This document shows positions 1-64,000 of a stretch of DNA of 64,000 nt, one piece after another (within the stretch, counting starts at the first letter, position 1; every line of letters begins with the position of its first letter). The notes under the pieces are model-generated. The model made no database searches and was not told the DNA's origin. It saw nothing but the letters and a program-made list of their open reading frames with translations. Where the stretch lies: assembly GCA_949152475.1 (NCBI GenBank), contig OX424558.1, positions 33,118,651 to 33,182,650 of the forward strand, given 5' to 3'. This stretch comes from Terebella lapidaria (taxonomy: Eukaryota > Annelida > Polychaeta > Terebellida > Terebellidae). The position numbers and the translations under genes are program-made.

Positions 1-767
1 CGAATCTTTCTGAAATTTTCCACAAAAACGCTCAAAAATATTTCGAGAGGAAGGTATTTTTTTTAGTTTTTTTATTTTCGAAATTCTTTTAAAATGGATT
101 TTGGGTCTTTGACGGTCGTTTTCTCAAAATCTGTTCTGTAACTTTTTTTCTTATTGATGCATAACACTCCTCATATGTACCCCTATGATGTGTATAAGTT
201 TCGTTACCCTTGAATCTTTCAAAGTGGGCTATTTCGGGCCGAAACTCGGCCCAAAAGGGACTTTCCAATGTTAAATTCTCCTATGGTTGATAATGGGACA
301 CATTTGTCTAAATATCTCACTTATTAATGAGAACAGAGATTATGAATCAATTGTGGACTTATAGAAAATGATATATGCCGAATATTCTGATGACCTTGAA
401 TTTGACCTTTGAACTTATTTTCAAGGTCAGAGCACGAAATGGCTCATATATCGCTTATTATCGATTATACTGCTTAGGAATCAACTGTGGACATATAGGA
501 AATGATATATGCTGAATATTCTCGTGACTCTGAATTCGACCTTTAATCTCATTTTCAAGGTCAGAGCACAAAATGGCTAATATCTCATTTATTATCGATT
601 TACAGCTTAGGAATCAATTGTGAACATGTGGGAAACGATATACGCCGAATATTCTTATGACCTTGAATTTAACCAGTGACCTTATTTTCAAAGTAAGCGG
701 GATAAAATGGCTAATATCTAAAATATAAAATATATATTGTCCGGTAACCTGTCCTAGCCTTTGGGCG
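1..767 (-). repeat. Family A tandem-core element, cut by window start
   Basis: Reverse-strand copy of the main repeat family of this window. The first 280 bases are the complement of the family's right-hand unique part (AT-rich stretch, then the segment ending in fewer than one core unit). Bases 300-720 are degenerate core units with the recurring TGACCTTGAA / AAGGTCA words. The complement of the family's left terminus (GTCCGGTAACCT) lies at about 739-751, followed by a decayed form of the left palindrome. The right terminal hairpin lies outside the window. Confidence 0.85.
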
Positions 768-1544
768 TTTGAGTGTAAAACACTTTTCAAGAAAGACAGG
801 ATTATAATTTACATGTAAACATCGATATATCCAAATGCAGTAAAATTATGGAACTCCACCACTTGTCAGATGTTTCACAAATGATTACTCTACTGCAAAC
901 AATACAATACAATTGTTGTCAGCAATTTCATCTACTTAACAGCGATAAACAGTTTAGAGTTGAGCGAATATGAGGGAATAAGGGAAGGAAAGTTGTATGA
1001 ATGGCTCAACGAACACGATTATTCACCACATATACACATCGACACATATATAACCATGTAATATAAGACCAATGCTATCAAGGTAATTACAAGCACATCA
1101 ATCAGAACTAAATATAGTAGGATAGCTATACTGCTACATCTATGTACATGGGCCGAAACGTCCCTTGGTGTTATTGACATTTATCTATCGATCACATCAT
1201 ACACAGGCAATAACATATTGCGTCATATGGCAATGCATATTTTCCCAACAATTTCAAACTAACATTTACACAACTAACTTTACTGGCAATGCTGAATGAA
1301 TGGAACAATATACACAACCTATCATCTTTGGAGATGCTAATTAATGTTTTTATCAACAAATATGTTGCTTAAAAACGGCTAATATTATGAGGTTAAGAAG
1401 CTGAACTAATCACAATCTCAAGTTCCCCATAAAATATTAAAACGCAGATGCCACAAGTCAAAAATGAATATTACTCATTAAGGTGTTTAATCACCCATGT
1501 AACATGAAAGTATTACAAAATTGTTGTGAGATATAATGTGTTTG
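768..1544. other. Unannotated AT-rich sequence
   Basis: No convincing open reading frame, exon or repeat module was recognised. It is AT-rich unique-looking sequence downstream of the minus-strand lectin gene. Confidence 0.5.
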
Positions 1545-1895
1545 AGGGTCAGATGGCCGGATGGTTACGTGCGAGCGTTTAGTCGCTCAATTTGAACCAA
1601 GAGCTATCGCCGGTGCGGGTTCGATTCCGCCACGGGCCGCATGTGCGGTAATTGTAGGGGATTCTGTCCCTTCCCCCACACCTGGCAGTGCGCCCGTGAC
1701 TCGGAAGTCACGTAAAAGTGGCGGTCACTTTTCTAAAAAGTAATGAAAAAGACCCCTCTGAGAACGACATGTTCCCTGGCAGTGACCACTCTCAGAGGAC
1801 CAAATTCCAAATTGTGAAGAGCTTTGATAATGTGCGTGACGTTGATAAAGCGCTATATAAGAACTGGTTATTATTATTATTGTTAATATTATTAT
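1545..1895 (+). mobile_element. tRNA-derived SINE (SINE1)
   Basis: The head resembles a tRNA gene: an A-box-like segment around 1553-1565 (TGGCCGGATGGTT) and an exact B box GGTTCGATTCC at 1618-1628, correctly spaced for a polymerase III promoter. A long non-tRNA body follows. The tail has the word AGCGCTATATAA (about 1848-1860) and ends in a TTATTATT microsatellite. These are standard parts of a SINE. It is not a functional tRNA because there is no acceptor-stem pairing or anticodon arm of normal size. Part of the body (about 1776-1826) recurs at 47545-47600. Confidence 0.8.
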
Positions 1896-2274
1896 TATAC
1901 ATTAATATTTGCACCATTTTCAATTGTCTGTGCAAACTGTGATCAGTGAACAAGGCGTTCGTGCTGCAATACACAATTCGGCACATCACTATTTGAATCA
2001 GTGCCAACACGATCTATGTTATCTGTCTATATATGCCAAGACTATCTATGTTATATACATGTAGGCCCACAACCTGAAATCATTGCATAATTTCATAAAC
2101 ACATGTACCTTTTCGGTACTATCAAAATATAACTTCGTTGTCAGCACAAACCCACATTTTACGTGTTTAGGCCCCTGTTCAGACACCCATACCGTGTCAT
2201 TGAATTTCACACATAGAATGTGTTGATAGAGACTGAAGTCGTCCTAACCTGGATAATTTTATCGCGTAATGGAA
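1896..2274. other. 3' flank of the lectin-receptor gene
   Basis: Sequence beyond the minus-strand stop codon at 2275-2277. It probably contains the 3' UTR, but I could not identify a convincing polyadenylation signal, and no other feature is visible. Confidence 0.4.
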
Positions 2275-2545
2275 CTACTCGGAATACATATTCGGAAATC
2301 TGACTGAGTCGAATCCTGTTAAGCATCCACTTGGCGCTTCGGTGTGAGCTCCTGGGATCAGATATGACACCCTATCAGCCGCGTACGGCTGAATTATCGA
2401 TCTCTGCTGATCGGTCCGGGCGTGGCTTGTTTCAGGAGCGGGCGTGCATTGTGGGAAGGTTAAGTAGACCGATGTGTTTTGTTCATCCGGGCAGTCTTTT
2501 GGCGCGGTGTTTGCTTCCTCGCGACATTCAGGCTTGTCGCGTTTG
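2275..2545 (-). CDS. Lectin-receptor last coding exon: cytoplasmic tail
   Basis: A long pyrimidine-rich tract ending in TCTCACAG precedes the exon (acceptor AG at 2547-2546). The first base completes a Ser codon split with the transmembrane exon, and the frame runs 89 residues to TAG at 2275-2277. The start is basic (KRDK, a stop-transfer signal) and the rest is hydrophilic with four tyrosines in the contexts SVYLTF, QPYAAD, VSYLIP and NMYSE. None is a perfect ITIM (the first has F at +3), but phosphotyrosine signalling is possible. The open frame continues upstream into hydrophobic intron sequence, which I reject because of the strong acceptor. Confidence 0.75.
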
Positions 2546-5500
2546 CTGTGAGATGAAAATAAATAGTATAAAGAAATTGAGAATATTGCACCAACCAGGA
2601 GGAATAGAAAGCCAATAATATAATACGTGTAAAGGCGAGTCGAAAATGTTATGTGCACGATCATATTTGTTCCATCGTGCGCTTTGCCCAAACTTGCTGT
2701 AATATCCGCATATGAATGATATATCATGCAATAAACGGTTCCATGACGTCATAAGTGGTCATAGGACTTGATCAATGTGGTTGCATACATGTGTGGACAT
2801 CTACGGGCATTGTTTATTTCCCTAAATAATTTAGGGAATGTTAACACAGAATTTTTCTCTATTGGCCTCAGTGGCCGGGTAGCGTGACTAGTATATTATT
2901 GGCTTTTGGTCTGTCACTTCAGCCTGTGTGGTATAAAAGCCCCCTCTCTCTGGCCTCAATCTCTTTTTCTCCATTTACTTGCCCACCCGCCCGACCCTTA
3001 GAATGTCACATTACAAATCTTGAGATATCAATTTTAAGGGGTTTTATTAAATACATTCAACCTAACGGTATTTTGCATTTTATCATGTATATTATGTTTC
3101 ACAAATCACTTGTATAGGACAAAAACTACGTGTATGTACTTGAATGTTTGTATATATGTAAAAATGTATTCGGTTGTATGAATGTGAATGTATGCATATG
3201 AGGGATATTAGTCTAGTGCCCTGATGTGGTTAATAAATTTTGCCCACACTTTAGAGTTGTTCATTTCCATACATTCATACAGTAGGAATGAGGTTTTGAA
3301 CCGGCGCTACAGATATTACGTACGTTATTGTGGGCGTTACTTCGTGCGTTACGGGCGTAGGTACAAGGAAAAATGCAGAGTTAGTGCACTAGTGCAGCTG
3401 CTAGTAGATGAACAGTAAACAAACCTTGAAAGTATGTATCGAAATTCTTCAATTGTCAAGACTAAATATGCGTTAGAATGTGTCTGTTTTGTACAAAAAG
3501 ATCTTTGAATTACTGATTTTGCCCGGGATCGCTGAGGCTAAAAATAAACATCATCCATGCAGTCTAACTCAGCTTTTTCCTGTGTATAAACTATATACGT
3601 TTCATTGCCATACCGGATGCACTACTACTTTCATGGACCGACAATAGTGACTTCGGACGAAGTGCACAAATTTATGGTATTAAAGTCCCGGTTGAGACTC
3701 ACCTGTAGCAGATTGCAGAGGAGACAATTATGACGGCGAACAACAGAGCACCGGCGATAGATCCTCCTAAGATTATGTAGACATTGACCCCTGCAAGACA
3801 ACGAAACAGAGAACGTTACAAGACAACTTTTCTTATGATGATATATTGATAGGAGATCGAAAATTAGCCCAAGGGCTAAGAAAGGTTACCGGACAATATA
3901 TAATTTCGATGTTAGTATTTTGTCCCGTGACCTTGAAAAAGGTCATTGGTCAATTCAAGAACACGATAATATTCGGCATATGTCATGTTTAGTATGTTCA
4001 CAATTGATTCCTAAGCTGTAAAGTCAATAATAAGCGAAATATTAGCCATTATGTCCTGTGACCTTGAGAATGAGGTCAAAGGTCGAATTCAAGGTCATAG
4101 CAATATTCAGCATATATCATTTCCTCTATGTTCATGATTGATTCCTGAGCTATAAAGTCGATAATAAGCTAGCTATTAGCCATTTTGTCCTGTGACCTTG
4201 AAAATTAGGTCAAAGGTGAAGTTCAAGGTCATGACAATGTTCAGATTATATCATTTTCTATATGTCCACAATTGATTGCTAAACTGTAATCTCGTCGATA
4301 AAAAGCGAGATATTAGCCATTTCGTTTTCTGACCTTGAAAATGAGGTCAAGGTCAAATTCAGGGTCATAGCAGTATTCAGGATATATCATTTCCTATATG
4401 TTCATGATTGATTCCTAAGCTGTAAAGTCGATAATAAGCGAGAGATTAGCTATTTTGTCCTGCGACCTTGAAAATGAGATCAAAGTTCAAGGTCATGACA
4501 ATGTTCGAAATGTATCATTTTCTATATGTTCACAATTGATTACTAAGCTGTAAGGTCGATAAAAAGCGAACTATTAGCCATGTTGTCCTGTGATCCTGAA
4601 AATGAGGTTAAGGGTCAAATTCAATGTCATGGCAATTATCTGCATATATCATTTCCTATATGTCCACAATTGATTCGTAAGCTGTAAAGTCAATAATAAG
4701 CGAGATATTAGCCATTTTGTGCTCTGACCTTGAAACTGAGGTCATAGGTCAAATTCAAGGACACGATAATATTCAGCATATATCATTTCCTATATGTCCA
4801 CAACTGATCCCTAAGCTGTAAAATCGATAATAAGTGAGATATTAGCCATTTTGTTCTGTGACCTTGAAAATGAGGTCAAAGGTCAAATTCAAGGTCATCA
4901 AAATATTCGGCATATATCATCTATATGTAAAAAAAGTTACTGAACAGATTTTGAGAAAGCGACCGTTAAAATCCAAAACTGGCCATTCTTCGACTAAAAT
5001 GGCTGCTCTGACCTTGAAATCGAGGTCAGAGGTCAAATTCAAGGTCACGAGAATATTCAGCATATATTATTTCCTATATGTCCACATTGATTCCTAGTCT
5101 CTAATCTCACTATTTAGTGAGATATTAGGCTTAATATGTCCCAGTATAAAGCATAGGAGAATTTAACATGGGAAAGTCTCATTTGGGCCGAGTTTGGGCC
5201 CAAATTGGCCCACTTCGAGCGATTCAAGGGCAACAAAAATTATACATGTCACAGGGGTACATAGAATGAGTATTATGCATCAATAAAAAAAAAGTTGCTG
5301 ATAAAATTTTGAGAAAATGACCGTCAAAGTCCAAAATTGGCCATTTTCCGACGAAAACGGCCGCCATTTTGAGAAAAAATGCGAAAATAAAAAAACTAAA
5401 AAATACCTCCCTCTCGAAATATTTTTAGGCATTTTTGTGCAAAATTTCAGATAAATCCGACAGTGAACTTTAAAGATAAAATTTTGACAGACGACGGACG

Positions 5501-8500
5501 CCGGACGACGGACGCAACACCACGGCAATAGGTCATCGGACCAAAGGTCCGGTAACCTAAAAACACCGTTTTATAGTATGCTTCTCTGCGCGCTTGTACG
5601 GCGGTTTTATGTGTTCGCAGATACATGTGGGTCTATATTGGTCGAATATCCTATTTTGATCAACAGTGCAATGGTTTGTTGAATATTAACAATGTATAAA
5701 CGACAGGACTGTGGAAAAAAACAATGACGCGCCGTGTATAAATGTCCCATTTATGCCTGCAAACTTCGTTTTGCGTGATTAAATGACAGCTCTGATTTGC
5801 TCATGCGCTTCGGTCGTTCTGGCACATAGAACTTGGAATTCGACGGTTCAAAGCGATAATTTTTATAATCACAAGGAATGTGAATCAGAAGATGCGTCCA
5901 TTGAGGTGAAACTGATTGTTGGTTACTAGTATCCTACTTTGGTTATTGTGACTACATTTTGATAAAAAAATAATAATTATGTAATCTGGTTCGGGCCTAC
6001 TGACCATGCTTAAATGATCATTACGCCCTTACCAGATCACATTATTGATATATTCTCTTTCAGTTTATTTTGCATCGTGTGGGTTGAAATTTATGGGTCG
6101 ACATTCATTTGTTTTATTTCTGCTATAACATGTTTGTATACATATTATTTTTCTACAAATAAAGTGATGGAATTACCTTTTCCGTTGTCTCCCGGTGTTG
6201 TCGTACTATCTACCTCAGTTGTGAAAGATAGAAGACACGGCTCGATATGTATTTGTTGTGAACATGTTCTTATTTTTTCTCCAAATAAAGTGATGGGCTT
6301 ACCATTTCCGGTGATTCCCGGTGATGTTGTCGTAACCTCAGTTGTTTCTGTGAAAGATAGAAGACACGGCTCGACATGTATTTGTTATAATTCTGTTATA
6401 ACATGTTTATATACATGTTATTTTCTTTCTCCAAATAAAGTGATGGACTTGCCATTCCCGGTGATTCCCGGTGATGTTGTCGTAACTGCCTCAGTTCTTT
6501 CTGTGAAAGATGGAAGACACGGTTCGACATGGAATAGTTGTAATTCTGTTATAACATGTTTATATACATGTTATTTTTTTTTCCAACAAATGAATTGATG
6601 GACTTGCTATTTCTGGTGATTCCCGGTGATGTTGTCGTAACAGTAGCGGAACAATCTGCCTCAGTTGTTTCTGTGAAAAATAGAAGAGAATAGATTGCAC
6701 ACGCATATATTCAAGCGAATAAATATGGCAATCCAAGAATAGTACTATGAAAGCCTGCACAACATTTATAACACATAAACATACATTATGCGAAAAAAAT
6801 ATGTTTAAACTGCTGCTTACATGTATATCAGAATTATACACCAATTGCATTCGTTCAGGATCAATTTCTACCCCGCATCCGAGTCTGGTGGTGCTGCCAA
6901 GGTGCGGAGATTGATTTATCTACTACGATTTTTCAACAGATACGTTGGCCTACCTAGTGTACTTGTGGTCGTAATAGTGATATCCGATTTGATAGTTGGT
7001 TACTTGGTTGATTGAATGACTGGTTGATGATTAAATGATTGACTGTTAAGTTGGTTGATCTGCTGATTGACTGAAAAAACTAGAATCAGTTTATACTTAC
7101 TCCGATTGCCACATCCTTTGCACTCACAGACGAAATAGAGGCTACCTTCTTCACACTTTTTGTCGGCCCAGTTGCCGTCCTGTTTTAGATCTAGATGAAT
7201 ACATGGTTCATCCTTTCCTGAGCCTTCTCCTTTCCGCCACTGTGTGTACGTGATAGGCTTGTACTGTTGTGCCTCACATCCTGTCACTGATATAAACGCA
7301 ATGTAACGACTCATCTCAGCATACTCATATGAAAAACATAATTATGGGAATCAAAAGTTTCATTTAAACTTTCCACGCACAAAAGAAAACTTCCGTATCC
7401 GCATTTATTCAGAGATTTCTCCACGTTTTATATCACACTATTTTTCATTTTCATTGATTGCAGAAAAATCTGACTAAGATTTCATGAATGTTGATGACTG
7501 GTAATTTGAAACCAGGTGTGTAATTCAATCCAAATATGCATATGTCGTCCAATAATTCCCTTACCAGTAACCCAGGACCAGGGATGCCGCACGACTCCCA
7601 TCCAGTATTGCTGGGTGGTATTCCTTTCTCGCACTTGATCTCTCAATAACTCTTCCGAGTAAGCTAGGGACCTGCGGCTGTTCTCCTTTTGGCATGACTG
7701 GTTTGCATCGGACCAGGTCTGTACCGGGTCTTCGCCCGCTATGACATGTCCTAGAGCAGGAATGAAAAAAGACAGCTAGGATTCGAGCAACACCTGCATG
7801 CATATTTCATAATAACGGCAAAAATTAGCCCAAAGGCCAAGACAGGTTACAGGACAAAATATGTTTTATATTTTAGATATTAGCTGTTTTGTCCCGTGAC
7901 ATTGAAACGAACTTGAATATAAGGTCGAAGGTCAAATTAAGATCATCAAAATATTCAGCATACATCATTATCTTTATATTCAGAATAACGGTGGTTTATT
8001 TCAGTCACGTGATTCACAAAAGTAAATTCATAAATAGAAAAACTAAATTCGAAAATATTTTTTTGCAAATTGATGAATAAAAAAAAGTAAATTGGAAATT
8101 AAAAAAGGTAAATTGTTAATTCGGAAAAAGTAAATTCATAAAAAGGAAAAGAGCAAATTGCAAATTAAAAAAGGCAAATTGTTAATTCCGGAAAAGTAAA
8201 TTCATAATAGAAAAACTAATTTGGAAATTATTTTATGCAAATTGTTAAATAAAAAAGTAAATTGCAGATTAAAAAAGGCAAATTGTTAATTCCGAAGACG
8301 TAAATTCATTAATAAAAAAACTAAATTGCAAATTATTTTTTGCAAATTGTTAAATAAAAAAGTAAATTGTAAATTAAGAATTAGCCCAAGGGCTAAAATA
8401 GGTTACCGGACAATGTTTTTATAATTTAGAAATTAGTCATTTTGTCCCGGACCTTGAAAATGGGGTCAAAGGTGAATTTAAAGGTCACGAGGATATTCAG

Positions 8501-11500
8501 GATATATATCACTTCATGTCCACAAGTTATTCTTAAGATGTAAAGTCGATAATAAGTGAGAGATTAGCCATTATGTGCTCTGACCTTGCAAATGGGGTCA
8601 AAGGTCAAATTCAAGGTCATCAGAATATTTGGCATACATCATTTCCTATATATCCACAATTGGTTTCTAAGCTTTAAAGTCGATAATTAGCGAAATATTA
8701 GCCTTTCGTGCTTTGACCTTGAAAATGAGGTCAAAGGTTAAAAATGAAGGACACGAGAATATTCGACATATATTATTTCTCATATATCCACAATTGATTC
8801 CTGAGCTGTAAAGTCGATAATAAGCGAGATATTAGCCATTTTGTGCTTAGACCTTGTAAACGAGGTCAAAGGTCAAATTCAAGGTCACGAAAATATTCGG
8901 CATATATCATTTACTATATGTCCACAATTGATTTCTAAGCTGTAAGGTTGATAATAAACGAGATATTAGCCATTCTGTGCTTTGATCTTGAAAATGAGGT
9001 CATAGGTCAAATTCAAGGTCACGAGAATATTCGGCTGATATCATTTCCCATATGTCCTCAATTGATATCTAACCTGTATAGTCTATAATAAGCGAGATAT
9101 TAGCCATTCTGTGCTTTGACCTTGTAAACGAGGTCAAAGGTCAAATTCAAGGTCATGAGAACATTAAGCATATATCACATCCTATATGTCCACATTTAAT
9201 TCCTAAGCTGTAAAGTAGAGATTAAGCGAGATATTAGCCATTTTGTGCTCTGACTTTGAAAAAATGGGGTCAGAGGTCAAATTCGAGGTCACGAGAATGT
9301 TCAGCATATATCATTTCCTATATGTCCTCAATTGATTCTTAGCCTCTAATATCAATACTAAGTGAGATATTAGGCATAATGTGTCCCATTATAAAGCATG
9401 GGAGAATTTAACATGGAGAAGTCCCATTTGGGATCAGTCTCAGAATTGAAAATGGCCACCACACGCAGACCGGCGATTCAAATGCAACGAAACTTATACA
9501 TATCACAGAGGTATGTGGGGGGAATCTTTTGAAACAAAAATCTCAAAACTGTTTGAATAGTTTTCGAGAAAATGGCCACCAAATTTAGAAATTGGCCATT
9601 TTTCGTCTAAAATGGCCGCCATTTCGGAAAAAATGCGAAAATAAAAAACTAAACTTTCCTGGGAATAGTTTTAGCTATTTTTGTGCAAAATTTCATAAAA
9701 TTTCGACCGTAAACTTTAAAGATAAAAATGTGGACGGACGGACGATGGAAGACGGACGACGAACGCAACGCCACGCCGATAGGTTATTGGACCAAAGGTC
9801 CGGTAACCTAAAAATGCCAATTGTTAGTTGCGAAAAAGTACATTCATAAATAGAAAAACTAAATTCAAAATTATTTTGTACAAGTTGTTGAATAAAAAAG
9901 TAAATTGCAAATTAAAAAAGGCAAATTGTTTATTCCGGAAAAATAAATTCACAAAAAAAAACTAAATTGTAAATTATATTTGCAAATTGTTAAATAAAAA
10001 ATTAGCCCAAGGGCTAAGAAAGGTTACCGAGCTCGATTCTACACCGTGAAGATGGCGGCATAACTTTTTTAGAGCTCCTGTCTGTGCGATCGAAATGTAG
10101 TGATTTAAACAAAACTTGAGAAACCACAAGTTAACTGGCACAACAGAAACAAATATAAGTGTGATAATTCACAATTGGTGAAATTTGGTGTGAAATTAAG
10201 TTGAACAGGTGGTATTTCGAAGGTGTTTACGTTGGTGTTGACCAACAAGACAGTGAAAGTGGGCGATAATAGAGGTGTGTGTCCATGGCATAGGCGACGG
10301 CTGAATACAATCTACAGTACACACGGCAATTTTTTGCAGTCACGCCTCAATGAACACCATGTTACACCAAGGTAAATCCAAGATGCATACAAAGCCAGAG
10401 GTTTCTATGAGACAGGAACTTCTATCTGCGTTAACAGAAATGGGCCTGGACACGGTTTCAAAAGACCTGGCTGATATAAAGCACATAGTTAGTACTGTAC
10501 AGACGAAACAATCTGACCTGCAGGCTTCTCTCGAGTTCACGCAAAAAGCACAAGAGGCCACCAAAGAGGATGTTAGAATATTAAGAAACCACAATGAGCA
10601 ATTGATGAAACGACTCCAGTTCTCTGAGAATAGAATAACCGAACTTGAAAACAAAGTGATAAATTTGGAAACGAACATTGACGGAACCCAGTACCACTCA
10701 ATGAAAAACAATCTCGTTTTCTACAATATTCCAGAAGCCCCCAAAGAAAACACCCGATTAATTTTGATGAACTTTTTGAAGGGTGACATGCAAATTCCCA
10801 GAGAGTGTTTCAAAATCGAGCAGCTTGATACCTCTCAACCCCCAAACACTGTCTGGGTTGAACGATGCCACAGATTCGGTCAAGGGGGGCCATCGAGACC
10901 TCGTCCAATAGTCGCTGTCTGCGTCCTGGGCAGGGAAATCATCATGTCACACACTAAACAATTGGCTGGAACAGACTTTTTCGTCGCGCAACAACTACCA
11001 CCGAAACTCGCAGAAGACAAATATAAGATTTCCCATGTTTACCGGGAGGCAAAAACACAGGGGAAAAAACCGCGATTTGTGGGTAAGGGCTCCGCGGTAC
11101 TGGTGGACGACGAGATACACAGACTCCCTACAATCCCAAAATGCCACCTCAGCACTACAGAACTGCTAGAATACAAAAATAAGATCCAGGTCTCGAGTAG
11201 TAACATAGTTACTGAGCAAGGAAACCACTTCGCTGCACATGTGACTAGAGTCAACTCAGCTGCGGATATCTCTCCTGCACTGTCAGTGATAAAACACTCT
11301 CATCACAGACTCTCCAATGCTACCCATTCCATGTTTGCAGCAAGGATCTTAACAGAGGCCGGGCTACAGGAGTACTCTGATGACGATGGTGAATTCACCG
11401 GGGCTCGACACATCCTGAAGGCTATGCGCGATTGTCAGGCTGTCAACAAAATTGTGGTGGTGAACAGATGGGCCAGTGGAACCCAACTTGGAAGGAGGCG

Positions 11501-11887
11501 TTTCCAGATCATAACACATTGTACAAAGGACGTTATACGGAAAGCCGAAGGTAACGCAATGGTACCAGGAGGGGGAGAACACACGAATGTCACCAGTCCA
11601 AGCCTAACAATGAGCTCACCGCAATACACATCGTACACCAGCAAAGCCCCCCAGGACTCCACACCAACCCAACCCAATAAACGTGCTGATCAGCGCCCCA
11701 CACCACCGCAGCACTTGATGTCGTCAGGATCTCCGGACATGAACTCTGTAGCATCTGGCGGTGGCATGCTCCCAGTGTAATCTTGCAGGCACACAGAACA
11801 GTTTGAATTCAAGACTTAATTGAGTAAAGTCCGATAGGAAATGTTAGAATAGGAGGCTGGTTAGAATGTATATAAATACGAATATGT

Positions 11888-11930
<43 letters not shown>

Positions 11931-12247
11931 CAGGTGTGTATATCCACATATAAATGAATGTATTTCAAATCGAGGTCACTGAGGTTGGAATCGTAGGTAT
12001 TTATATGTATCTCGTAAACGAGACGTGTCCGTAAATATCGTTTAGTTTTATGTTAAGGAAGTTACTGACAGGAAAAATTGTTGTAAAGTGTGTTTGATCC
12101 GGATGTTGATAATAAGACGAACAAAATAAATAAATAAATATAATTTTTATTTAGCATATGAACATATGTATATATCGTGGACATAATTTGTTTTTGGTTT
12201 TTTTCTTGTTTTTGTTTTTGTCTTGTCAGGGGTGAAAGAAAGAGAAG

Positions 12248-12278
<31 letters not shown>

Positions 12279-15200
12279 AAATTAAGTTGGTATGTATCTT
12301 ATACATGGATACACACGACCTTGATACATATTGTTGTAATACTCATAGTGTATAATGTATATATGTAGATAATGAACATTAAAACTGTGTATATCACAGA
12401 AAATGAACTGTGTCTAGGTTCGGTTAGGCCTTGTTATCTATATATGTCTTCGATTACAAGTAATACGTATGTGTACTCAGGTTCCTTTGTATGTGTGTGC
12501 CTGTGAGTATAGGGAATTGTATATGTGTGTATAGGTAAATATGTAGGTGCATATAGAAGTGAGTGTATATGTGTCAGTATATATCAGTGTACATGCATGT
12601 AGGCATATAGGTATGATATGAACCTTGCGTGTTTCTGTCGAGGTGTGTGTGTGTAGGTGTATGTTTGAGAGTAGATATATTATTTTCTGAAACAAAATAA
12701 ATATGCATATTGAATGGAGACAATAACATGTCTGGCTAACACGTACAGTATATACCTTAGTATGTGAGTGTGTGTGACGGTTTTATGTGCAAGGGAGAGT
12801 ATGCTTATAAGAATTAATGATTATCCTTCGTATGAGCTAGATGAAAAAAAAAAAACATAAAGGGTATGAACCAATAATTGGAAATAACTGGAAATGCAAG
12901 GTTGTGACATATGTATAGTTGATAACGGTAATACCCCGAGTATAATGTTAATTTGAGTTGGAAGTGAATAGAAAAGCTATAAATTCATCAAGCATTAATA
13001 TAAGATAATTACGTACAATGGACATGTGTGTTTGTAAAGTGAAAAAAGAAAGAAAGTGTACATACAGATAAGGAAATGGAAATCAAATATAGTAAACGAA
13101 TGATTCAGGAAAAAAAGGGGGTATACCGTATGAAATTGAATGTATGACATTAATATACAGGTGTGTCTAGTTGTCTGTGAATGTCTATAGATGTGATTGT
13201 ATGTGTGAGCGTGGGTGTGTGTTTTCAATAAATAACCATGATAGCTGAGTAATGAACAATTAAAACATCAACGGTATATACAACTTAAACACTTCAGCAT
13301 AAGTTGGTGGTATGTGTGGGTGTCTTTTGTGCAGGTGCATATACGGGATATAGACGTGGGTGCACATGTAAATGTGGCGCAAGACATGTTTCCACTGTGT
13401 ATGCGACCCACGGTATATTATTGGTACTTATTTGAACTTAATTTGTGAGTATGAACAGCGTGAATAGAAATACTGTTTTTGTTTTTATATTGTTTGAAAA
13501 TATTAGGATTCAGGTTGTGTCCTATCTAGATTGCTACCCGTGAATATCAACTGATGACTACCAAGGTTTATATATGAGTAAAAAAGATAATGTGGGACAC
13601 AAATGAAGTGTCATTGAAGTCAGTCTGAACATTGCGTATGTATAGTATACCCAAAGGTAGTTGAGTTGGCAAATGGTGCTCGACTCTAATTGACGAAAAA
13701 GAAAAGTCTGTTTTCTAGTCTGTATGTGTTCGAAGACACAAAGATGAATACCGACCAGTACTGAATATTGTTAGACCCTTTTAGCGCAATGCTATTGTAA
13801 CATGATAAACTGGCAATCTTTGGGCAATCCCAGTAGCACAGATATGCTCAAATGAATAAATTTTGAAATTTAATTCACTTAATATGTTGACCCCTAATAC
13901 ATAAGGGCGGTATATCTGCAATAAGATTATGGAAGTAAAGACCTCCAAACCAGGATGTTGTGGAAACAATGTGTTGTTAATTCATACGGAATCACAAATA
14001 AATTACGGAAACCAATAAACAAATGGAGAAGCTCTTGACATGATTTATTGTACAGATACTAGGGAGAAAGTCACCCTAGTTAACCAGTTCTTCTCTCATA
14101 AGGGCCGATGGGTTATTGTCGTGGTTTTTTTCGTCCGTCGTCCGTCGTCGTCGTCCGCCACATCATCTGTTAACATTTTTTATCTTTTTTTTTTGGCCTG
14201 ATGAATTTGTCCATAAAATTGTGTGAATATGTATTGGGTGAATACCCCCAGAGATTTAAGTTTCAAAATGTTCCCCTCATGTATCCTTGTGGTGTGTATG
14301 GGTTTCGATGCTCTTGAATCGACGATCTGCGTGTGGCGGCCATTTTGATGTTTAACTGCGGGGCCCAAGTGGGACATTGCCATGTTGGGTTCTCCTATGC
14401 TTTATAGTGGGCCACAATGTTCTTGATGTCTCACTTGATATTGGGATTGGAGACTTGGAGTCGGTTGTGGACGTCGTTTTCAAGGTCAGAGCACAAAATC
14501 GTTAATATCTCGCTTGTTATTCACTTTACAGCATGGGGGTCGGTTGTGGACATGTGGGGGATGATGTGAGCTGAATATTCTCATGACCTTGAATGTGACT
14601 TTTGACCTTATTTTCAAGGTCAGAGCACAGGATGGCAGGTGTCTCGCTTGTTGTCGACTTTACAGCGTACGAATCAATTGTGGACATGTGGGGGATGGTG
14701 TATGCTGGATAACCTTGCAGCTACCAGACCATTGGTCCGATCACTTATTGGCTAGCCGGTAAGCTACAGGTCCCTTGGGCCTATGTTTCTTGATTACATT
14801 ATTATTTCACCAGGAATTCTTTGAAGGGCGGAAATGGTAATTTTGTTGTATATTGTGGTATTATTTGGTGTTTTGGTACACGAGTTGCAAGACTGTAATG
14901 ACGTATACTAACCAATGTGGTTTTCGCATAAAGTGAAGAAGATCGCACAGAACAGGAACGGCACAACTGCACGTACGTTGTAAGTGTATAAATACACTTA
15001 GATTAGAAACTAGTAAATTTTTGCAGCACTTCCACTTTTCACCTTGTCGCACATAACAATTTGTAGTTTCAATGCCAGGGGACTCACAAACAAACAGAAG
15101 AGAATAGATGTATTTGATTGGTTAAGGGGGAAAAATTACTCCATATATTGTCTCCAAGAATTTCACGGGAAGAAAGAATTAGAGAACACATACCTCAGTG

Positions 15201-18200
15201 AGTGGGGAAACAATGGGGTGTTCAACTTTTATAGCACAGAAAGTCGGGGGGTAGCTGTTTTATTCCAAAATAACTTTGAATTTGAAATTCACAACAAGAT
15301 GATTAATGAAGAAGGAAATATGATATTACTAGATTTGACAGTAGAAAGCAATAGAATGACGTTACTTAATCTATATGGCCCAAACCAAGACAAGCCTGAA
15401 TTTTATGAGGAGCTTTTTAATAGCGTGAATATATATGACAATGCTTCAATGGTTATATGCGGAGATTGGAATTTAGTCATGGATTATGATATGGATACTC
15501 TGAAATATAATAAAAACAACAATCCAAGGGCTAGACTCAAAGTTTTGAATAACATGGAATCGTTTAACTTAGTGGATATATGGAGGGTTAATAATCCATC
15601 AAAAAAGAGTTATACATGGAAAAGTTCGTACAGACCAACAAAATTAGGCAGGTTAGATTTCTTCCTAGTTACCGAAGATATTCATAATATTGCGCAGAAT
15701 ACAAGTATAGTTATGGGGTACAGATCGGACCATTCAATGATAACACTTTCCTTGAATTTACACCAGCAGAGGAGGGGTAAAGGCTTTTGGAAATTAAATA
15801 CATCTCTCCTGTTTGATGACAAATACAAATATATTATTAAACAATTGATAAGAGATGAAGTTGATCGATACAACATGGATGACAGTGTTAAAAATAGGAC
15901 CATAAGTGATGCTTTATTTTTCGACGTTCTCAAAATGTCCATCAGGGGTAGAACTATTGCTTATTCGTCACAGAAAAAAAAAATTACTAAACAACAAGAA
16001 AAACATTTATTAGATGAAATTGAAAAATTGGAAGGGGATATAGAAAGCGGGAACCTGGACGGAAACACATTAGATGCTTTGGAAACAAACAAAAAACAGT
16101 TACAAAATATGCGCGAGGAACATATAAAAGGGATTATGATACGATCAAAGGCAAAATACTATGAGGAAGGGGAAAAACCGACGAAATATTTTCTGAGTTT
16201 AGAAAAAACAAAGTATGTTAGTAAACTGATTAATAGGCTACACGATGAGGGAGGGGACATAACAAATCCTGTCAAGATATTGCAAAAACAGCAAGAATTC
16301 TACCATGAATTATATACGTCGAAAACAGATATAAAAGATCCAGGTTTAAATAATACTTTCTTGAGCTCGAACAACATTAAAAGCCTAAATGATGAGGAAA
16401 AACAGTCATGTGATGGTGATATTACAGAAGCGGAATTGGCAAGTGTATTGAAAAATATGAAAAACGAAAAAACTCCAGGCAATGATGGAATCCCAGCCGA
16501 ATTTTACAAAATATTCTGGAATGAAATAAAAGTGTACCTATTAAATAGTATAAACAACGCACACAGAACACAAGAACTGTCATTCACCCAGAAACAAGGA
16601 ATAATAACTTGCTTACCTAAAGGAAATAAACCCCGAACAAGTCTGAAAAATTGGAGGCCAATATCTTTACTCAACACAGATTATAAATTAATATCGGGTG
16701 CTTTAGCTATGCGTCTGAAAAAAGTCTTACCATCTATAATTGCACTAGATCAAAAAAGGTTTTTAAAAGATAGGTTCATTGGAGAAAATACAAGATTAAT
16801 TTACGATGTCATAGCTCATATTAACCACATACACGGGGAAGGGATAATTATGCTTATCGACTTTGAGAAAGCATTTGACACGATTGAATGGGACTATATA
16901 AAGCAAGTACTACATGCATATAACTTCGGGAGTGATTTTATAAACTGGTTTTCTATACTGTATAATGGGGCTTCTAGTTGCGTTATCAATAACGGATACC
17001 ACTCATCAATGTTTCAGCTTGGGAGAGGCTGCAGACAAGGCGACCCCTTATCCCCGTATCTTTTTATACTTGCAATTGAGCCATTAGCTATGTCCATAAA
17101 AAATAATAAGTTAATCAAGGGATTGAAGGTAAATAGTTTTGAGGTAAAAATTGGACAATATGCAGACGACACTTTTCTTATTCTTGACGGGTCAGATGAC
17201 AGTATTCGTAACACTTTTAATACACTACGGGAATTTGCTAATGTGTCGGGGCTGAGGATAAATGCGGAAAAAACTCAAATGGTATATCTAGGGGGGAACA
17301 AACTACAAAAAACTACAAAATGCCCGGAATTATCTTTAAATTGGGTGGAGGAGTTTACACTTTTGGGGATAAAATTTTCAACCAATCTTGATTGGGTGGT
17401 ACTGTATAATTATAAGAAAGCGATTGACAAAATGAAAAGTGTATTGAAAATACATGCCAAACGTAATTTAACATTGATGGGTAAGGTCACTATTATAAAA
17501 TCATTAGCTATTCCACAATTAGTACACATACTATCAGTGTTACCGTCCCCAAATAAACAACAAATTAAAGATATATATGACGTTCTTAAATCTTTTATTT
17601 GGGATGGGAAAAGATCTAAAATTGCATGGTCAAAATTAACCCTCAGTCATGAACAGGGCGGTCTCAATTTAACAGATCTGGATGTTTTTTTCGGCGCATT
17701 AAAGATTAGCTGGGTAAAAAGAATACAATCCCCGGGATCGTGGCAAATGTTATTTGAGGAAACCATCTGTCGAAATAGGAATATGCTGTGGGAACTTGAT
17801 AAAAAATCTCTTCTAAATATAAAGGGAAGAACACATAATAGATTTTGGAAAGAAGTTTTGGAATACTGGATCAATTTTCTATATGAAGACATGCATGTTG
17901 ACACTATTAGAAACATAATGAATTACCCAATTTGGGATAGTTTCTGGAACAATAATTTAAATGTAAATGCCGATAGAAATAATATATTATTAGGGAATAT
18001 CATTTATGTAAAAGACCTAGTTACAGAAACTGGACGTTTCTACACATACACAGAATTCAAACAAATTACACAAACAAAAATAACATTTCTTGACTATCAT
18101 GCTATGATTAAATCTATCCCCATTAACTGGAAAGATATAATGGTTTCTAACCAAATAGTTAAATCTGAGTGTGTCCTAACGACTAACCCTGTAGAGATTG

Positions 18201-21200
18201 TAAGAAATACCCCTAAACCAACAAAGTATGTGTACAAACAAATTATGAAAAGAGTGAAAATAATCAATACAAATGAACACAAGTGGGAAGAAATTTTCCA
18301 ACATAGCCTAGATTGGACATTTATCCACTCTCTACCACACTTTTGTACATTAGATCCCAAATTGCAAGATTTTCAATTCAAAATTTTACACAGAATCCTT
18401 CCATGTAATAAACATCTATTTATCTATAAGTTACGTGATTCAGATAAATGCTACTTCTGTGGCAATGATATAGAAACATACTGTCATCTGTTTCATGACT
18501 GTACCATAATAAAAATCTTCTGGAGAGAAGTCAGTGACTGGTTTGGCCCAGAGATAAATCTATACCAGTATATTAGTAGGGAAAATATTGTTTTGGGAAC
18601 GAAAGTTGAGAAAAACTTGATATTGATAAATCATTTGTTGTTGTTAGGAAAAAAGTTTATATATAATACTAGATGTAAAAACAAAAGTTTATCTCTGACG
18701 GGCTTTGTGAACAATGTGAAATCATGTTTCAATTTGGAAATGCATATAGAAAAGAATAGTACAATTAAGAAGAAAAGTAATTTCAATTTATGTCTAAAAT
18801 GGGCACTTTTGAGAGACCAACTGATGTGATATGCAAAATAGTGCCTCTCTTTTTTAATTTATCCCCTGGCAGAGGAAGTTGATGATATGATAGAAATATA
18901 TATAATAATTGTAAAGTGTATAAGTGCAAAATGCCAACTAGCTACATAATGTGTGTAGATGTATGTTCTTTTTCTCATTTTCTTTTTTGGATCAGATAGG
19001 AGCATTCAAATATATGAACATTTTTGTATGTGAATTTTGTTAATAAACCTTAAAAAAAAAAAAGAAAGGTTACCGGACAATGTTTTACATTTTATATATT
19101 AGCCATTTTGTCCCGAGACCTTGACAACAAGGTCAAATTCAAGGTCACAAGAATATTCAGCATATATCATTTCATGTCCACAATTGATTTCTAAGCTGCA
19201 AAATCGACAATGAGCAAGATATTAACCATTTTGTGTTCTGACCTTGGAGATGAGATCAAATTCAAGGTCATGAGAATATTCAGCATATATCATTTCCTAT
19301 ATGTGCTCAATTGATTGCAAAGCTGTAAGTTCGATAATAAACGAAATATTAACCATTTTGTGCTTTGACCTTGAAAATGAGGTCAAATGTCAAATTCAAG
19401 GTCATGACAATATTCAGCATTTATCGTTTACTATTTGTTCACAATTGCTTCCTTAACTGTAAAAATGATAATAAGCGAGATATTAGCCATTTTATGCTCT
19501 GACCTTGAAAATGAGGTCGAAGGTCAAGTTCAAGGTCATGACAAGATTCAGTATATATATCATTTCCTACATGTGCACAATTGATTCTAAGCTGCAAAGT
19601 CGATAATAAGCGAGATATTAGCCATTTAATGCTCTTACCTTGAAAATGAGCTCAAAGGTCAAGATCAAGGTCATAACAATCTTCAGCGTATATCACTTCC
19701 TACATGGCCCCAATTGATTTGTAGGCTGTAAAGTCGATGATAAGTGAGATTTCAGCCATTTTTTCCTATGACCTTGAAGTGGAGAACAAGGTCAAATTCA
19801 AAGTCATCAGAATATTCGGCGTATATCATTTCCTATACATCCACAACTGATTTTCTAACCTGTGAAGTCGATAATAAGCGACATATTAGCCATTTTGTGC
19901 TCTTGACTTTGAAAATTAGGTCAGAGGTCAAATTCAAGGTCACGGGAATATTCGGCATATATCAATTCCTATATGTCCACAATTGATCCCTAAGCGGTAG
20001 AATCGATAATAAGTGAGATATTAGCCATTTTGTCCTGTGACCTTGAAAATGAGGTCAAAAGTCAAATTCAAGGTCATGACAATAATCTGCATATATCATT
20101 TCCTATATGTCCTCAATTGATTCTTAGCCTCTAATATCAATACTAAGTGGGATATTAGGCATAATGTGTCCCATTATAAAGCATGGGAGAATTTAACATG
20201 GAGAAGTCCCATTTGGGATCAGTCTCCGAATTGAAAATGGCCACCACACGCAGACCGGCGATTCAAATGCAACGAAACTTATACATATCACAGAGGTATG
20301 TGGGGGGAATCTTTTGAAACAAAAATCTCAAAACTGTTTGAACAGTTTTCGAGAAAATGGCCACCAAATTTAGAAATTGGCCATTTTTCGTCTAAAATGG
20401 CCGCCATTTCGGAAAAAATGCGAAAATCAAAAAAACTAAACTTTCCTGGGAATAGTTTTAGCTATTTTTGTGCAAAATTTCATAAAATTTCGACCGTAAA
20501 CTTTAAAGATAAAAATGTGGACGGACGGACGATGGAAGACGGACGACGAACGCAACGCCACGCCGATAGGTTATCGGACCAAAGGTCCGGTAACCTAAAA
20601 ATGCAAATTGTTACTTGCGAAAAAGTAAATTCATAAATAGAAAAACTAAATTCAAAATTATTTTGTACAAGTTGTTGAATAAAAAAGTAAATTGCAAATT
20701 AAAAAAGGCAAATTGTTTATTCCGGAAAAATAAATTCACAAAAAAAAACTAAATTGTAAATTATATTTGCAAATTGTTAAATAAAAAATTAGCCCAAGGG
20801 CTAAGAAAGGTTACCGGACAATGTTTTACATTTTATATATTAGCCATTTTGTCCCGAGACCTTGACAACAAGGTCAAATTCAAGGTCATAAGAATATTCA
20901 GCATATATCATTTCATGTCCACAATTGATTTCTAAGCTGCAAAATCGACAATGAGCAAGATATTAACCATTTTGTGTTCTGACCTTGGAGATGAGATCAA
21001 ATTCAAGGTCATGAGAATATTCAGCATATATCATTTCCTATATGTGCTCAATTGATTGCAAAGCTGTAAGTTCGATAATAAACGAAATATTAACCATTTT
21101 GTGCTTTGACCTTGAAAATGAGGTCAAATGTCAAATTCAAGGTCATGACAATATTCAGCATTTATCGTTTACTATTTGTTCACAATTGCTTCCTTAACTG

Positions 21201-24200
21201 TAAAAATGATAATAAGCGAGATATTAGCCATTTTATGCTCTGACCTTGAAAATGAGGTCGAAGGTCAAGTTCAAGGTCATGACAAGATTCAGTATATATA
21301 TCATTTCCTACATGTGCACAATTGATTCTAAGCTGCAAAGTCGATAATAAGCGAGATATTAGCCATTTAATGCTCTGACCTTGAAAATGAGCTCAAAGGT
21401 CAAGATCAAGGTCATAACAATCTTCAGCGTATATCACTTCCTACATGGCCCCAATTGATTTGTAGGCTGTAAAGTCGATGATAAGTGTGATTTCAGCCAT
21501 TTTTTCCTATGACCTTGAAGTGGAGAACAAGGTCAAATTCAAAGTCATCAGAATATTCGGCGTATATCATTTCCTATACATCCACAACTGATTTTCTAAC
21601 CTGTGAAGTCGATAATAAGCGACATATTAGCCATTTTGTGCTCTTGACTTTGAAAATTAGGTCAGAGGTCAAATTCAAGGTCACGGGAATATTCGGCATA
21701 TATCAATTCCTATATGTCCACAATTGATCCCTAAGCGGTAGAATCGATAATAAGTGAGATATTAGCCATTTTGTCCTGTGACCTTGAAAATGAGGTCAAA
21801 AGTCAAATTCAAGGTCATGACAATAATCAGCATATATCATTTCCTATATGTTCATAATTGATTCCTAAGCTGTAAAGTCGATAAGAAGCGAGATATTAGC
21901 CATTTTGTCCTGTGACCTTGGAAATGAGGTCAAAGGTCAAATTCAAGGTCATGAGAATATTCGGCATATATTATTTCCTATATGTCCACAATTGATTTCT
22001 AATCTGTAAAGTCGATAATAAGCGAGATATTAGCTATTTTGTGGTCTGACCTTGAAACTGAGGTCAGAGGTCAAATTCAAGGTCAGGAGAATATTCAGCA
22101 TATATCATTTCTTATATGTCCACAATTGATTTCTAGTGTCTAATCTCAATATTGAGTGAGATATTAGACATAATGTGTCCCATTATAAAGCATAGGAGAG
22201 TTTAACATGGAAAAGTCTCATTTGGGCCGAGTTTGGGCCAAAATGGCCCACTTCCAGCGATTCAAGCGCAACGAAACTTATACACATCACAGGAGTACAT
22301 TTGAGGAGTGTTCTGTATTAAAAAGAAACTTGAAAATGAGGCCAAAGGTCAAATTCAAAGTCACAAAAATATTATGGATATATCATTTCCTATATGTCCA
22401 TGATTGATTCCTAAGCTGTAAAATCGATAATAGCGAGATATTAGCCATTTTGTGCTATGACCTTGAAAATAAAGTCAAAGGTCAAATTTAAGGTCATCAG
22501 AATATTCAGCGTATCTCCTTTCCTATATGTCCACATTTGATTCCTAAGCTGTAAAGTCGATAATAAGCGAGATATTAGCCATTTTGTCCCGTGACCTTGA
22601 ATATGAGGTCAAGGGTCAAATTCAAGGTCACGTGCATATTCAGCATGTATCATTTCCTACATGTCCACAATTGATACTTAAGCTGTAAAATCGATAATAA
22701 GTGAGATATTAGCCATTTTGTCCCGTGACCTTGAAAATGAGGTCAAAGGTCAAAGTGACAATAATCTGCATATATCATTTCTCATATGTCCACAATTGAT
22801 TTCTAAGCTGTAAAGTCGATAATAAGCGAGATATTAGCTATTTTGTTCTTTGACCTTGAAACTGAGGTCAGAGGTCAAATTCAAGGTCACGAGAATATTC
22901 AGCAAATATCATTTCCTATATGTCCACAATTGATTCCTAGTCTCTAATCACAATATTAAGTGAGATATAAGGCATAATGTGTCCCATTATAAAGCATAGG
23001 AGAATTTAACATGGGAAAGTCCCATTTGGGCCAAGTTTGGCCCAAAATGGCCCACTTCGAGCAATTCAAGCGCAACGAAAGTTATACAAATCACAGGAGT
23101 ACATATGAGGAGTGTTGTGTATCAAAAAGAAAAAAAAGTTACTGAACAGTTTTTGAGAAAATGGCCGCCAAAGTCCAAAATCAGGCATTTTTCGTCGAAA
23201 ACGGCCGCCATTTTGAAAAAAATGCGAAAATCGAAAAACTAAAAAAAACTTTCCTTGAAATATTTTTAGGTATTTTTGTGCAAAATTTCAGAAAGATTCG
23301 ATCATATACCTTAAAGATAAAAATGTGAACGGACAACGGACGGACGGACGGACGGAGGACGGACGAGGGACGCAACGCCACGGCAATAGGTTATCGGACC
23401 AAAGGTCCGGTAACCTAAAAAGTATATTGCAAATTAAAAAGGCAAATTGTTAATTCCGAAAAGGTAAATTCATAAATAGAAAAACTAAATTCAAAATTAT
23501 TTTGTGCAAATTGCTAAATAAAAATTAGCCTAAAGGCTAAGATAGGTTACCAGAGAATTTTGGTTTGGCCATGGCAGCGTTGGCAGGTAACAGACCTTGA
23601 GATTTACCAATCAAAGTTCACAGTGTGAACATATGACCTTGAGATTTACCAATCGAGGTCATCCGTGTGAACTTTGATGTCAGCATTACATTATAATATA
23701 CATGTATGTGTGTGGCATTTGATATTCAATATGTTCATAATACAAAGATATATCTGGGTGGAATCGTTTAGGCCGCTCAGGTCAATTTACACATTCCGAG
23801 TCAGACATTTGGCACTCGAGGTCATCTGATGTCAAGTTCAAGGTCATCATCAGTTGTGCCTTCCTATATGTTCATAATGCAAACATAAGCTCTATCGGCA
23901 AGCATTTCAGCTATAGAGGCAAATCTGGGCATTTTTTGACCCAAAATGGCTGTTTTTTTTACCCCAAAATGGCTGTCATTGAAGGTCGATTTCAAGGTCA
24001 CCACACAAGTGGCAATATATGACTTCCCATTTGAAAGTGCCAATTTCAAGCGTTCTATGAGTACAGTCTTGACAGCTCCCACTATGAAGGAAAAAAGTCC
24101 AAAATTTTTTTTCAAAGGGTGAAAATGTTCTTTTGCCTAGAAATGGCAGAAGATGGATAGTAATGCGATTTGGGGTGAAAAAAATGTTCTCCGCCGACTC

Positions 24201-27200
24201 GTCAAAAATTTAAAATGGCCGCCACACGGAGACCGCCACACGGAGCCACACGGACACGCCACACGGACCGCCACACGGAGACCAAACTTATACATATCAG
24301 AGAAGTATATAGGGGAATCTTTTAAATAAAAAAATCTCAACACTGTCTGAACAGTTTTTGAGAAAATGGCCGCCAAAGTTCAAAATTGGGCATTTTTCAA
24401 CAAAAATGTCCGCCATTTCAAGGATAATGCGAAAATCAAACAACAAAAAAACCTTTCCCGGGAATATTTTTAGCTAATTTTGTGCAAAACTTCAGAAAGA
24501 TTTGACCGTAAACTTTAAAGATAAAAATGTGGACGGACGGATGGACGGACGGACGCAACGCCATGCCAATAGGTTATCGGACCATAGGTACGGTAACCCA
24601 AAAAGTAAATTGCAAATTCAAAGAACGCAAATCGTTAATTTAAAAATGTGAACGTTTGTCCTGTCACCTTCTAAAAGAGGTGAAAAAGAAAATTCAAGGT
24701 CATGACAACATTCACTATATACCATTTCGTATATGTTCACATTTGATTCCTAACCTGTAAAGTCGATAATAAGCGAGATATTAGTCATTCTGTGCTTTGA
24801 CCTTGAAAATGAGATCAGAGGTCAAATTTAAGATCACGACAATATTCAGCATATATCAATCATATCCTATATGTCCACAATTGATTCTTAATCTCTAATC
24901 TCGATATTAGGTGAGATATTAGGCAAAATTTGTGTACCATTATAAAGCATATGAGAATTTAACATTTGGGCCAAGTTTAGGCAAAAATGGCCCACTCCCA
25001 GCAATTCAAGGGCAACAAAAATTATACTCATCACAAGGACACATACATATGAGGAGTGTTATACATCAACAAGAAAAAAGTTACTGGACAGATTTCGAGA
25101 AAATGGCCGCCAAAATTCAAAATCAGGCATTTTTCGTCGAAATTGGCTGCCATTATGAGAAAAATCAAAGAATAAAAAAGCCTTTCCTGGAAATGTTTTT
25201 TTTTTTGGTATTATTGTGTAAAATTTCAAAAAGATTCGTCCGTAAACATAAAAGATTAAAATGTGAAGGGACGCACGACGAACGGACGCAACGCCATGCC
25301 AATAGATTATCGGACCAAAGTTCCGGTAATCTGAAAATGGCATTGTCAAATGGCTAATTTTGGACCAACATATGTTATATTGAGACAGGGTAAAAACAAA
25401 CATTGATCAGCTAAATGAGTGATGTCTGATGAACCGTCAATATTTTCCCATTTTACTTGTCCTTCGAAATATAGTGATAAGGGTCGTGAATATTTACCTT
25501 ATATAAGGATGACATGATTTTTATATTATTTTTCATTCAATAATAATCAGTTCAATCAACTGTTCCTTTGTTCTATAACCGATATCTATATCAACACAGG
25601 TATCCTGGTATTTATGTTGTTATATATGAATACCGTGAACACAAAATGTTGCATGAGGCTTCCTATAAGGAGGTTGAAAGATGGAAAATTTGACTCGAAG
25701 CTGTCGAATAATCCCCGTGGGCTCCATAGCACATGCTGTTTATTTCTAGGTCGACACTGTGACGCAAATACGAATACAGTAATGGCTGAGAGACTAGTGT
25801 GAAGTCGTGAGAGTGATAACACAGATACTACAAGCTCGATATAGAAGAAAATAGCTAAATATTACAACAGACTTCAACGAAATTAAAATGCACCGGTCAG
25901 ATGATAATAAAACATGCATAATCCCCAACGCGATTATTTTCGCAAAAAAACAAATTTATGTGCATTAGAGTTCTGCGTGGGCCTCAGTTTCATGCCCACA
26001 CCCGCCCCGCAGTGTACGTATATATTGAAAACCCGCACCGCACAAAGTCCTACTGTATAAACCGCACAAAATTCTGTCGTATACACCCGCACCGCCCCGC
26101 ATCTATTGAATGTTTACCCACACCCCATCATCAAATCTGAGCCCGCACCCGCACCGCACCCATAGCTTTTGTAAAAACCTACGGGCTACCTGCCCCGCGG
26201 GCTCAACCCGCAACCCACGCTAGAGAAGTATATATGCGGTATATTTTGAATACTCAACCATTTCTCTTTACTGTTGTCATTGATGATTTAAAAGATGGAT
26301 AGAGCTGCTTCGAATCTGGTGATCTCCTTTCATCATAAACTGTTTGCCAGATTTTGATTGAATATTAAACCTCTAGGTCAGGATGTTCGATTATGCACCC
26401 TATTGATGATCGACGTGTGGGGGACATTACTGGGCATTAATGGCAAGAGAGAGAGAGAGAGAGAGAGGTGGAACAAGAATGGGGAATGTTTATCATTGGG
26501 GGAGGGGGTAATTAGGGGATGACTGGATTATGAGATAGATTATTTTCAACTAATCGTGTGACAACACAGCCTATAGGCAGGGATATATTCAATTGTAATA
26601 TACAGTTCCAAAATATTATAAGTAATACATAATCGAGACACTGGCAGAAGCATAAATCACACGGTAAGGCCTCTCCTGATTGATTCTTGGTTTCTCGTCG
26701 GAGGGAGGGCGAAAAAAAACAGACCGTGAAATCAGAAACGATATACCGTGCAATGATTCTCTGAATGCAAACGATGCTTGGGTGGGGACCTATGTCTTTG
26801 AGCATCTGAGAATACATCATAGTTTCATATTGAATTTCATATTGAAACTTATTTGTGATAATAATTGTTAATTTGAAATGTTAGTTTGTGCAAAACTCTG
26901 GATACATCTTGTATACACACAAGCCAATCAGATAAGTTTTGCTGCGAGATCAATATGGGTAAGGTTTACAGAGATTGGCAGAGCTTTGTGTGTCAAAATC
27001 GCTTTTGTTTCCATGATATTATATATTTATCTTGTTTGTTATTCTCAAAATTTCGCAAAAAGCTAGGCGCACGGGGACGAGAAACAGAAAACTTAACAGA
27101 AATGGCCTAATGTATGAACCCTAGATACATTTATCAGGTACTGAAATATTACTAGGGGCTCAGAGGCCACCGTACTCACCGTGTTCACTTCGATAACTGC

Positions 27201-30200
27201 ACCATACAAATAATTGCATGTATATACCTTACGTGAAATTTCCCTCTATTTTCAATGTAAGGCAATGGTTCTGATAAGTTACCATATCGGAACACCTGTG
27301 TGTTACACTTATTGTATTACGTGTCCACAGCAACAGCGGTTGGAAATGCTAGTAAAACGCAAGCGTCAATGACGTAAATGTGGAGGGACCGGAGTCCAAA
27401 CCTTGTTTACAAACAGACTTGCTGGCTCTGAAAAATCCCAAAACACTCCCTGAATTCAAGCAAATAAACTAATTTAGGAAAATCAACAAGTATTCATGTG
27501 GGGGTATATAATAATAAGGTTAATGGGTGATAACAGGTTTGAGGCACTCGTTCTTGTCGTGCAAACTCACTCGCACGCTCGTGAGTTATGTAGCGCGACA
27601 ATAACCTTATAACTGAGTCATCTTTTTTCAGTTCAAGATTATTTGATGTGAACTTCTATTATCAAGGCTAAAACCTTACATGCCAGACCTAACGAGTAGG
27701 CATAATTGTATACCAGTAATCAATATCTTTGATATAATATTTGTCCTCATTTCAGGCACAATTCCAACCCATATCATGCACGTGATCTACAGTCGAGAGA
27801 TAAAGCTAGTGTTTAAAACAGCAGAGATAGGCAGCTAGCTTTCATCTCCAATGTTCCTCAAGCAAAGCCTATTGATTGATACAGAAGCGAAGACAGCTCC
27901 GTTTATACCATAATATTTGAACTGGATGCATTGGTTCTGATGCGCATATCATATGAATTTTCCTGTTTTAGGAGAATGCTTCTAGGGCCTTTCGGCCTTG
28001 ATGTTTTCTATGATTTTTAATCATCAGTATTACAGACCGTGATTCACAGTATGCCAATGTTGCAATCGAATAATTAAATATTTTCCTTGTAAAAATAAGG
28101 GGTGTTCGGGATAGTCATTATGTATGCTGTCCATTGTTACCGGGGTTTTCCGTAATATGGCCCTGGGCGATCTTTCGGAAAACAGCATCTCACCAAATAA
28201 AAATCGAATCCGAATTATGGCCCATCTGCGATCTTTCGGAAAAACCGTTTTCCACCAATACATCGCCAAAAATACATTGCCAAAATAATGAATATATGAC
28301 GGATATATGTTTAGTTTTGAAAAGCATGTCTATACCAAAAAAACATCCGGCAAAAGAAAATAAATCTCACCGATAGATATAAATTGCGCATCGGTACCTC
28401 TGATATGAAAATATACCAACCTTGGTATACCATTAAACTCTAATTATTACAGTTACATATTTCACACGGAATATTATAGTACAATTGATACATGAACATA
28501 TAGTTTAGACCTAAAGTAAGTATACTGTTTTTACTTGAATCTTTCTGGGGGGCAAATTATTCCTATTTCAAGCCAATAAGCGTAGCAGTCACCCCGTTGT
28601 GATTTTGACGCCCCTGTGACAGTTTTATGATGTAAAAACTTGACACATGTTTGATGAAATATATCCACGTTCAATAAATCGTTTAAATTTTCATCGAAAA
28701 TACGTTATAGAAAAAATCACGTCACCAAATTTTTTTTAAAAATGAATCCGAGTTTTCGCCCATGGGCCATCATTCGGGAATTTTCCATATGGGCCATATT
28801 ACGAGAAACCCCGGTATCATTCCCGCTGTTTACATGCCTGCATCATGCTGGAGATATCAAAATATCTAGTGCAACAGAAATAAGAAATTAGCCCAAGGGC
28901 TGAGAAAAGTTACCGGACAATATATATTTTAACATGAATTGACTAACATGAATGGAAACGTTCACACTTCAGGTATCGTGATTTCGGATGTGTCCGACCA
29001 CTTCGGAATTTTTACCATCACGCATTGTGTTAAACAAAATAAATCTCCAAAGGCCCAGTACGCAAGATCTTTCAAACTTGATAATATCGCCCATTTCAAT
29101 CAACTGCTATTAAATATCGATTTTTCTACTGTGAATAACACTTCCGACACGAACACGGCATACGGCCGATTTATTGCACTGTACCAAGGGGCATTTGAAG
29201 TGTCATTCCCATTGAAACGCCTCAACAATCATTCTAAATATGTAAAAAGTAATCCGTGGCTAACAACGGGAATCTTGGTATCTTCACGTCAAAAGACAAA
29301 ACTTCTGAAGAAAAAATTAAAAAGTCCGAGTGATATAAATACTATAAAGTACAAAAAATACCTAAATCTATATAACATCGTCTGTAAATCCGCAAAGAAA
29401 CAGTATTACGCTAACACCTTGACTAAATGTCAAAATAACATGAAACGAACTTGGTCCGTACTGTCTGAAATAATAAAAAAATCACGGAAGAAACAAACAC
29501 TTCCCAGAACTGTAATTGTGAATAACAAAGAATTTACAGATTGCCATAGCATTGCTGAGGAATTTAATAACTTCTTCGCGGACATCGCCCTAAACATGGA
29601 CAGTAAAATTTACAAACTCAATACTTCTTTCACCAGACATCTAAAAGATCCAAACAATCAGAATATATACCTATCCCCGATTTGTCCATCAGATGTTATA
29701 AACTCGGCAGCTTTACTTAAACCAAAACTAAGTCAAGGCTACGATAGCATATCCAGTAAGTTAGTTAAAGATACCATTCACAACGTTGCTGAACCACTCA
29801 CGCACATATTCAACCTGTCCATCTCTAACGGGGATTTTCCAGATGATATGATAATAGCCAAAATTATCCCGGTTCACAAAAACGGCACTACAACAGACAT
29901 AAACAATTACAGACCGATCAGCTTACTCCCCGCCTTCTCCAAACTACTTGAAAAAATAATGTACAAAAAGGTGTACAATTTTTTGAATACCAACGAAATA
30001 TTATATGAGCATCAGTATGGCTTTAGAAAAAATCATTCGACGTCTCATCCAATCATACATCTATTGAAAAATATAGTGCATAATAATGATAAGTCTAGCA
30101 AGAGTCTAACTACCGCTGTATTCCTCGACCTGAGTAAAGCTTTTGATACAGTTTCCCACGACATTCTCCTGTATAAGCTACAGTATTATGGGATAAGGGG

Positions 30201-33200
30201 GGTGGCTCTCAAATGGTTCAACAGTTATCTGACCGATAGGCATCAATTTACCGAATTCAACTCCTCAAAATCCTCACTGAAACTCCCCCGATATGGTGTG
30301 CCGCAAGGTTCCACGTTAGGTCCACTTTTATTCCTTATTTACATAAATGATTTATCTCTATGCACTGATCTAAACATATTATCGTTCGCAGATGACACTA
30401 CTGCTTATAAATCTGGTAATAATTTAAACAGTATTCTGAACACTATGAACATTGAATTGATGAAAGTTTATACTTGGCTGTGCGAAAATAGACTTTCACT
30501 GAATGGGAGCAAAAGTAAATTTATGACCTTCTCTCCCCAAGGCGCCAGACGAGTGGAAAGTACGGTCAATCTGAGTATAAATGGAATTGAAATAGAACAA
30601 TGCGGTGATGAATTTTGTAATAAATCCGTAAAATTTCTAGGCATAAATGTAGATGAACATCTGACATGGAAATATCATATATCAGAAATATGTAACAAAA
30701 TATCTAAATCGCTGTATGCTCTAAACAAAGCAAAACATTTTCTACCCTCATCCGCAATGCGCACATTATACTTCGCTCTAATTCACAGTATTATTTCATA
30801 CGGTATTATAGTCTGGGGTAATAGTAGAACGATATCTAAATTATTCAAGCTACAAAAGCGTGCCATTAGAATTATATCAAAATCAACTTACAGAGCACAT
30901 ACTGACCCAATATACAGTAGGCTCCAAATTCTGAAAATAACCGACATGTATGAATTGCAGGCTGCCCTATTTGCTCATGATTTCACTTACAATAAACTCC
31001 CGCAATCGTTCGCAGAAATATATCCGAAGCCCAAATCACAGAATTTCATGACAAGGCGTAGCACACACAAAAATCTCTATATTCCAAAAAGTAGAACATG
31101 TTTTTCCAGAACCTCCGTTTACTCCATGATTCCTGCCATATGGAATAACATACAGAACACTTTGAAAAATGAACAAAACCGCCGGAGATTCAAACACTCC
31201 ATTAAACTTTCTTTCATATCCCGTTATGAAACAAACGTATCCTGTATTAATCCACAATGTCTTCAATGTACTGGTGTATAGGTCTGATCATTATATATCT
31301 CCTTGTTCTCAGCATTCGTTCCGCGTCCTTTAAACTTCATTTGCGTCCCTGGTCTGGACCAACTGCTGTGACCACCTGGATTTATTGACAATACCACAAA
31401 TCGCCTTTAGAGCAAGGTCACGGCTCACTGGCCATGTTGGACACGCGCTGCTGCGCCGTCCCCACTCGCGTCTCAGGGGCACATCACAGCATATCAGCTA
31501 AACTTCGTGTACATAATCATTACATTAGCTCATCCATTATACATACGTGTTGTTTTTCCGTCCATCTTTCTATTTTTTTACTGTTGCTATGTTCTCATTG
31601 CAAGGGGGTCACAGGAAGACAGCTTCGGCTATGTTACTCCAAACACCCTTTGCCTTGTATTGTCGAAATTGTATATATTTTGTATAATGTGAGGTGTTGA
31701 ATAAATTATTATATTATTATTATATTATTTTAGATATTAGCCTTTTGTTCCGTGACCTTGAAAATAGGGTCATTGGTCAATTCAAGGTCACGAGAATATT
31801 CAACATATATCATCTCCAGTAGGTCAACAATTGATTCTAAGCTGTAAAGTCGATAATAAGTGAGATATTAGCCATTTTGTGATGTGACCTTGAAAATAAG
31901 ATCAAGGTCATGAGAATATTCAGCATGTATCATTTCCTCTATGTTAGCAACTGATTTTTAGGTTGTAAAGTCGATAATAAACGAGACATTAGCCATAAAT
32001 TCAGCATATATCATTTAATGTATGTTCACTATGGACTCCAAAGCTGTAAAGTCAATAATAAACGAGATATATGCCAATTTGTGCTCTGACCTTGAAAATA
32101 AGGTCAAGATCAAATTCGAGGTCATCAAAATATTCAGTGTATATCATTTTCTATATGTCCTCATTTGGTTCCCAAGTTATAAAGTCAACAGAGCAGCAAG
32201 AAATTAGCCATTTTGTCCTATGACCTTGAAAATAAGGTCAAAGGTCAAATTCAAGGTCATGACAATATTCAGCATATATCACTTTTTATATGTTCACAAT
32301 TGATTCCTAAGCTGTAAAGTCGATAATAAGTGAGATATTAGTCATTTCGTCCTGTGACCTTGAAATTTAGGTCAACGGTCAAATTCAAGGTCATGAAAAA
32401 AATCTATATATATTATTTCCTATATGTTCATGATTGATTCCTAAGCTGTAAAGTTGATAAGCGAGATATTAGCCATTTTGTCCTGTGACGTTGAAAATTA
32501 GGTCGAAGGTCAAAATCAAGGTCATGACAATCTTCAGAATATATCATTTCCTATATGTTCACAATTGATTTCTAAGCTGTAAAGGCGATAATAAGCGAGA
32601 TATTAGCCATTTTGTCCTGTGACCTTGAAAATCAGGTCGAAGGTCAGATTCAAGGTCATGACAATAATCTGCATATATCATTTCCTATACGTTCATAACT
32701 GATTCCGAAGCTGTAAAGTCGATGACAAGCGAGATATTAGCCAGTTTGTGCTCTGACCTTGAAAATGGGGTCGAAGGTCAAATTCAAGGTCATCAGAATA
32801 TTCAGCATATATCATTTCCTATATGTCCACAATTGATTCCTAAGCTGTAGAGTCGATAATAAGCGAGATATAAGCCATTTTGTGCTCTGACCTTGAAAAA
32901 GAGGTCAAAGGTCAAATTCAAGGTCATCAAAATATTCGGCATACATCATTTCCTATACGACCACAATTCAGTCCCAAGCTGTAAAGTGGATAATAAGCGA
33001 CATATTAGCCTTTTTCTTTGACCTTGAAAATGAGGTCAAAGGTCAAATTCAAGGTCATGACAATCTTCAGAATATATCATTTCCTGTATGTTCACAATTG
33101 ATTCTTAGTCTCTAATCTCATTATTGAGTGAGATATCAGGCATAATGTGTCCCATTATAAAGCATAGCATAATTTAACATGGGAAAGTCCCCTTTGGGAC

Positions 33201-35150
33201 CAGTCGAGAACATGAAAGTGGCCGCCACACGCAGATCGGCGATTCAGAGGCAACAAAACGTAAACACATCAAAGTATATGAGGGCAATGTTTTGAAACTG
33301 TCTGAACAGTTTTTGAGAAATCGGCCACCGAAGTCAGAAATTGGCCGTTTTCCGTCGAAAATGGCCGCCAGTTTGAATAAAAAAATGAGAAAATAAAAAA
33401 AATTCCCCTTCTTGAATTATTTCCAAGCATTTTTGTGCAAAATTTCAGAAAGATTGATCGTAAACTTCAAGCATAAAAATCTTTGTCCGGACGACGGACA
33501 CAACGCCATGCCAATAGGTTATCGGACCATAGGTTCGGTAACCTAAAAAAAGCCCACAAAATATATAGTTCTTCCCCGCACCCGCCCTGCATCCACAGTT
33601 GTATGTCCGGACGCGCAGATTGGACAATATACCCGCCGCGCCCCGCAAAAATGTGCAAAATTAAAACCCGCCCCGCTCCCCAGGTTGTGGGACCCACAAC
33701 CCGCGCAGGGCTCTAATGTACATACAGTATCTCATTGTTTTTTTCGATGGATTTCATTGTTTTTGTAAAATAATTGACGGTTGAAATTATCTAGCTCATG
33801 AAAAACGATTTTTAAAACGTACTATCCGTCTGGAAAACAAGAATGAAAGATAAGTTAGGACGGTTCGGAATTTTTTTACCGAAAATCTTTGACAGATAGG
33901 AGCCACTATAAATGTGGCTGAGTAGTTGAAAAAAAATTCAGTTAGAACCCTCGAACCCAAAAATACCCCCAAAAACGATACAACAGTAACTATGAGATAA
34001 GACATGAATGCTACCTGCAATCTAAAGAGCCAGGTTCTCTGCAGCCCATCAGCCAAATGGTGGGCAAAAAAATGTTCTCAAGCTCTCCTAAAGTTTTCAT
34101 ACCTGACGAATCCTACTTACGCTTGAGCTGGCAGACGTATCTCAGATTAGGTGAGCCACAACCAAGTGCGTCACACCTCCGACCAATGATCTTTGAGCTA
34201 TTAGTATTCGGAGTGTACACGTAAACTGTACAATTGCCAGGACACTGATCGTCTTCTTCAACTGTTAAAACGGAGTGAAAAACAACAAAGATGGTCATTC
34301 TTTTTCTGGCAATGGGTAACGCTTATTTCCACATTTAAGGTCATGAACAACATGGGTAATACGAGTAAATACAAAATAAACTTTACCTTGAACGGATTTT
34401 CCTTCAGGATCTATCCACGAATCATTTGCTGAGCGTCTTCCGGCAATCCACGCATGCGGGACCGCATGCGGGACCGGAGTCATATTTGCTATTTTTTTCA
34501 TGTATTCTTGTATTGTGATGTTGTCAACGACTACCAATTGCATTTTCATGTCCAAGCATTCGTCATAGGCTCGATTCCAGTTTATAGTTTCATTGGTATC
34601 CATACGATACATATTGTAGCATATATCAGAATCCTTCTGGCATACCTTCTGAACCAGAACAGCGTCGTCGCACATGAGGCCTGCAGTTATCATAAATATG
34701 TGAAAGTGTCACAAAACTGTATTTCTATAGCATATTCGCTTATTGAGACATAGAAGTTTCTGAGAAGAAAATGAAATTACGGTAATTTCTTGTACTGATA
34801 GCTGTTCTATCATTGTAATATTTAATTATATTGATCTAATGGCTAGTGTTACTGTGAGCGTTAGCCACAATACTGAAGTATTGATGAATGCAATTTATCT
34901 GATCTTACCTTAATAATACTAAACATTATAAACATCTTATTATGAGTCGAACATTGTTTTTGTGTATCACGATTACTTATATATTGCTTAGTTTCTATTC
35001 CGAGTCATTATTCAGTTTCATTTCCAAACAAAACGTTCGGTAGCAAAATTAGTGAATATCTTATATTAACAATTAACATCAACAATAACACTTACCATGT
35101 GTGAATGACAACAAGACGATGAAAATAAAATAGTTGTATGGTTTCTTCAT
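2275..35150 (-). CDS. Spliced gene: membrane receptor with two C-type lectin-like domains
   Basis: Gene model built by eye from coding exons 35150-35096, 34680-34387, 34261-34121, 7750-7565, 7280-7101, optional stalk exons 6670-6608, 6500-6453 and 6347-6303, then 3790-3703 and 2545-2275. Without the stalk exons the joined CDS is 1,215 nt (404 residues plus stop); with all three it is 456 residues. The order is signal peptide (1-18), C-type lectin-like domain 1 (about 30-162), domain 2 (about 164-283), Thr-rich stalk, transmembrane helix, and a tail of about 90 residues. C-type lectin-like domains are carbohydrate or protein binding folds. A cell-surface recognition or immune role is usual for the family, but the ligand is unknown. 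Neither domain shows an EPN or QPD sugar-specificity motif. Domain 2 keeps a WAD in the WND position. All junction phases agree, including the one across the 26-kb intron, so one gene is more likely than two, but cDNA is lacking and further exons may be missed. Confidence 0.75.
2546..3702 (-). other. Intron of the lectin-receptor gene
   Basis: Lies between the tail exon and the transmembrane exon. The donor at 3702 reads CAG|GTGAGT on the minus strand. No exon, and no repeat I can classify, is visible inside. A short TGGCCTCAGTGGCCGGGTAG stretch near 2863 resembles the head of a tRNA-like element but has no B box. Confidence 0.5.
3703..3790 (-). CDS. Lectin-receptor exon: transmembrane helix
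   Basis: This 88-bp exon is bounded by TCTTGCAG (acceptor AG at 3792-3791) and the consensus donor CAG|GTGAGT. Read with two bases completing the previous codon, it gives a hydrophobic run that includes YIILGGSIAGALLF and AVIIVSSAIC, long enough for one membrane span, with a GxxxG-like small-residue patch. It ends in phase 2 and joins the first base of the tail exon to make Ser. It is too short and spliced to appear as a plain open reading frame. Confidence 0.8.
3864..5560 (+). repeat. Family A tandem-core element, complete copy (A2)
   Basis: It begins with the palindrome TTAGCCCAAGGGCTAA at 3864-3879, then AGGTTACCGGAC. About nine degenerate 134-bp core units follow (recurrent words ATTAGCCATTTTGTCC, TGACCTTGAAAATGAGGTCA, AATTCAAGGTCA, ATATCATTTCCTATATG, AATTGATTCCTAAGCTG). 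A unique right part carries GGCCGCCATTTTG and an ACGGACG-type tract. The end is a hairpin at about 5531-5556, GGTCATCGGACC AAA GGTCCGGTAACC. It lies in an intron of the lectin gene. Confidence 0.9.
5561..6119. other. Unannotated intron sequence
   Basis: Unique-looking sequence between the family A copy and the tandem mini-exon block. I see no exon with splice sites. Confidence 0.4.
6177..6213 (-). pseudogene. Decayed stalk mini-exon (copy 1)
   Basis: Homologous to the three intact mini-exons but the acceptor CACAG and the following A-rich bases are deleted. Using the next AG gives a TAG stop in the required frame. The donor AAG|GTAATT is still present. It is probably not spliced. Confidence 0.55.
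6303..6347 (-). CDS. Lectin-receptor stalk mini-exon, copy 2 (optional)
   Basis: A 45-bp exon flanked by TCTTTCACAG and the donor ATG|GTAAGC. It is a phase 1-1 exon, so inclusion or skipping never shifts the frame. It encodes KTTEVTTTSPGITGN, rich in Thr and Pro, as expected for an O-glycosylated spacer between lectin domain and membrane. Confidence 0.65.
6453..6500 (-). CDS. Lectin-receptor stalk mini-exon, copy 3 (optional, GC donor)
   Basis: A 48-bp phase 1-1 exon encoding KRTEAVTTTSPGITGN. The acceptor is TCTTTCACAG. The donor reads ATG|GCAAGT, a GC-type 5' splice site with otherwise good consensus. GC-AG introns are a minor but functional class and are often alternatively spliced. Confidence 0.6.
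6608..6670 (-). CDS. Lectin-receptor stalk mini-exon, copy 4 (optional, GC donor)
   Basis: A 63-bp phase 1-1 exon after a strong tract TTCTATTTTTCACAG. It encodes KTTEADCSATVTTTSPGITRN, six codons longer than copy 2 and with one Cys that could pair two receptors. The donor reads ATA|GCAAGT (GC type, weaker at -1), so inclusion may be inefficient. Confidence 0.55.
6671..7100 (-). other. Intron between lectin domain 2 and the stalk
   Basis: No exon is visible. Bases about 6998-7075 are a degenerate TTGATTGAATGAC-type simple repeat. Confidence 0.5.
7101..7280 (-). CDS. Lectin-receptor exon: second half of C-type lectin-like domain 2
   Basis: A 180-bp exon, acceptor GTGACAG and donor CGGA|GTAAGT, phase 1 at both ends. 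It encodes the classic C-terminal half of the fold: ITYTQWRKGEGSGKDEPCIH, then LDLKQDGNWADKKCEEG and SLYFVCECKG, with the conserved W, the C..hL strand, the W.D..C segment and the final F.CE. A second in-frame acceptor six bases upstream (ATCAG at 7288-7287) could add two residues. The first half of the domain is in the exon at 7565-7750. Confidence 0.85.
7565..7750 (-). CDS. Lectin-receptor exon: first half of C-type lectin-like domain 2
   Basis: A 186-bp exon between TTCCTGCTCTAG (acceptor) and ACTG|GTAAGG (donor), phase 1 at both ends. The correct frame gives TWSDANQSCQKENSRRSLAY, then EELLRDQVRERN and QQYWMGVVRHPWSWVTG. These match the family pattern W..A...C......L, helix 2 and the WIGL-type strand. 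The usual N-terminal CY pair is absent, so this is a short-form domain. The longer open frame across this stretch (positions 7561-7803) is in another frame and is not the protein. The exon accepts phase 1 from the upstream exon ending at 34121. Confidence 0.85.
7822..7985 (+). repeat. Family A left-end fragment (A3)
   Basis: A variant left palindrome (TTAGCCCAAAGGCCAA), CAGGTTACAGGACAA and one core unit, then breaks off into AT-rich repeats. The right end is missing. Confidence 0.75.
7986..8376 (+). repeat. AT-rich 106-bp tandem spacer repeat
   Basis: About three and a half units built from AAGTAAATTCATAAATAG, AAAAACTAAATTGCAAATT, TTTGCAAATTGTTAAATAA and AGGCAAATTGTTAATTCCG. The same unit separates the family A copies downstream, so spacer and element have expanded together. 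Confidence 0.8.
8379..9811 (+). repeat. Family A element, complete copy (A4)
   Basis: Left palindrome at about 8381-8396, AGGTTACCGGACAATG, seven core units, right unique part (9340-9740) and terminal hairpin GGTTATTGGACC AAA GGTCCGGTAACC ending at about 9808. The right 700 bases are almost identical to those of copy A5 (20103-20600), indicating recent duplication or gene conversion. Confidence 0.9.
9812..10002 (+). repeat. AT-rich spacer repeat
   Basis: Nearly two 106-bp AT-rich units between family A copies A4 and A5. Near-identical spacer sequence lies at 20601-20790. Confidence 0.8.
10003..10029 (+). repeat. Family A left terminus split off by LINE insertion (A5, 5' piece)
   Basis: Left palindrome TTAGCCCAAGGGCTAA plus GAAAGGTTACCG. 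The element resumes at 19062 on the other side of the LINE. Confidence 0.9.
10016..10029 (+). repeat. LINE1 target-site duplication, 5' copy
   Basis: AAGAAAGGTTACCG, repeated exactly at 19062-19075 after the poly-A tail. The first two A are ambiguous with the tail. Confidence 0.85.
10030..10349 (+). promoter_or_regulatory. LINE1 5' UTR with YY1-like start motif
   Basis: 320 bases from the insertion junction to ORF1. AAGATGGCGGC at 10049-10059, about 20 bases from the element's first base, matches the YY1 core (AAGATGGCGGC). A YY1 site at almost the same place positions transcription start in mammalian L1. Whether this one works is inference. Confidence 0.5.
10350..11780 (+). CDS. LINE1 ORF1 protein with C-terminal IMPACT/YigZ-like domain
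   Basis: 476 residues from ATG. Residues about 20-118 are a long heptad-rich coiled coil (trimerisation in L1 ORF1p). Residues about 118-205 resemble the L1 RRM (KNNLVFYNIPE, WVERCHRFG, RPRPIVAV), and about 205-265 the L1 C-terminal domain. Such proteins bind LINE RNA and act as chaperones in the ribonucleoprotein. Residues about 291-400 are unexpected. They match the UPF0029/IMPACT_N fold: GNHFAAHVTRV, HRLSNATHSMFAARI, SDDDGEFTGARHILKAM, NKIVVVNRWASGTQLG. Compare the family signature DDGEP.GTAG..IL and VVV.RYFGG..LG. The tail (405-476) is Ser/Thr/Pro-rich. IMPACT/Yih1 binds GCN1 and restrains the GCN2 kinase, and bacterial YigZ is thought to bind nucleic acid. The role here is unknown. The coiled coil and RRM calls are firm. 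The IMPACT call rests on motif matching by eye. Confidence 0.85.
   Translation: MNTMLHQGKSKMHTKPEVSMRQELLSALTEMGLDTVSKDLADIKHIVSTVQTKQSDLQASLEFTQKAQEATKEDVRILRNHNEQLMKRLQFSENRITELENKVINLETNIDGTQYHSMKNNLVFYNIPEAPKENTRLILMNFLKGDMQIPRECFKIEQLDTSQPPNTVWVERCHRFGQGGPSRPRPIVAVCVLGREIIMSHTKQLAGTDFFVAQQLPPKLAEDKYKISHVYREAKTQGKKPRFVGKGSAVLVDDEIHRLPTIPKCHLSTTELLEYKNKIQVSSSNIVTEQGNHFAAHVTRVNSAADISPALSVIKHSHHRLSNATHSMFAARILTEAGLQEYSDDDGEFTGARHILKAMRDCQAVNKIVVVNRWASGTQLGRRRFQIITHCTKDVIRKAEGNAMVPGGGEHTNVTSPSLTMSSPQYTSYTSKAPQDSTPTQPNKRADQRPTPPQHLMSSGSPDMNSVASGGGMLPV
11884..11930 (+). repeat. TG dinucleotide microsatellite
   Basis: ATGTGTGTATGTG followed by an uninterrupted TG run of about 15 units. Confidence 0.95.
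12248..12274 (+). repeat. Poly-A run inside LINE1
   Basis: About 27 consecutive A in the inter-ORF region, 470 bases after the ORF1 stop and about 120 bases after an AATAAA-rich stretch. Confidence 0.95.
14078..14784 (-). repeat. Diverged family A copy inside LINE1 (A11)
   Basis: Reverse-strand copy with the complement of the ACGGACG tract (CGTCCGTCGTCCG, about 14131), GTGTGGCGGCCATTTTGATG (14331), two core units (AAGGTCAGAGCACA) and remnants of both ends (CATTGGTCCGAT at about 14730 and AGCCGGTAAGCTACAGG). It is clearly older than the family A copies that flank the LINE. Confidence 0.75.
15044..18829 (+). CDS. LINE1 ORF2: endonuclease-reverse transcriptase
   Basis: About 1,261 residues. 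Endonuclease/exonuclease/phosphatase domain about 1-235, with catalytic-type residues N10 (SFNARGL), E39 (LQEF), D141 and N143 (GDWN), D205 (RLDFF), D229 and H230 (SDHS). It nicks the target strand to prime reverse transcription. Reverse transcriptase about 470-760: TPGNDGIPAEFY, NWRPISLLNTDYK, LIDFEKAFDT, GCRQGDPLSPYLF, then the active site GQYADDT at about 704-710 and LLGIKFS. A Cys/His motif near 1135-1150 (CYFCGN...CHLFHDC) matches the zf-RVT finger of L1/Tx1-type ORF2. The first codon is TTG. No in-frame ATG occurs between the upstream stop (15014) and the catalytic Asn, so the true start is unresolved. One motif oddity is QKRF where QxGF is usual. Confidence 0.92.
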   Translation: MSHITICSFNARGLTNKQKRIDVFDWLRGKNYSIYCLQEFHGKKELENTYLSEWGNNGVFNFYSTESRGVAVLFQNNFEFEIHNKMINEEGNMILLDLTVESNRMTLLNLYGPNQDKPEFYEELFNSVNIYDNASMVICGDWNLVMDYDMDTLKYNKNNNPRARLKVLNNMESFNLVDIWRVNNPSKKSYTWKSSYRPTKLGRLDFFLVTEDIHNIAQNTSIVMGYRSDHSMITLSLNLHQQRRGKGFWKLNTSLLFDDKYKYIIKQLIRDEVDRYNMDDSVKNRTISDALFFDVLKMSIRGRTIAYSSQKKKITKQQEKHLLDEIEKLEGDIESGNLDGNTLDALETNKKQLQNMREEHIKGIMIRSKAKYYEEGEKPTKYFLSLEKTKYVSKLINRLHDEGGDITNPVKILQKQQEFYHELYTSKTDIKDPGLNNTFLSSNNIKSLNDEEKQSCDGDITEAELASVLKNMKNEKTPGNDGIPAEFYKIFWNEIKVYLLNSINNAHRTQELSFTQKQGIITCLPKGNKPRTSLKNWRPISLLNTDYKLISGALAMRLKKVLPSIIALDQKRFLKDRFIGENTRLIYDVIAHINHIHGEGIIMLIDFEKAFDTIEWDYIKQVLHAYNFGSDFINWFSILYNGASSCVINNGYHSSMFQLGRGCRQGDPLSPYLFILAIEPLAMSIKNNKLIKGLKVNSFEVKIGQYADDTFLILDGSDDSIRNTFNTLREFANVSGLRINAEKTQMVYLGGNKLQKTTKCPELSLNWVEEFTLLGIKFSTNLDWVVLYNYKKAIDKMKSVLKIHAKRNLTLMGKVTIIKSLAIPQLVHILSVLPSPNKQQIKDIYDVLKSFIWDGKRSKIAWSKLTLSHEQGGLNLTDLDVFFGALKISWVKRIQSPGSWQMLFEETICRNRNMLWELDKKSLLNIKGRTHNRFWKEVLEYWINFLYEDMHVDTIRNIMNYPIWDSFWNNNLNVNADRNNILLGNIIYVKDLVTETGRFYTYTEFKQITQTKITFLDYHAMIKSIPINWKDIMVSNQIVKSECVLTTNPVEIVRNTPKPTKYVYKQIMKRVKIINTNEHKWEEIFQHSLDWTFIHSLPHFCTLDPKLQDFQFKILHRILPCNKHLFIYKLRDSDKCYFCGNDIETYCHLFHDCTIIKIFWREVSDWFGPEINLYQYISRENIVLGTKVEKNLILINHLLLLGKKFIYNTRCKNKSLSLTGFVNNVKSCFNLEMHIEKNSTIKKKSNFNLCLKWALLRDQLM
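19062..19075 (+). repeat. LINE1 target-site duplication, 3' copy
   Basis: Exact second copy of AAGAAAGGTTACCG directly after the A tail. Confidence 0.85.
19062..20600 (+). repeat. Family A element, main body after LINE (A5)
   Basis: Starts with the second target-site copy, then AGGTTACCGGACAATG, seven to eight core units, right unique part and terminal hairpin GGTTATCGGACC AAA GGTCCGGTAACC ending at about 20598. Its first roughly 1,040 bases are almost identical to copy A6 (offset 1,742), and its last 500 to copy A4. Confidence 0.92.
20601..20791 (+). repeat. AT-rich spacer repeat
   Basis: Two AT-rich 106-bp-type units, nearly identical to 9812-10002. Confidence 0.8.
20792..23417 (+). repeat. 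Family A element, longest complete copy (A6)
   Basis: Intact left palindrome and AGGTTACCGGAC (20792-20820), about seventeen core units, and one internal copy of the right-part sequence (CATTATAAAGCATAGGAGAG at about 22180) followed by more core units. The second, final right part has the GGACGGACGG tract (23330-23355) and terminal hairpin ending at about 23414. It looks like two elements fused by unequal exchange. Confidence 0.9.
23418..23525 (+). repeat. AT-rich spacer repeat
   Basis: One 106-bp AT-rich unit between family A copies. Confidence 0.75.
23526..24600 (+). repeat. Family A element, diverged copy (A7)
   Basis: Variant left palindrome TTAGCCTAAAGGCTAA, then AGGTTACCAGAG. The core is replaced by unrelated sequence with GACCTTGAGATTTACCAATC repeats and a duplicated GCCACACGGA segment (24220-24270). 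The typical right part and a mutated hairpin (GGTTATCGGACC ATA GGTACGGTAACC) end it at about 24599. Confidence 0.75.
24601..25335 (+). repeat. AT-rich spacer remnant plus family A right half (A8)
   Basis: A short AT-rich spacer, then two core units (TTCAAGGTCATGACAAC and TGACCTTGAAAATGAGATC), right unique part and a decayed terminal hairpin (GATTATCGGACC AAA GTTCCGGTAATC). The left terminus is absent. Confidence 0.8.
25600..25905 (+). repeat. Dispersed repeat D, left half, copy 1
   Basis: Aligns by eye with 37860-38165 through shared words (AAATGTTGC, GAGCTTCCTA-like, TTTCTAGGTCGACAC, AATGGCTGAGAG). No terminal repeats or coding frame were recognised, so its class is unknown. Confidence 0.6.
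25963..26225 (+). mobile_element. GC-rich CCCGCACC element with short inverted ends
   Basis: The left end CATTAGAGTTCTGCGTGGG matches the complement of the right end of a second copy at 33560-33718 (19 bases, three differences). The interior is runs of CCCGCACCGC-type sequence in an otherwise AT-rich region. Probably a small non-autonomous DNA transposon. The superfamily is not assigned and no target duplication was found. Confidence 0.5.
26226..28137. other. Unannotated intron sequence
   Basis: Within the large lectin-gene intron. A GA microsatellite lies at about 26450-26467. No further lectin-domain exon was recognised on the minus strand, though a divergent one could be missed. Confidence 0.4.
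28138..28816. mobile_element. Terminal-inverted-repeat element, 679 bp
   Basis: TACCGGGGTTTTCCGTAATA continues to ATGGCCC at 28138-28163. Its complement lies at 28791-28816, matching at 24 of 26 positions. Inside, CGATCTTTCGGAAAA occurs twice (28167 and 28228). No transposase frame is present, so it is a MITE-like non-autonomous element. No clear target-site duplication. Confidence 0.65.
28888..28931 (+). repeat. Family A left terminus split by LINE2 (A9, 5' piece)
   Basis: TTAGCCCAAGGGCTGA, AAAAGTTACCGGACAA and a short A/T stretch. The element resumes at 31727. TATTTTA occurs on both sides of LINE2 (28925-28931 and 31726-31732), a possible 7-bp target-site duplication in low-complexity sequence. 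Confidence 0.85.
28932..31726 (+). mobile_element. 5'-truncated LINE of the CR1/L2/Jockey-like group (LINE2)
   Basis: A 2.8-kb insertion starting inside the endonuclease domain, with one open frame, a roughly 440-bp 3' UTR and an ATTATT-type microsatellite tail rather than poly-A. That tail type and the RT motifs separate it from LINE1. It is antisense to the lectin gene. Confidence 0.85.
28939..31281 (+). CDS. LINE2 ORF2, C-terminal 780 residues (partial)
   Basis: The frame opens with the very end of an endonuclease domain (SDVSDHFGIF, the catalytic D-H pair), so the N-terminal endonuclease is lost and the first codon (TTG) is not a real start. The reverse transcriptase spans about 260-560: NNYRPISLLPAFSKLLEKIM, YGFRKNHST, FLDLSKAFDTVSHD, YGVPQGSTLGPLLFLIYIND, active site SFADDT near residue 482, and KFLGI. 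The C-terminal part has the ILKITDMYELQ and FSRTSVYSMIPAIWN segments usual in CR1/L2/Jockey-related elements. The frame is uninterrupted, suggesting recent insertion, but it cannot be autonomous. Confidence 0.88.
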   Translation: MTNMNGNVHTSGIVISDVSDHFGIFTITHCVKQNKSPKAQYARSFKLDNIAHFNQLLLNIDFSTVNNTSDTNTAYGRFIALYQGAFEVSFPLKRLNNHSKYVKSNPWLTTGILVSSRQKTKLLKKKLKSPSDINTIKYKKYLNLYNIVCKSAKKQYYANTLTKCQNNMKRTWSVLSEIIKKSRKKQTLPRTVIVNNKEFTDCHSIAEEFNNFFADIALNMDSKIYKLNTSFTRHLKDPNNQNIYLSPICPSDVINSAALLKPKLSQGYDSISSKLVKDTIHNVAEPLTHIFNLSISNGDFPDDMIIAKIIPVHKNGTTTDINNYRPISLLPAFSKLLEKIMYKKVYNFLNTNEILYEHQYGFRKNHSTSHPIIHLLKNIVHNNDKSSKSLTTAVFLDLSKAFDTVSHDILLYKLQYYGIRGVALKWFNSYLTDRHQFTEFNSSKSSLKLPRYGVPQGSTLGPLLFLIYINDLSLCTDLNILSFADDTTAYKSGNNLNSILNTMNIELMKVYTWLCENRLSLNGSKSKFMTFSPQGARRVESTVNLSINGIEIEQCGDEFCNKSVKFLGINVDEHLTWKYHISEICNKISKSLYALNKAKHFLPSSAMRTLYFALIHSIISYGIIVWGNSRTISKLFKLQKRAIRIISKSTYRAHTDPIYSRLQILKITDMYELQAALFAHDFTYNKLPQSFAEIYPKPKSQNFMTRRSTHKNLYIPKSRTCFSRTSVYSMIPAIWNNIQNTLKNEQNRRRFKHSIKLSFISRYETNVSCINPQCLQCTGV
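31727..33547 (+). repeat. Family A element, main body after LINE2 (A9)
   Basis: About eleven core units, then right unique part and terminal hairpin GGTTATCGGACC ATA GGTTCGGTAACC (about 33517-33543). Several units hold exact AGGTCAAAGGTCA (for example 32902-32914). Confidence 0.9.
33560..33718 (+). mobile_element. GC-rich CCCGC element, right part
   Basis: CCCCGCACCCGCCCTGC-type interior and right end ACCCGCGCAGGGCTCTAATG, complementary to the left end of the copy at 25963. The left end is missing or overlaps the family A boundary. Confidence 0.5.
33735..33965 (+). repeat. Dispersed repeat D, right half
   Basis: Aligns by eye with 38460-38700 (GACTGAAATTATTTAGCTCATGA versus GACGGTTGAAATTATCTAGC; TTTTTTTACCGAAAATCTTT; GGAACCCTCGAAC-like). 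At the second locus both halves are contiguous. Here they are 8 kb apart. Confidence 0.55.
34121..34261 (-). CDS. Lectin-receptor exon: second half of C-type lectin-like domain 1
   Basis: A 141-bp exon between TTTTAACAG (acceptor) and AAGC|GTAAGT (donor), phase 1 at both ends. It encodes EEDDQCPGNCTVYVY, SSKIIGRRCDALGCG and LRYVCQLKR, the domain's C..(h)..V strand, the RRC segment in place of W.D..C, and the closing Y.C. There is no EPN/QPD and no WND, so calcium-dependent sugar binding by this domain is unlikely. Several Asn-X-Ser/Thr sites suggest glycosylation. Confidence 0.82.
34387..34680 (-). CDS. Lectin-receptor exon: first half of C-type lectin-like domain 1
   Basis: A 294-bp exon with acceptor AACTGCAG and donor CAAG|GTAAAG, phase 1 at both ends. 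It encodes KVCQKDSDICYNMYR, INWNRAYDECLDMKMQLVVV and HAWIAGRRSANDSWIDPEG, covering the N-terminal CY pair (long-form domain), the W..A...C helix and the WIGL-type strand. The open frame seems to continue past the donor but diverges from the family pattern there. A PHAVPHA duplication before the WIGL strand reflects a short direct repeat GCATGCGGGACC in the DNA. Confidence 0.85.
34681..35095 (-). other. First coding intron of the lectin-receptor gene
   Basis: A 415-bp intron, donor G|GTAAG at 35095 and acceptor AACTGCAG at 34681. No other feature. Confidence 0.6.
35096..35150 (-). CDS. Lectin-receptor first coding exon: signal peptide
   Basis: ATG at 35150-35148 opens MKKPYNYFIFIVLLSFTH, with a basic start, a ten-residue hydrophobic core and a polar end, typical of a cleavable secretion signal. 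The exon ends CATG|GTAAG in phase 1 and joins the next exon to give Gly-Leu-Met-Cys. At 55 bp it is too short to stand out by length alone. Confidence 0.78.
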
Positions 35151-35292
35151 GCTGTATATTACAATTATCACAACGACAAAAAAATGTTTCCTTCTTCTGA
35201 TGGACCTATTGTGCTTCCAAGCAGAATGTTAACCGACCCGATGCTCAAAACGATAATGAAATTTAAGATATACCATGCAGTCATATATATAC

Positions 35293-35300
35293 CTTATATA
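35293..35300 (-). promoter_or_regulatory. Possible TATA box of the lectin-receptor gene
   Basis: TATATAAG on the minus strand, about 143 bases upstream of the ATG, which would place transcription start near 35265. The surroundings are AT-rich, so chance is possible, and an upstream non-coding exon cannot be excluded. Confidence 0.3.
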
Positions 35301-37619
35301 TCATATTTATTTGCGCAGGTACTATTCTGATGACTAAACGGTTACCACAATTCTAGATGGTCCCACCCCTTCTGCATGCATTGGTGCGCATAATTACATA
35401 ACCACGCGGGAATAGTGCAGTTATATGTTGTTGGGGTTGTTGGTATTACTGTCGTTGCCAACCCATCCCCCCCCCCCCACTCCCCCCCCCCCCCGCTCTC
35501 CTCCCCCGCACTATTCTGTAATTTGTGCAATTCACTTTGATAAATTTTGAACAATATTGGACTATTATTTGATCGTTGAATTTGTCCAAATAACCTATGT
35601 GGTATGTCAATATATGGTATGCCAATATATGGTATGTCATACGATATAAGATAACTCGTTCCGAGTAACAGGACTAAAACCCATGCTTATTTGTTTCCTT
35701 TCACATGCAGTTTTATAAATCGGAAAGCAATACAACATCAATCGATATTTAGTTCATACGCATTATAACTATGAATAAAAGGGACCACCAGCCACTGGGT
35801 AAAGAGGTGTTAGGCGGTGAGAATGATGTCGGCAATATTTTTAAAAATCACACATTTTCGACCTCCATTTATACATGAACCTCAAATATCGATTCGTGTG
35901 TATAACTCGGATGACAGTAAGGACTCTGATATCTCTGATAAGCGTTCAGCCTATGCCATCTGAGCACATCAACTCATGTACGTAGTACGGTATACTTCAA
36001 TGCCCCTTCTACTCGGGCCAACAGACCCTTCATTATTATGATGTAGGGCCGTGCCAGTAATTTCTGATGTTTTTATAAGCGCTCCATTTTCCCCATAGCT
36101 ACTTTGAATTTTGAAACTTCATCAAACCATTTTTCTACCAAATGTCAGACCCCTGTCGCAAGGATCGAAAAAGTTGTAATTTTATCTCAATATTACTTCA
36201 ATCTCAGACATTTAGCATGTTCTAGTAATCTAGCATATTATCTCATTGTATTGTGGTAATTTTAGAGCAGAAATGCCGTTGCGATGTAGCCTCTTACACA
36301 TAAACCTGGTGCTGTCAAAAGATTACACTATCACGAAATCAAGCAATTTCAGGAAATCGAGTGTGGACCCAGAAATCATATGATGGGGCCAAACTCGTCA
36401 TTGATCGGTGTATTTTCTTAACTTAAGTTTTCAAACCTGAAGCATTAAACTTCGTAGGAAATCGTTTGATTCCAGGATAAAGTATGGCAAGTTACATCAT
36501 GACACTTTCCAGTAGCCGTGGCGTATCGCTGAACTACGGACAAAAGATACTGAGCATAGGCCTATATGCAAGCAAGCAGGCTATGGAACATTCGGAAAAG
36601 ACAAAAGGCTTGTGCCTGCACGATGTGTACAACCTCGTGCTGCATAGGATAAAAAATCCATACCCATTGGCATAATACAGCCTACATGTAGTGATAAACG
36701 GACTCCCATCAAAAACTCGCAAACAACCAGATCACATACTACGTAAAATGCCAAATAGCTGGCACAACGGCTTTCAGGTCAATTTCTCGACAACTTGAGC
36801 CCTAATTGATACCTTTTATGTTTTGTACATACTCAGTAGATGCATCACTTCATTATTAAAACTAGTCACTTTTTCGTGTCCATGACCCTTTAAGAATAAG
36901 GAGCCATGGCCCTTTAAGAACCTTAAAGTCAATGATGATGTCAATACCGGTACTATGGCGAAGCAGGGGTCATTCAAACTATATTCACTACACAGAACAT
37001 TGTAGCTAATTTTCAGGTCTAAGTAAATAAATTTAAACATATATTCGGAACCAGTTATCGTCGAGACAATGGACTACTTCTTCCCTGTACCATATGACCT
37101 ATAGCTTCATGTTTGACCTAAACAGTGCTTCGACTATGTCATTTCGTGTTTTTTTTTTCATTTTACTATTATCAACTTGGGGCACATACTTCTCGCTTTT
37201 GTACACAAGTATGTCGGTATTTATATTCCTTGCGAGCTGATGCTCCTCGAGAAATTGGTCTGACTGTCAAAAACGTAATGTTCCTCCTCCGCCCTATTGG
37301 AACAAACAGGTGGGGATCAATAGCCCAACAATTCTTTTATACAAGTATTACATTACTAAAATTTATTGCATTAAGTATAGTGAGGTTTAACGTACTTTTA
37401 AAAATAAAAAGGAATTATTTTTTCCAGAAAAATACTGAATACTATTGTTCACATTTTGAGATATGCCCTTATTACGCTAAAAGTTACTGTCAGTGATATC
37501 AACACGCAGGTTGAAGATCAAAGAATTCCTATCAAGTTATTAATTTATGGTAACCAATCCTCTTTAAATGCAATCAAATAATTGTTTGTAATGTGTACAA
37601 AAGTTCATCAAAATATTGA
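35301..37619. other. Unannotated sequence upstream of the lectin gene
   Basis: No supported gene. A C-rich tract at about 35467-35513 could form G-quadruplexes on the minus strand, and a TATGGTATGTCAATA-like short repeat lies at 35598-35640. Short open frames here show no family match. Confidence 0.4.
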
Positions 37620-37859
37620 TTAAAATTATTTCCTGAAATAAACACTTACGCCCTTATTCCGTGCAACAGTCGATAGGTGCCCAGCCCATCAAGAAATATA
37701 CTACACCTAAAGCATACATCATAAACATATGTGATTTTCTTTTGCCATTTTCTCGAAAATGAATTACTCAGCGTTCATTTGGTAAATAAATGTGCCTCGA
37801 GGTTCTTGCCGGAAAGAAAAACTACAGCTGGGTTAATTTTTTATGCAGTATGTTTTTTT

Positions 37860-38710
37860 CAGGACTATATATCGCGCACGAAATGTTGCTTTGAGCTTCC
37901 TAGGATGAGTCTTACAGATGGCAGAATTGACTCGAACCACACGAATGAGGTGTTGCCGTAGACGGCCAGCATCATATTACTGTTATTTCTAGGTCGACAC
38001 CGTGTCGGAAATTCATGTACAATAACAATGATGGCTGAGAGTCCTAGTGTACTTTCGTGAGTGTGGCAGAGCAGACACTCCAAGCTATATAAGGAAAATT
38101 CAGTAATGTATTACAACTTACTTCAACAAATTCAAAATGCAATTGTCTGTTCATGATATAGCCCCGGGTATACATACAGCATACATTTGCCTCAAATCGG
38201 CGACATATAAACGTACATTTGTACATACGGTGGCTTCTATCTGCCAAGGGCTAGTGTTGAAAACGAATTCAACCCGTCCTTCTTTGTTTTCGGTCTTTGA
38301 ATTCAACCCCTATTTTTTCTTGTTCTAATCAGGACATATTTAATTCATAATAAAACAAATTGCTGAAAAGCAATAAAAAGATTTGCACATTGCTAATCAC
38401 TGTTATTGCTAAAACATATTTTTTCGTGTTTTATTTAACAGATCGCATTGCTTAGTCAGTACAATTGGCGACTGAAATTATTTAGCTCATGATAAAATCC
38501 ATTTTCAAACCAATATCATCCGCGAGCTTTTTTACGTTTGCATTTCTGGAAAAAATAGATAAAAAAATAGATAAAATAAACGGGGACGGGTTGCAGATTT
38601 TTTCACCGAAATTCTTGCCAAATACAAGCCACCGTTAACGTTGCTACATTTATAGTATTCAAAAATTGTTAGCTGGAACCCTCGAACAATAGCAGGCACC
38701 TGGAATATAA
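37860..38710 (+). repeat. Dispersed repeat D, both halves
   Basis: The left half (37860-38165) matches 25600-25905 and the right half (38460-38710) matches 33735-33965. No long coding frame. Confidence 0.55.
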
Positions 38711-38719
38711 ATAGCATGT

Positions 38720-39499
38720 ATTTTATACTAGTATATCTCTAAATCGCTGATCTACGCCTCGATGAACTGCTTCCTCGAATAACGTGTAAGTGTATGTTAT
38801 CTATGTGTCAAATCCTATTTATGGTCGTTATCGTTATTTGACATTAATAGCCATGTTTAGAAAAAACGAATCGATGACTAATTTTACAAGTGAAAACCCA
38901 GAGAAAGGTTCAATTGGGTAAAGTCCCCTTTTGACTTTCGAAAACACTATAAGTCTCCTCAACAGCTCTTGAAAATTCAATCTGAGTAGTCTTTGAAACA
39001 TAATCTGGCGAAATATATGTGAATAATGTCTCAAGCATGATCCCTTGAGGCTAGAATTATGAAGGGTCCATAGTGATATAAAAGTGGTAACCGACTGGGA
39101 TGCGACTGGTGAATGTTTTGCTAATGACTAATGATGAATCCAGGCAAGTCCCCAGGTTTTGAAAAACTGGAAGCACAAAAGACCAACGCGATTGGGACAT
39201 GATTTGTTGGCGTAGGGTCTTTGGCCCGCCCAGGGCACCAGCATCTGGCGGTTACTAGGTGCTCTGTGATGGACTCTGTTCATATATTGGGGCCCTAATT
39301 ATGTCGTCTGGACCCATAGGATTTGTCCACAACATATTTTAAATATGAAGTCGGTCAAGCAAAATACTTCATAGTATATGGCAACACGGTTCGACAGTTA
39401 CAATTTTTGTATAGGCCTAGATATAACCGTTGTAGATTATCATTGTAGATAGATTGTTGTAAAGCCCTGGTTCCCACAATATTTACCATAATAAAATAA
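38720..39499. other. Unannotated sequence
   Basis: No feature recognised. Confidence 0.4.
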
Positions 39500-40446
39500 T
39501 TTAGCTTTCATGATAAACTCCTCAATATTTAAGGAACACCTCAACAGGAAATTATATCAGATCCTTTATTTTATCGGTTCACTGATCAATTCAACTTATT
39601 TTGAACGGGCGTTGTATGGTATGTTTTCTAGGAGTAAAACGCTTTGTTTCCGATGTGATATTCAAATTAAACTGTTTCACCAATTAATAACACCTATATT
39701 GTTATTGAATCTAAAGTTTACTAAACCTGAAAATGTCTACTGCCTCATGTATGGTTTATGGTGAAACTTGAGAAGGATGTTTATCTCTGTGTGTTGAAAA
39801 TAAAATGGTTAATTATTGATTTAATATTGCATCTGGTAAGCAGAGTAAGTTATCTTGTATCATGTATAAATAATTAGATGTATGCAGAATTGTAATGGTT
39901 TTGAGTCGAAATGGCGCTCGTTTTCTAGACATAAGGGGATTTTCAAATTTATGGTATACTGATTTCTCTGCTGATTCGATACATATTTCTAAAGATTGGT
40001 TTAGGCATAGTATCAAACTGAGGGGATCTGAACTAAGTATTCAATCTTGATCCATGGATGTGTAGAATCATGAACAATGTATCATTTACAGGGCCTTTAA
40101 GGATAATTTAAGTACAGAGAAATATATTGGAATTTCAAATCACAACGATATGGTTACTTTGTGCAAGTTTAGATGTCGTAACTCCAATTTCCCTGCTTGT
40201 AAAAAAATGTACAATGATACCCTGAGCAGTACTTGCCATCTGTGTAATTCTGGATAAATCAGTGGTAAATACCATTATATATTTCAGAATAATCATTTTG
40301 CCGGAGTAAGAAATCAATATGTCAGAAAATTCTGTAGAAGTAACCCTAGCACCTTAAAGATGAAACAGTTATTTAGTTCTACAAACAAGAAGATTTTGAA
40401 AGATCTTGTAGCATTCATCACACAAATTAATAGTGCCTTGACATGA
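39500..40446 (+). pseudogene. Old LINE ORF2 3' remnant, frame-broken
   Basis: Conceptual pieces in shifting frames resemble the region after the RT of a LINE: ALYGMFSRSKTLCFR, DIQIKLFHQLITPILL (compare the common LFDQLITPILLYG), then DMVTLCKFRCRNSNFPACKK, LSSTCHLCN (finger) and YHYIFQNNHFAGVRNQYVRK, FCRSNPSTLKMKQLF, ending at TGA near 40446. Several frameshifts and stops separate them. The clade differs from LINE1 and LINE2. Confidence 0.75.
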
Positions 40447-40579
40447 GAATGAACTTCCATCTGTGTAGAAACTTGGTGAACTCGGTATGTCTTTTCAGAT
40501 ACTATTACTATTGTAACAGTGCCATTGAATTATCATTGTATTGTTTACACATGTATGATCATCTATCTTCTGGGTATAT

Positions 40580-41752
40580 TGAAGATGGCAACCGTTTTTA
40601 CCCGATTTTGGCAAAATTTGGAAGGGACTGAGCCACTACCATTTCTCTCCAGCCCTAAAAATTTCAAATCGATCGGACCGTTTGCCTTTGAGTTATGAGC
40701 GCAGACATTTGCACTGAAACGTCGCTGGCCAAAAATAACCGAAATCGTGACCCCCAATTTTTCGACATCGGGCGATAATGGAGAATTCTCGTCGTACGAC
40801 CATCGGTCGTACACCAAACGATCGGGAATTGGCCAAAAAAAATACAAAAATAGTTGGAAAAATTACTATCAAGTAGAACCGGAGTTAGAGCCAATTATGT
40901 GATTTTCTTTTTTCCGTTGCCATGGCAACCGTTTTCATCCGATTGTGGCAAAATTTTAGAGAGACTGAGCCACCACCATAGTACTTCTGCCCTATAAATT
41001 TCAAATTGATCGGACTGTTTGCCTTTGAGTTATGAGCGCAGACATTTGCACTGAAACGTCGCTGGCCAAAAATAACCCGAAACCGTGACCCCCAATTTTT
41101 CGACATCGGGCGATAATGGAGAATTTTCGTCGTACGACCATCGGTCGTACACCAAACGATTGTTAATTGGCCAAAGAAAAATAAAAAATAGTTGGAAAAA
41201 TTAATATCAAGTAGAACCGGAGTTAGAGCCAATTATGTGATTTTCTTTTTTCCGTTGCCATGACAACCGTTTTCATCCGATTTTGGCAAAATTTTAGAGG
41301 AACTGAGCCACCACCATAGCACTCTTGCTCTATAAATTTCAAATCGATCGGACCGTTTGCCTTTGAGTTATGAGCGCAGACATTTGCACTGAAACGTCGC
41401 TGGCCAAAAATAACCGGAATCGTGACCCCCAATTTTTCGACATCGGGCGATAATGGAGAGTTTTGGTCGTCAGATGATCAAGAATTGGCCATAGAAAAAT
41501 ACAAAATTAGTTAGAAAAAATTATCTTGATTAGAACCGAAGTTATGGTGAATTATTGATTTTTACATTTCGTCCGATTTTGACCAGATTCGAGGAGGACC
41601 GAGCCACTGAGATACCGCTTCATCTCTATAAGTTTCATGTTGATCGGACCATTCTCCTTCGAGATATGTGCGCGGACAGACAGACAAACAGACAGACAAA
41701 CGGACAGACCCAATTGCAATACCCTCTGCCCCTATCGGGGCGAGGGTAATGA
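40580..41752 (+). repeat. Family B tandem-core element (338-bp units)
   Basis: Three units with a spacing of about 338 bp (GGCAACCG or its variant at 40587, 40924 and 41262), each with CGATCGGACCGTTTGCC, GAGTTATGAGCGCAGACATT, GCACTGAAACGTCGCTGG and CCCCCAATTTTTCGACATCG. A fourth, shorter diverged unit follows, then a GACAGACAAACAGACAGAC tract (about 41676-41708). The end is a hairpin at 41722-41746, CCCTCTGCCCC TATC GGGGCGAGGG, followed by TAA. It has no coding capacity. Confidence 0.85.
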
Positions 41753-44700
41753 AGCACAGACAACTCCTGCACTACTACTGTTGAACGATCTACATCCCCG
41801 GCAATGTGGCGATTAAGTCAATAACAGTCGCTGGAATCTACCGTAATTTTGTCTTAGGTGACGCCTCTTTGGCCGTTGTAGCAACATTATTATCGGTACC
41901 TGTCTTTTGCTGTGTTTTATAGTATATATCAGAGCCCCAAATTTTTTGACAGTTGAGCTCATACGTAAATGATACACGATATATTCTCATGACACCAAGT
42001 ATAAAGTCACCCTCCGTATTGCTTTATCTGGGATTACTAGTACTTTGAACTAAAACCCGTAGCACTATTTTTCGGCATCATGCGATGAATTTTCTGAACA
42101 ATCGTCCCGAAATAATAATTTCTGAACTGTAGTCTTGAATCAATAACATGTCAACACCACCGTCAACGGAACCCAAATCAAGGATATATTGGACGACTAC
42201 TGACGGAAACATATCTCCTGAAACTAACAGAGGAATGTCATACAGAAATGTCAACACCGGATCTGCCACGACAAACCAGACGGGAAAAGCTTTCCTATTT
42301 CCCTGAAGCCAGTTCATCTAATCTTCAATGTTTATTTTGACCCTTGCTCCGATGAAGTGTGTGAAACGTTTCTCGTGGTGAAAATGATGTCCCTTCCACC
42401 AGATTGTTTGAGGAAGCTTCAACGAAATAGATACAAGCATGTTGATAGGCCGTAACTATAGAGTCCATACAGCGCCCGCTAGGTCAAGATTCTGCAGATC
42501 TGATAATGGAAGTGTGAATTATTAAAATGGACAGCGAACTCGTATTTGCTGAATGCTAATAATGTGATACCATCAGGACAGTAGGCTGATGTTCAACATC
42601 ATATCATTGACTGTATCGAAGCAGCAGCGATGTCGTTGCGATGAAAGAAAGTGAATCTTAGAATTCTATGGAATTATCCCAATACATGAAATTGTATCAG
42701 AATGCTTATCGATCCAATGAATATTGCCAAAGATCCAAAGATACATTTTACATACACGTTTTGTCTCCATGTGAATCCAACAAACCTATGAATCGCTTAC
42801 TGTGAAACAAAAATTTGCGACACAGCAAAATGCAGTTATTGTGATACACTCGATTTCAAAATTGATATGTTCTTGTTTTTTCCCCCAAAAGAAATGCGTG
42901 AGCTAATATCAGAAATACTGTTCGGTGACATACAATGAAGCTACCAGTAACATTCTCATTGATAAGATACGGCAATGCAATCATTGCACCACGTGATTTG
43001 ATGCCGCAGGAATATCAACTGAATTATCATTACTCGCGGGCTGATAAAATATGCAGAGACTGCATGGCAGAATATCCAATCTGATTTTGAGAGCGATATG
43101 TTCAGTACATCAGTGTTACTTCCCAATTCCAGCAGGTTCCTGTCGAGTAAAGACCCCATTCATTTTTTTGCAATGTAATTTACCTGCGGCTCATGCCTAT
43201 CAATATGACCAAAAATAACTTATGGCGACTGTTGTTCCCGAGTATAGGGACCAAACAACCTGATCAAAGTCCAAATAACATAAACTTGCGGATATTTCGT
43301 GTCATCATGAACGTTGGTATGATTAAAAATATACTTCCGTGTTCAGACTTTGGTAATTGTGTTGAAATATACATCACCAATTCCACGAGATTTTTATGAT
43401 GACAATGTAATCCTAAAATGGAACAGAATATAAACAAAACTCGACCAAATGGTTTGTCCAAAGACACACTGAAATCCTGAGGGACAAAGTGTGTCAAATG
43501 TCGTTGTTTCTACTGTACCTGTTCCCTACAAAAAACAGTTGAAGTTAGAGGTAACACAGACAGAGTGTAACTTTGGTTGTAATAAAAATTTTAACAATAT
43601 AACGAATATGATTGAAAAGACTGATCTTGACTTCAGTGTAGGATTCTCAGATTTTTTTTCTAAAATTCACTTGGTTTGAAAATTGTTTCTCGATGTGGCG
43701 CATTGTGTATAGTCCGTGTATGTATAGATAATCAATAGGAGAATAAATCTTTTCCTGGATACTGGTGACAATACGACGTTCGCACATTACCAGGACCTCA
43801 TTAAACTAATTCGATGGACTCGATCAAACAACTTTAATTCGAAACATTGTATATTCGAGTATTTTTTTTATTAGAATAAGAAATAGTTGTGTCGTCTGCA
43901 ACAAGAATACTTTCCGACGATATTCATACGATATTGCACATATCATTAGTGTAGATTATAAATAATATAAAAATGTCGTGAATTTTTTAATTTGTTCTTT
44001 TATAAGAAATAAATTCTATTCTATAAATTCTATTTGACAAATAATCGCTGAAACGCTCAAGCGCAACACCCCGTATACCATAGAACTCAATCTTATGCAA
44101 TAAAATATTACGGTCTAATATCAGAATGAAGTGATTCTCATTCTAGGACTACGAATTTTTAGACACAACTCAAATCATCAGAATGAACTGATCTTATGCC
44201 ATTTGTAAGTGGTTAGGGATTTCGAAGGTAGAGCCAAACCGATGTGGAAACACAAGTCATTTTGTATTTTCTAATGATTCTAATTCGTTGACAATTTGTA
44301 TTACATATACTATTAGGTCAATTTCATTCCTTTATCTTAATGGCTTTCAAGTCATACATGGCCCTCAACCTATTACTAAAATTTGATGTTATGAGATTGA
44401 AGGGTAAAGATGGTTACACAATTTCGAACGATCAAGAATATTTTATTTATCATGTCTTACGTGTTTTGTAGGTTCAAAATAGAGTGATCGTGACCAGTTT
44501 CAAGTGTTAGATTTTTTATTATGACATAACAGAAGTGTTAGGCCATTGTAAGGCAGACAACGCGGAAGTGAAAAAAACTCATCGTGTAAGTATGATACAG
44601 CCTCCAGGGCAAGCACTACAAATGTATGGCAAAGGAGATGTTATGCAATGTTTGTACCATTGAAGAGGGTCGACTGGTATTCCGACAATTATGTGTCAAA

Positions 44701-44860
44701 AGCTACTCAGGTTGTCGTCATTGACAAAGCAGTGAAGGAGCCGGCAAGTGTTTGGAAAAGTCGACAGGTGACATTTCCTGAAAGGCTTGTATTTATTTCA
44801 TCGACGCACACGCCTCGTCCAAGGTATTCCTTGTACCATTAGTCATCGATTTATTTTTTT
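41753..44860. other. Mostly unannotated 3.1-kb stretch
   Basis: No supported gene. The minus-strand frame at 42078-42317 (AFPVWFVVADPVLTFLYDIP and SVDGGVDMLLIQDY) has protein-like composition and could be an exon or remnant, but I recognise no family and no clean splice sites. The rest is AT-rich. Confidence 0.35.
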
Positions 44861-46490
44861 AGGTTACCGAACCTTTGGTACGATAACATATTGGCATGGC
44901 GTTGCGTCCGGCGTCGGCGGCGTCCGTCCACATTTTCATCTTTAAAGTTTACGATCGGATCTTTCTGAAATTTTGCACAAAAATACCTAAAAATATTTCG
45001 AGAGGGGGTTATTTTTTTGTTTTTTGATTTTCGCATTTTTTTTTCAAAATGGCGGCCATTTGGCCAATTTCTGACTTTGGCGGCCATTTTCTCAAAAACT
45101 GTTCAGACAGTTTTGAGATTTTTATTTCAAAAGATTGCTCTCACATACCTCTGTGATATGTATAAGTTCCGTTGCCCCTGAATCGCCGGTCTGCGTGTGG
45201 CGGTCATTTTCATGTTCTCGAATGGCCCCAAATAGCACTTTCCCATGTTATATTGTCCTATGCTTTATAGTGGGGACACATTATGCCTGATATCTCACTT
45301 ATTATTGAGATCAGAGACTAGGAATCAATTATGGACACATAGGAAATGATATATGCTGATTATTGTGATGACCTTGAATTTGACCTTTGACCTCATTTCA
45401 GAGCACGAAATGGTTAATATCTCGCTTATTATCTACTTTACAGCTTAGGAATCAATTTTGAACATATAGGAAATGATATATGCTGAATATTCTCATGACC
45501 TTGAATATGACCTTTGACCTCGTTTTCAAGGTCATAGGTCAAAATGGCTAATATCTCGCTTATTATCGACTTTACAGCTTAGGAATCAATTGTGAACATA
45601 TAGGAAATGATATTTGCTGAATATTCTCGTGACCTTGAATTTGACCTTTGACCTCATTTTCAAGGTCACAGGACAAAATGGCTAATATCTTGCTTATTAT
45701 CAAATTTATAGCTTAGGAACCAATTGTGGACATATAGGAAATGACATATGCCGAATATTCTGATGACCTTAACATTCACCTTTGACCTCATTTCCAAGGT
45801 CAAAGAACAAAATGGCTAATATCTCGCTTATTATCGACTTTACAACTTGAGAGTCAATTGTGGACAGATAAAAAAATGATATATTCTGAATATTCTCATG
45901 ACCTTGAATTTGACCTTTGACCTAAATTTCAAGGTCAGTCACCTTATTTTCAAGGTCAGAATACAAACTGGCTTATATCTCACTTATTATCGAATTTACA
46001 ACTTAGGAGTCCATAGTCATCATATAGGAAATGATGTATGCTGAATATTTTGGTGATCGAAAATTTGACCTTTGATCCCATTTTCAAGGTCAGAGAACGA
46101 AATGGCTAATATCCCGCTTTTTATCGACTTTACAGCTTAGCAATCAATTGTGAACATATAGAAAATGATATATACTGAACATTGTCGTGAACTTGACCTT
46201 TGATTTTCAAGGTCACAGGATAAAATGGCTAATATCTCGCTTATTATCGACTTTACAGCTTAGGAATCAATTATGAACATATAGGAAATGATATATGCTG
46301 AATATTGCTATGACCTTGAATTCAACCTTTGATCTCATTTTCAAGGTCACGTGACATAATGGCTAATATGGAAATGACATATGCCGAATATTATCGTGTC
46401 CTTGAATTGACCAATGACCTTATTTTCAAGGCCACGGGACAAAATACTAAATTATATTTGTCCGGTAACCTTTCTAAGCCCTTGGGCTAA
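44861..46490 (-). repeat. Family A element, complete reverse copy (A10)
   Basis: It starts with the complement of the right hairpin (GGTTACCGAACC TTT GGTACGATAACA), the CGTCCGTCC tract and the right unique part. About eight core units follow, and it ends with GTCCGGTAACCTTTC and the complement of the left palindrome (TAAGCCCTTGGGCTAA). Confidence 0.9.
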
Positions 46491-48060
46491 TTTTTTTATA
46501 CATGACTCACGTCAAAATACAACGACGACTCTGAAATGAATAGGACTGGATACATAGATAACTTACGCTTTTACACCTTATTCAAAGAATTTAGTTCATC
46601 CAGAAGTAGATCAGCGAATTCGACTTGTGCCAATATAAAATACATACTAATATTTCGGTTGACTCCGGTGCTCGTTATCGTTCCAGAGTTCTAGCTGACA
46701 ACTTTTGAAATACTATAAGTCTATAGCCGTGTAGGGTTACGGCGGAAATATCTCAAACCCATTCCAGCTTATTTTACTTGACGAAATATTAAGATCACTA
46801 ACAACAACAGCACATTTGCTTCCATACAGTTATTGATATAATATTGAACATCAACCGTACCTCGACTTTTTAAATAAAGTTGTTATCTTTATTTTGCGCC
46901 AATTTCCAAGGCAATATAAGAAAAACAATTCCCTATTTCAATACGTCCTTGAATGTAAGTGGTTATAGATCTTTTACAGAATTCTCAAATTCGAATTAGC
47001 ATACATATAATGCTTACAGTTGGTTGAGTATGGATGAATTCTTTCACATTCCCTTTGCGAATGCAAATATACATCAGTGTGCATCCATGAAGGGTGTCAG
47101 TCGTATACTGCAGAATTGAGGCCTAATGTGCATACATGTTCTTGTAAAGAGACACCATAGCAATTGTATCGTCGATGAATTGACGGGATCACACTATTAG
47201 CATTTGGCAAATACTAACCCGATGTCGATTTCAATAACTCACATTTCCATTCCAGATCTGCACGATCTCATGCGATCAAAAGGCGCTGTACAGAGAACGT
47301 GCAGGGGCAGCTTTCCACCCATATCTGTCGTTCATAGTTGAGAAATCGTTAGGACATACGACTGATCTTGTACTACAGCGATCATAAACAAATGCATGCG
47401 TCCGCGTAAACTACAAACACGACAGGATTTTGATGACGACATTGGAAACCCAAAATATGAACATTTCAAAAAGAAACAAGGCTTACAAAAAGCACACTTC
47501 GTTATCAGAGGCAAGCAATATACATGTCTGTTCTTATGGTTCATCTGGCAATGACACACTCTCAGAGGACCAAATTCCAAATTGTGAAGGGTTTGGTGTG
47601 TAATATGTGATACAAATAATGTGTATACAACTGCCATGGAACCCAATAAACAAAGCCCATAAATTCGGTGTATTACAAGCACAAATATCCCAATTTTGGA
47701 GAGTTCAAATGTTTTAGACATTGGAGAATCTCCATTAAGTTCTGTTATCTTATTAAAAATTATTATTGTGAATACTACAAAAATGTTATTTTGCAGGAAT
47801 CTTTCTTTGACTTTCAGATACCTTGTCAAACCTCTTTGCATTAGAATTTCTCGTGATGGCATAGATGTCTGGTTAGTACTGGATTCTTGATTCTTGTTCA
47901 AACAGTATTATCTTCTTGCAGATCAGGAAACTGATGTGTCAAGAGACCTAGTCGCGACTATTCCGCATAGTACCTACGGTTTCTCAAGGAACAACCCCCG
48001 TATCAACAATTCAAAATTGTATCGTTATAGTTAACGGCCAGTAGAGTCAGTATGTGTACA
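46491..48060. other. Unannotated sequence with a SINE1-related fragment
   Basis: A minus-strand frame of 189 codons (47332-47901) shows no recognised domain. Bases 47545-47600 (CTCTCAGAGGACCAAATTCC and following) nearly match part of SINE1 (1776-1826). No other feature. Confidence 0.4.
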
Positions 48061-48063
48061 GAT

Positions 48064-48065
<2 letters not shown>

Positions 48066-48112
<47 letters not shown>
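48066..48112. repeat. TA dinucleotide microsatellite
   Basis: Uninterrupted AT alternation of about 23 units. Confidence 0.95.
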
Positions 48113-48114
<2 letters not shown>

Positions 48115-48117
48115 ATT

Positions 48118-48425
48118 TTTTCAACCTTTTTGCCACATGGTAAAAATCCAACCTTTTTGTCACATTCTTCAATTTTCAAGATTTCGCTTCTTCGCAAGTG
48201 CTGATCCATTGTATGTGACCTAATGAGTCTTGCATGCAGCAGGCAACATCTTAACCATACCCCTACGTTAGGTATATAAGATATATATTTTGTGTAGCAA
48301 AAAGTATGTGACAAAATGGTCAAGGTTCAATGGTCATGCAAAAACCTAACCATTTTGTAACATCAACCATTTTGTTACATAATATATACATTTCCATATA
48401 CAACCTTTTTGTAACATAAATGGGG
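48118..48425. repeat. Dispersed CAACCTTTTTGTAACA module
   Basis: Repeated short words CAACCTTTTTGCCACATGG, AACCATTTTGTAACATC, AACCATTTTGTTACATAA and CAACCTTTTTGTAACATAA. The same module recurs inside the 31-bp satellite (53240-53310, 56232-56300, 57825-57900, 58222-58290, 58795-58850 reversed, 59150-59210 and 60085-60150). Confidence 0.7.
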
Positions 48426-48599
48426 ATAAACATATGTGTTTAACATTTCATCCGTTCCAATTAACACTTCAGAAGTTTGCATCACAGCCGATCGAATTTG
48501 AACCCTGACACCTGAACTTTTTTTGGAGGCTCCGGTCACTCAAAAGACATGATAATGGTTGGAGTTAATTCTGCAAAACAAGGGCAGCAAGCTGGCTGG

Positions 48600-49157
48600 T
48601 TAGGCTATGGTCAGAACCTAGAGCAGCGACCGACCGATTAATAGCCTGCTCGGTCACTGCTGAGAATAAGCTGTGGAAGACGACAAGCAGTCTATATAGC
48701 ATGTGGTCACAAATCAGAACGGCGACTGGCCGATTTTGCATTATCAGCTGTTGCTGCGTATTCGATTTTTAGAGTTTACACAAGATTTACGAAGCCCTAG
48801 CGATGCCCGGCTGTTGCCCTGTCGACTTACTGCCCAGTAACCCACCGATTTTGAAATCACCGTCCGTTGATCAACCGATCTCCCGGCCGACATCGTCCGG
48901 GCGGTAAATATTTATTTGATATTGCAGCCTTAATTATTTTTGCATAAACTGGTTGACGGCGATCGCTCGATGAGTGTCAGGCATCGAGCATATTGTGGTC
49001 GGCGAGTGAAAACTGGTCAGGCGCCGGCGGCGATTGGGTGATGTGTGCAATAGCAACAGCGACTGATGAAACACCAGCAGCGGCTGGGCGGATACCGCCC
49101 GATATCCAGACGAAATTAGCTAAAACTCGCTGCTCTTGAGGTTGTACCATGGCCTAA
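48600..49157. mobile_element. PIF/Harbinger-like MITE, copy 1
   Basis: Begins TTAGGCTATGGTCAGAACC and ends AGGTTGTACCATGGCCTAA, an inverted repeat of about 17-20 bases. About 86% of its interior is shared with copy 2 directly after it (ATATTGTGGTCGGCGAGTG, CACCGTCCGTTGATC, GCATCGAGCATAT). TWA-type flanks and GG-starting ends suggest PIF/Harbinger. It has no transposase. Confidence 0.65.
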
Positions 49158-49809
49158 GGCTATGGTCAGAACCTAGAGCAGCGACCGCCCGATTGGTAGC
49201 CTGCTCGGTCAGTGCTGGAAATAAGGCATCGCCCAGCAGTTTTGGGAAACGGCGAGCAGTCTGTGAGCATGTGGTGAAAAATCAGAATGACGACTGATGA
49301 ATTTTGAACTGGTGCTGTTTGTATTTCATGATTTTCAGATTTTGCAAAAGATATACAAAGCTCTACCGATGCCCGGCCGTTGAACGGTCGATATACTGCC
49401 CAGTCACTCACCCATTTTAAAGTCACCGTCCGTTGATCGACCAATCTCCTAGCCTCGTCCGGTCGATAAATGCTCATCAATCTTCCATACGGCAGTCTCG
49501 ATTATTTTTGCATCAATTGGTCAACGGCGATCGCTCGATTAGGTAGGTGCCTGGGCGGAGAACGATCAGGCAGTGGCAGGTATCGAGCATATCGTGGTCG
49601 GCGAGTGAAAACTGGTCAGGTGCCGCTATAATTTTAACTACGCATTGAATTTTCAGCAGCGATCGGGCGATGTGTAAAATACTAACAGCGACTATTGAAA
49701 CACCAGCAGTGCCTGGGCGGCGGCCGCACGATGTCCGGACGAAATTGGCTAAAAACTCGCTGCTCGGTCGCCGAGCAGGTTATTTTTTGAGGTTGTGACC
49801 ATAGCCTAA
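49155..49809. mobile_element. PIF/Harbinger-like MITE, copy 2
   Basis: GGCTATGGTCAGAACCT at the left and AGGTTGTGACCATAGCC at the right, flanked on both sides by TAA, a fitting 3-bp target duplication. It abuts copy 1 and the next element with no spacer. Confidence 0.7.
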
Positions 49810-51714
49810 TGCCTAAGTCACATTTGCACCGATGCCGCCTCAGATGTGGTTACGATGCGTGAAAAGGCTGAAATTTGGCCATTTCGGCCGGTCACCCACC
49901 GAGCGCCGGAGGGTCATCCGTGACTGTCGGGCAGCAATCGGACATCGTAGATACGTCGGTGGAGGCATCGGAAGAAAATAACGCAGAGTTATTTTCTTGC
50001 GGCGACCGGTGGAAAAAATGACATCGCCTGTTAATCGTTGTCAGACCTGCCGGCGACCGATCACAGCTCCTCCATGTGCCCATCGGGCGCCGAGGGGATC
50101 GACCAAATTTATCGGCCGATTGATATGAGTAGTTCACCAGGCGATCACCGCAGGGTATCCTGTCATGCGCCGATGGATGTGCGGTGGGTGTATTTCAGAT
50201 TATCGATCGATTTTGACATACGAGACGGTCAACGCAGGGTATCATGCCAGGCACCGATGGATGTGCGGGAGGTTCTTTTCCGATATTCGGCCGATTTGTA
50301 CATACGAGACGGTCACCTAGCAGTTATCTGTAGGGTACCGTGGGGTTTCCGGTAGGGCGTGATTGGTTGGCCGGTCGATACCCATTATCATATGGATAAT
50401 ATTTATTAATTATTTTTTTGTCTATTAATTAATCTTCAATAATTATTTTTTTGTCTCTTAATTACTTGTCTATTAATTTTTGTCTAAGCGATTTGATAAT
50501 AATTTGTATTAACTGTTATATTGTCTAAAATCAAACAGGGTCTCCGAAAGTACTGTGAAACCATCTATTCTAGAAGTGGTATAAACCAAATGTGGATATT
50601 GAAAAATTCCAAATCTTTATTGGAATATCTACATGCTCACACATTTTCAAAAGTAACGTCTGTCAAAGCATTTGATTTTCCATTTTGTACACAACTATAC
50701 CTCATTCTGAACTGAAGTTTCAGCTAAAAAAACTCATCAATAATTCATTTTTCTCCAAAAAGGAACAACGTCGGTACCAATATATTGTAGTTAAATATAA
50801 TACCGCTCAAGGCGACTCTGATGCCCCATACAAATATACTGAAATAGATGTGGTAAATATGGTTAACTTTATGATTGATATTTTTGGAATTTGGTGCTCG
50901 AATATTTCAACAAACTATTGGTATTCCCATGGGTACAAACTGTGCACCATTATTGGCAGACCTGTTTTTATACTCATATGAATCAGATTTCATCCAACAT
51001 TTACAATGAGGGGGTTCTAAGAAACAAACATGTAATTTTAATTTCACTTTTCGATATATAGACGATGTATTGTCGCTAAATAATTCCAAGTTCGGTGACT
51101 ATTTGGATGTCATATATCCCAATGAACTTGAAATTAAGAATACTACAGACTCTGCTATTTTTTTCCAACTATCTGATGATTCTAACCTATCAATCAGATT
51201 GTATGACAAGCGTGATGATTTCTATTTTTCCATAGTCAATTACCCTAATGGTAATTCAAGCATTTCCAATCTATGAGAAAGTTCGAATAATTCTGTAATT
51301 TTGCGTGGACACTTTAAGCGCCATCTAATGTGTATCTGGCGGGCAACCACAGACTGCCTTTATATATCGGAGACAGACTGTCCGGCACCCGTCCGGCAAT
51401 CGGCCGATGTTTCGCCCACCAGGGAAGAACCGTCCGGGCGTCAGACGGTCACCTGCCGATGCCTGCTAGGTGATTGGTTGGTCTCCCGTAGGCATCAAGG
51501 TACACATTCTCCCCACATTCCTACTTATGCCGGCCGGTCAGTGTACGATGTCCGGATAGGTGTACACCGGTGATCTGCCAATGCCCGGTGCTTTCATGAC
51601 CACTTGAGAGATATGTGAAAGATACCTGAAAAAAGTTACCGGCGGCCGGAACATCGGTGAGAACCACCGATGTATTCGCATCGGCCGGCGACCGGTGCAA
51701 ATGTGACCTAGGCA
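49810..51714. mobile_element. 1.9-kb terminal-inverted-repeat element with GC-rich ends
   Basis: The left end TGCCTAAGTCACATTTGCAC (continuing CG) and the complement of the right end match over 22 bases with one difference. The flanking 500-bp arms are rich in CCGGTCGCC and GGCCGAT-type words, with two 90-bp direct repeats at 50150-50330 (GCCGATGGATGTGCGG). The AT-rich centre (50380-51290) holds a broken reverse transcriptase, so the element probably received a retroelement insertion. Confidence 0.65.
50521..51290 (+). pseudogene. Broken reverse transcriptase (Penelope-like or related)
   Basis: Pieces in several frames: SVKAFDF, YTTIPHSELKFQLKKLI, YTEIDVVNMVNFMIDI, a degenerate G-tNCAP-LADLFLYSYESDFI run, FNFTFRYIDDVLSLNNSKFG (YIDD active site near 51055), YLDVIYPNELEIKNTTDSA and RLYDKRDDFYFSIVNYP. 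This order and wording fit a widespread animal RT with the YIDDVLSLNN box. I lean to a Penelope-like element but cannot confirm it. Stops and frameshifts make it non-functional. Its ends are not defined. Confidence 0.7.
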
Positions 51715-52090
51715 TAGTTGTATGCTGCCCAGAGAGTTGAGAATGTGTAGGGTGATCAATACCCTAAGGTTGGGGCTAAATCATAAACTACGTTTGATAA
51801 AATATGACTCACTCCGGCTACAACGAGCGATCAAGTGCCACATTAAATGTGATATTTTTTAAAACTGTTTTTATGTACTGTTTGTACATTTACAGCCATT
51901 TTTTTATGTCAAAATGTGCAATCATTTCATCAGTCATTCAGTATAATATAGCAACAAAGGTGTAGCAGGTTGCAGCGGCCTTCTCCACATCTACAGTTAG
52001 TTACTCTAGTTTTTTTATTGCACTCAATTAATCAGAGATGGGCTGTAAAAAACTTGATTCATGGACATGTCCACATACCAATCCAACAAC
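51715..52090. other. Unannotated sequence before the satellite
   Basis: No feature recognised. Confidence 0.4.
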
Positions 52091-54310
52091 TCCAATATTA
52101 CCACTGACCATAAACAGGCCTTACAGGTCTCCAACTGACTATAGACACGCCTCACAAGTCTCCCTTTGATCATAGACATACCACACAAGTCACCTTCTGA
52201 CCATAGACAGCCTTCACATGTCTCTGTCTGACCACAGACAGCCCTCAGAAGTCACTTTCTTACCATGAACAGGCCTCACAAGTCTGCATTTGACACATAC
52301 AGACCCAAAATGTTTCCCTCTGGTTATAGACAGCCCGCACAGTCTCGTTTTGACCATAAAACAAGCCCCGTAACTCTACGTCTGGTCACAAACATGCCTC
52401 ACAATATTCCTTCTGACTGTAAGGAGGCCCCACAAGTCTCAGTATCATCTCACTGACCATGAACAGAGCTTACACACATCCTTTTGACCATGAACGGGCC
52501 TCACAAGTCTGCTTCAGACCCCGAAAGTCTCTCTCTGGCCATCGACAGGCCTCTCAAGTCTACCTCTGTCTATAAACAGGCCCTACAAGTTTCCTTCTGA
52601 CCATATGCAGACCACCCCCGTCTACCTTTACCTAAAGAAAGACCTCACAAGTCTATCTCTGACCATAGAAAGGCCTCACAGATATATCTCTGTCAATGAA
52701 CAGGCCTCAATCGTCTACCTCTGACCATAGACAGGATTCACAAGTTTAATTCTGTCCAAGGACAGGCCTCATAAATCTACCTCTAACCACAGACCCAAGT
52801 TTCCATTTGACCACATACAGGCTCTCCCTCTGAACACAGATAGGGTTAGGAAGTCTACCTATATGGCTTGACGAGTCTCACTCTGACCATTGACAGGCCT
52901 CACAAGTCTCCCTTTTACCATACACAGAGCTCACAATTCTACGTCTAACCATAGATATGCCTCTGAAGTCTCCTGCTGACTGTAGACAGTCCTCATAAGT
53001 CCCCGCCTGTCCACAGACAAGCCTCACAAGTCTACTTGTCACCACAGACAGGCCGCACAAGTTTCCTTATGACCACAGATCACAAATCTCCCTCTGATCA
53101 TAAACATACCTCATAGTCATATGTATCCATCTGACCATACACAGGCCTCACAAGTCTCCATTTCACCACAAAGAGGATTCCAAAGTCTCCATATTGACAA
53201 GCATCAGATGTATCTCCATATATAAACATATGTATATATTCACAACCTTTTTGTAACAATCAGACAACCATTTTGTTACATTAACATTTTGCTACATGGG
53301 TTGTGTGACAAACAAGTCAACTCAATGGCAACTAACCGTCAGAAGTCTCCGTCTGAACATTATCGGGCCTCACTACTCACTAGCTTCCCGTCGCCTCAAA
53401 AGTCCATGCTGAACATAGTCAGGCCTCATAATTATCATACTGACCATCGATGGAACTCACAAGTCTCCCTCTGACAATATCCAGGCCACACAAGTCTAAA
53501 GTGGCCTATAGATAGACCTCACAATACTAGTATTATATTCCAGTCCATGAACAGGCCCTACAAATCTACCTCTGACCATAGGCCTCATTAGTCTGCACAT
53601 AAATATAGACAGGATTCTGTCCACAGACAAGCCTCAGACATTTACCTCAGACCATAGACAGGTCTCAGAGGTATACCTATGACCATAGACAGGCTTCACA
53701 TTCTCCCTTCGACTATGAACAGATCTCACAGTTCTCCCTGTGACCATAGACAGGCCTGACTTGTCTCCCTTTTAAAATAAACAGGCCTCAGAATTCTCCA
53801 TCGGACCACAGACAGGCCTCACAAGTCTCCATCTGACCACATACAGGCCTCACAGGTCTCCCTCTGATCACAGACAGGCCTCACAAGTCTCCATCCGACC
53901 ACAGACAGGCCTCACAAGTCTCCATCTGACCACAGACAGGCCTCACAGGTCTCCCTCTTACCACAGACAGGCCTCACAGGTCTCCATCCGACCACAGACA
54001 GGCCTCACAGGTCTCCCTCTGACCACAGACAGGCCTAGCACGTCGACTGCTGACCATAAACAGGCCTAACATGTCTAAACAAGCCTCACTATCTCCACAA
54101 TGCCCATGGACATATCACATAAACCATAAACAGGCCTAACATGTCTAAACAAGCCTCACTATCTCCACAATGCCCATGGACAGATAACATATCTACCTTT
54201 GACCACAGACTGGCCAAACAAGTCTACCTCTTATCATAAACAGGCCTCATAAGTATCTATCTGACCATGGACAGGCCAATCCCCATCTGACCACACCCAA
54301 GTCTCCCCAT
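52091..54310 (+). repeat. 31-bp satellite, old diverged block
   Basis: About 70 irregular units of the type GGCCTCACAAGTCTCCCT + CTGACCATAGACA, 27-34 bp each, with many substitutions. It is interrupted at 53200-53310 by the CAACCTTTTTGTAACA module. A more homogeneous patch lies at 53800-54030. Bases about 54055-54120 are repeated at 54121-54186 as a 66-bp direct duplication (AACATGTCTAAACAAGCCTC). Confidence 0.9.
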
Positions 54311-55259
54311 AGACTCACCATATATAAATATATTTCTATAACTAGACATAAAAGCATATTGGCTTTGTGGCATCCCCCAGTTTTTCTTTTCTTTTCTAAT
54401 GGTGAAACTTGACTGATATAATAATAAACATACCAGGATTATTTAACACAGGTGGGAGTGAGAGCTCAAATTATAGCAGTTGCTCACTAGACAAATGCCC
54501 ATCAGATATTTGCCATCAGAGTATACTTATTCAGTGTGTTTCTGGCTTCCACAATATTCTTCAGGTACTATTGCCGAATGTAAAACAATATGCTTTTAAA
54601 GAATCGCCTGTTATATTGATAGTACATTTTAATTATATATTTTCTTTTAATCATATTTCAAGAACATTTCAATAAGTATTAAATGTACAGATATTCAAAT
54701 GAAAATTTCTACATTCATAATACAAGTAAAAAGGAACTTATTCTGGGTTCTGACTAAGTAAAACAATGATAATTTGGTCATTGCATGTGAAATACAGCTA
54801 GAAAACAAAACAATGCATATAGTTTCAACCAGATAAACACAGTGCTGTTTAAGCTGAATACAACTGACTGGCAACCAAGGCCCAGGCATACCTTCAAAGC
54901 TGTTATTTTTAGCTTGGCTCATCATTATATAGCCACCTTTCGTTTTCTTTAGAAAGGGAAGGAGGGCATTGTTCCAACCTGTTGGTGTTAGTACATGTAT
55001 AGTAAACTGGGGTGAGGGGACAGAAGAAGGGGAAGGAGGGGGGGGGGGGGTAGTGCATACAAGTCACTGATACATTGCTACATTCATATGCAGATAAAAA
55101 CTGGCTGACAGGGGAGGGGGGGGGGGGGGGTGGTTTGGGGTATTGCCTTAACACTTTTTGAACAGGTGATGTATTTAATTAACACCAGGTTGTGTAGATC
55201 AGTGGCAGTCTGACAGCAAGTTTACTGGTTCCTGGACATGTATAGATAATCAGTCAGTG
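54311..55259. other. Non-satellite interruption with G tracts
   Basis: AT-rich sequence with two long G runs (about 55037-55050 and 55115-55130) that could form G-quadruplexes. No supported gene. Confidence 0.5.
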
Positions 55260-55675
55260 GGATTGTCTGCTCGACATATATTGTATGCTTATCACAAAGC
55301 ATTTGAGCGATGAATCAGCAAAAATTCTTCCAAGCTTTAGGTTGAAGGTCGTTTGACGGATTGATCCCAAAATCGATAGGGTTCTTCCCTGGTGGTATAT
55401 GAACCTCTTTGGAAAGATTTGTAGCCATGGCATGAATACTTTTTGAGTTATCGCATGGAAACCAAGTGACAAAAAACAACCTTGATTTCATCCTCACGGA
55501 CCTCGGATCCGGCTCAAAAACAATAGGGTTCTTCCACATATCATTTCTGACCAGTGGTGAAAATTTGGCAAAGATACATCGAGGCAAACTAAAGTTATCG
55601 TCCGGAAACCAAACGGCGGAAGAAAAAAAAAATGACAAAAACATAAGGCCTCCCGATTTTCAATCGGGATGCCTA
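55260..55675 (+). repeat. Family C hairpin-ended element
   Basis: Two imperfect repeats containing AATCGATAGGGTTCTTCC, TTTTTGAGTTATCGCATGG-like text and GGAAACCAA, an A-rich tract with CGGCGGAAG, then a hairpin at 55647-55673, GGCCTCCCGATT TTC AATCGGGATGCC, followed by TAA. It is non-coding. Confidence 0.7.
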
Positions 55676-56139
55676 ACTAGACATTAGAGCCTGAACATGC
55701 TAAAGGCTTTGTGGCATCCCTCATTTTTCTGGAAGGTATCGTTCTAATTGTGTGACTGATGTTTGGAGCAAGTCGGACAATTTACTATAATCTGCATGGT
55801 GAAGTTACATGTACATGTATCACTGCAGTGCCTGTAAATCCCCTCACCCCATTTGCCTTTTTGATGGGTTATCACCTAGCTGTCCAGTTTGGCCAGTTTA
55901 TTCCATATAAACACACTTCGCTCTAGGCCCCTACTCCCCCACCCCACCAGACACTAGCAGACAGCCCGCCACAGAACTATAGTGATGGGATGGGGTAGCC
56001 TGGGTAGGTGGCAGAGGGGGGCTGGTGGGTGGGGAGCTATGTGTGTGTGGGAGGCAGAATGGATTGACAACTTAACATGACAGTCAGGCACAAGGGCCTG
56101 GGGGGGTGGGGATGGCCGAGTGTGGGGAAAAATTAATGG
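55676..56139. other. Unannotated sequence
   Basis: GC-mixed sequence with C-rich (55925) and G-rich (55985-56120) stretches. No feature recognised. Confidence 0.4.
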
Positions 56140-56230
56140 AGGCTAACAAAAGTTATCATCTTGAAACCAAACGGCGGAAACAAAAGCAGACAGAAACATA
56201 AGGCCTCACGATTTCCAATCGGGATGCCTA
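56140..56230 (+). repeat. Family C 3' end, second copy
   Basis: AACAAAAGTTATCATC-like start, AAACCAAACGGCGGAAAC, then hairpin GGCCTCACGATT TCC AATCGGGATGCC at 56202-56228 followed by TAA. Confidence 0.7.
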
Positions 56231-56330
56231 ATTACAACCACTTTGTGACAATCAGGCAACCATTTTGCTACATTAGCATTTTGCAACATAGGTTGTGTGA
56301 CAAGTGAGTCACCTTAATGGCAAATAAATG

Positions 56331-56590
56331 TGGAGGTCGGTGGCGCAGTGAGAAAGGTGGCCGGCTCGTGATCCAAAGGTCCTGGGTTCGAGTCACTGGC
56401 TGGATTGCTGTGTTATTTCACTAGTGTCCTTAGGCAAGGTATTTATCACTAACTGTCTAATCTCCACCCAGGATTAAATGGGCTGCTCCAAGTACTGGTA
56501 CTCAGACTGGGGGTCAAAGTGTGAAGTGCCTCTGAAAGCATACATCCGCTGTAAAGAGCGCTATATCAAATGCGATAACTTTACTTTTAC
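56331..56590 (+). mobile_element. tRNA-derived SINE (SINE2)
   Basis: A box TGGCGCAGTGAGAAAGG (56341-56357), B box GGTTCGAGTCA (56395-56405), a central TTAGGCAAGGTATTTATCAC segment of the kind conserved in many animal SINEs, CCACCCAGGATTAAATGGG, and a tail with AGAGCGCTATATCAA. The tail word is shared with SINE1, but head and body differ. Confidence 0.8.
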
Positions 56591-57060
56591 CTTGACAAGT
56601 CTATCTCTTACCATCACATGCCCCACAAGTCAATGTCTTACCACACACAGGCCTCTGACCACAAACAGGCCTCACACGTCTCCCTCTGACTATCAATTGC
56701 AGACAGGCCTCCATACATCCCTCTGACCATAAAAAGGCCTCATTGCTCTACGTCTGACCATGAACAAACCTGACAAATCTACACCTGTCTATGTCTTGGA
56801 AGTCTCAATCTGACCATAGAGAGGCAGCACATCTCCATCTGACCACATGCTGTTCTCAAAGTTTAGAATTCGACCACAGACATACCTCACAAGTCTCCCT
56901 CTGACTATAGACAGGCCTCCATTTCACCACAGACAGACCTCACAATTCTCCATCTGACCACAAACAGGTCCCTAGACATGTCCACAGAGAGACCAATGAA
57001 CATGAACAGGCCATACAATTCCCCCTCTTACCAAAAACAGGCCTCACATGTCCCCCTATG
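56591..57060 (+). repeat. 31-bp satellite, diverged block
   Basis: Degenerate forward units (CAGGCCTCACACGTCTCC, CTGACCATAAAAAGG and others). Confidence 0.85.
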
Positions 57061-57300
57061 TGTATTGTTAGAGTGAGACTTGTGAGACTTTTGAGGCCTG
57101 TTCCTGGTCAGAGAGAGACGTGTGAGGCATGTCTATGGTCAGAGGCAGAATATTGAGGCCTGTTTGTGGTCAAAAGGAGAATTGTGAGGCCTGTGTATGG
57201 TCAGAGGGTGATTTGTGAGGCATGTGTATGGTCAGAGGGAGATTTGCGAGGCCTGTCTATGGGTTGAAATAGATTTGTGATGCCTGCCTATGGTCAGACA
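57061..57300 (-). repeat. 31-bp satellite, inverted block
   Basis: The same unit in reverse orientation (GAGGCCTGTGTATGGTCAG, seven to eight units). The switch from forward to reverse is near 57060. Confidence 0.85.
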
Positions 57301-58060
57301 GAGACCTGTTTTCCAGTAAACAAATGCACAGATAAACCCATAGTGTGCCACACGCCTGAAAAGTAAGTATAAACGAATATAATAACATTCTAGAGTGGCC
57401 ACACTGTTGTAAAATAGAGCCACACGATTTGAATGGCAATGTCGGCTTTTCACTGTGGTATGTCATGTGGGACTACGACCCCCCCCCCCCTTCCCTTATC
57501 CGGGGGTTGGAGAATCACTGCTGGGACTAGGCACTAGGCAGGTATGGCAAGTGAACTACTGTCCATAGTCAGGTCTCAAAAGTTCCCTCTGAAGGCCTCA
57601 GAACTCCACCTCTGACCATAAACAGGCCTGAAAAGTCTGCTCCTGTCTATAGACAGGTCTCAGAAGTCTCCATCTGACCACAGAGAGGCTTCACAAAAGT
57701 ATTCATCTGACCACAGACTGGCCTAAATGTTTCCATTTCGCCAAAGACAGACCTCACAAGTCTCCCTCTGACTATAGACAGGCCTCACAAGTCTGTCACC
57801 ATATATAAATATATTTATATATGCAACCTTTTTGTAACAGTCAGGCAACCATTTCGCTACATTAAAATCTTTCTACAAGGGTCGAGCGACAAAGAAGTCA
57901 ACGCAATGGCGCATAAGCAGTTTGCGTTTTTCCAATTAAATTCGTGTCCACAGATATGATAGACATGTCAGTGTGCCTCTAAAGTCTACTGCTGACCATA
58001 GACAGTCGTCATAAGTCTCCATTTTACCACAGACAAGCCTCACAAGTCTACCTCTGACCA
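57301..58060 (+). repeat. Compound block, first copy of a roughly 740-bp duplication
   Basis: A 260-bp non-satellite piece (TGTTTTCCAGTAAACAAATG, GAGTGGCCACACTGTTGT, a C10-11 run, TGCTGGGACTAGGCACTAGG), then satellite units and the CAACCTTTTTGTAACA module. The same order recurs at 59570-60300, offset about 2,265 bp. Confidence 0.85.
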
Positions 58061-58790
58061 TACACAGGCCTCACAAGTCTACCTCGGACCATACACAAGC
58101 CTCACAAGTCTCCATCTGACCATAGACGGGCCTCACAAGTCTCCATCTGAATACAAAGAACACTCCAAAGTCTCCTTATAGACAAGCCTCAGATGTCTCT
58201 TCATATATAAACATATGTATATATTTACAACCTTTTTGTAACAGTCAGACAACCATTTTGCTACATTAGCATTTTACTATATGGGTTGTGTGACAAACAA
58301 GTCAACTCAATGGAAACTAGCCATCACATGTCTCGTTCTTAACATAATCGAGCCACACTAGCTTCCCGTGGCCTCAAAGGTCATTGCTGAACATATACAG
58401 GCCTCATAATTCTCATGCTGACCATCAGCAGAACTCACAAGTCTCCCTCTGACCATATCCAGGATACACAAGTCTAAAGTGGCCTATAGACAGACCTCAC
58501 AAGTACATTCCTGTTCATGGATAGGCCTCACAAATCTACCTCTGACCATAGGCAGGCCTCAATAGTCTGCACCTGAACAACATGATTCAAGTCTACTTCT
58601 GTCCATAGAGAGGTCTCAGACGACTATCTCGTCACATTTTCCCTCGGAGCATAGACAGGTCTCACATTCTCCCTCCCACTATACATAGGCCTCACGTATC
58701 TCCCTGTGACCATAGACAGGATTCAATTGTCTCCCTTCACCATAAACAGGCCTCAGAATTCGCCAGATGACCACACACCTGCTTCAAAGG
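58061..58790 (+). repeat. 31-bp satellite block resembling 53100-53800
   Basis: Units interleaved with the CAACCTTTTTGTAACA module. The order GTGTGACAAACAAGTCAACT, CACTAGCTTCCCGT, AAGTCTAAAGTGGCCTATAG matches 53280-53520, so the two are ancient duplicates. Confidence 0.8.
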
Positions 58791-59010
58791 CTAATGTAGC
58801 AAGATGGTTGTCTGATTGTCACAAAAAGGTTGTAAATATATAAATATGTTTATATATGAAAAGACATCTGAGGCTTGTCTACAAGGAGACTTTGGAGTCC
58901 TCTTTGTATTCAGATGGAGACTTGTGAGGCCCGTCTATGGTCAGATCGAGACTTGTGAGGCCTGTGTATAGACAGAGGTAGACTTGTGAGGCTTGTCTCT
59001 CTCCGACCAA
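58791..59010 (-). repeat. Inverted satellite block
   Basis: Near-exact reverse complement of about 58130-58275, including the reversed module (TTGTCACAAAAAGGTTGTAA) and AAGACATCTGAGGCTTGTC. The two arms, 520 bp apart, could pair over about 150 bp. Confidence 0.85.
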
Positions 59011-59261
59011 AGACAGATGTCTGACGTGTCTATCTGACCATAGACACGTCCCATGGGTCTCCCTCAACTACAGACAGGCCTCACAAGTCTCCCGCTGACC
59101 ACAGATAGGCCTCACAAGTCTGTCTCCATATATAACTATATTTATATATGTGCAACCCTTTTGTAACAATCGGGCAACCATTTTGCTACATTAAAATCTT
59201 GCTACATGGGTCAAGCGACAAAGAAGTCAACGCAATGGCACATAAGCAGGCCTCTCTTTCT
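59011..59261 (+). repeat. 31-bp satellite, forward units with module
   Basis: Forward units followed by the TATATAACTATATTTATATA and GCAACCCTTTTGTAACAATC module. Confidence 0.85.
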
Positions 59262-59823
59262 CTGACCATAGGCACTAGGTAGCCCCAGCAGTGGCTCTCC
59301 AACCCCCATATAAAGGGAGGGGGGGGGGGGGTAGAGCCACATGATACACCACAGTGAAAATCTGACATTGCCATTCAAATCGTGTGGCTCTATTTTAAAA
59401 CAGTGTGATCACTCCAAAATGTTATTATGTTCGTTTATACTTATTTTTGAGGCATGTGGCACACTTTGGTGCTGATCTGCGCATTTGTTTCCCTGGAAAA
59501 CGAAGAATTTACATTTGAAGTGCTTCCAGACATTCTAAGCATTCGAATTTGCTGGCAATGTAAATTCTCTGTTTTCCAGTAAACAAATGCGCAGATCAAC
59601 CCCATAGTGTGCCACACGCCTCAAAAGTAAGTATAAACGAATATGAAAACATTCTAGAGTGGCCACACTGTTGTAAAATAGAGAAACATGATTTGAATGG
59701 CAATGTCGGGTTTTCACTGTGGTGTGTCCTGTGGGTCTACGACCCCCCCCCCCTTCCCTTATCTGGGGGTTGGAGAATCACTGCTGGGACTAGGCACTAG
59801 GCAGGTCTGGCAAGTGAACTTCT
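59262..59823. repeat. Large imperfect palindrome (fold-back)
   Basis: The left arm (59262-59518) is the reverse complement of the right arm (59557-59823): CACTAGG...CCAACCCC, a G14 run against a C12 run, TGACATTGCCATTCAAAT, CTGGAAAAC, GAATTTACAT. The core is about 40 bp. The right arm is also the non-satellite piece seen singly at 57301-57562. Confidence 0.85.
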
Positions 59824-60260
59824 GTCCGTAGTCAGGTCTCAAAACTTCCATCTGAAGGCCTCAGAACTCCACCTCTGACCATAAACAGGCCTGAACAGTC
59901 TGCTCCTGTCTATAGACAGGTCTCAGAAGTCTCCATCTGACCATAAAGAGGCTTCACAAAAGTATCCATCTGACCACAGACTGGCCTAAAAGTCTCCATT
60001 TCGCCAAAGACAGACCTCACAAGTCTCCCTCTGACTATAGACAGGCCTCACAAGTCTGTCACCATATATAAATATATTTATATATATGCAACCTTTTTGT
60101 AACAGTCAGGCAACCATTTCGCTACATTAAAATCTTTCTACAAGGGTCGAGCAACAAAGAAGTCAACGCATTGGCGCATAAGCAGTTTGCGTTTTTCCGA
60201 TTAAATTCGTGTCCACAGATACGATAGACATGTCAGTGTGCTTCTAAAGTCTACTGCTGA
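59824..60260 (+). repeat. Compound satellite block, second copy of the duplication
   Basis: Continuation of the copy that starts at 59570, matching 57563-58035 nearly base for base, including the module and TTTGCGTTTTTCC. Confidence 0.85.
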
Positions 60261-63200
60261 ATATAGACAGTCGTCATAAGTCTCCATTTTACCACATACA
60301 CAGGCCTCAAAAGTCTACCTCTGACCATAGACGGGCCTCACAAGTCTACCTCTGACCATAGATGGGCCTCACAAGTCTACCTCTGACCATACACAAGCCT
60401 CAGAAGTCTACCTCTGACCATAGACGGGCCTCACAAGTCTATCTCTGACTATACACAAGCCTCACAAGTCTACCTCTGACTATACACAAGCCTCACAAGT
60501 CTACCTCTGACTATACACAAGCCTCACAAGTCTACCTCTGACCATAGACGAGCCTCACAAGTCTACCCCTGACTATACACAAGCCTTAGAAGTCTACCTC
60601 TGACTATAGCCTCACAAGTCTACCTCTGACCATACACAGGCCTCACAAATCTACCTCTGACTATAGCCTCACAAGTCTACCTCTGACCATACACAGGCCT
60701 CACAAGTCTACCTCTGACTATACACGAGCCTCACAAGTCTACCTCTGATTATACACAGGCCTCACAAGTCTACCTCTGACTATAGCCTCACAAGTCTACC
60801 TCTGACTATACACAGGCCTCACAAGTCTACCTCTGACTATAGCCTCACAAGTCTACCTCTGACTATACACAGGCCTCACAAGTCTACCTCTGACTATAGC
60901 CTCACAAGTCTACCTCTGACCATACACAAGCCTCACAAGGCTACCTCTGACTATAGCCTCACAAGTCTACCTCTGACTATAGCCTCACAAGTCTACCTCT
61001 GACTATACACAGGCCTCACAAGTCTACCTCTGACTATACAAAGGCCTCACAAGTCTACCTCTGACTATAGCCTCACAAATCTACCTCTGACTATACACAG
61101 GCCTCACAAGTTTACCTCTGATTATAGCCTCGCAAGTCTACCTCTGACTATACACAAGCCTCACAAGTCTACCTCTATAGCCTCACAAGTCTACCTCTGA
61201 CTATAGCCTCACAAGTCTACCTCTGACCATAGACGGGTCTCACAAGCCTACCTCTGACTAGAGCCTCACAAGTCTACCTCTGACTATAGCCTCACAAGTC
61301 TACCTCTGACCATAGACGGGCCTCACAAGTCTACCTCCGACTATACACAAGCCTCACAAGTCTACCTCCGACTATACACAGGCCTCACAAGTCTACCTCT
61401 GACCATACACAGGCCTCACAAGTCTACCTCTGACCATAGACGGGCCTCACAAGTCTATCCCTGACTATAATAAGGCCTCACAAGTCTACCTCTGACTATA
61501 GCCTCACAAGTCTACCTCTGACTATAGCCTCACAAATCTACCTCTGACTATACACAGGCCTCACAAGTCTACCTCTGACTATAGGCTCACAAGTCTACTT
61601 CTGACTATACACATGCCTCACAAGTCTACTTCTGACTATAGCCTCACAAGTCTACCTCTGAACATACACAGGCCTCACAAGTCTACCTTTGACTATACAC
61701 AGGCCTCACAAGTCTACCTCTGACTATAGCCTCACAAGTCTACCTCTGACCATACACAAACCTCACAAGTCTACCTCTGACTATAGCCTCACAAGTCTAC
61801 CTCTGACTATAGCCTCACAAGTCTACCTCTGACCATACACAAGCCTCATAAGTCTACCTCTGACTATACACAGGCCTCACAAGTCTACCTCTGACTATAC
61901 ACAGGCCTCACAAGTCTACCTCGGACTATAGCCTCACAAGTCTACCTCTGACTATAGCCTCACAAGTCTACCTCTGACCACACACAAGCCTCATAATTCT
62001 ACCTCTGACCATACACAGGCCTCACAAGTCTACCTCTGACTATAGCCTCACAAGTCTACCTCTGACCATACACAGGCCTCACAAGTCTACCCCTGACTAT
62101 ACACAGGCCTCACAAGTCTACCTCTGACTATAGCCTCACAAGTCTACCTCTGACTATACACAAGCCTCACAAGTCTACCTCTATAGCCTCAGAAGTCTAC
62201 CTCTGACCATAGCCCCACAAGTCTACCTCTGACTATAGCCTCACAAGTCTACCTCTGACCATACACAGGCCTCACAAGTCTACCTCTCACTATAGCCTCA
62301 CAAGTCTACCTCTGACCATACACAGGCCTCACAAGTCTACCGCTGACTATACACGAGCCTCACAAGTCTACCTCTGACTATACACAGGCCTCACAAGTCT
62401 ACCTCTGACTATAGCCTCACAAGTCTACCTCTGACTATACACAGGCCTCACAAGTCTACCTCTGACTATAGCCTCACAAGTCTACCTCTGACTATACGCA
62501 GGCCTCACAAGTCTACCTCTGACTATAGCCTCACAAGTCTACCTCTGACCATACACAGGCCTCACAAGTCTACCTCTGACTATAGCCTCACAAGTCTACC
62601 TCTGACCATACACAAGCCTCACAAGTCTACCTCTGACTATAGCCTCACAAGTCTACCTCTGACTACACACGGGCCTCACAAGTCTACCTCTGACTATACA
62701 CAGGCCTCACAAGTCTACCTCTGACCATACACAGGCCTCACAAGTCTACCTCTGACCATACACAGGCCTCACAAGTCTACCTCTGACCATACACAGGCCT
62801 CACAAGTCTACCTCTGACCATAGACGGGCCTCACAAGTCTACCTCTGACTATAGCCTCACAAGTCTACCTCTGACCATACACAAGCCTCACAAGTCTACC
62901 TCTGACTATACACAGGCCTCACAAGTCTACCTTTGACCACATACGGGCCTCAGAAGTCTACCTCTGACCAGAGACGGGCCTCAGAAGTCTACCTCTGACT
63001 ATACACAAGCCTCATAAGTCTACCTCTGACTATAGCCTCACAAGTCTACCTCTGACCATATACCGGCCTCACAAGTCTACCTCTGACTATACACAAGCTT
63101 CACAAGTCTACTTCTGACTATACACAGGCCTCACAAGTCTACCTCTGACCATACACAGGCCTCACAAGTCTACCCCTGACCATACACAAGCCTCACAAGT

Positions 63201-64000
63201 CTACCTCTGACCACAGACGGGCCTCAGAAGTCTACCTCTGACTATACACAAGCCTCATAAATCTACCTTTGACTATACACAAGACTCACAAGTCTGCCTC
63301 TGACTATACACAGGCCTCACAAGTCTACTTCTGACTATAGGCTCACAAGTCTATTTCTGACTATACACAGGCCTCACAAGTCTAACTCTGACTATAGCCT
63401 CACAAGTCTACCTCTGACCATACACCGGCCTCACAAGTCTACCTTTGACTATACACAGGCCTCACAAGTCTACCTCTGACTATAGCCTCACAAGTCTACC
63501 TCTGACCATACACAAGCATCACAAGTCTACCTCTGGCTATACACAGGCCTCACAAGTCTACCTCTGACTAGAGCCTCACAAGTCTACCTCTGACTATAGC
63601 CTCACAAGTCTACCTCTGACCATAGACGGGCCTCACAAGTCTACCTCCGACTATACACAAGCCTCACAAGTCTACCTCCGACTATACACAGGCCTCACAA
63701 GTCTACCTCTGACCATACACAGGCCTCACAAGTCTACCTCTGACCATAGACGGGCCTCACAAGTCTATCCCTGACTATAATAAGGCCTCACAAGTCTACC
63801 TCTGACTATAGCCTCACAAGTCTACCTCTGACTATAGCCTCACAAATCTACCTCTGACTATACACAGGCCTCACAAGTCTACCTCTGACTATAGGCTCAC
63901 AAGTCTACTTCTGACTATACACATGCCTCACAAGTCTACTTCTGACTATAGCCTCACAAGTCTACCTCTGAACATACACAGGCCTCACAAGTCTACCTTT
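60261..64000 (+). repeat. 31/26-bp satellite, homogenised array
   Basis: Uninterrupted array in one orientation. The long unit is CCTCACAAGTCTACCT + CTGACYATACACAGG (31 bp). A short variant lacks five bases (ACTATAG joins directly to CCTCAC, 26 bp). The two alternate irregularly. Bases 61256-61690 are repeated without difference at 63566-64000, so a 2,310-bp higher-order unit exists. The array runs beyond the window. Confidence 0.95.

Follow-up and report, generated by a model that had tools for sequence, protein, structure and literature searches.

In the 64,000-nt stretch of Terebella lapidaria DNA analysed here, referred to as the window, a LINE was predicted to encode in its ORF1, after an L1-type coiled coil, RRM and CTD and in the same reading frame, a domain of the IMPACT/YigZ type (UPF0029). 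This prediction raises the question of whether such a domain is really present, whether it belongs to the retrotransposon, and what it might do there.

The element spans nt 10030–19063 of the forward strand (≈9.0 kb), its borders being drawn from the sequence and from a match with an empty site elsewhere in the window. It is enclosed by two identical copies of a target-site duplication, AAGAAAGGTTACCG, at nt 10016–10029 on the left and nt 19062–19075 on the right (strand not assigned), and its 3′ end is an A12 tail (nt 19052–19063); since the first two A of AAGAAAGGTTACCG are ambiguous with this tail, the length of the duplication is given as 12–14 bp. When the flanks were joined (229 bases on the left, 225 on the right), they aligned with a paralogous empty copy of the insertion site at nt 20588–21041 (strand not assigned) in 454 of 454 columns, with 4 mismatches and no gap, thus confirming the predicted duplication-bounded element and indicating that the stretch with both ORFs was inserted as a single unit. 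The identity of the duplication copies suggests a young insertion. Duplication and A tail, the marks of target-primed reverse transcription, are both present, as is proper to a LINE of the L1/Tx1 superfamily. A composite of two neighbouring elements was also considered and is ruled out by the empty site. The sequence AAGATGGCGGC (nt 10049–10059, forward strand), whose first letter is base 20 of the element, is what we take to be a YY1-like site, resembling the one at the start of human L1, and is possibly a convergent or an old promoter feature.

As regards the surroundings, a repeat present at nt 8400–9810 and at other places of the window starts, by eye, with AGGTTACCGGAC and ends with GTCCGGTAACCT, and contains internal 134-bp tandem units; the LINE was inserted within the first bases of one copy of it. 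The window also contains, at nt 28939–31281, another reverse transcriptase frame (780 aa; RVT_1, E = 4.6e-34), which is ≈25% identical to the ORF2 of the element across the RT. Tandem arrays of 31 bp occur in C-over-G stretches at nt 53616–54076 and nt 60295–63998, the second one reaching base 63998, near the window end.

ORF2 (nt 15017–18829, forward strand) is an L1-like frame with an APE-type endonuclease, a reverse transcriptase and a zf-RVT region, the latter scoring 24.5 bits and thus below the Pfam cut-off of 27.5. Its best PDB match is the LINE-1 ORF2p (residues 2–1163, E = 2.9e-96), which makes the L1 protein the nearest among PDB chains, and the combination of APE, RT and a C-terminal Cys-rich region is the one expected for ORF2 in the L1/Tx1 superfamily, in which the LINE was placed as a whole. 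No ATG was found near the start of the frame (nt 15017–15100), implying either an unusual initiation or the loss of the start in this copy. ORF2 begins 3.2 kb downstream of the ORF1 end. The intervening spacer (nt 11781–15016, forward strand, 3236 bases) is unusually long, with G prevailing over C (746 to 430), and contains an A27 run (nt 12248–12274), simple repeats and a nested repeat of 134-bp units (matched stretch nt 14251–14711), of which the window holds many copies. A tblastn comparison of 127 fetched proteins with the window gave matches only in ORF1, ORF2 and the RT frame near 29–31 kb, hence nothing resembling those 127 proteins lies in the spacer. The linkage of ORF1 with ORF2 is established for this single copy; among the ORF2 matches listed (best 120 of 357), no ORF1–ORF2 pairing was found in relatives.

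ORF1 (nt 10350–11780, forward strand, as are all its parts) is indeed one uninterrupted frame of 476 aa, as the original prediction had it. A coiled coil (nt 10437–10688, about aa 30–113) was matched by PDB coiled-coil chains, the best one for the ORF1 profile being 1deb (E = 0.00057), and by Pfam coiled-coil models below their cut-offs. It is followed by a region of L1-type RRM and CTD (nt 10689–11135, about aa 114–262, with approximate borders), a linker (nt 11136–11201, aa 263–284), the UPF0029 domain (nt 11226–11537, aa 293–396) and a tail (nt 11544–11777, aa 399–476). The RRM and CTD were recognized at the profile level: a core profile of eight ORF1s, including the distant relatives P0006 and P0007 (each 24–25% identical to the window ORF1), had as its top PDB match the LINE-1 ORF1p 2yko (E = 3.9e-5, profile positions 6–143 of 166), and single-protein searches with P0006 and P0007 gave matches of the same type at E values of 0.03–0.05. 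The window ORF1 alone did not match any LINE-1 ORF1p in the PDB up to E = 1, 2yko was absent among the best 60 of 96 matches of a first six-protein ORF1 profile, and no L1 ORF1 model was matched in a Pfam scan of the window ORF1 and its relatives. The predicted L1-type coiled coil, RRM and CTD are thus moderately supported, more by the eight-ORF1 profile than by single proteins, and the succession of a coiled coil and of RRM plus CTD, as read from the 2yko profile match, is that of a type II (L1-type) ORF1p.

The profile check named in the original prediction for the IMPACT/YigZ domain returned a significant match, and the motifs cited for it are found in the translation of nt 10350–11780. Pfam-A UPF0029 matched ORF1 with 68.6 bits against a curated cut-off of 27 (E = 5.6e-19), over positions 4–107 of the 107 of the profile, thus placing the protein within this family; 12 further Pfam families, mostly of coiled-coil proteins by name, appeared up to E = 1, all below their cut-offs. 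In the PDB, the single window ORF1 sequence matched the entry 6bqi, named 'Protein IMPACT homolog' and which we take to be yeast Yih1 (E = 8.7e-9); with a profile of six ORF1s the match with 6bqi reached E = 4.2e-18, and TTHA1053 was matched at E = 0.002. The NCBIfam YigZ model (TIGR00257) was matched only over positions 15–111 of 205, scoring 26.9 bits where the cut-off is 167.95 (E = 3e-6), so that the protein is not a full-length YigZ. In place of the RYFGG-type signature, presumably a UPF0029 motif, the window ORF1 has RWASG; membership in UPF0029 stands despite this alteration, since it rests on the profile. A chance resemblance of motifs was considered as well and is ruled out by the UPF0029 E value. 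We regard the identification of the domain as UPF0029 as nearly certain.

One search of public protein data retrieved five close ORF1 relatives, 37–44% identical to the window protein, and a profile search among 5468 candidates gave seven at E values up to 1e-3, namely those five together with P0006 and P0007. UPF0029 was detected in four of the five close relatives (P0001, P0002, P0004 and P0005, E values from 4e-25 to 5e-17); the fifth, P0003, comes from a 1252-base contig and stops just before the position of the domain. A Pfam scan of P0006 and P0007 did not detect UPF0029; P0006 (436 aa, source code lgn) has instead a full NADAR domain (aa 290–435, E = 1.4e-41) at the position that UPF0029 occupies in the window ORF1. 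The seven relatives thus comprise four with UPF0029, one with NADAR and two with neither. Judging from these sequences, the predicted fusion of ORF1 with UPF0029 is not a one-off, and the occurrence of several related proteins with the same domain suggests that such elements use it. Searches for related loci gave 44, 0 and 2 pattern matches in a collection of viral contigs and 19 in a collection of genome contigs, none of them confirmed as relatives; as these collections consist of viruses and prokaryotes, this result says little on an animal element.

Conservation was compared across the parts of ORF1. In the five domain-bearing proteins (ten pairs, P0003 being left out because it is without the domain), mean identity was 29.6% in the coil, 44.7% in RRM plus CTD and 42.5% in UPF0029, so that at the amino acid level the domain is nearly as conserved as RRM plus CTD and more than the coil. 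Linker and tail were poorly conserved, with mean identities of 21.5% (15 pairs, six proteins) and 22.3% (3 pairs), respectively. The five domain-bearing ORF1s were then aligned with three cellular references, namely 6bqi and partial stretches of TTHA1053 and of YigZ, and the 20 columns identical in all three were taken as reference columns. Nine of these (F294, A324, H326, D345, D346, G347, E348, R373 and G381) are kept in all five ORF1s, 14 in at least four, and 13 in the window ORF1, while E305, A307, A309 and G352 are lost in all five. Seven of these universal columns are polar, and five of the seven do not vary among the ORF1s; of the other two, S292 occurs in two of the five proteins and E305 in none. 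The alteration of RYFGG, which the original prediction had described for the window protein, is seen there and in P0004 and P0005; it does not extend to all members, P0001 and P0002 having RWYGG. According to passages of PMC4503747, the invariant features common to Yih1 and YigZ belong to loops located on the same side of the protein; together with the universal columns kept here, this would mean, in our reading, that much of the ancestral ligand site has been retained.

The explanation that best fits these data, which we advance tentatively and rate a little short of probable, is that the element is a non-LTR retrotransposon of the L1/Tx1 kind, inserted recently, and that its ORF1 contains a once-captured UPF0029 domain working in the ORF1 particle, likely on the RNA side. 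The colinear alignment makes it most likely that there was one capture, by which UPF0029 would have been gained after the CTD of an L1-type ORF1 before the five domain-bearing proteins diverged. By analogy with L1, the ORF1 multimer would coat the element RNA by means of RRM and CTD, and the appended UPF0029 may act inside this particle through its ancestral ligand site, most likely by an extra contact with RNA or the ribosome, or by processing RNA or a nucleotide. ORF1 proteins bind and chaperone the element RNA, as established for L1, and the UPF0029 fold is of the ribosomal protein S5 domain 2-like class, which includes several RNA binders, so that an accessory module on the RNA side would be the most economical reading and is preferred here over a signalling decoy. 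The RNA-side role, taken by itself, is proposed with somewhat more reserve than the explanation as a whole.

The first of the two roles suggested in the original prediction, namely GCN1 binding by ORF1p through UPF0029, with dampened GCN2 signalling and continued translation under stress, appears quite improbable. It has in its favour that overexpressed IMPACT and Yih1 inhibit Gcn2 and are ribosome-associated (passages of PMC7140605), that PF01205 together with PF09186 has been suggested to counter the inhibition of translation in starvation (in part of PMC6822775), and that the yeast mapping is too coarse to exclude a part of the ancient domain in the GCN1 contact. However, IMPACT and Yih1 affect GCN2 through competition for Gcn1, and the binding part named in the same portion of PMC7140605 is the RWD domain, to which Gcn1 binding is also attributed in the cited portion of PMC4503747, where substitutions in RWD helix H3 reduce it. 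No RWD domain was found in ORF1 by a Pfam scan up to E = 1, which is what weakens the GCN1 reading, and the linker preceding UPF0029 is among the poorly conserved parts of the protein. Alternatively, UPF0029 could be an enzyme whose substrate is RNA or a nucleotide and which guards the RNA or cDNA of the element, as NADAR may do in related ORF1s. The invariant H326, DDGE (345–348) and R373 could form a polar site, and P0006 carries its NADAR at the very position of UPF0029. On the other side, we know of no activity of UPF0029, and two unrelated domains at one position need not share a use. The function of the ancient domain is also termed unknown in the portion of PMC7140605 considered here. 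As NADARs reverse guanine ADP-ribosylation (part of PMC11125620), and as the NADAR of P0006 has a counterpart in Tx1 ORF1s of Crassostrea gigas (part of PMC12477816), we keep this enzyme as a live rival, albeit an unlikely one.

Conservation also bears on the idea that UPF0029 serves only structure or solubility, or is carried along as a passenger that binds no ligand. In its favour, the window protein, P0004 and P0005 have an altered RYFGG, and E305 and G352 are lost in all five proteins, but an identity near that of RRM plus CTD and the invariance of H326, D345–E348, R373 and G381 argue against it, and we lend it little credence. Finally, the window holds one copy of ORF1 with UPF0029, which could recall a host gene fusion or an assembly artefact merely lying beside a LINE; with a single open frame, a target-site duplication enclosing both ORFs, a gap-free empty site and relatives of the same architecture, this explanation is extremely improbable.

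Several universal UPF0029 residues are kept in retrotransposon proteins, which connects this domain with a life cycle that runs through RNA; such proteins would also provide a selectable assay for it, namely retrotransposition with changed residues. The fusion also adds to the idea of ORF1 as a modular platform. Going further, and as a speculation in which we place little confidence, ORF1 proteins of the L1/Tx1 type might offer a plug-in slot after the CTD, where different elements would carry different modules that guard nucleic acids or are linked to translation (UPF0029 in the window, NADAR in P0006), against host restriction or to protect their RNA, and the LINE might serve as a handle on the biochemistry of the ancient IMPACT/YigZ domain.

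Other ORF1s are already known to have captured additional domains (esterase, PHD and NADAR). No report of UPF0029 or YigZ in a retrotransposon ORF1 was found in the open-licence PMC literature, and the term 'UPF0029' is absent from the main-text portions consulted of two papers on molluscan LINEs (PMC11203168 and PMC10294476). Five ORF1 types are listed in passages of PMC4120745, among them those with RRM plus zinc knuckle, the L1-type, and those with PHD or esterase, and none of the five includes UPF0029, in line with the original prediction that the domain falls outside the known types.

Compared with cellular proteins, the window ORF1 shares with IMPACT and Yih1 the ancient (UPF0029) domain, with 30% identity to 6bqi in 115 aligned columns, and differs in having no detected N-terminal RWD and in the fusion of the domain to an ORF1 core. 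With YigZ and TTHA1053, UPF0029 proteins of the PDB that we take to be bacterial, it shares the domain, including its DDGE and R...G columns, at 31% identity over 84 columns with TTHA1053 and 19% over 89 with YigZ, and differs from YigZ in matching only the first half of the YigZ model. As for where the domain came from, 6bqi is the better match of the two by profile, whereas by plain identity TTHA1053 is as close to the window domain as 6bqi. Among retrotransposons, the ORF1s of Crassostrea gigas Tx1 LINEs described in the cited part of PMC12477816 likewise add an extra domain to a LINE ORF1, the same one as in P0006, but this is NADAR, which belongs to a separate Pfam family from UPF0029. 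Esterase (type IV) and PHD (type III) ORF1s also have an accessory domain within ORF1, and in the esterase ones the active-site residues are conserved (passages of PMC3905857 and PMC4120745); these types, however, belong mostly to CR1 and L2 elements, and esterase ORF1ps are described as having no defined RNA-binding domains. A further parallel is the type II (L1-type) ORF1p, which has the same coiled coil, RRM and CTD, as judged from the 2yko profile match, and from which the window ORF1 differs in that UPF0029 and a tail follow the CTD.
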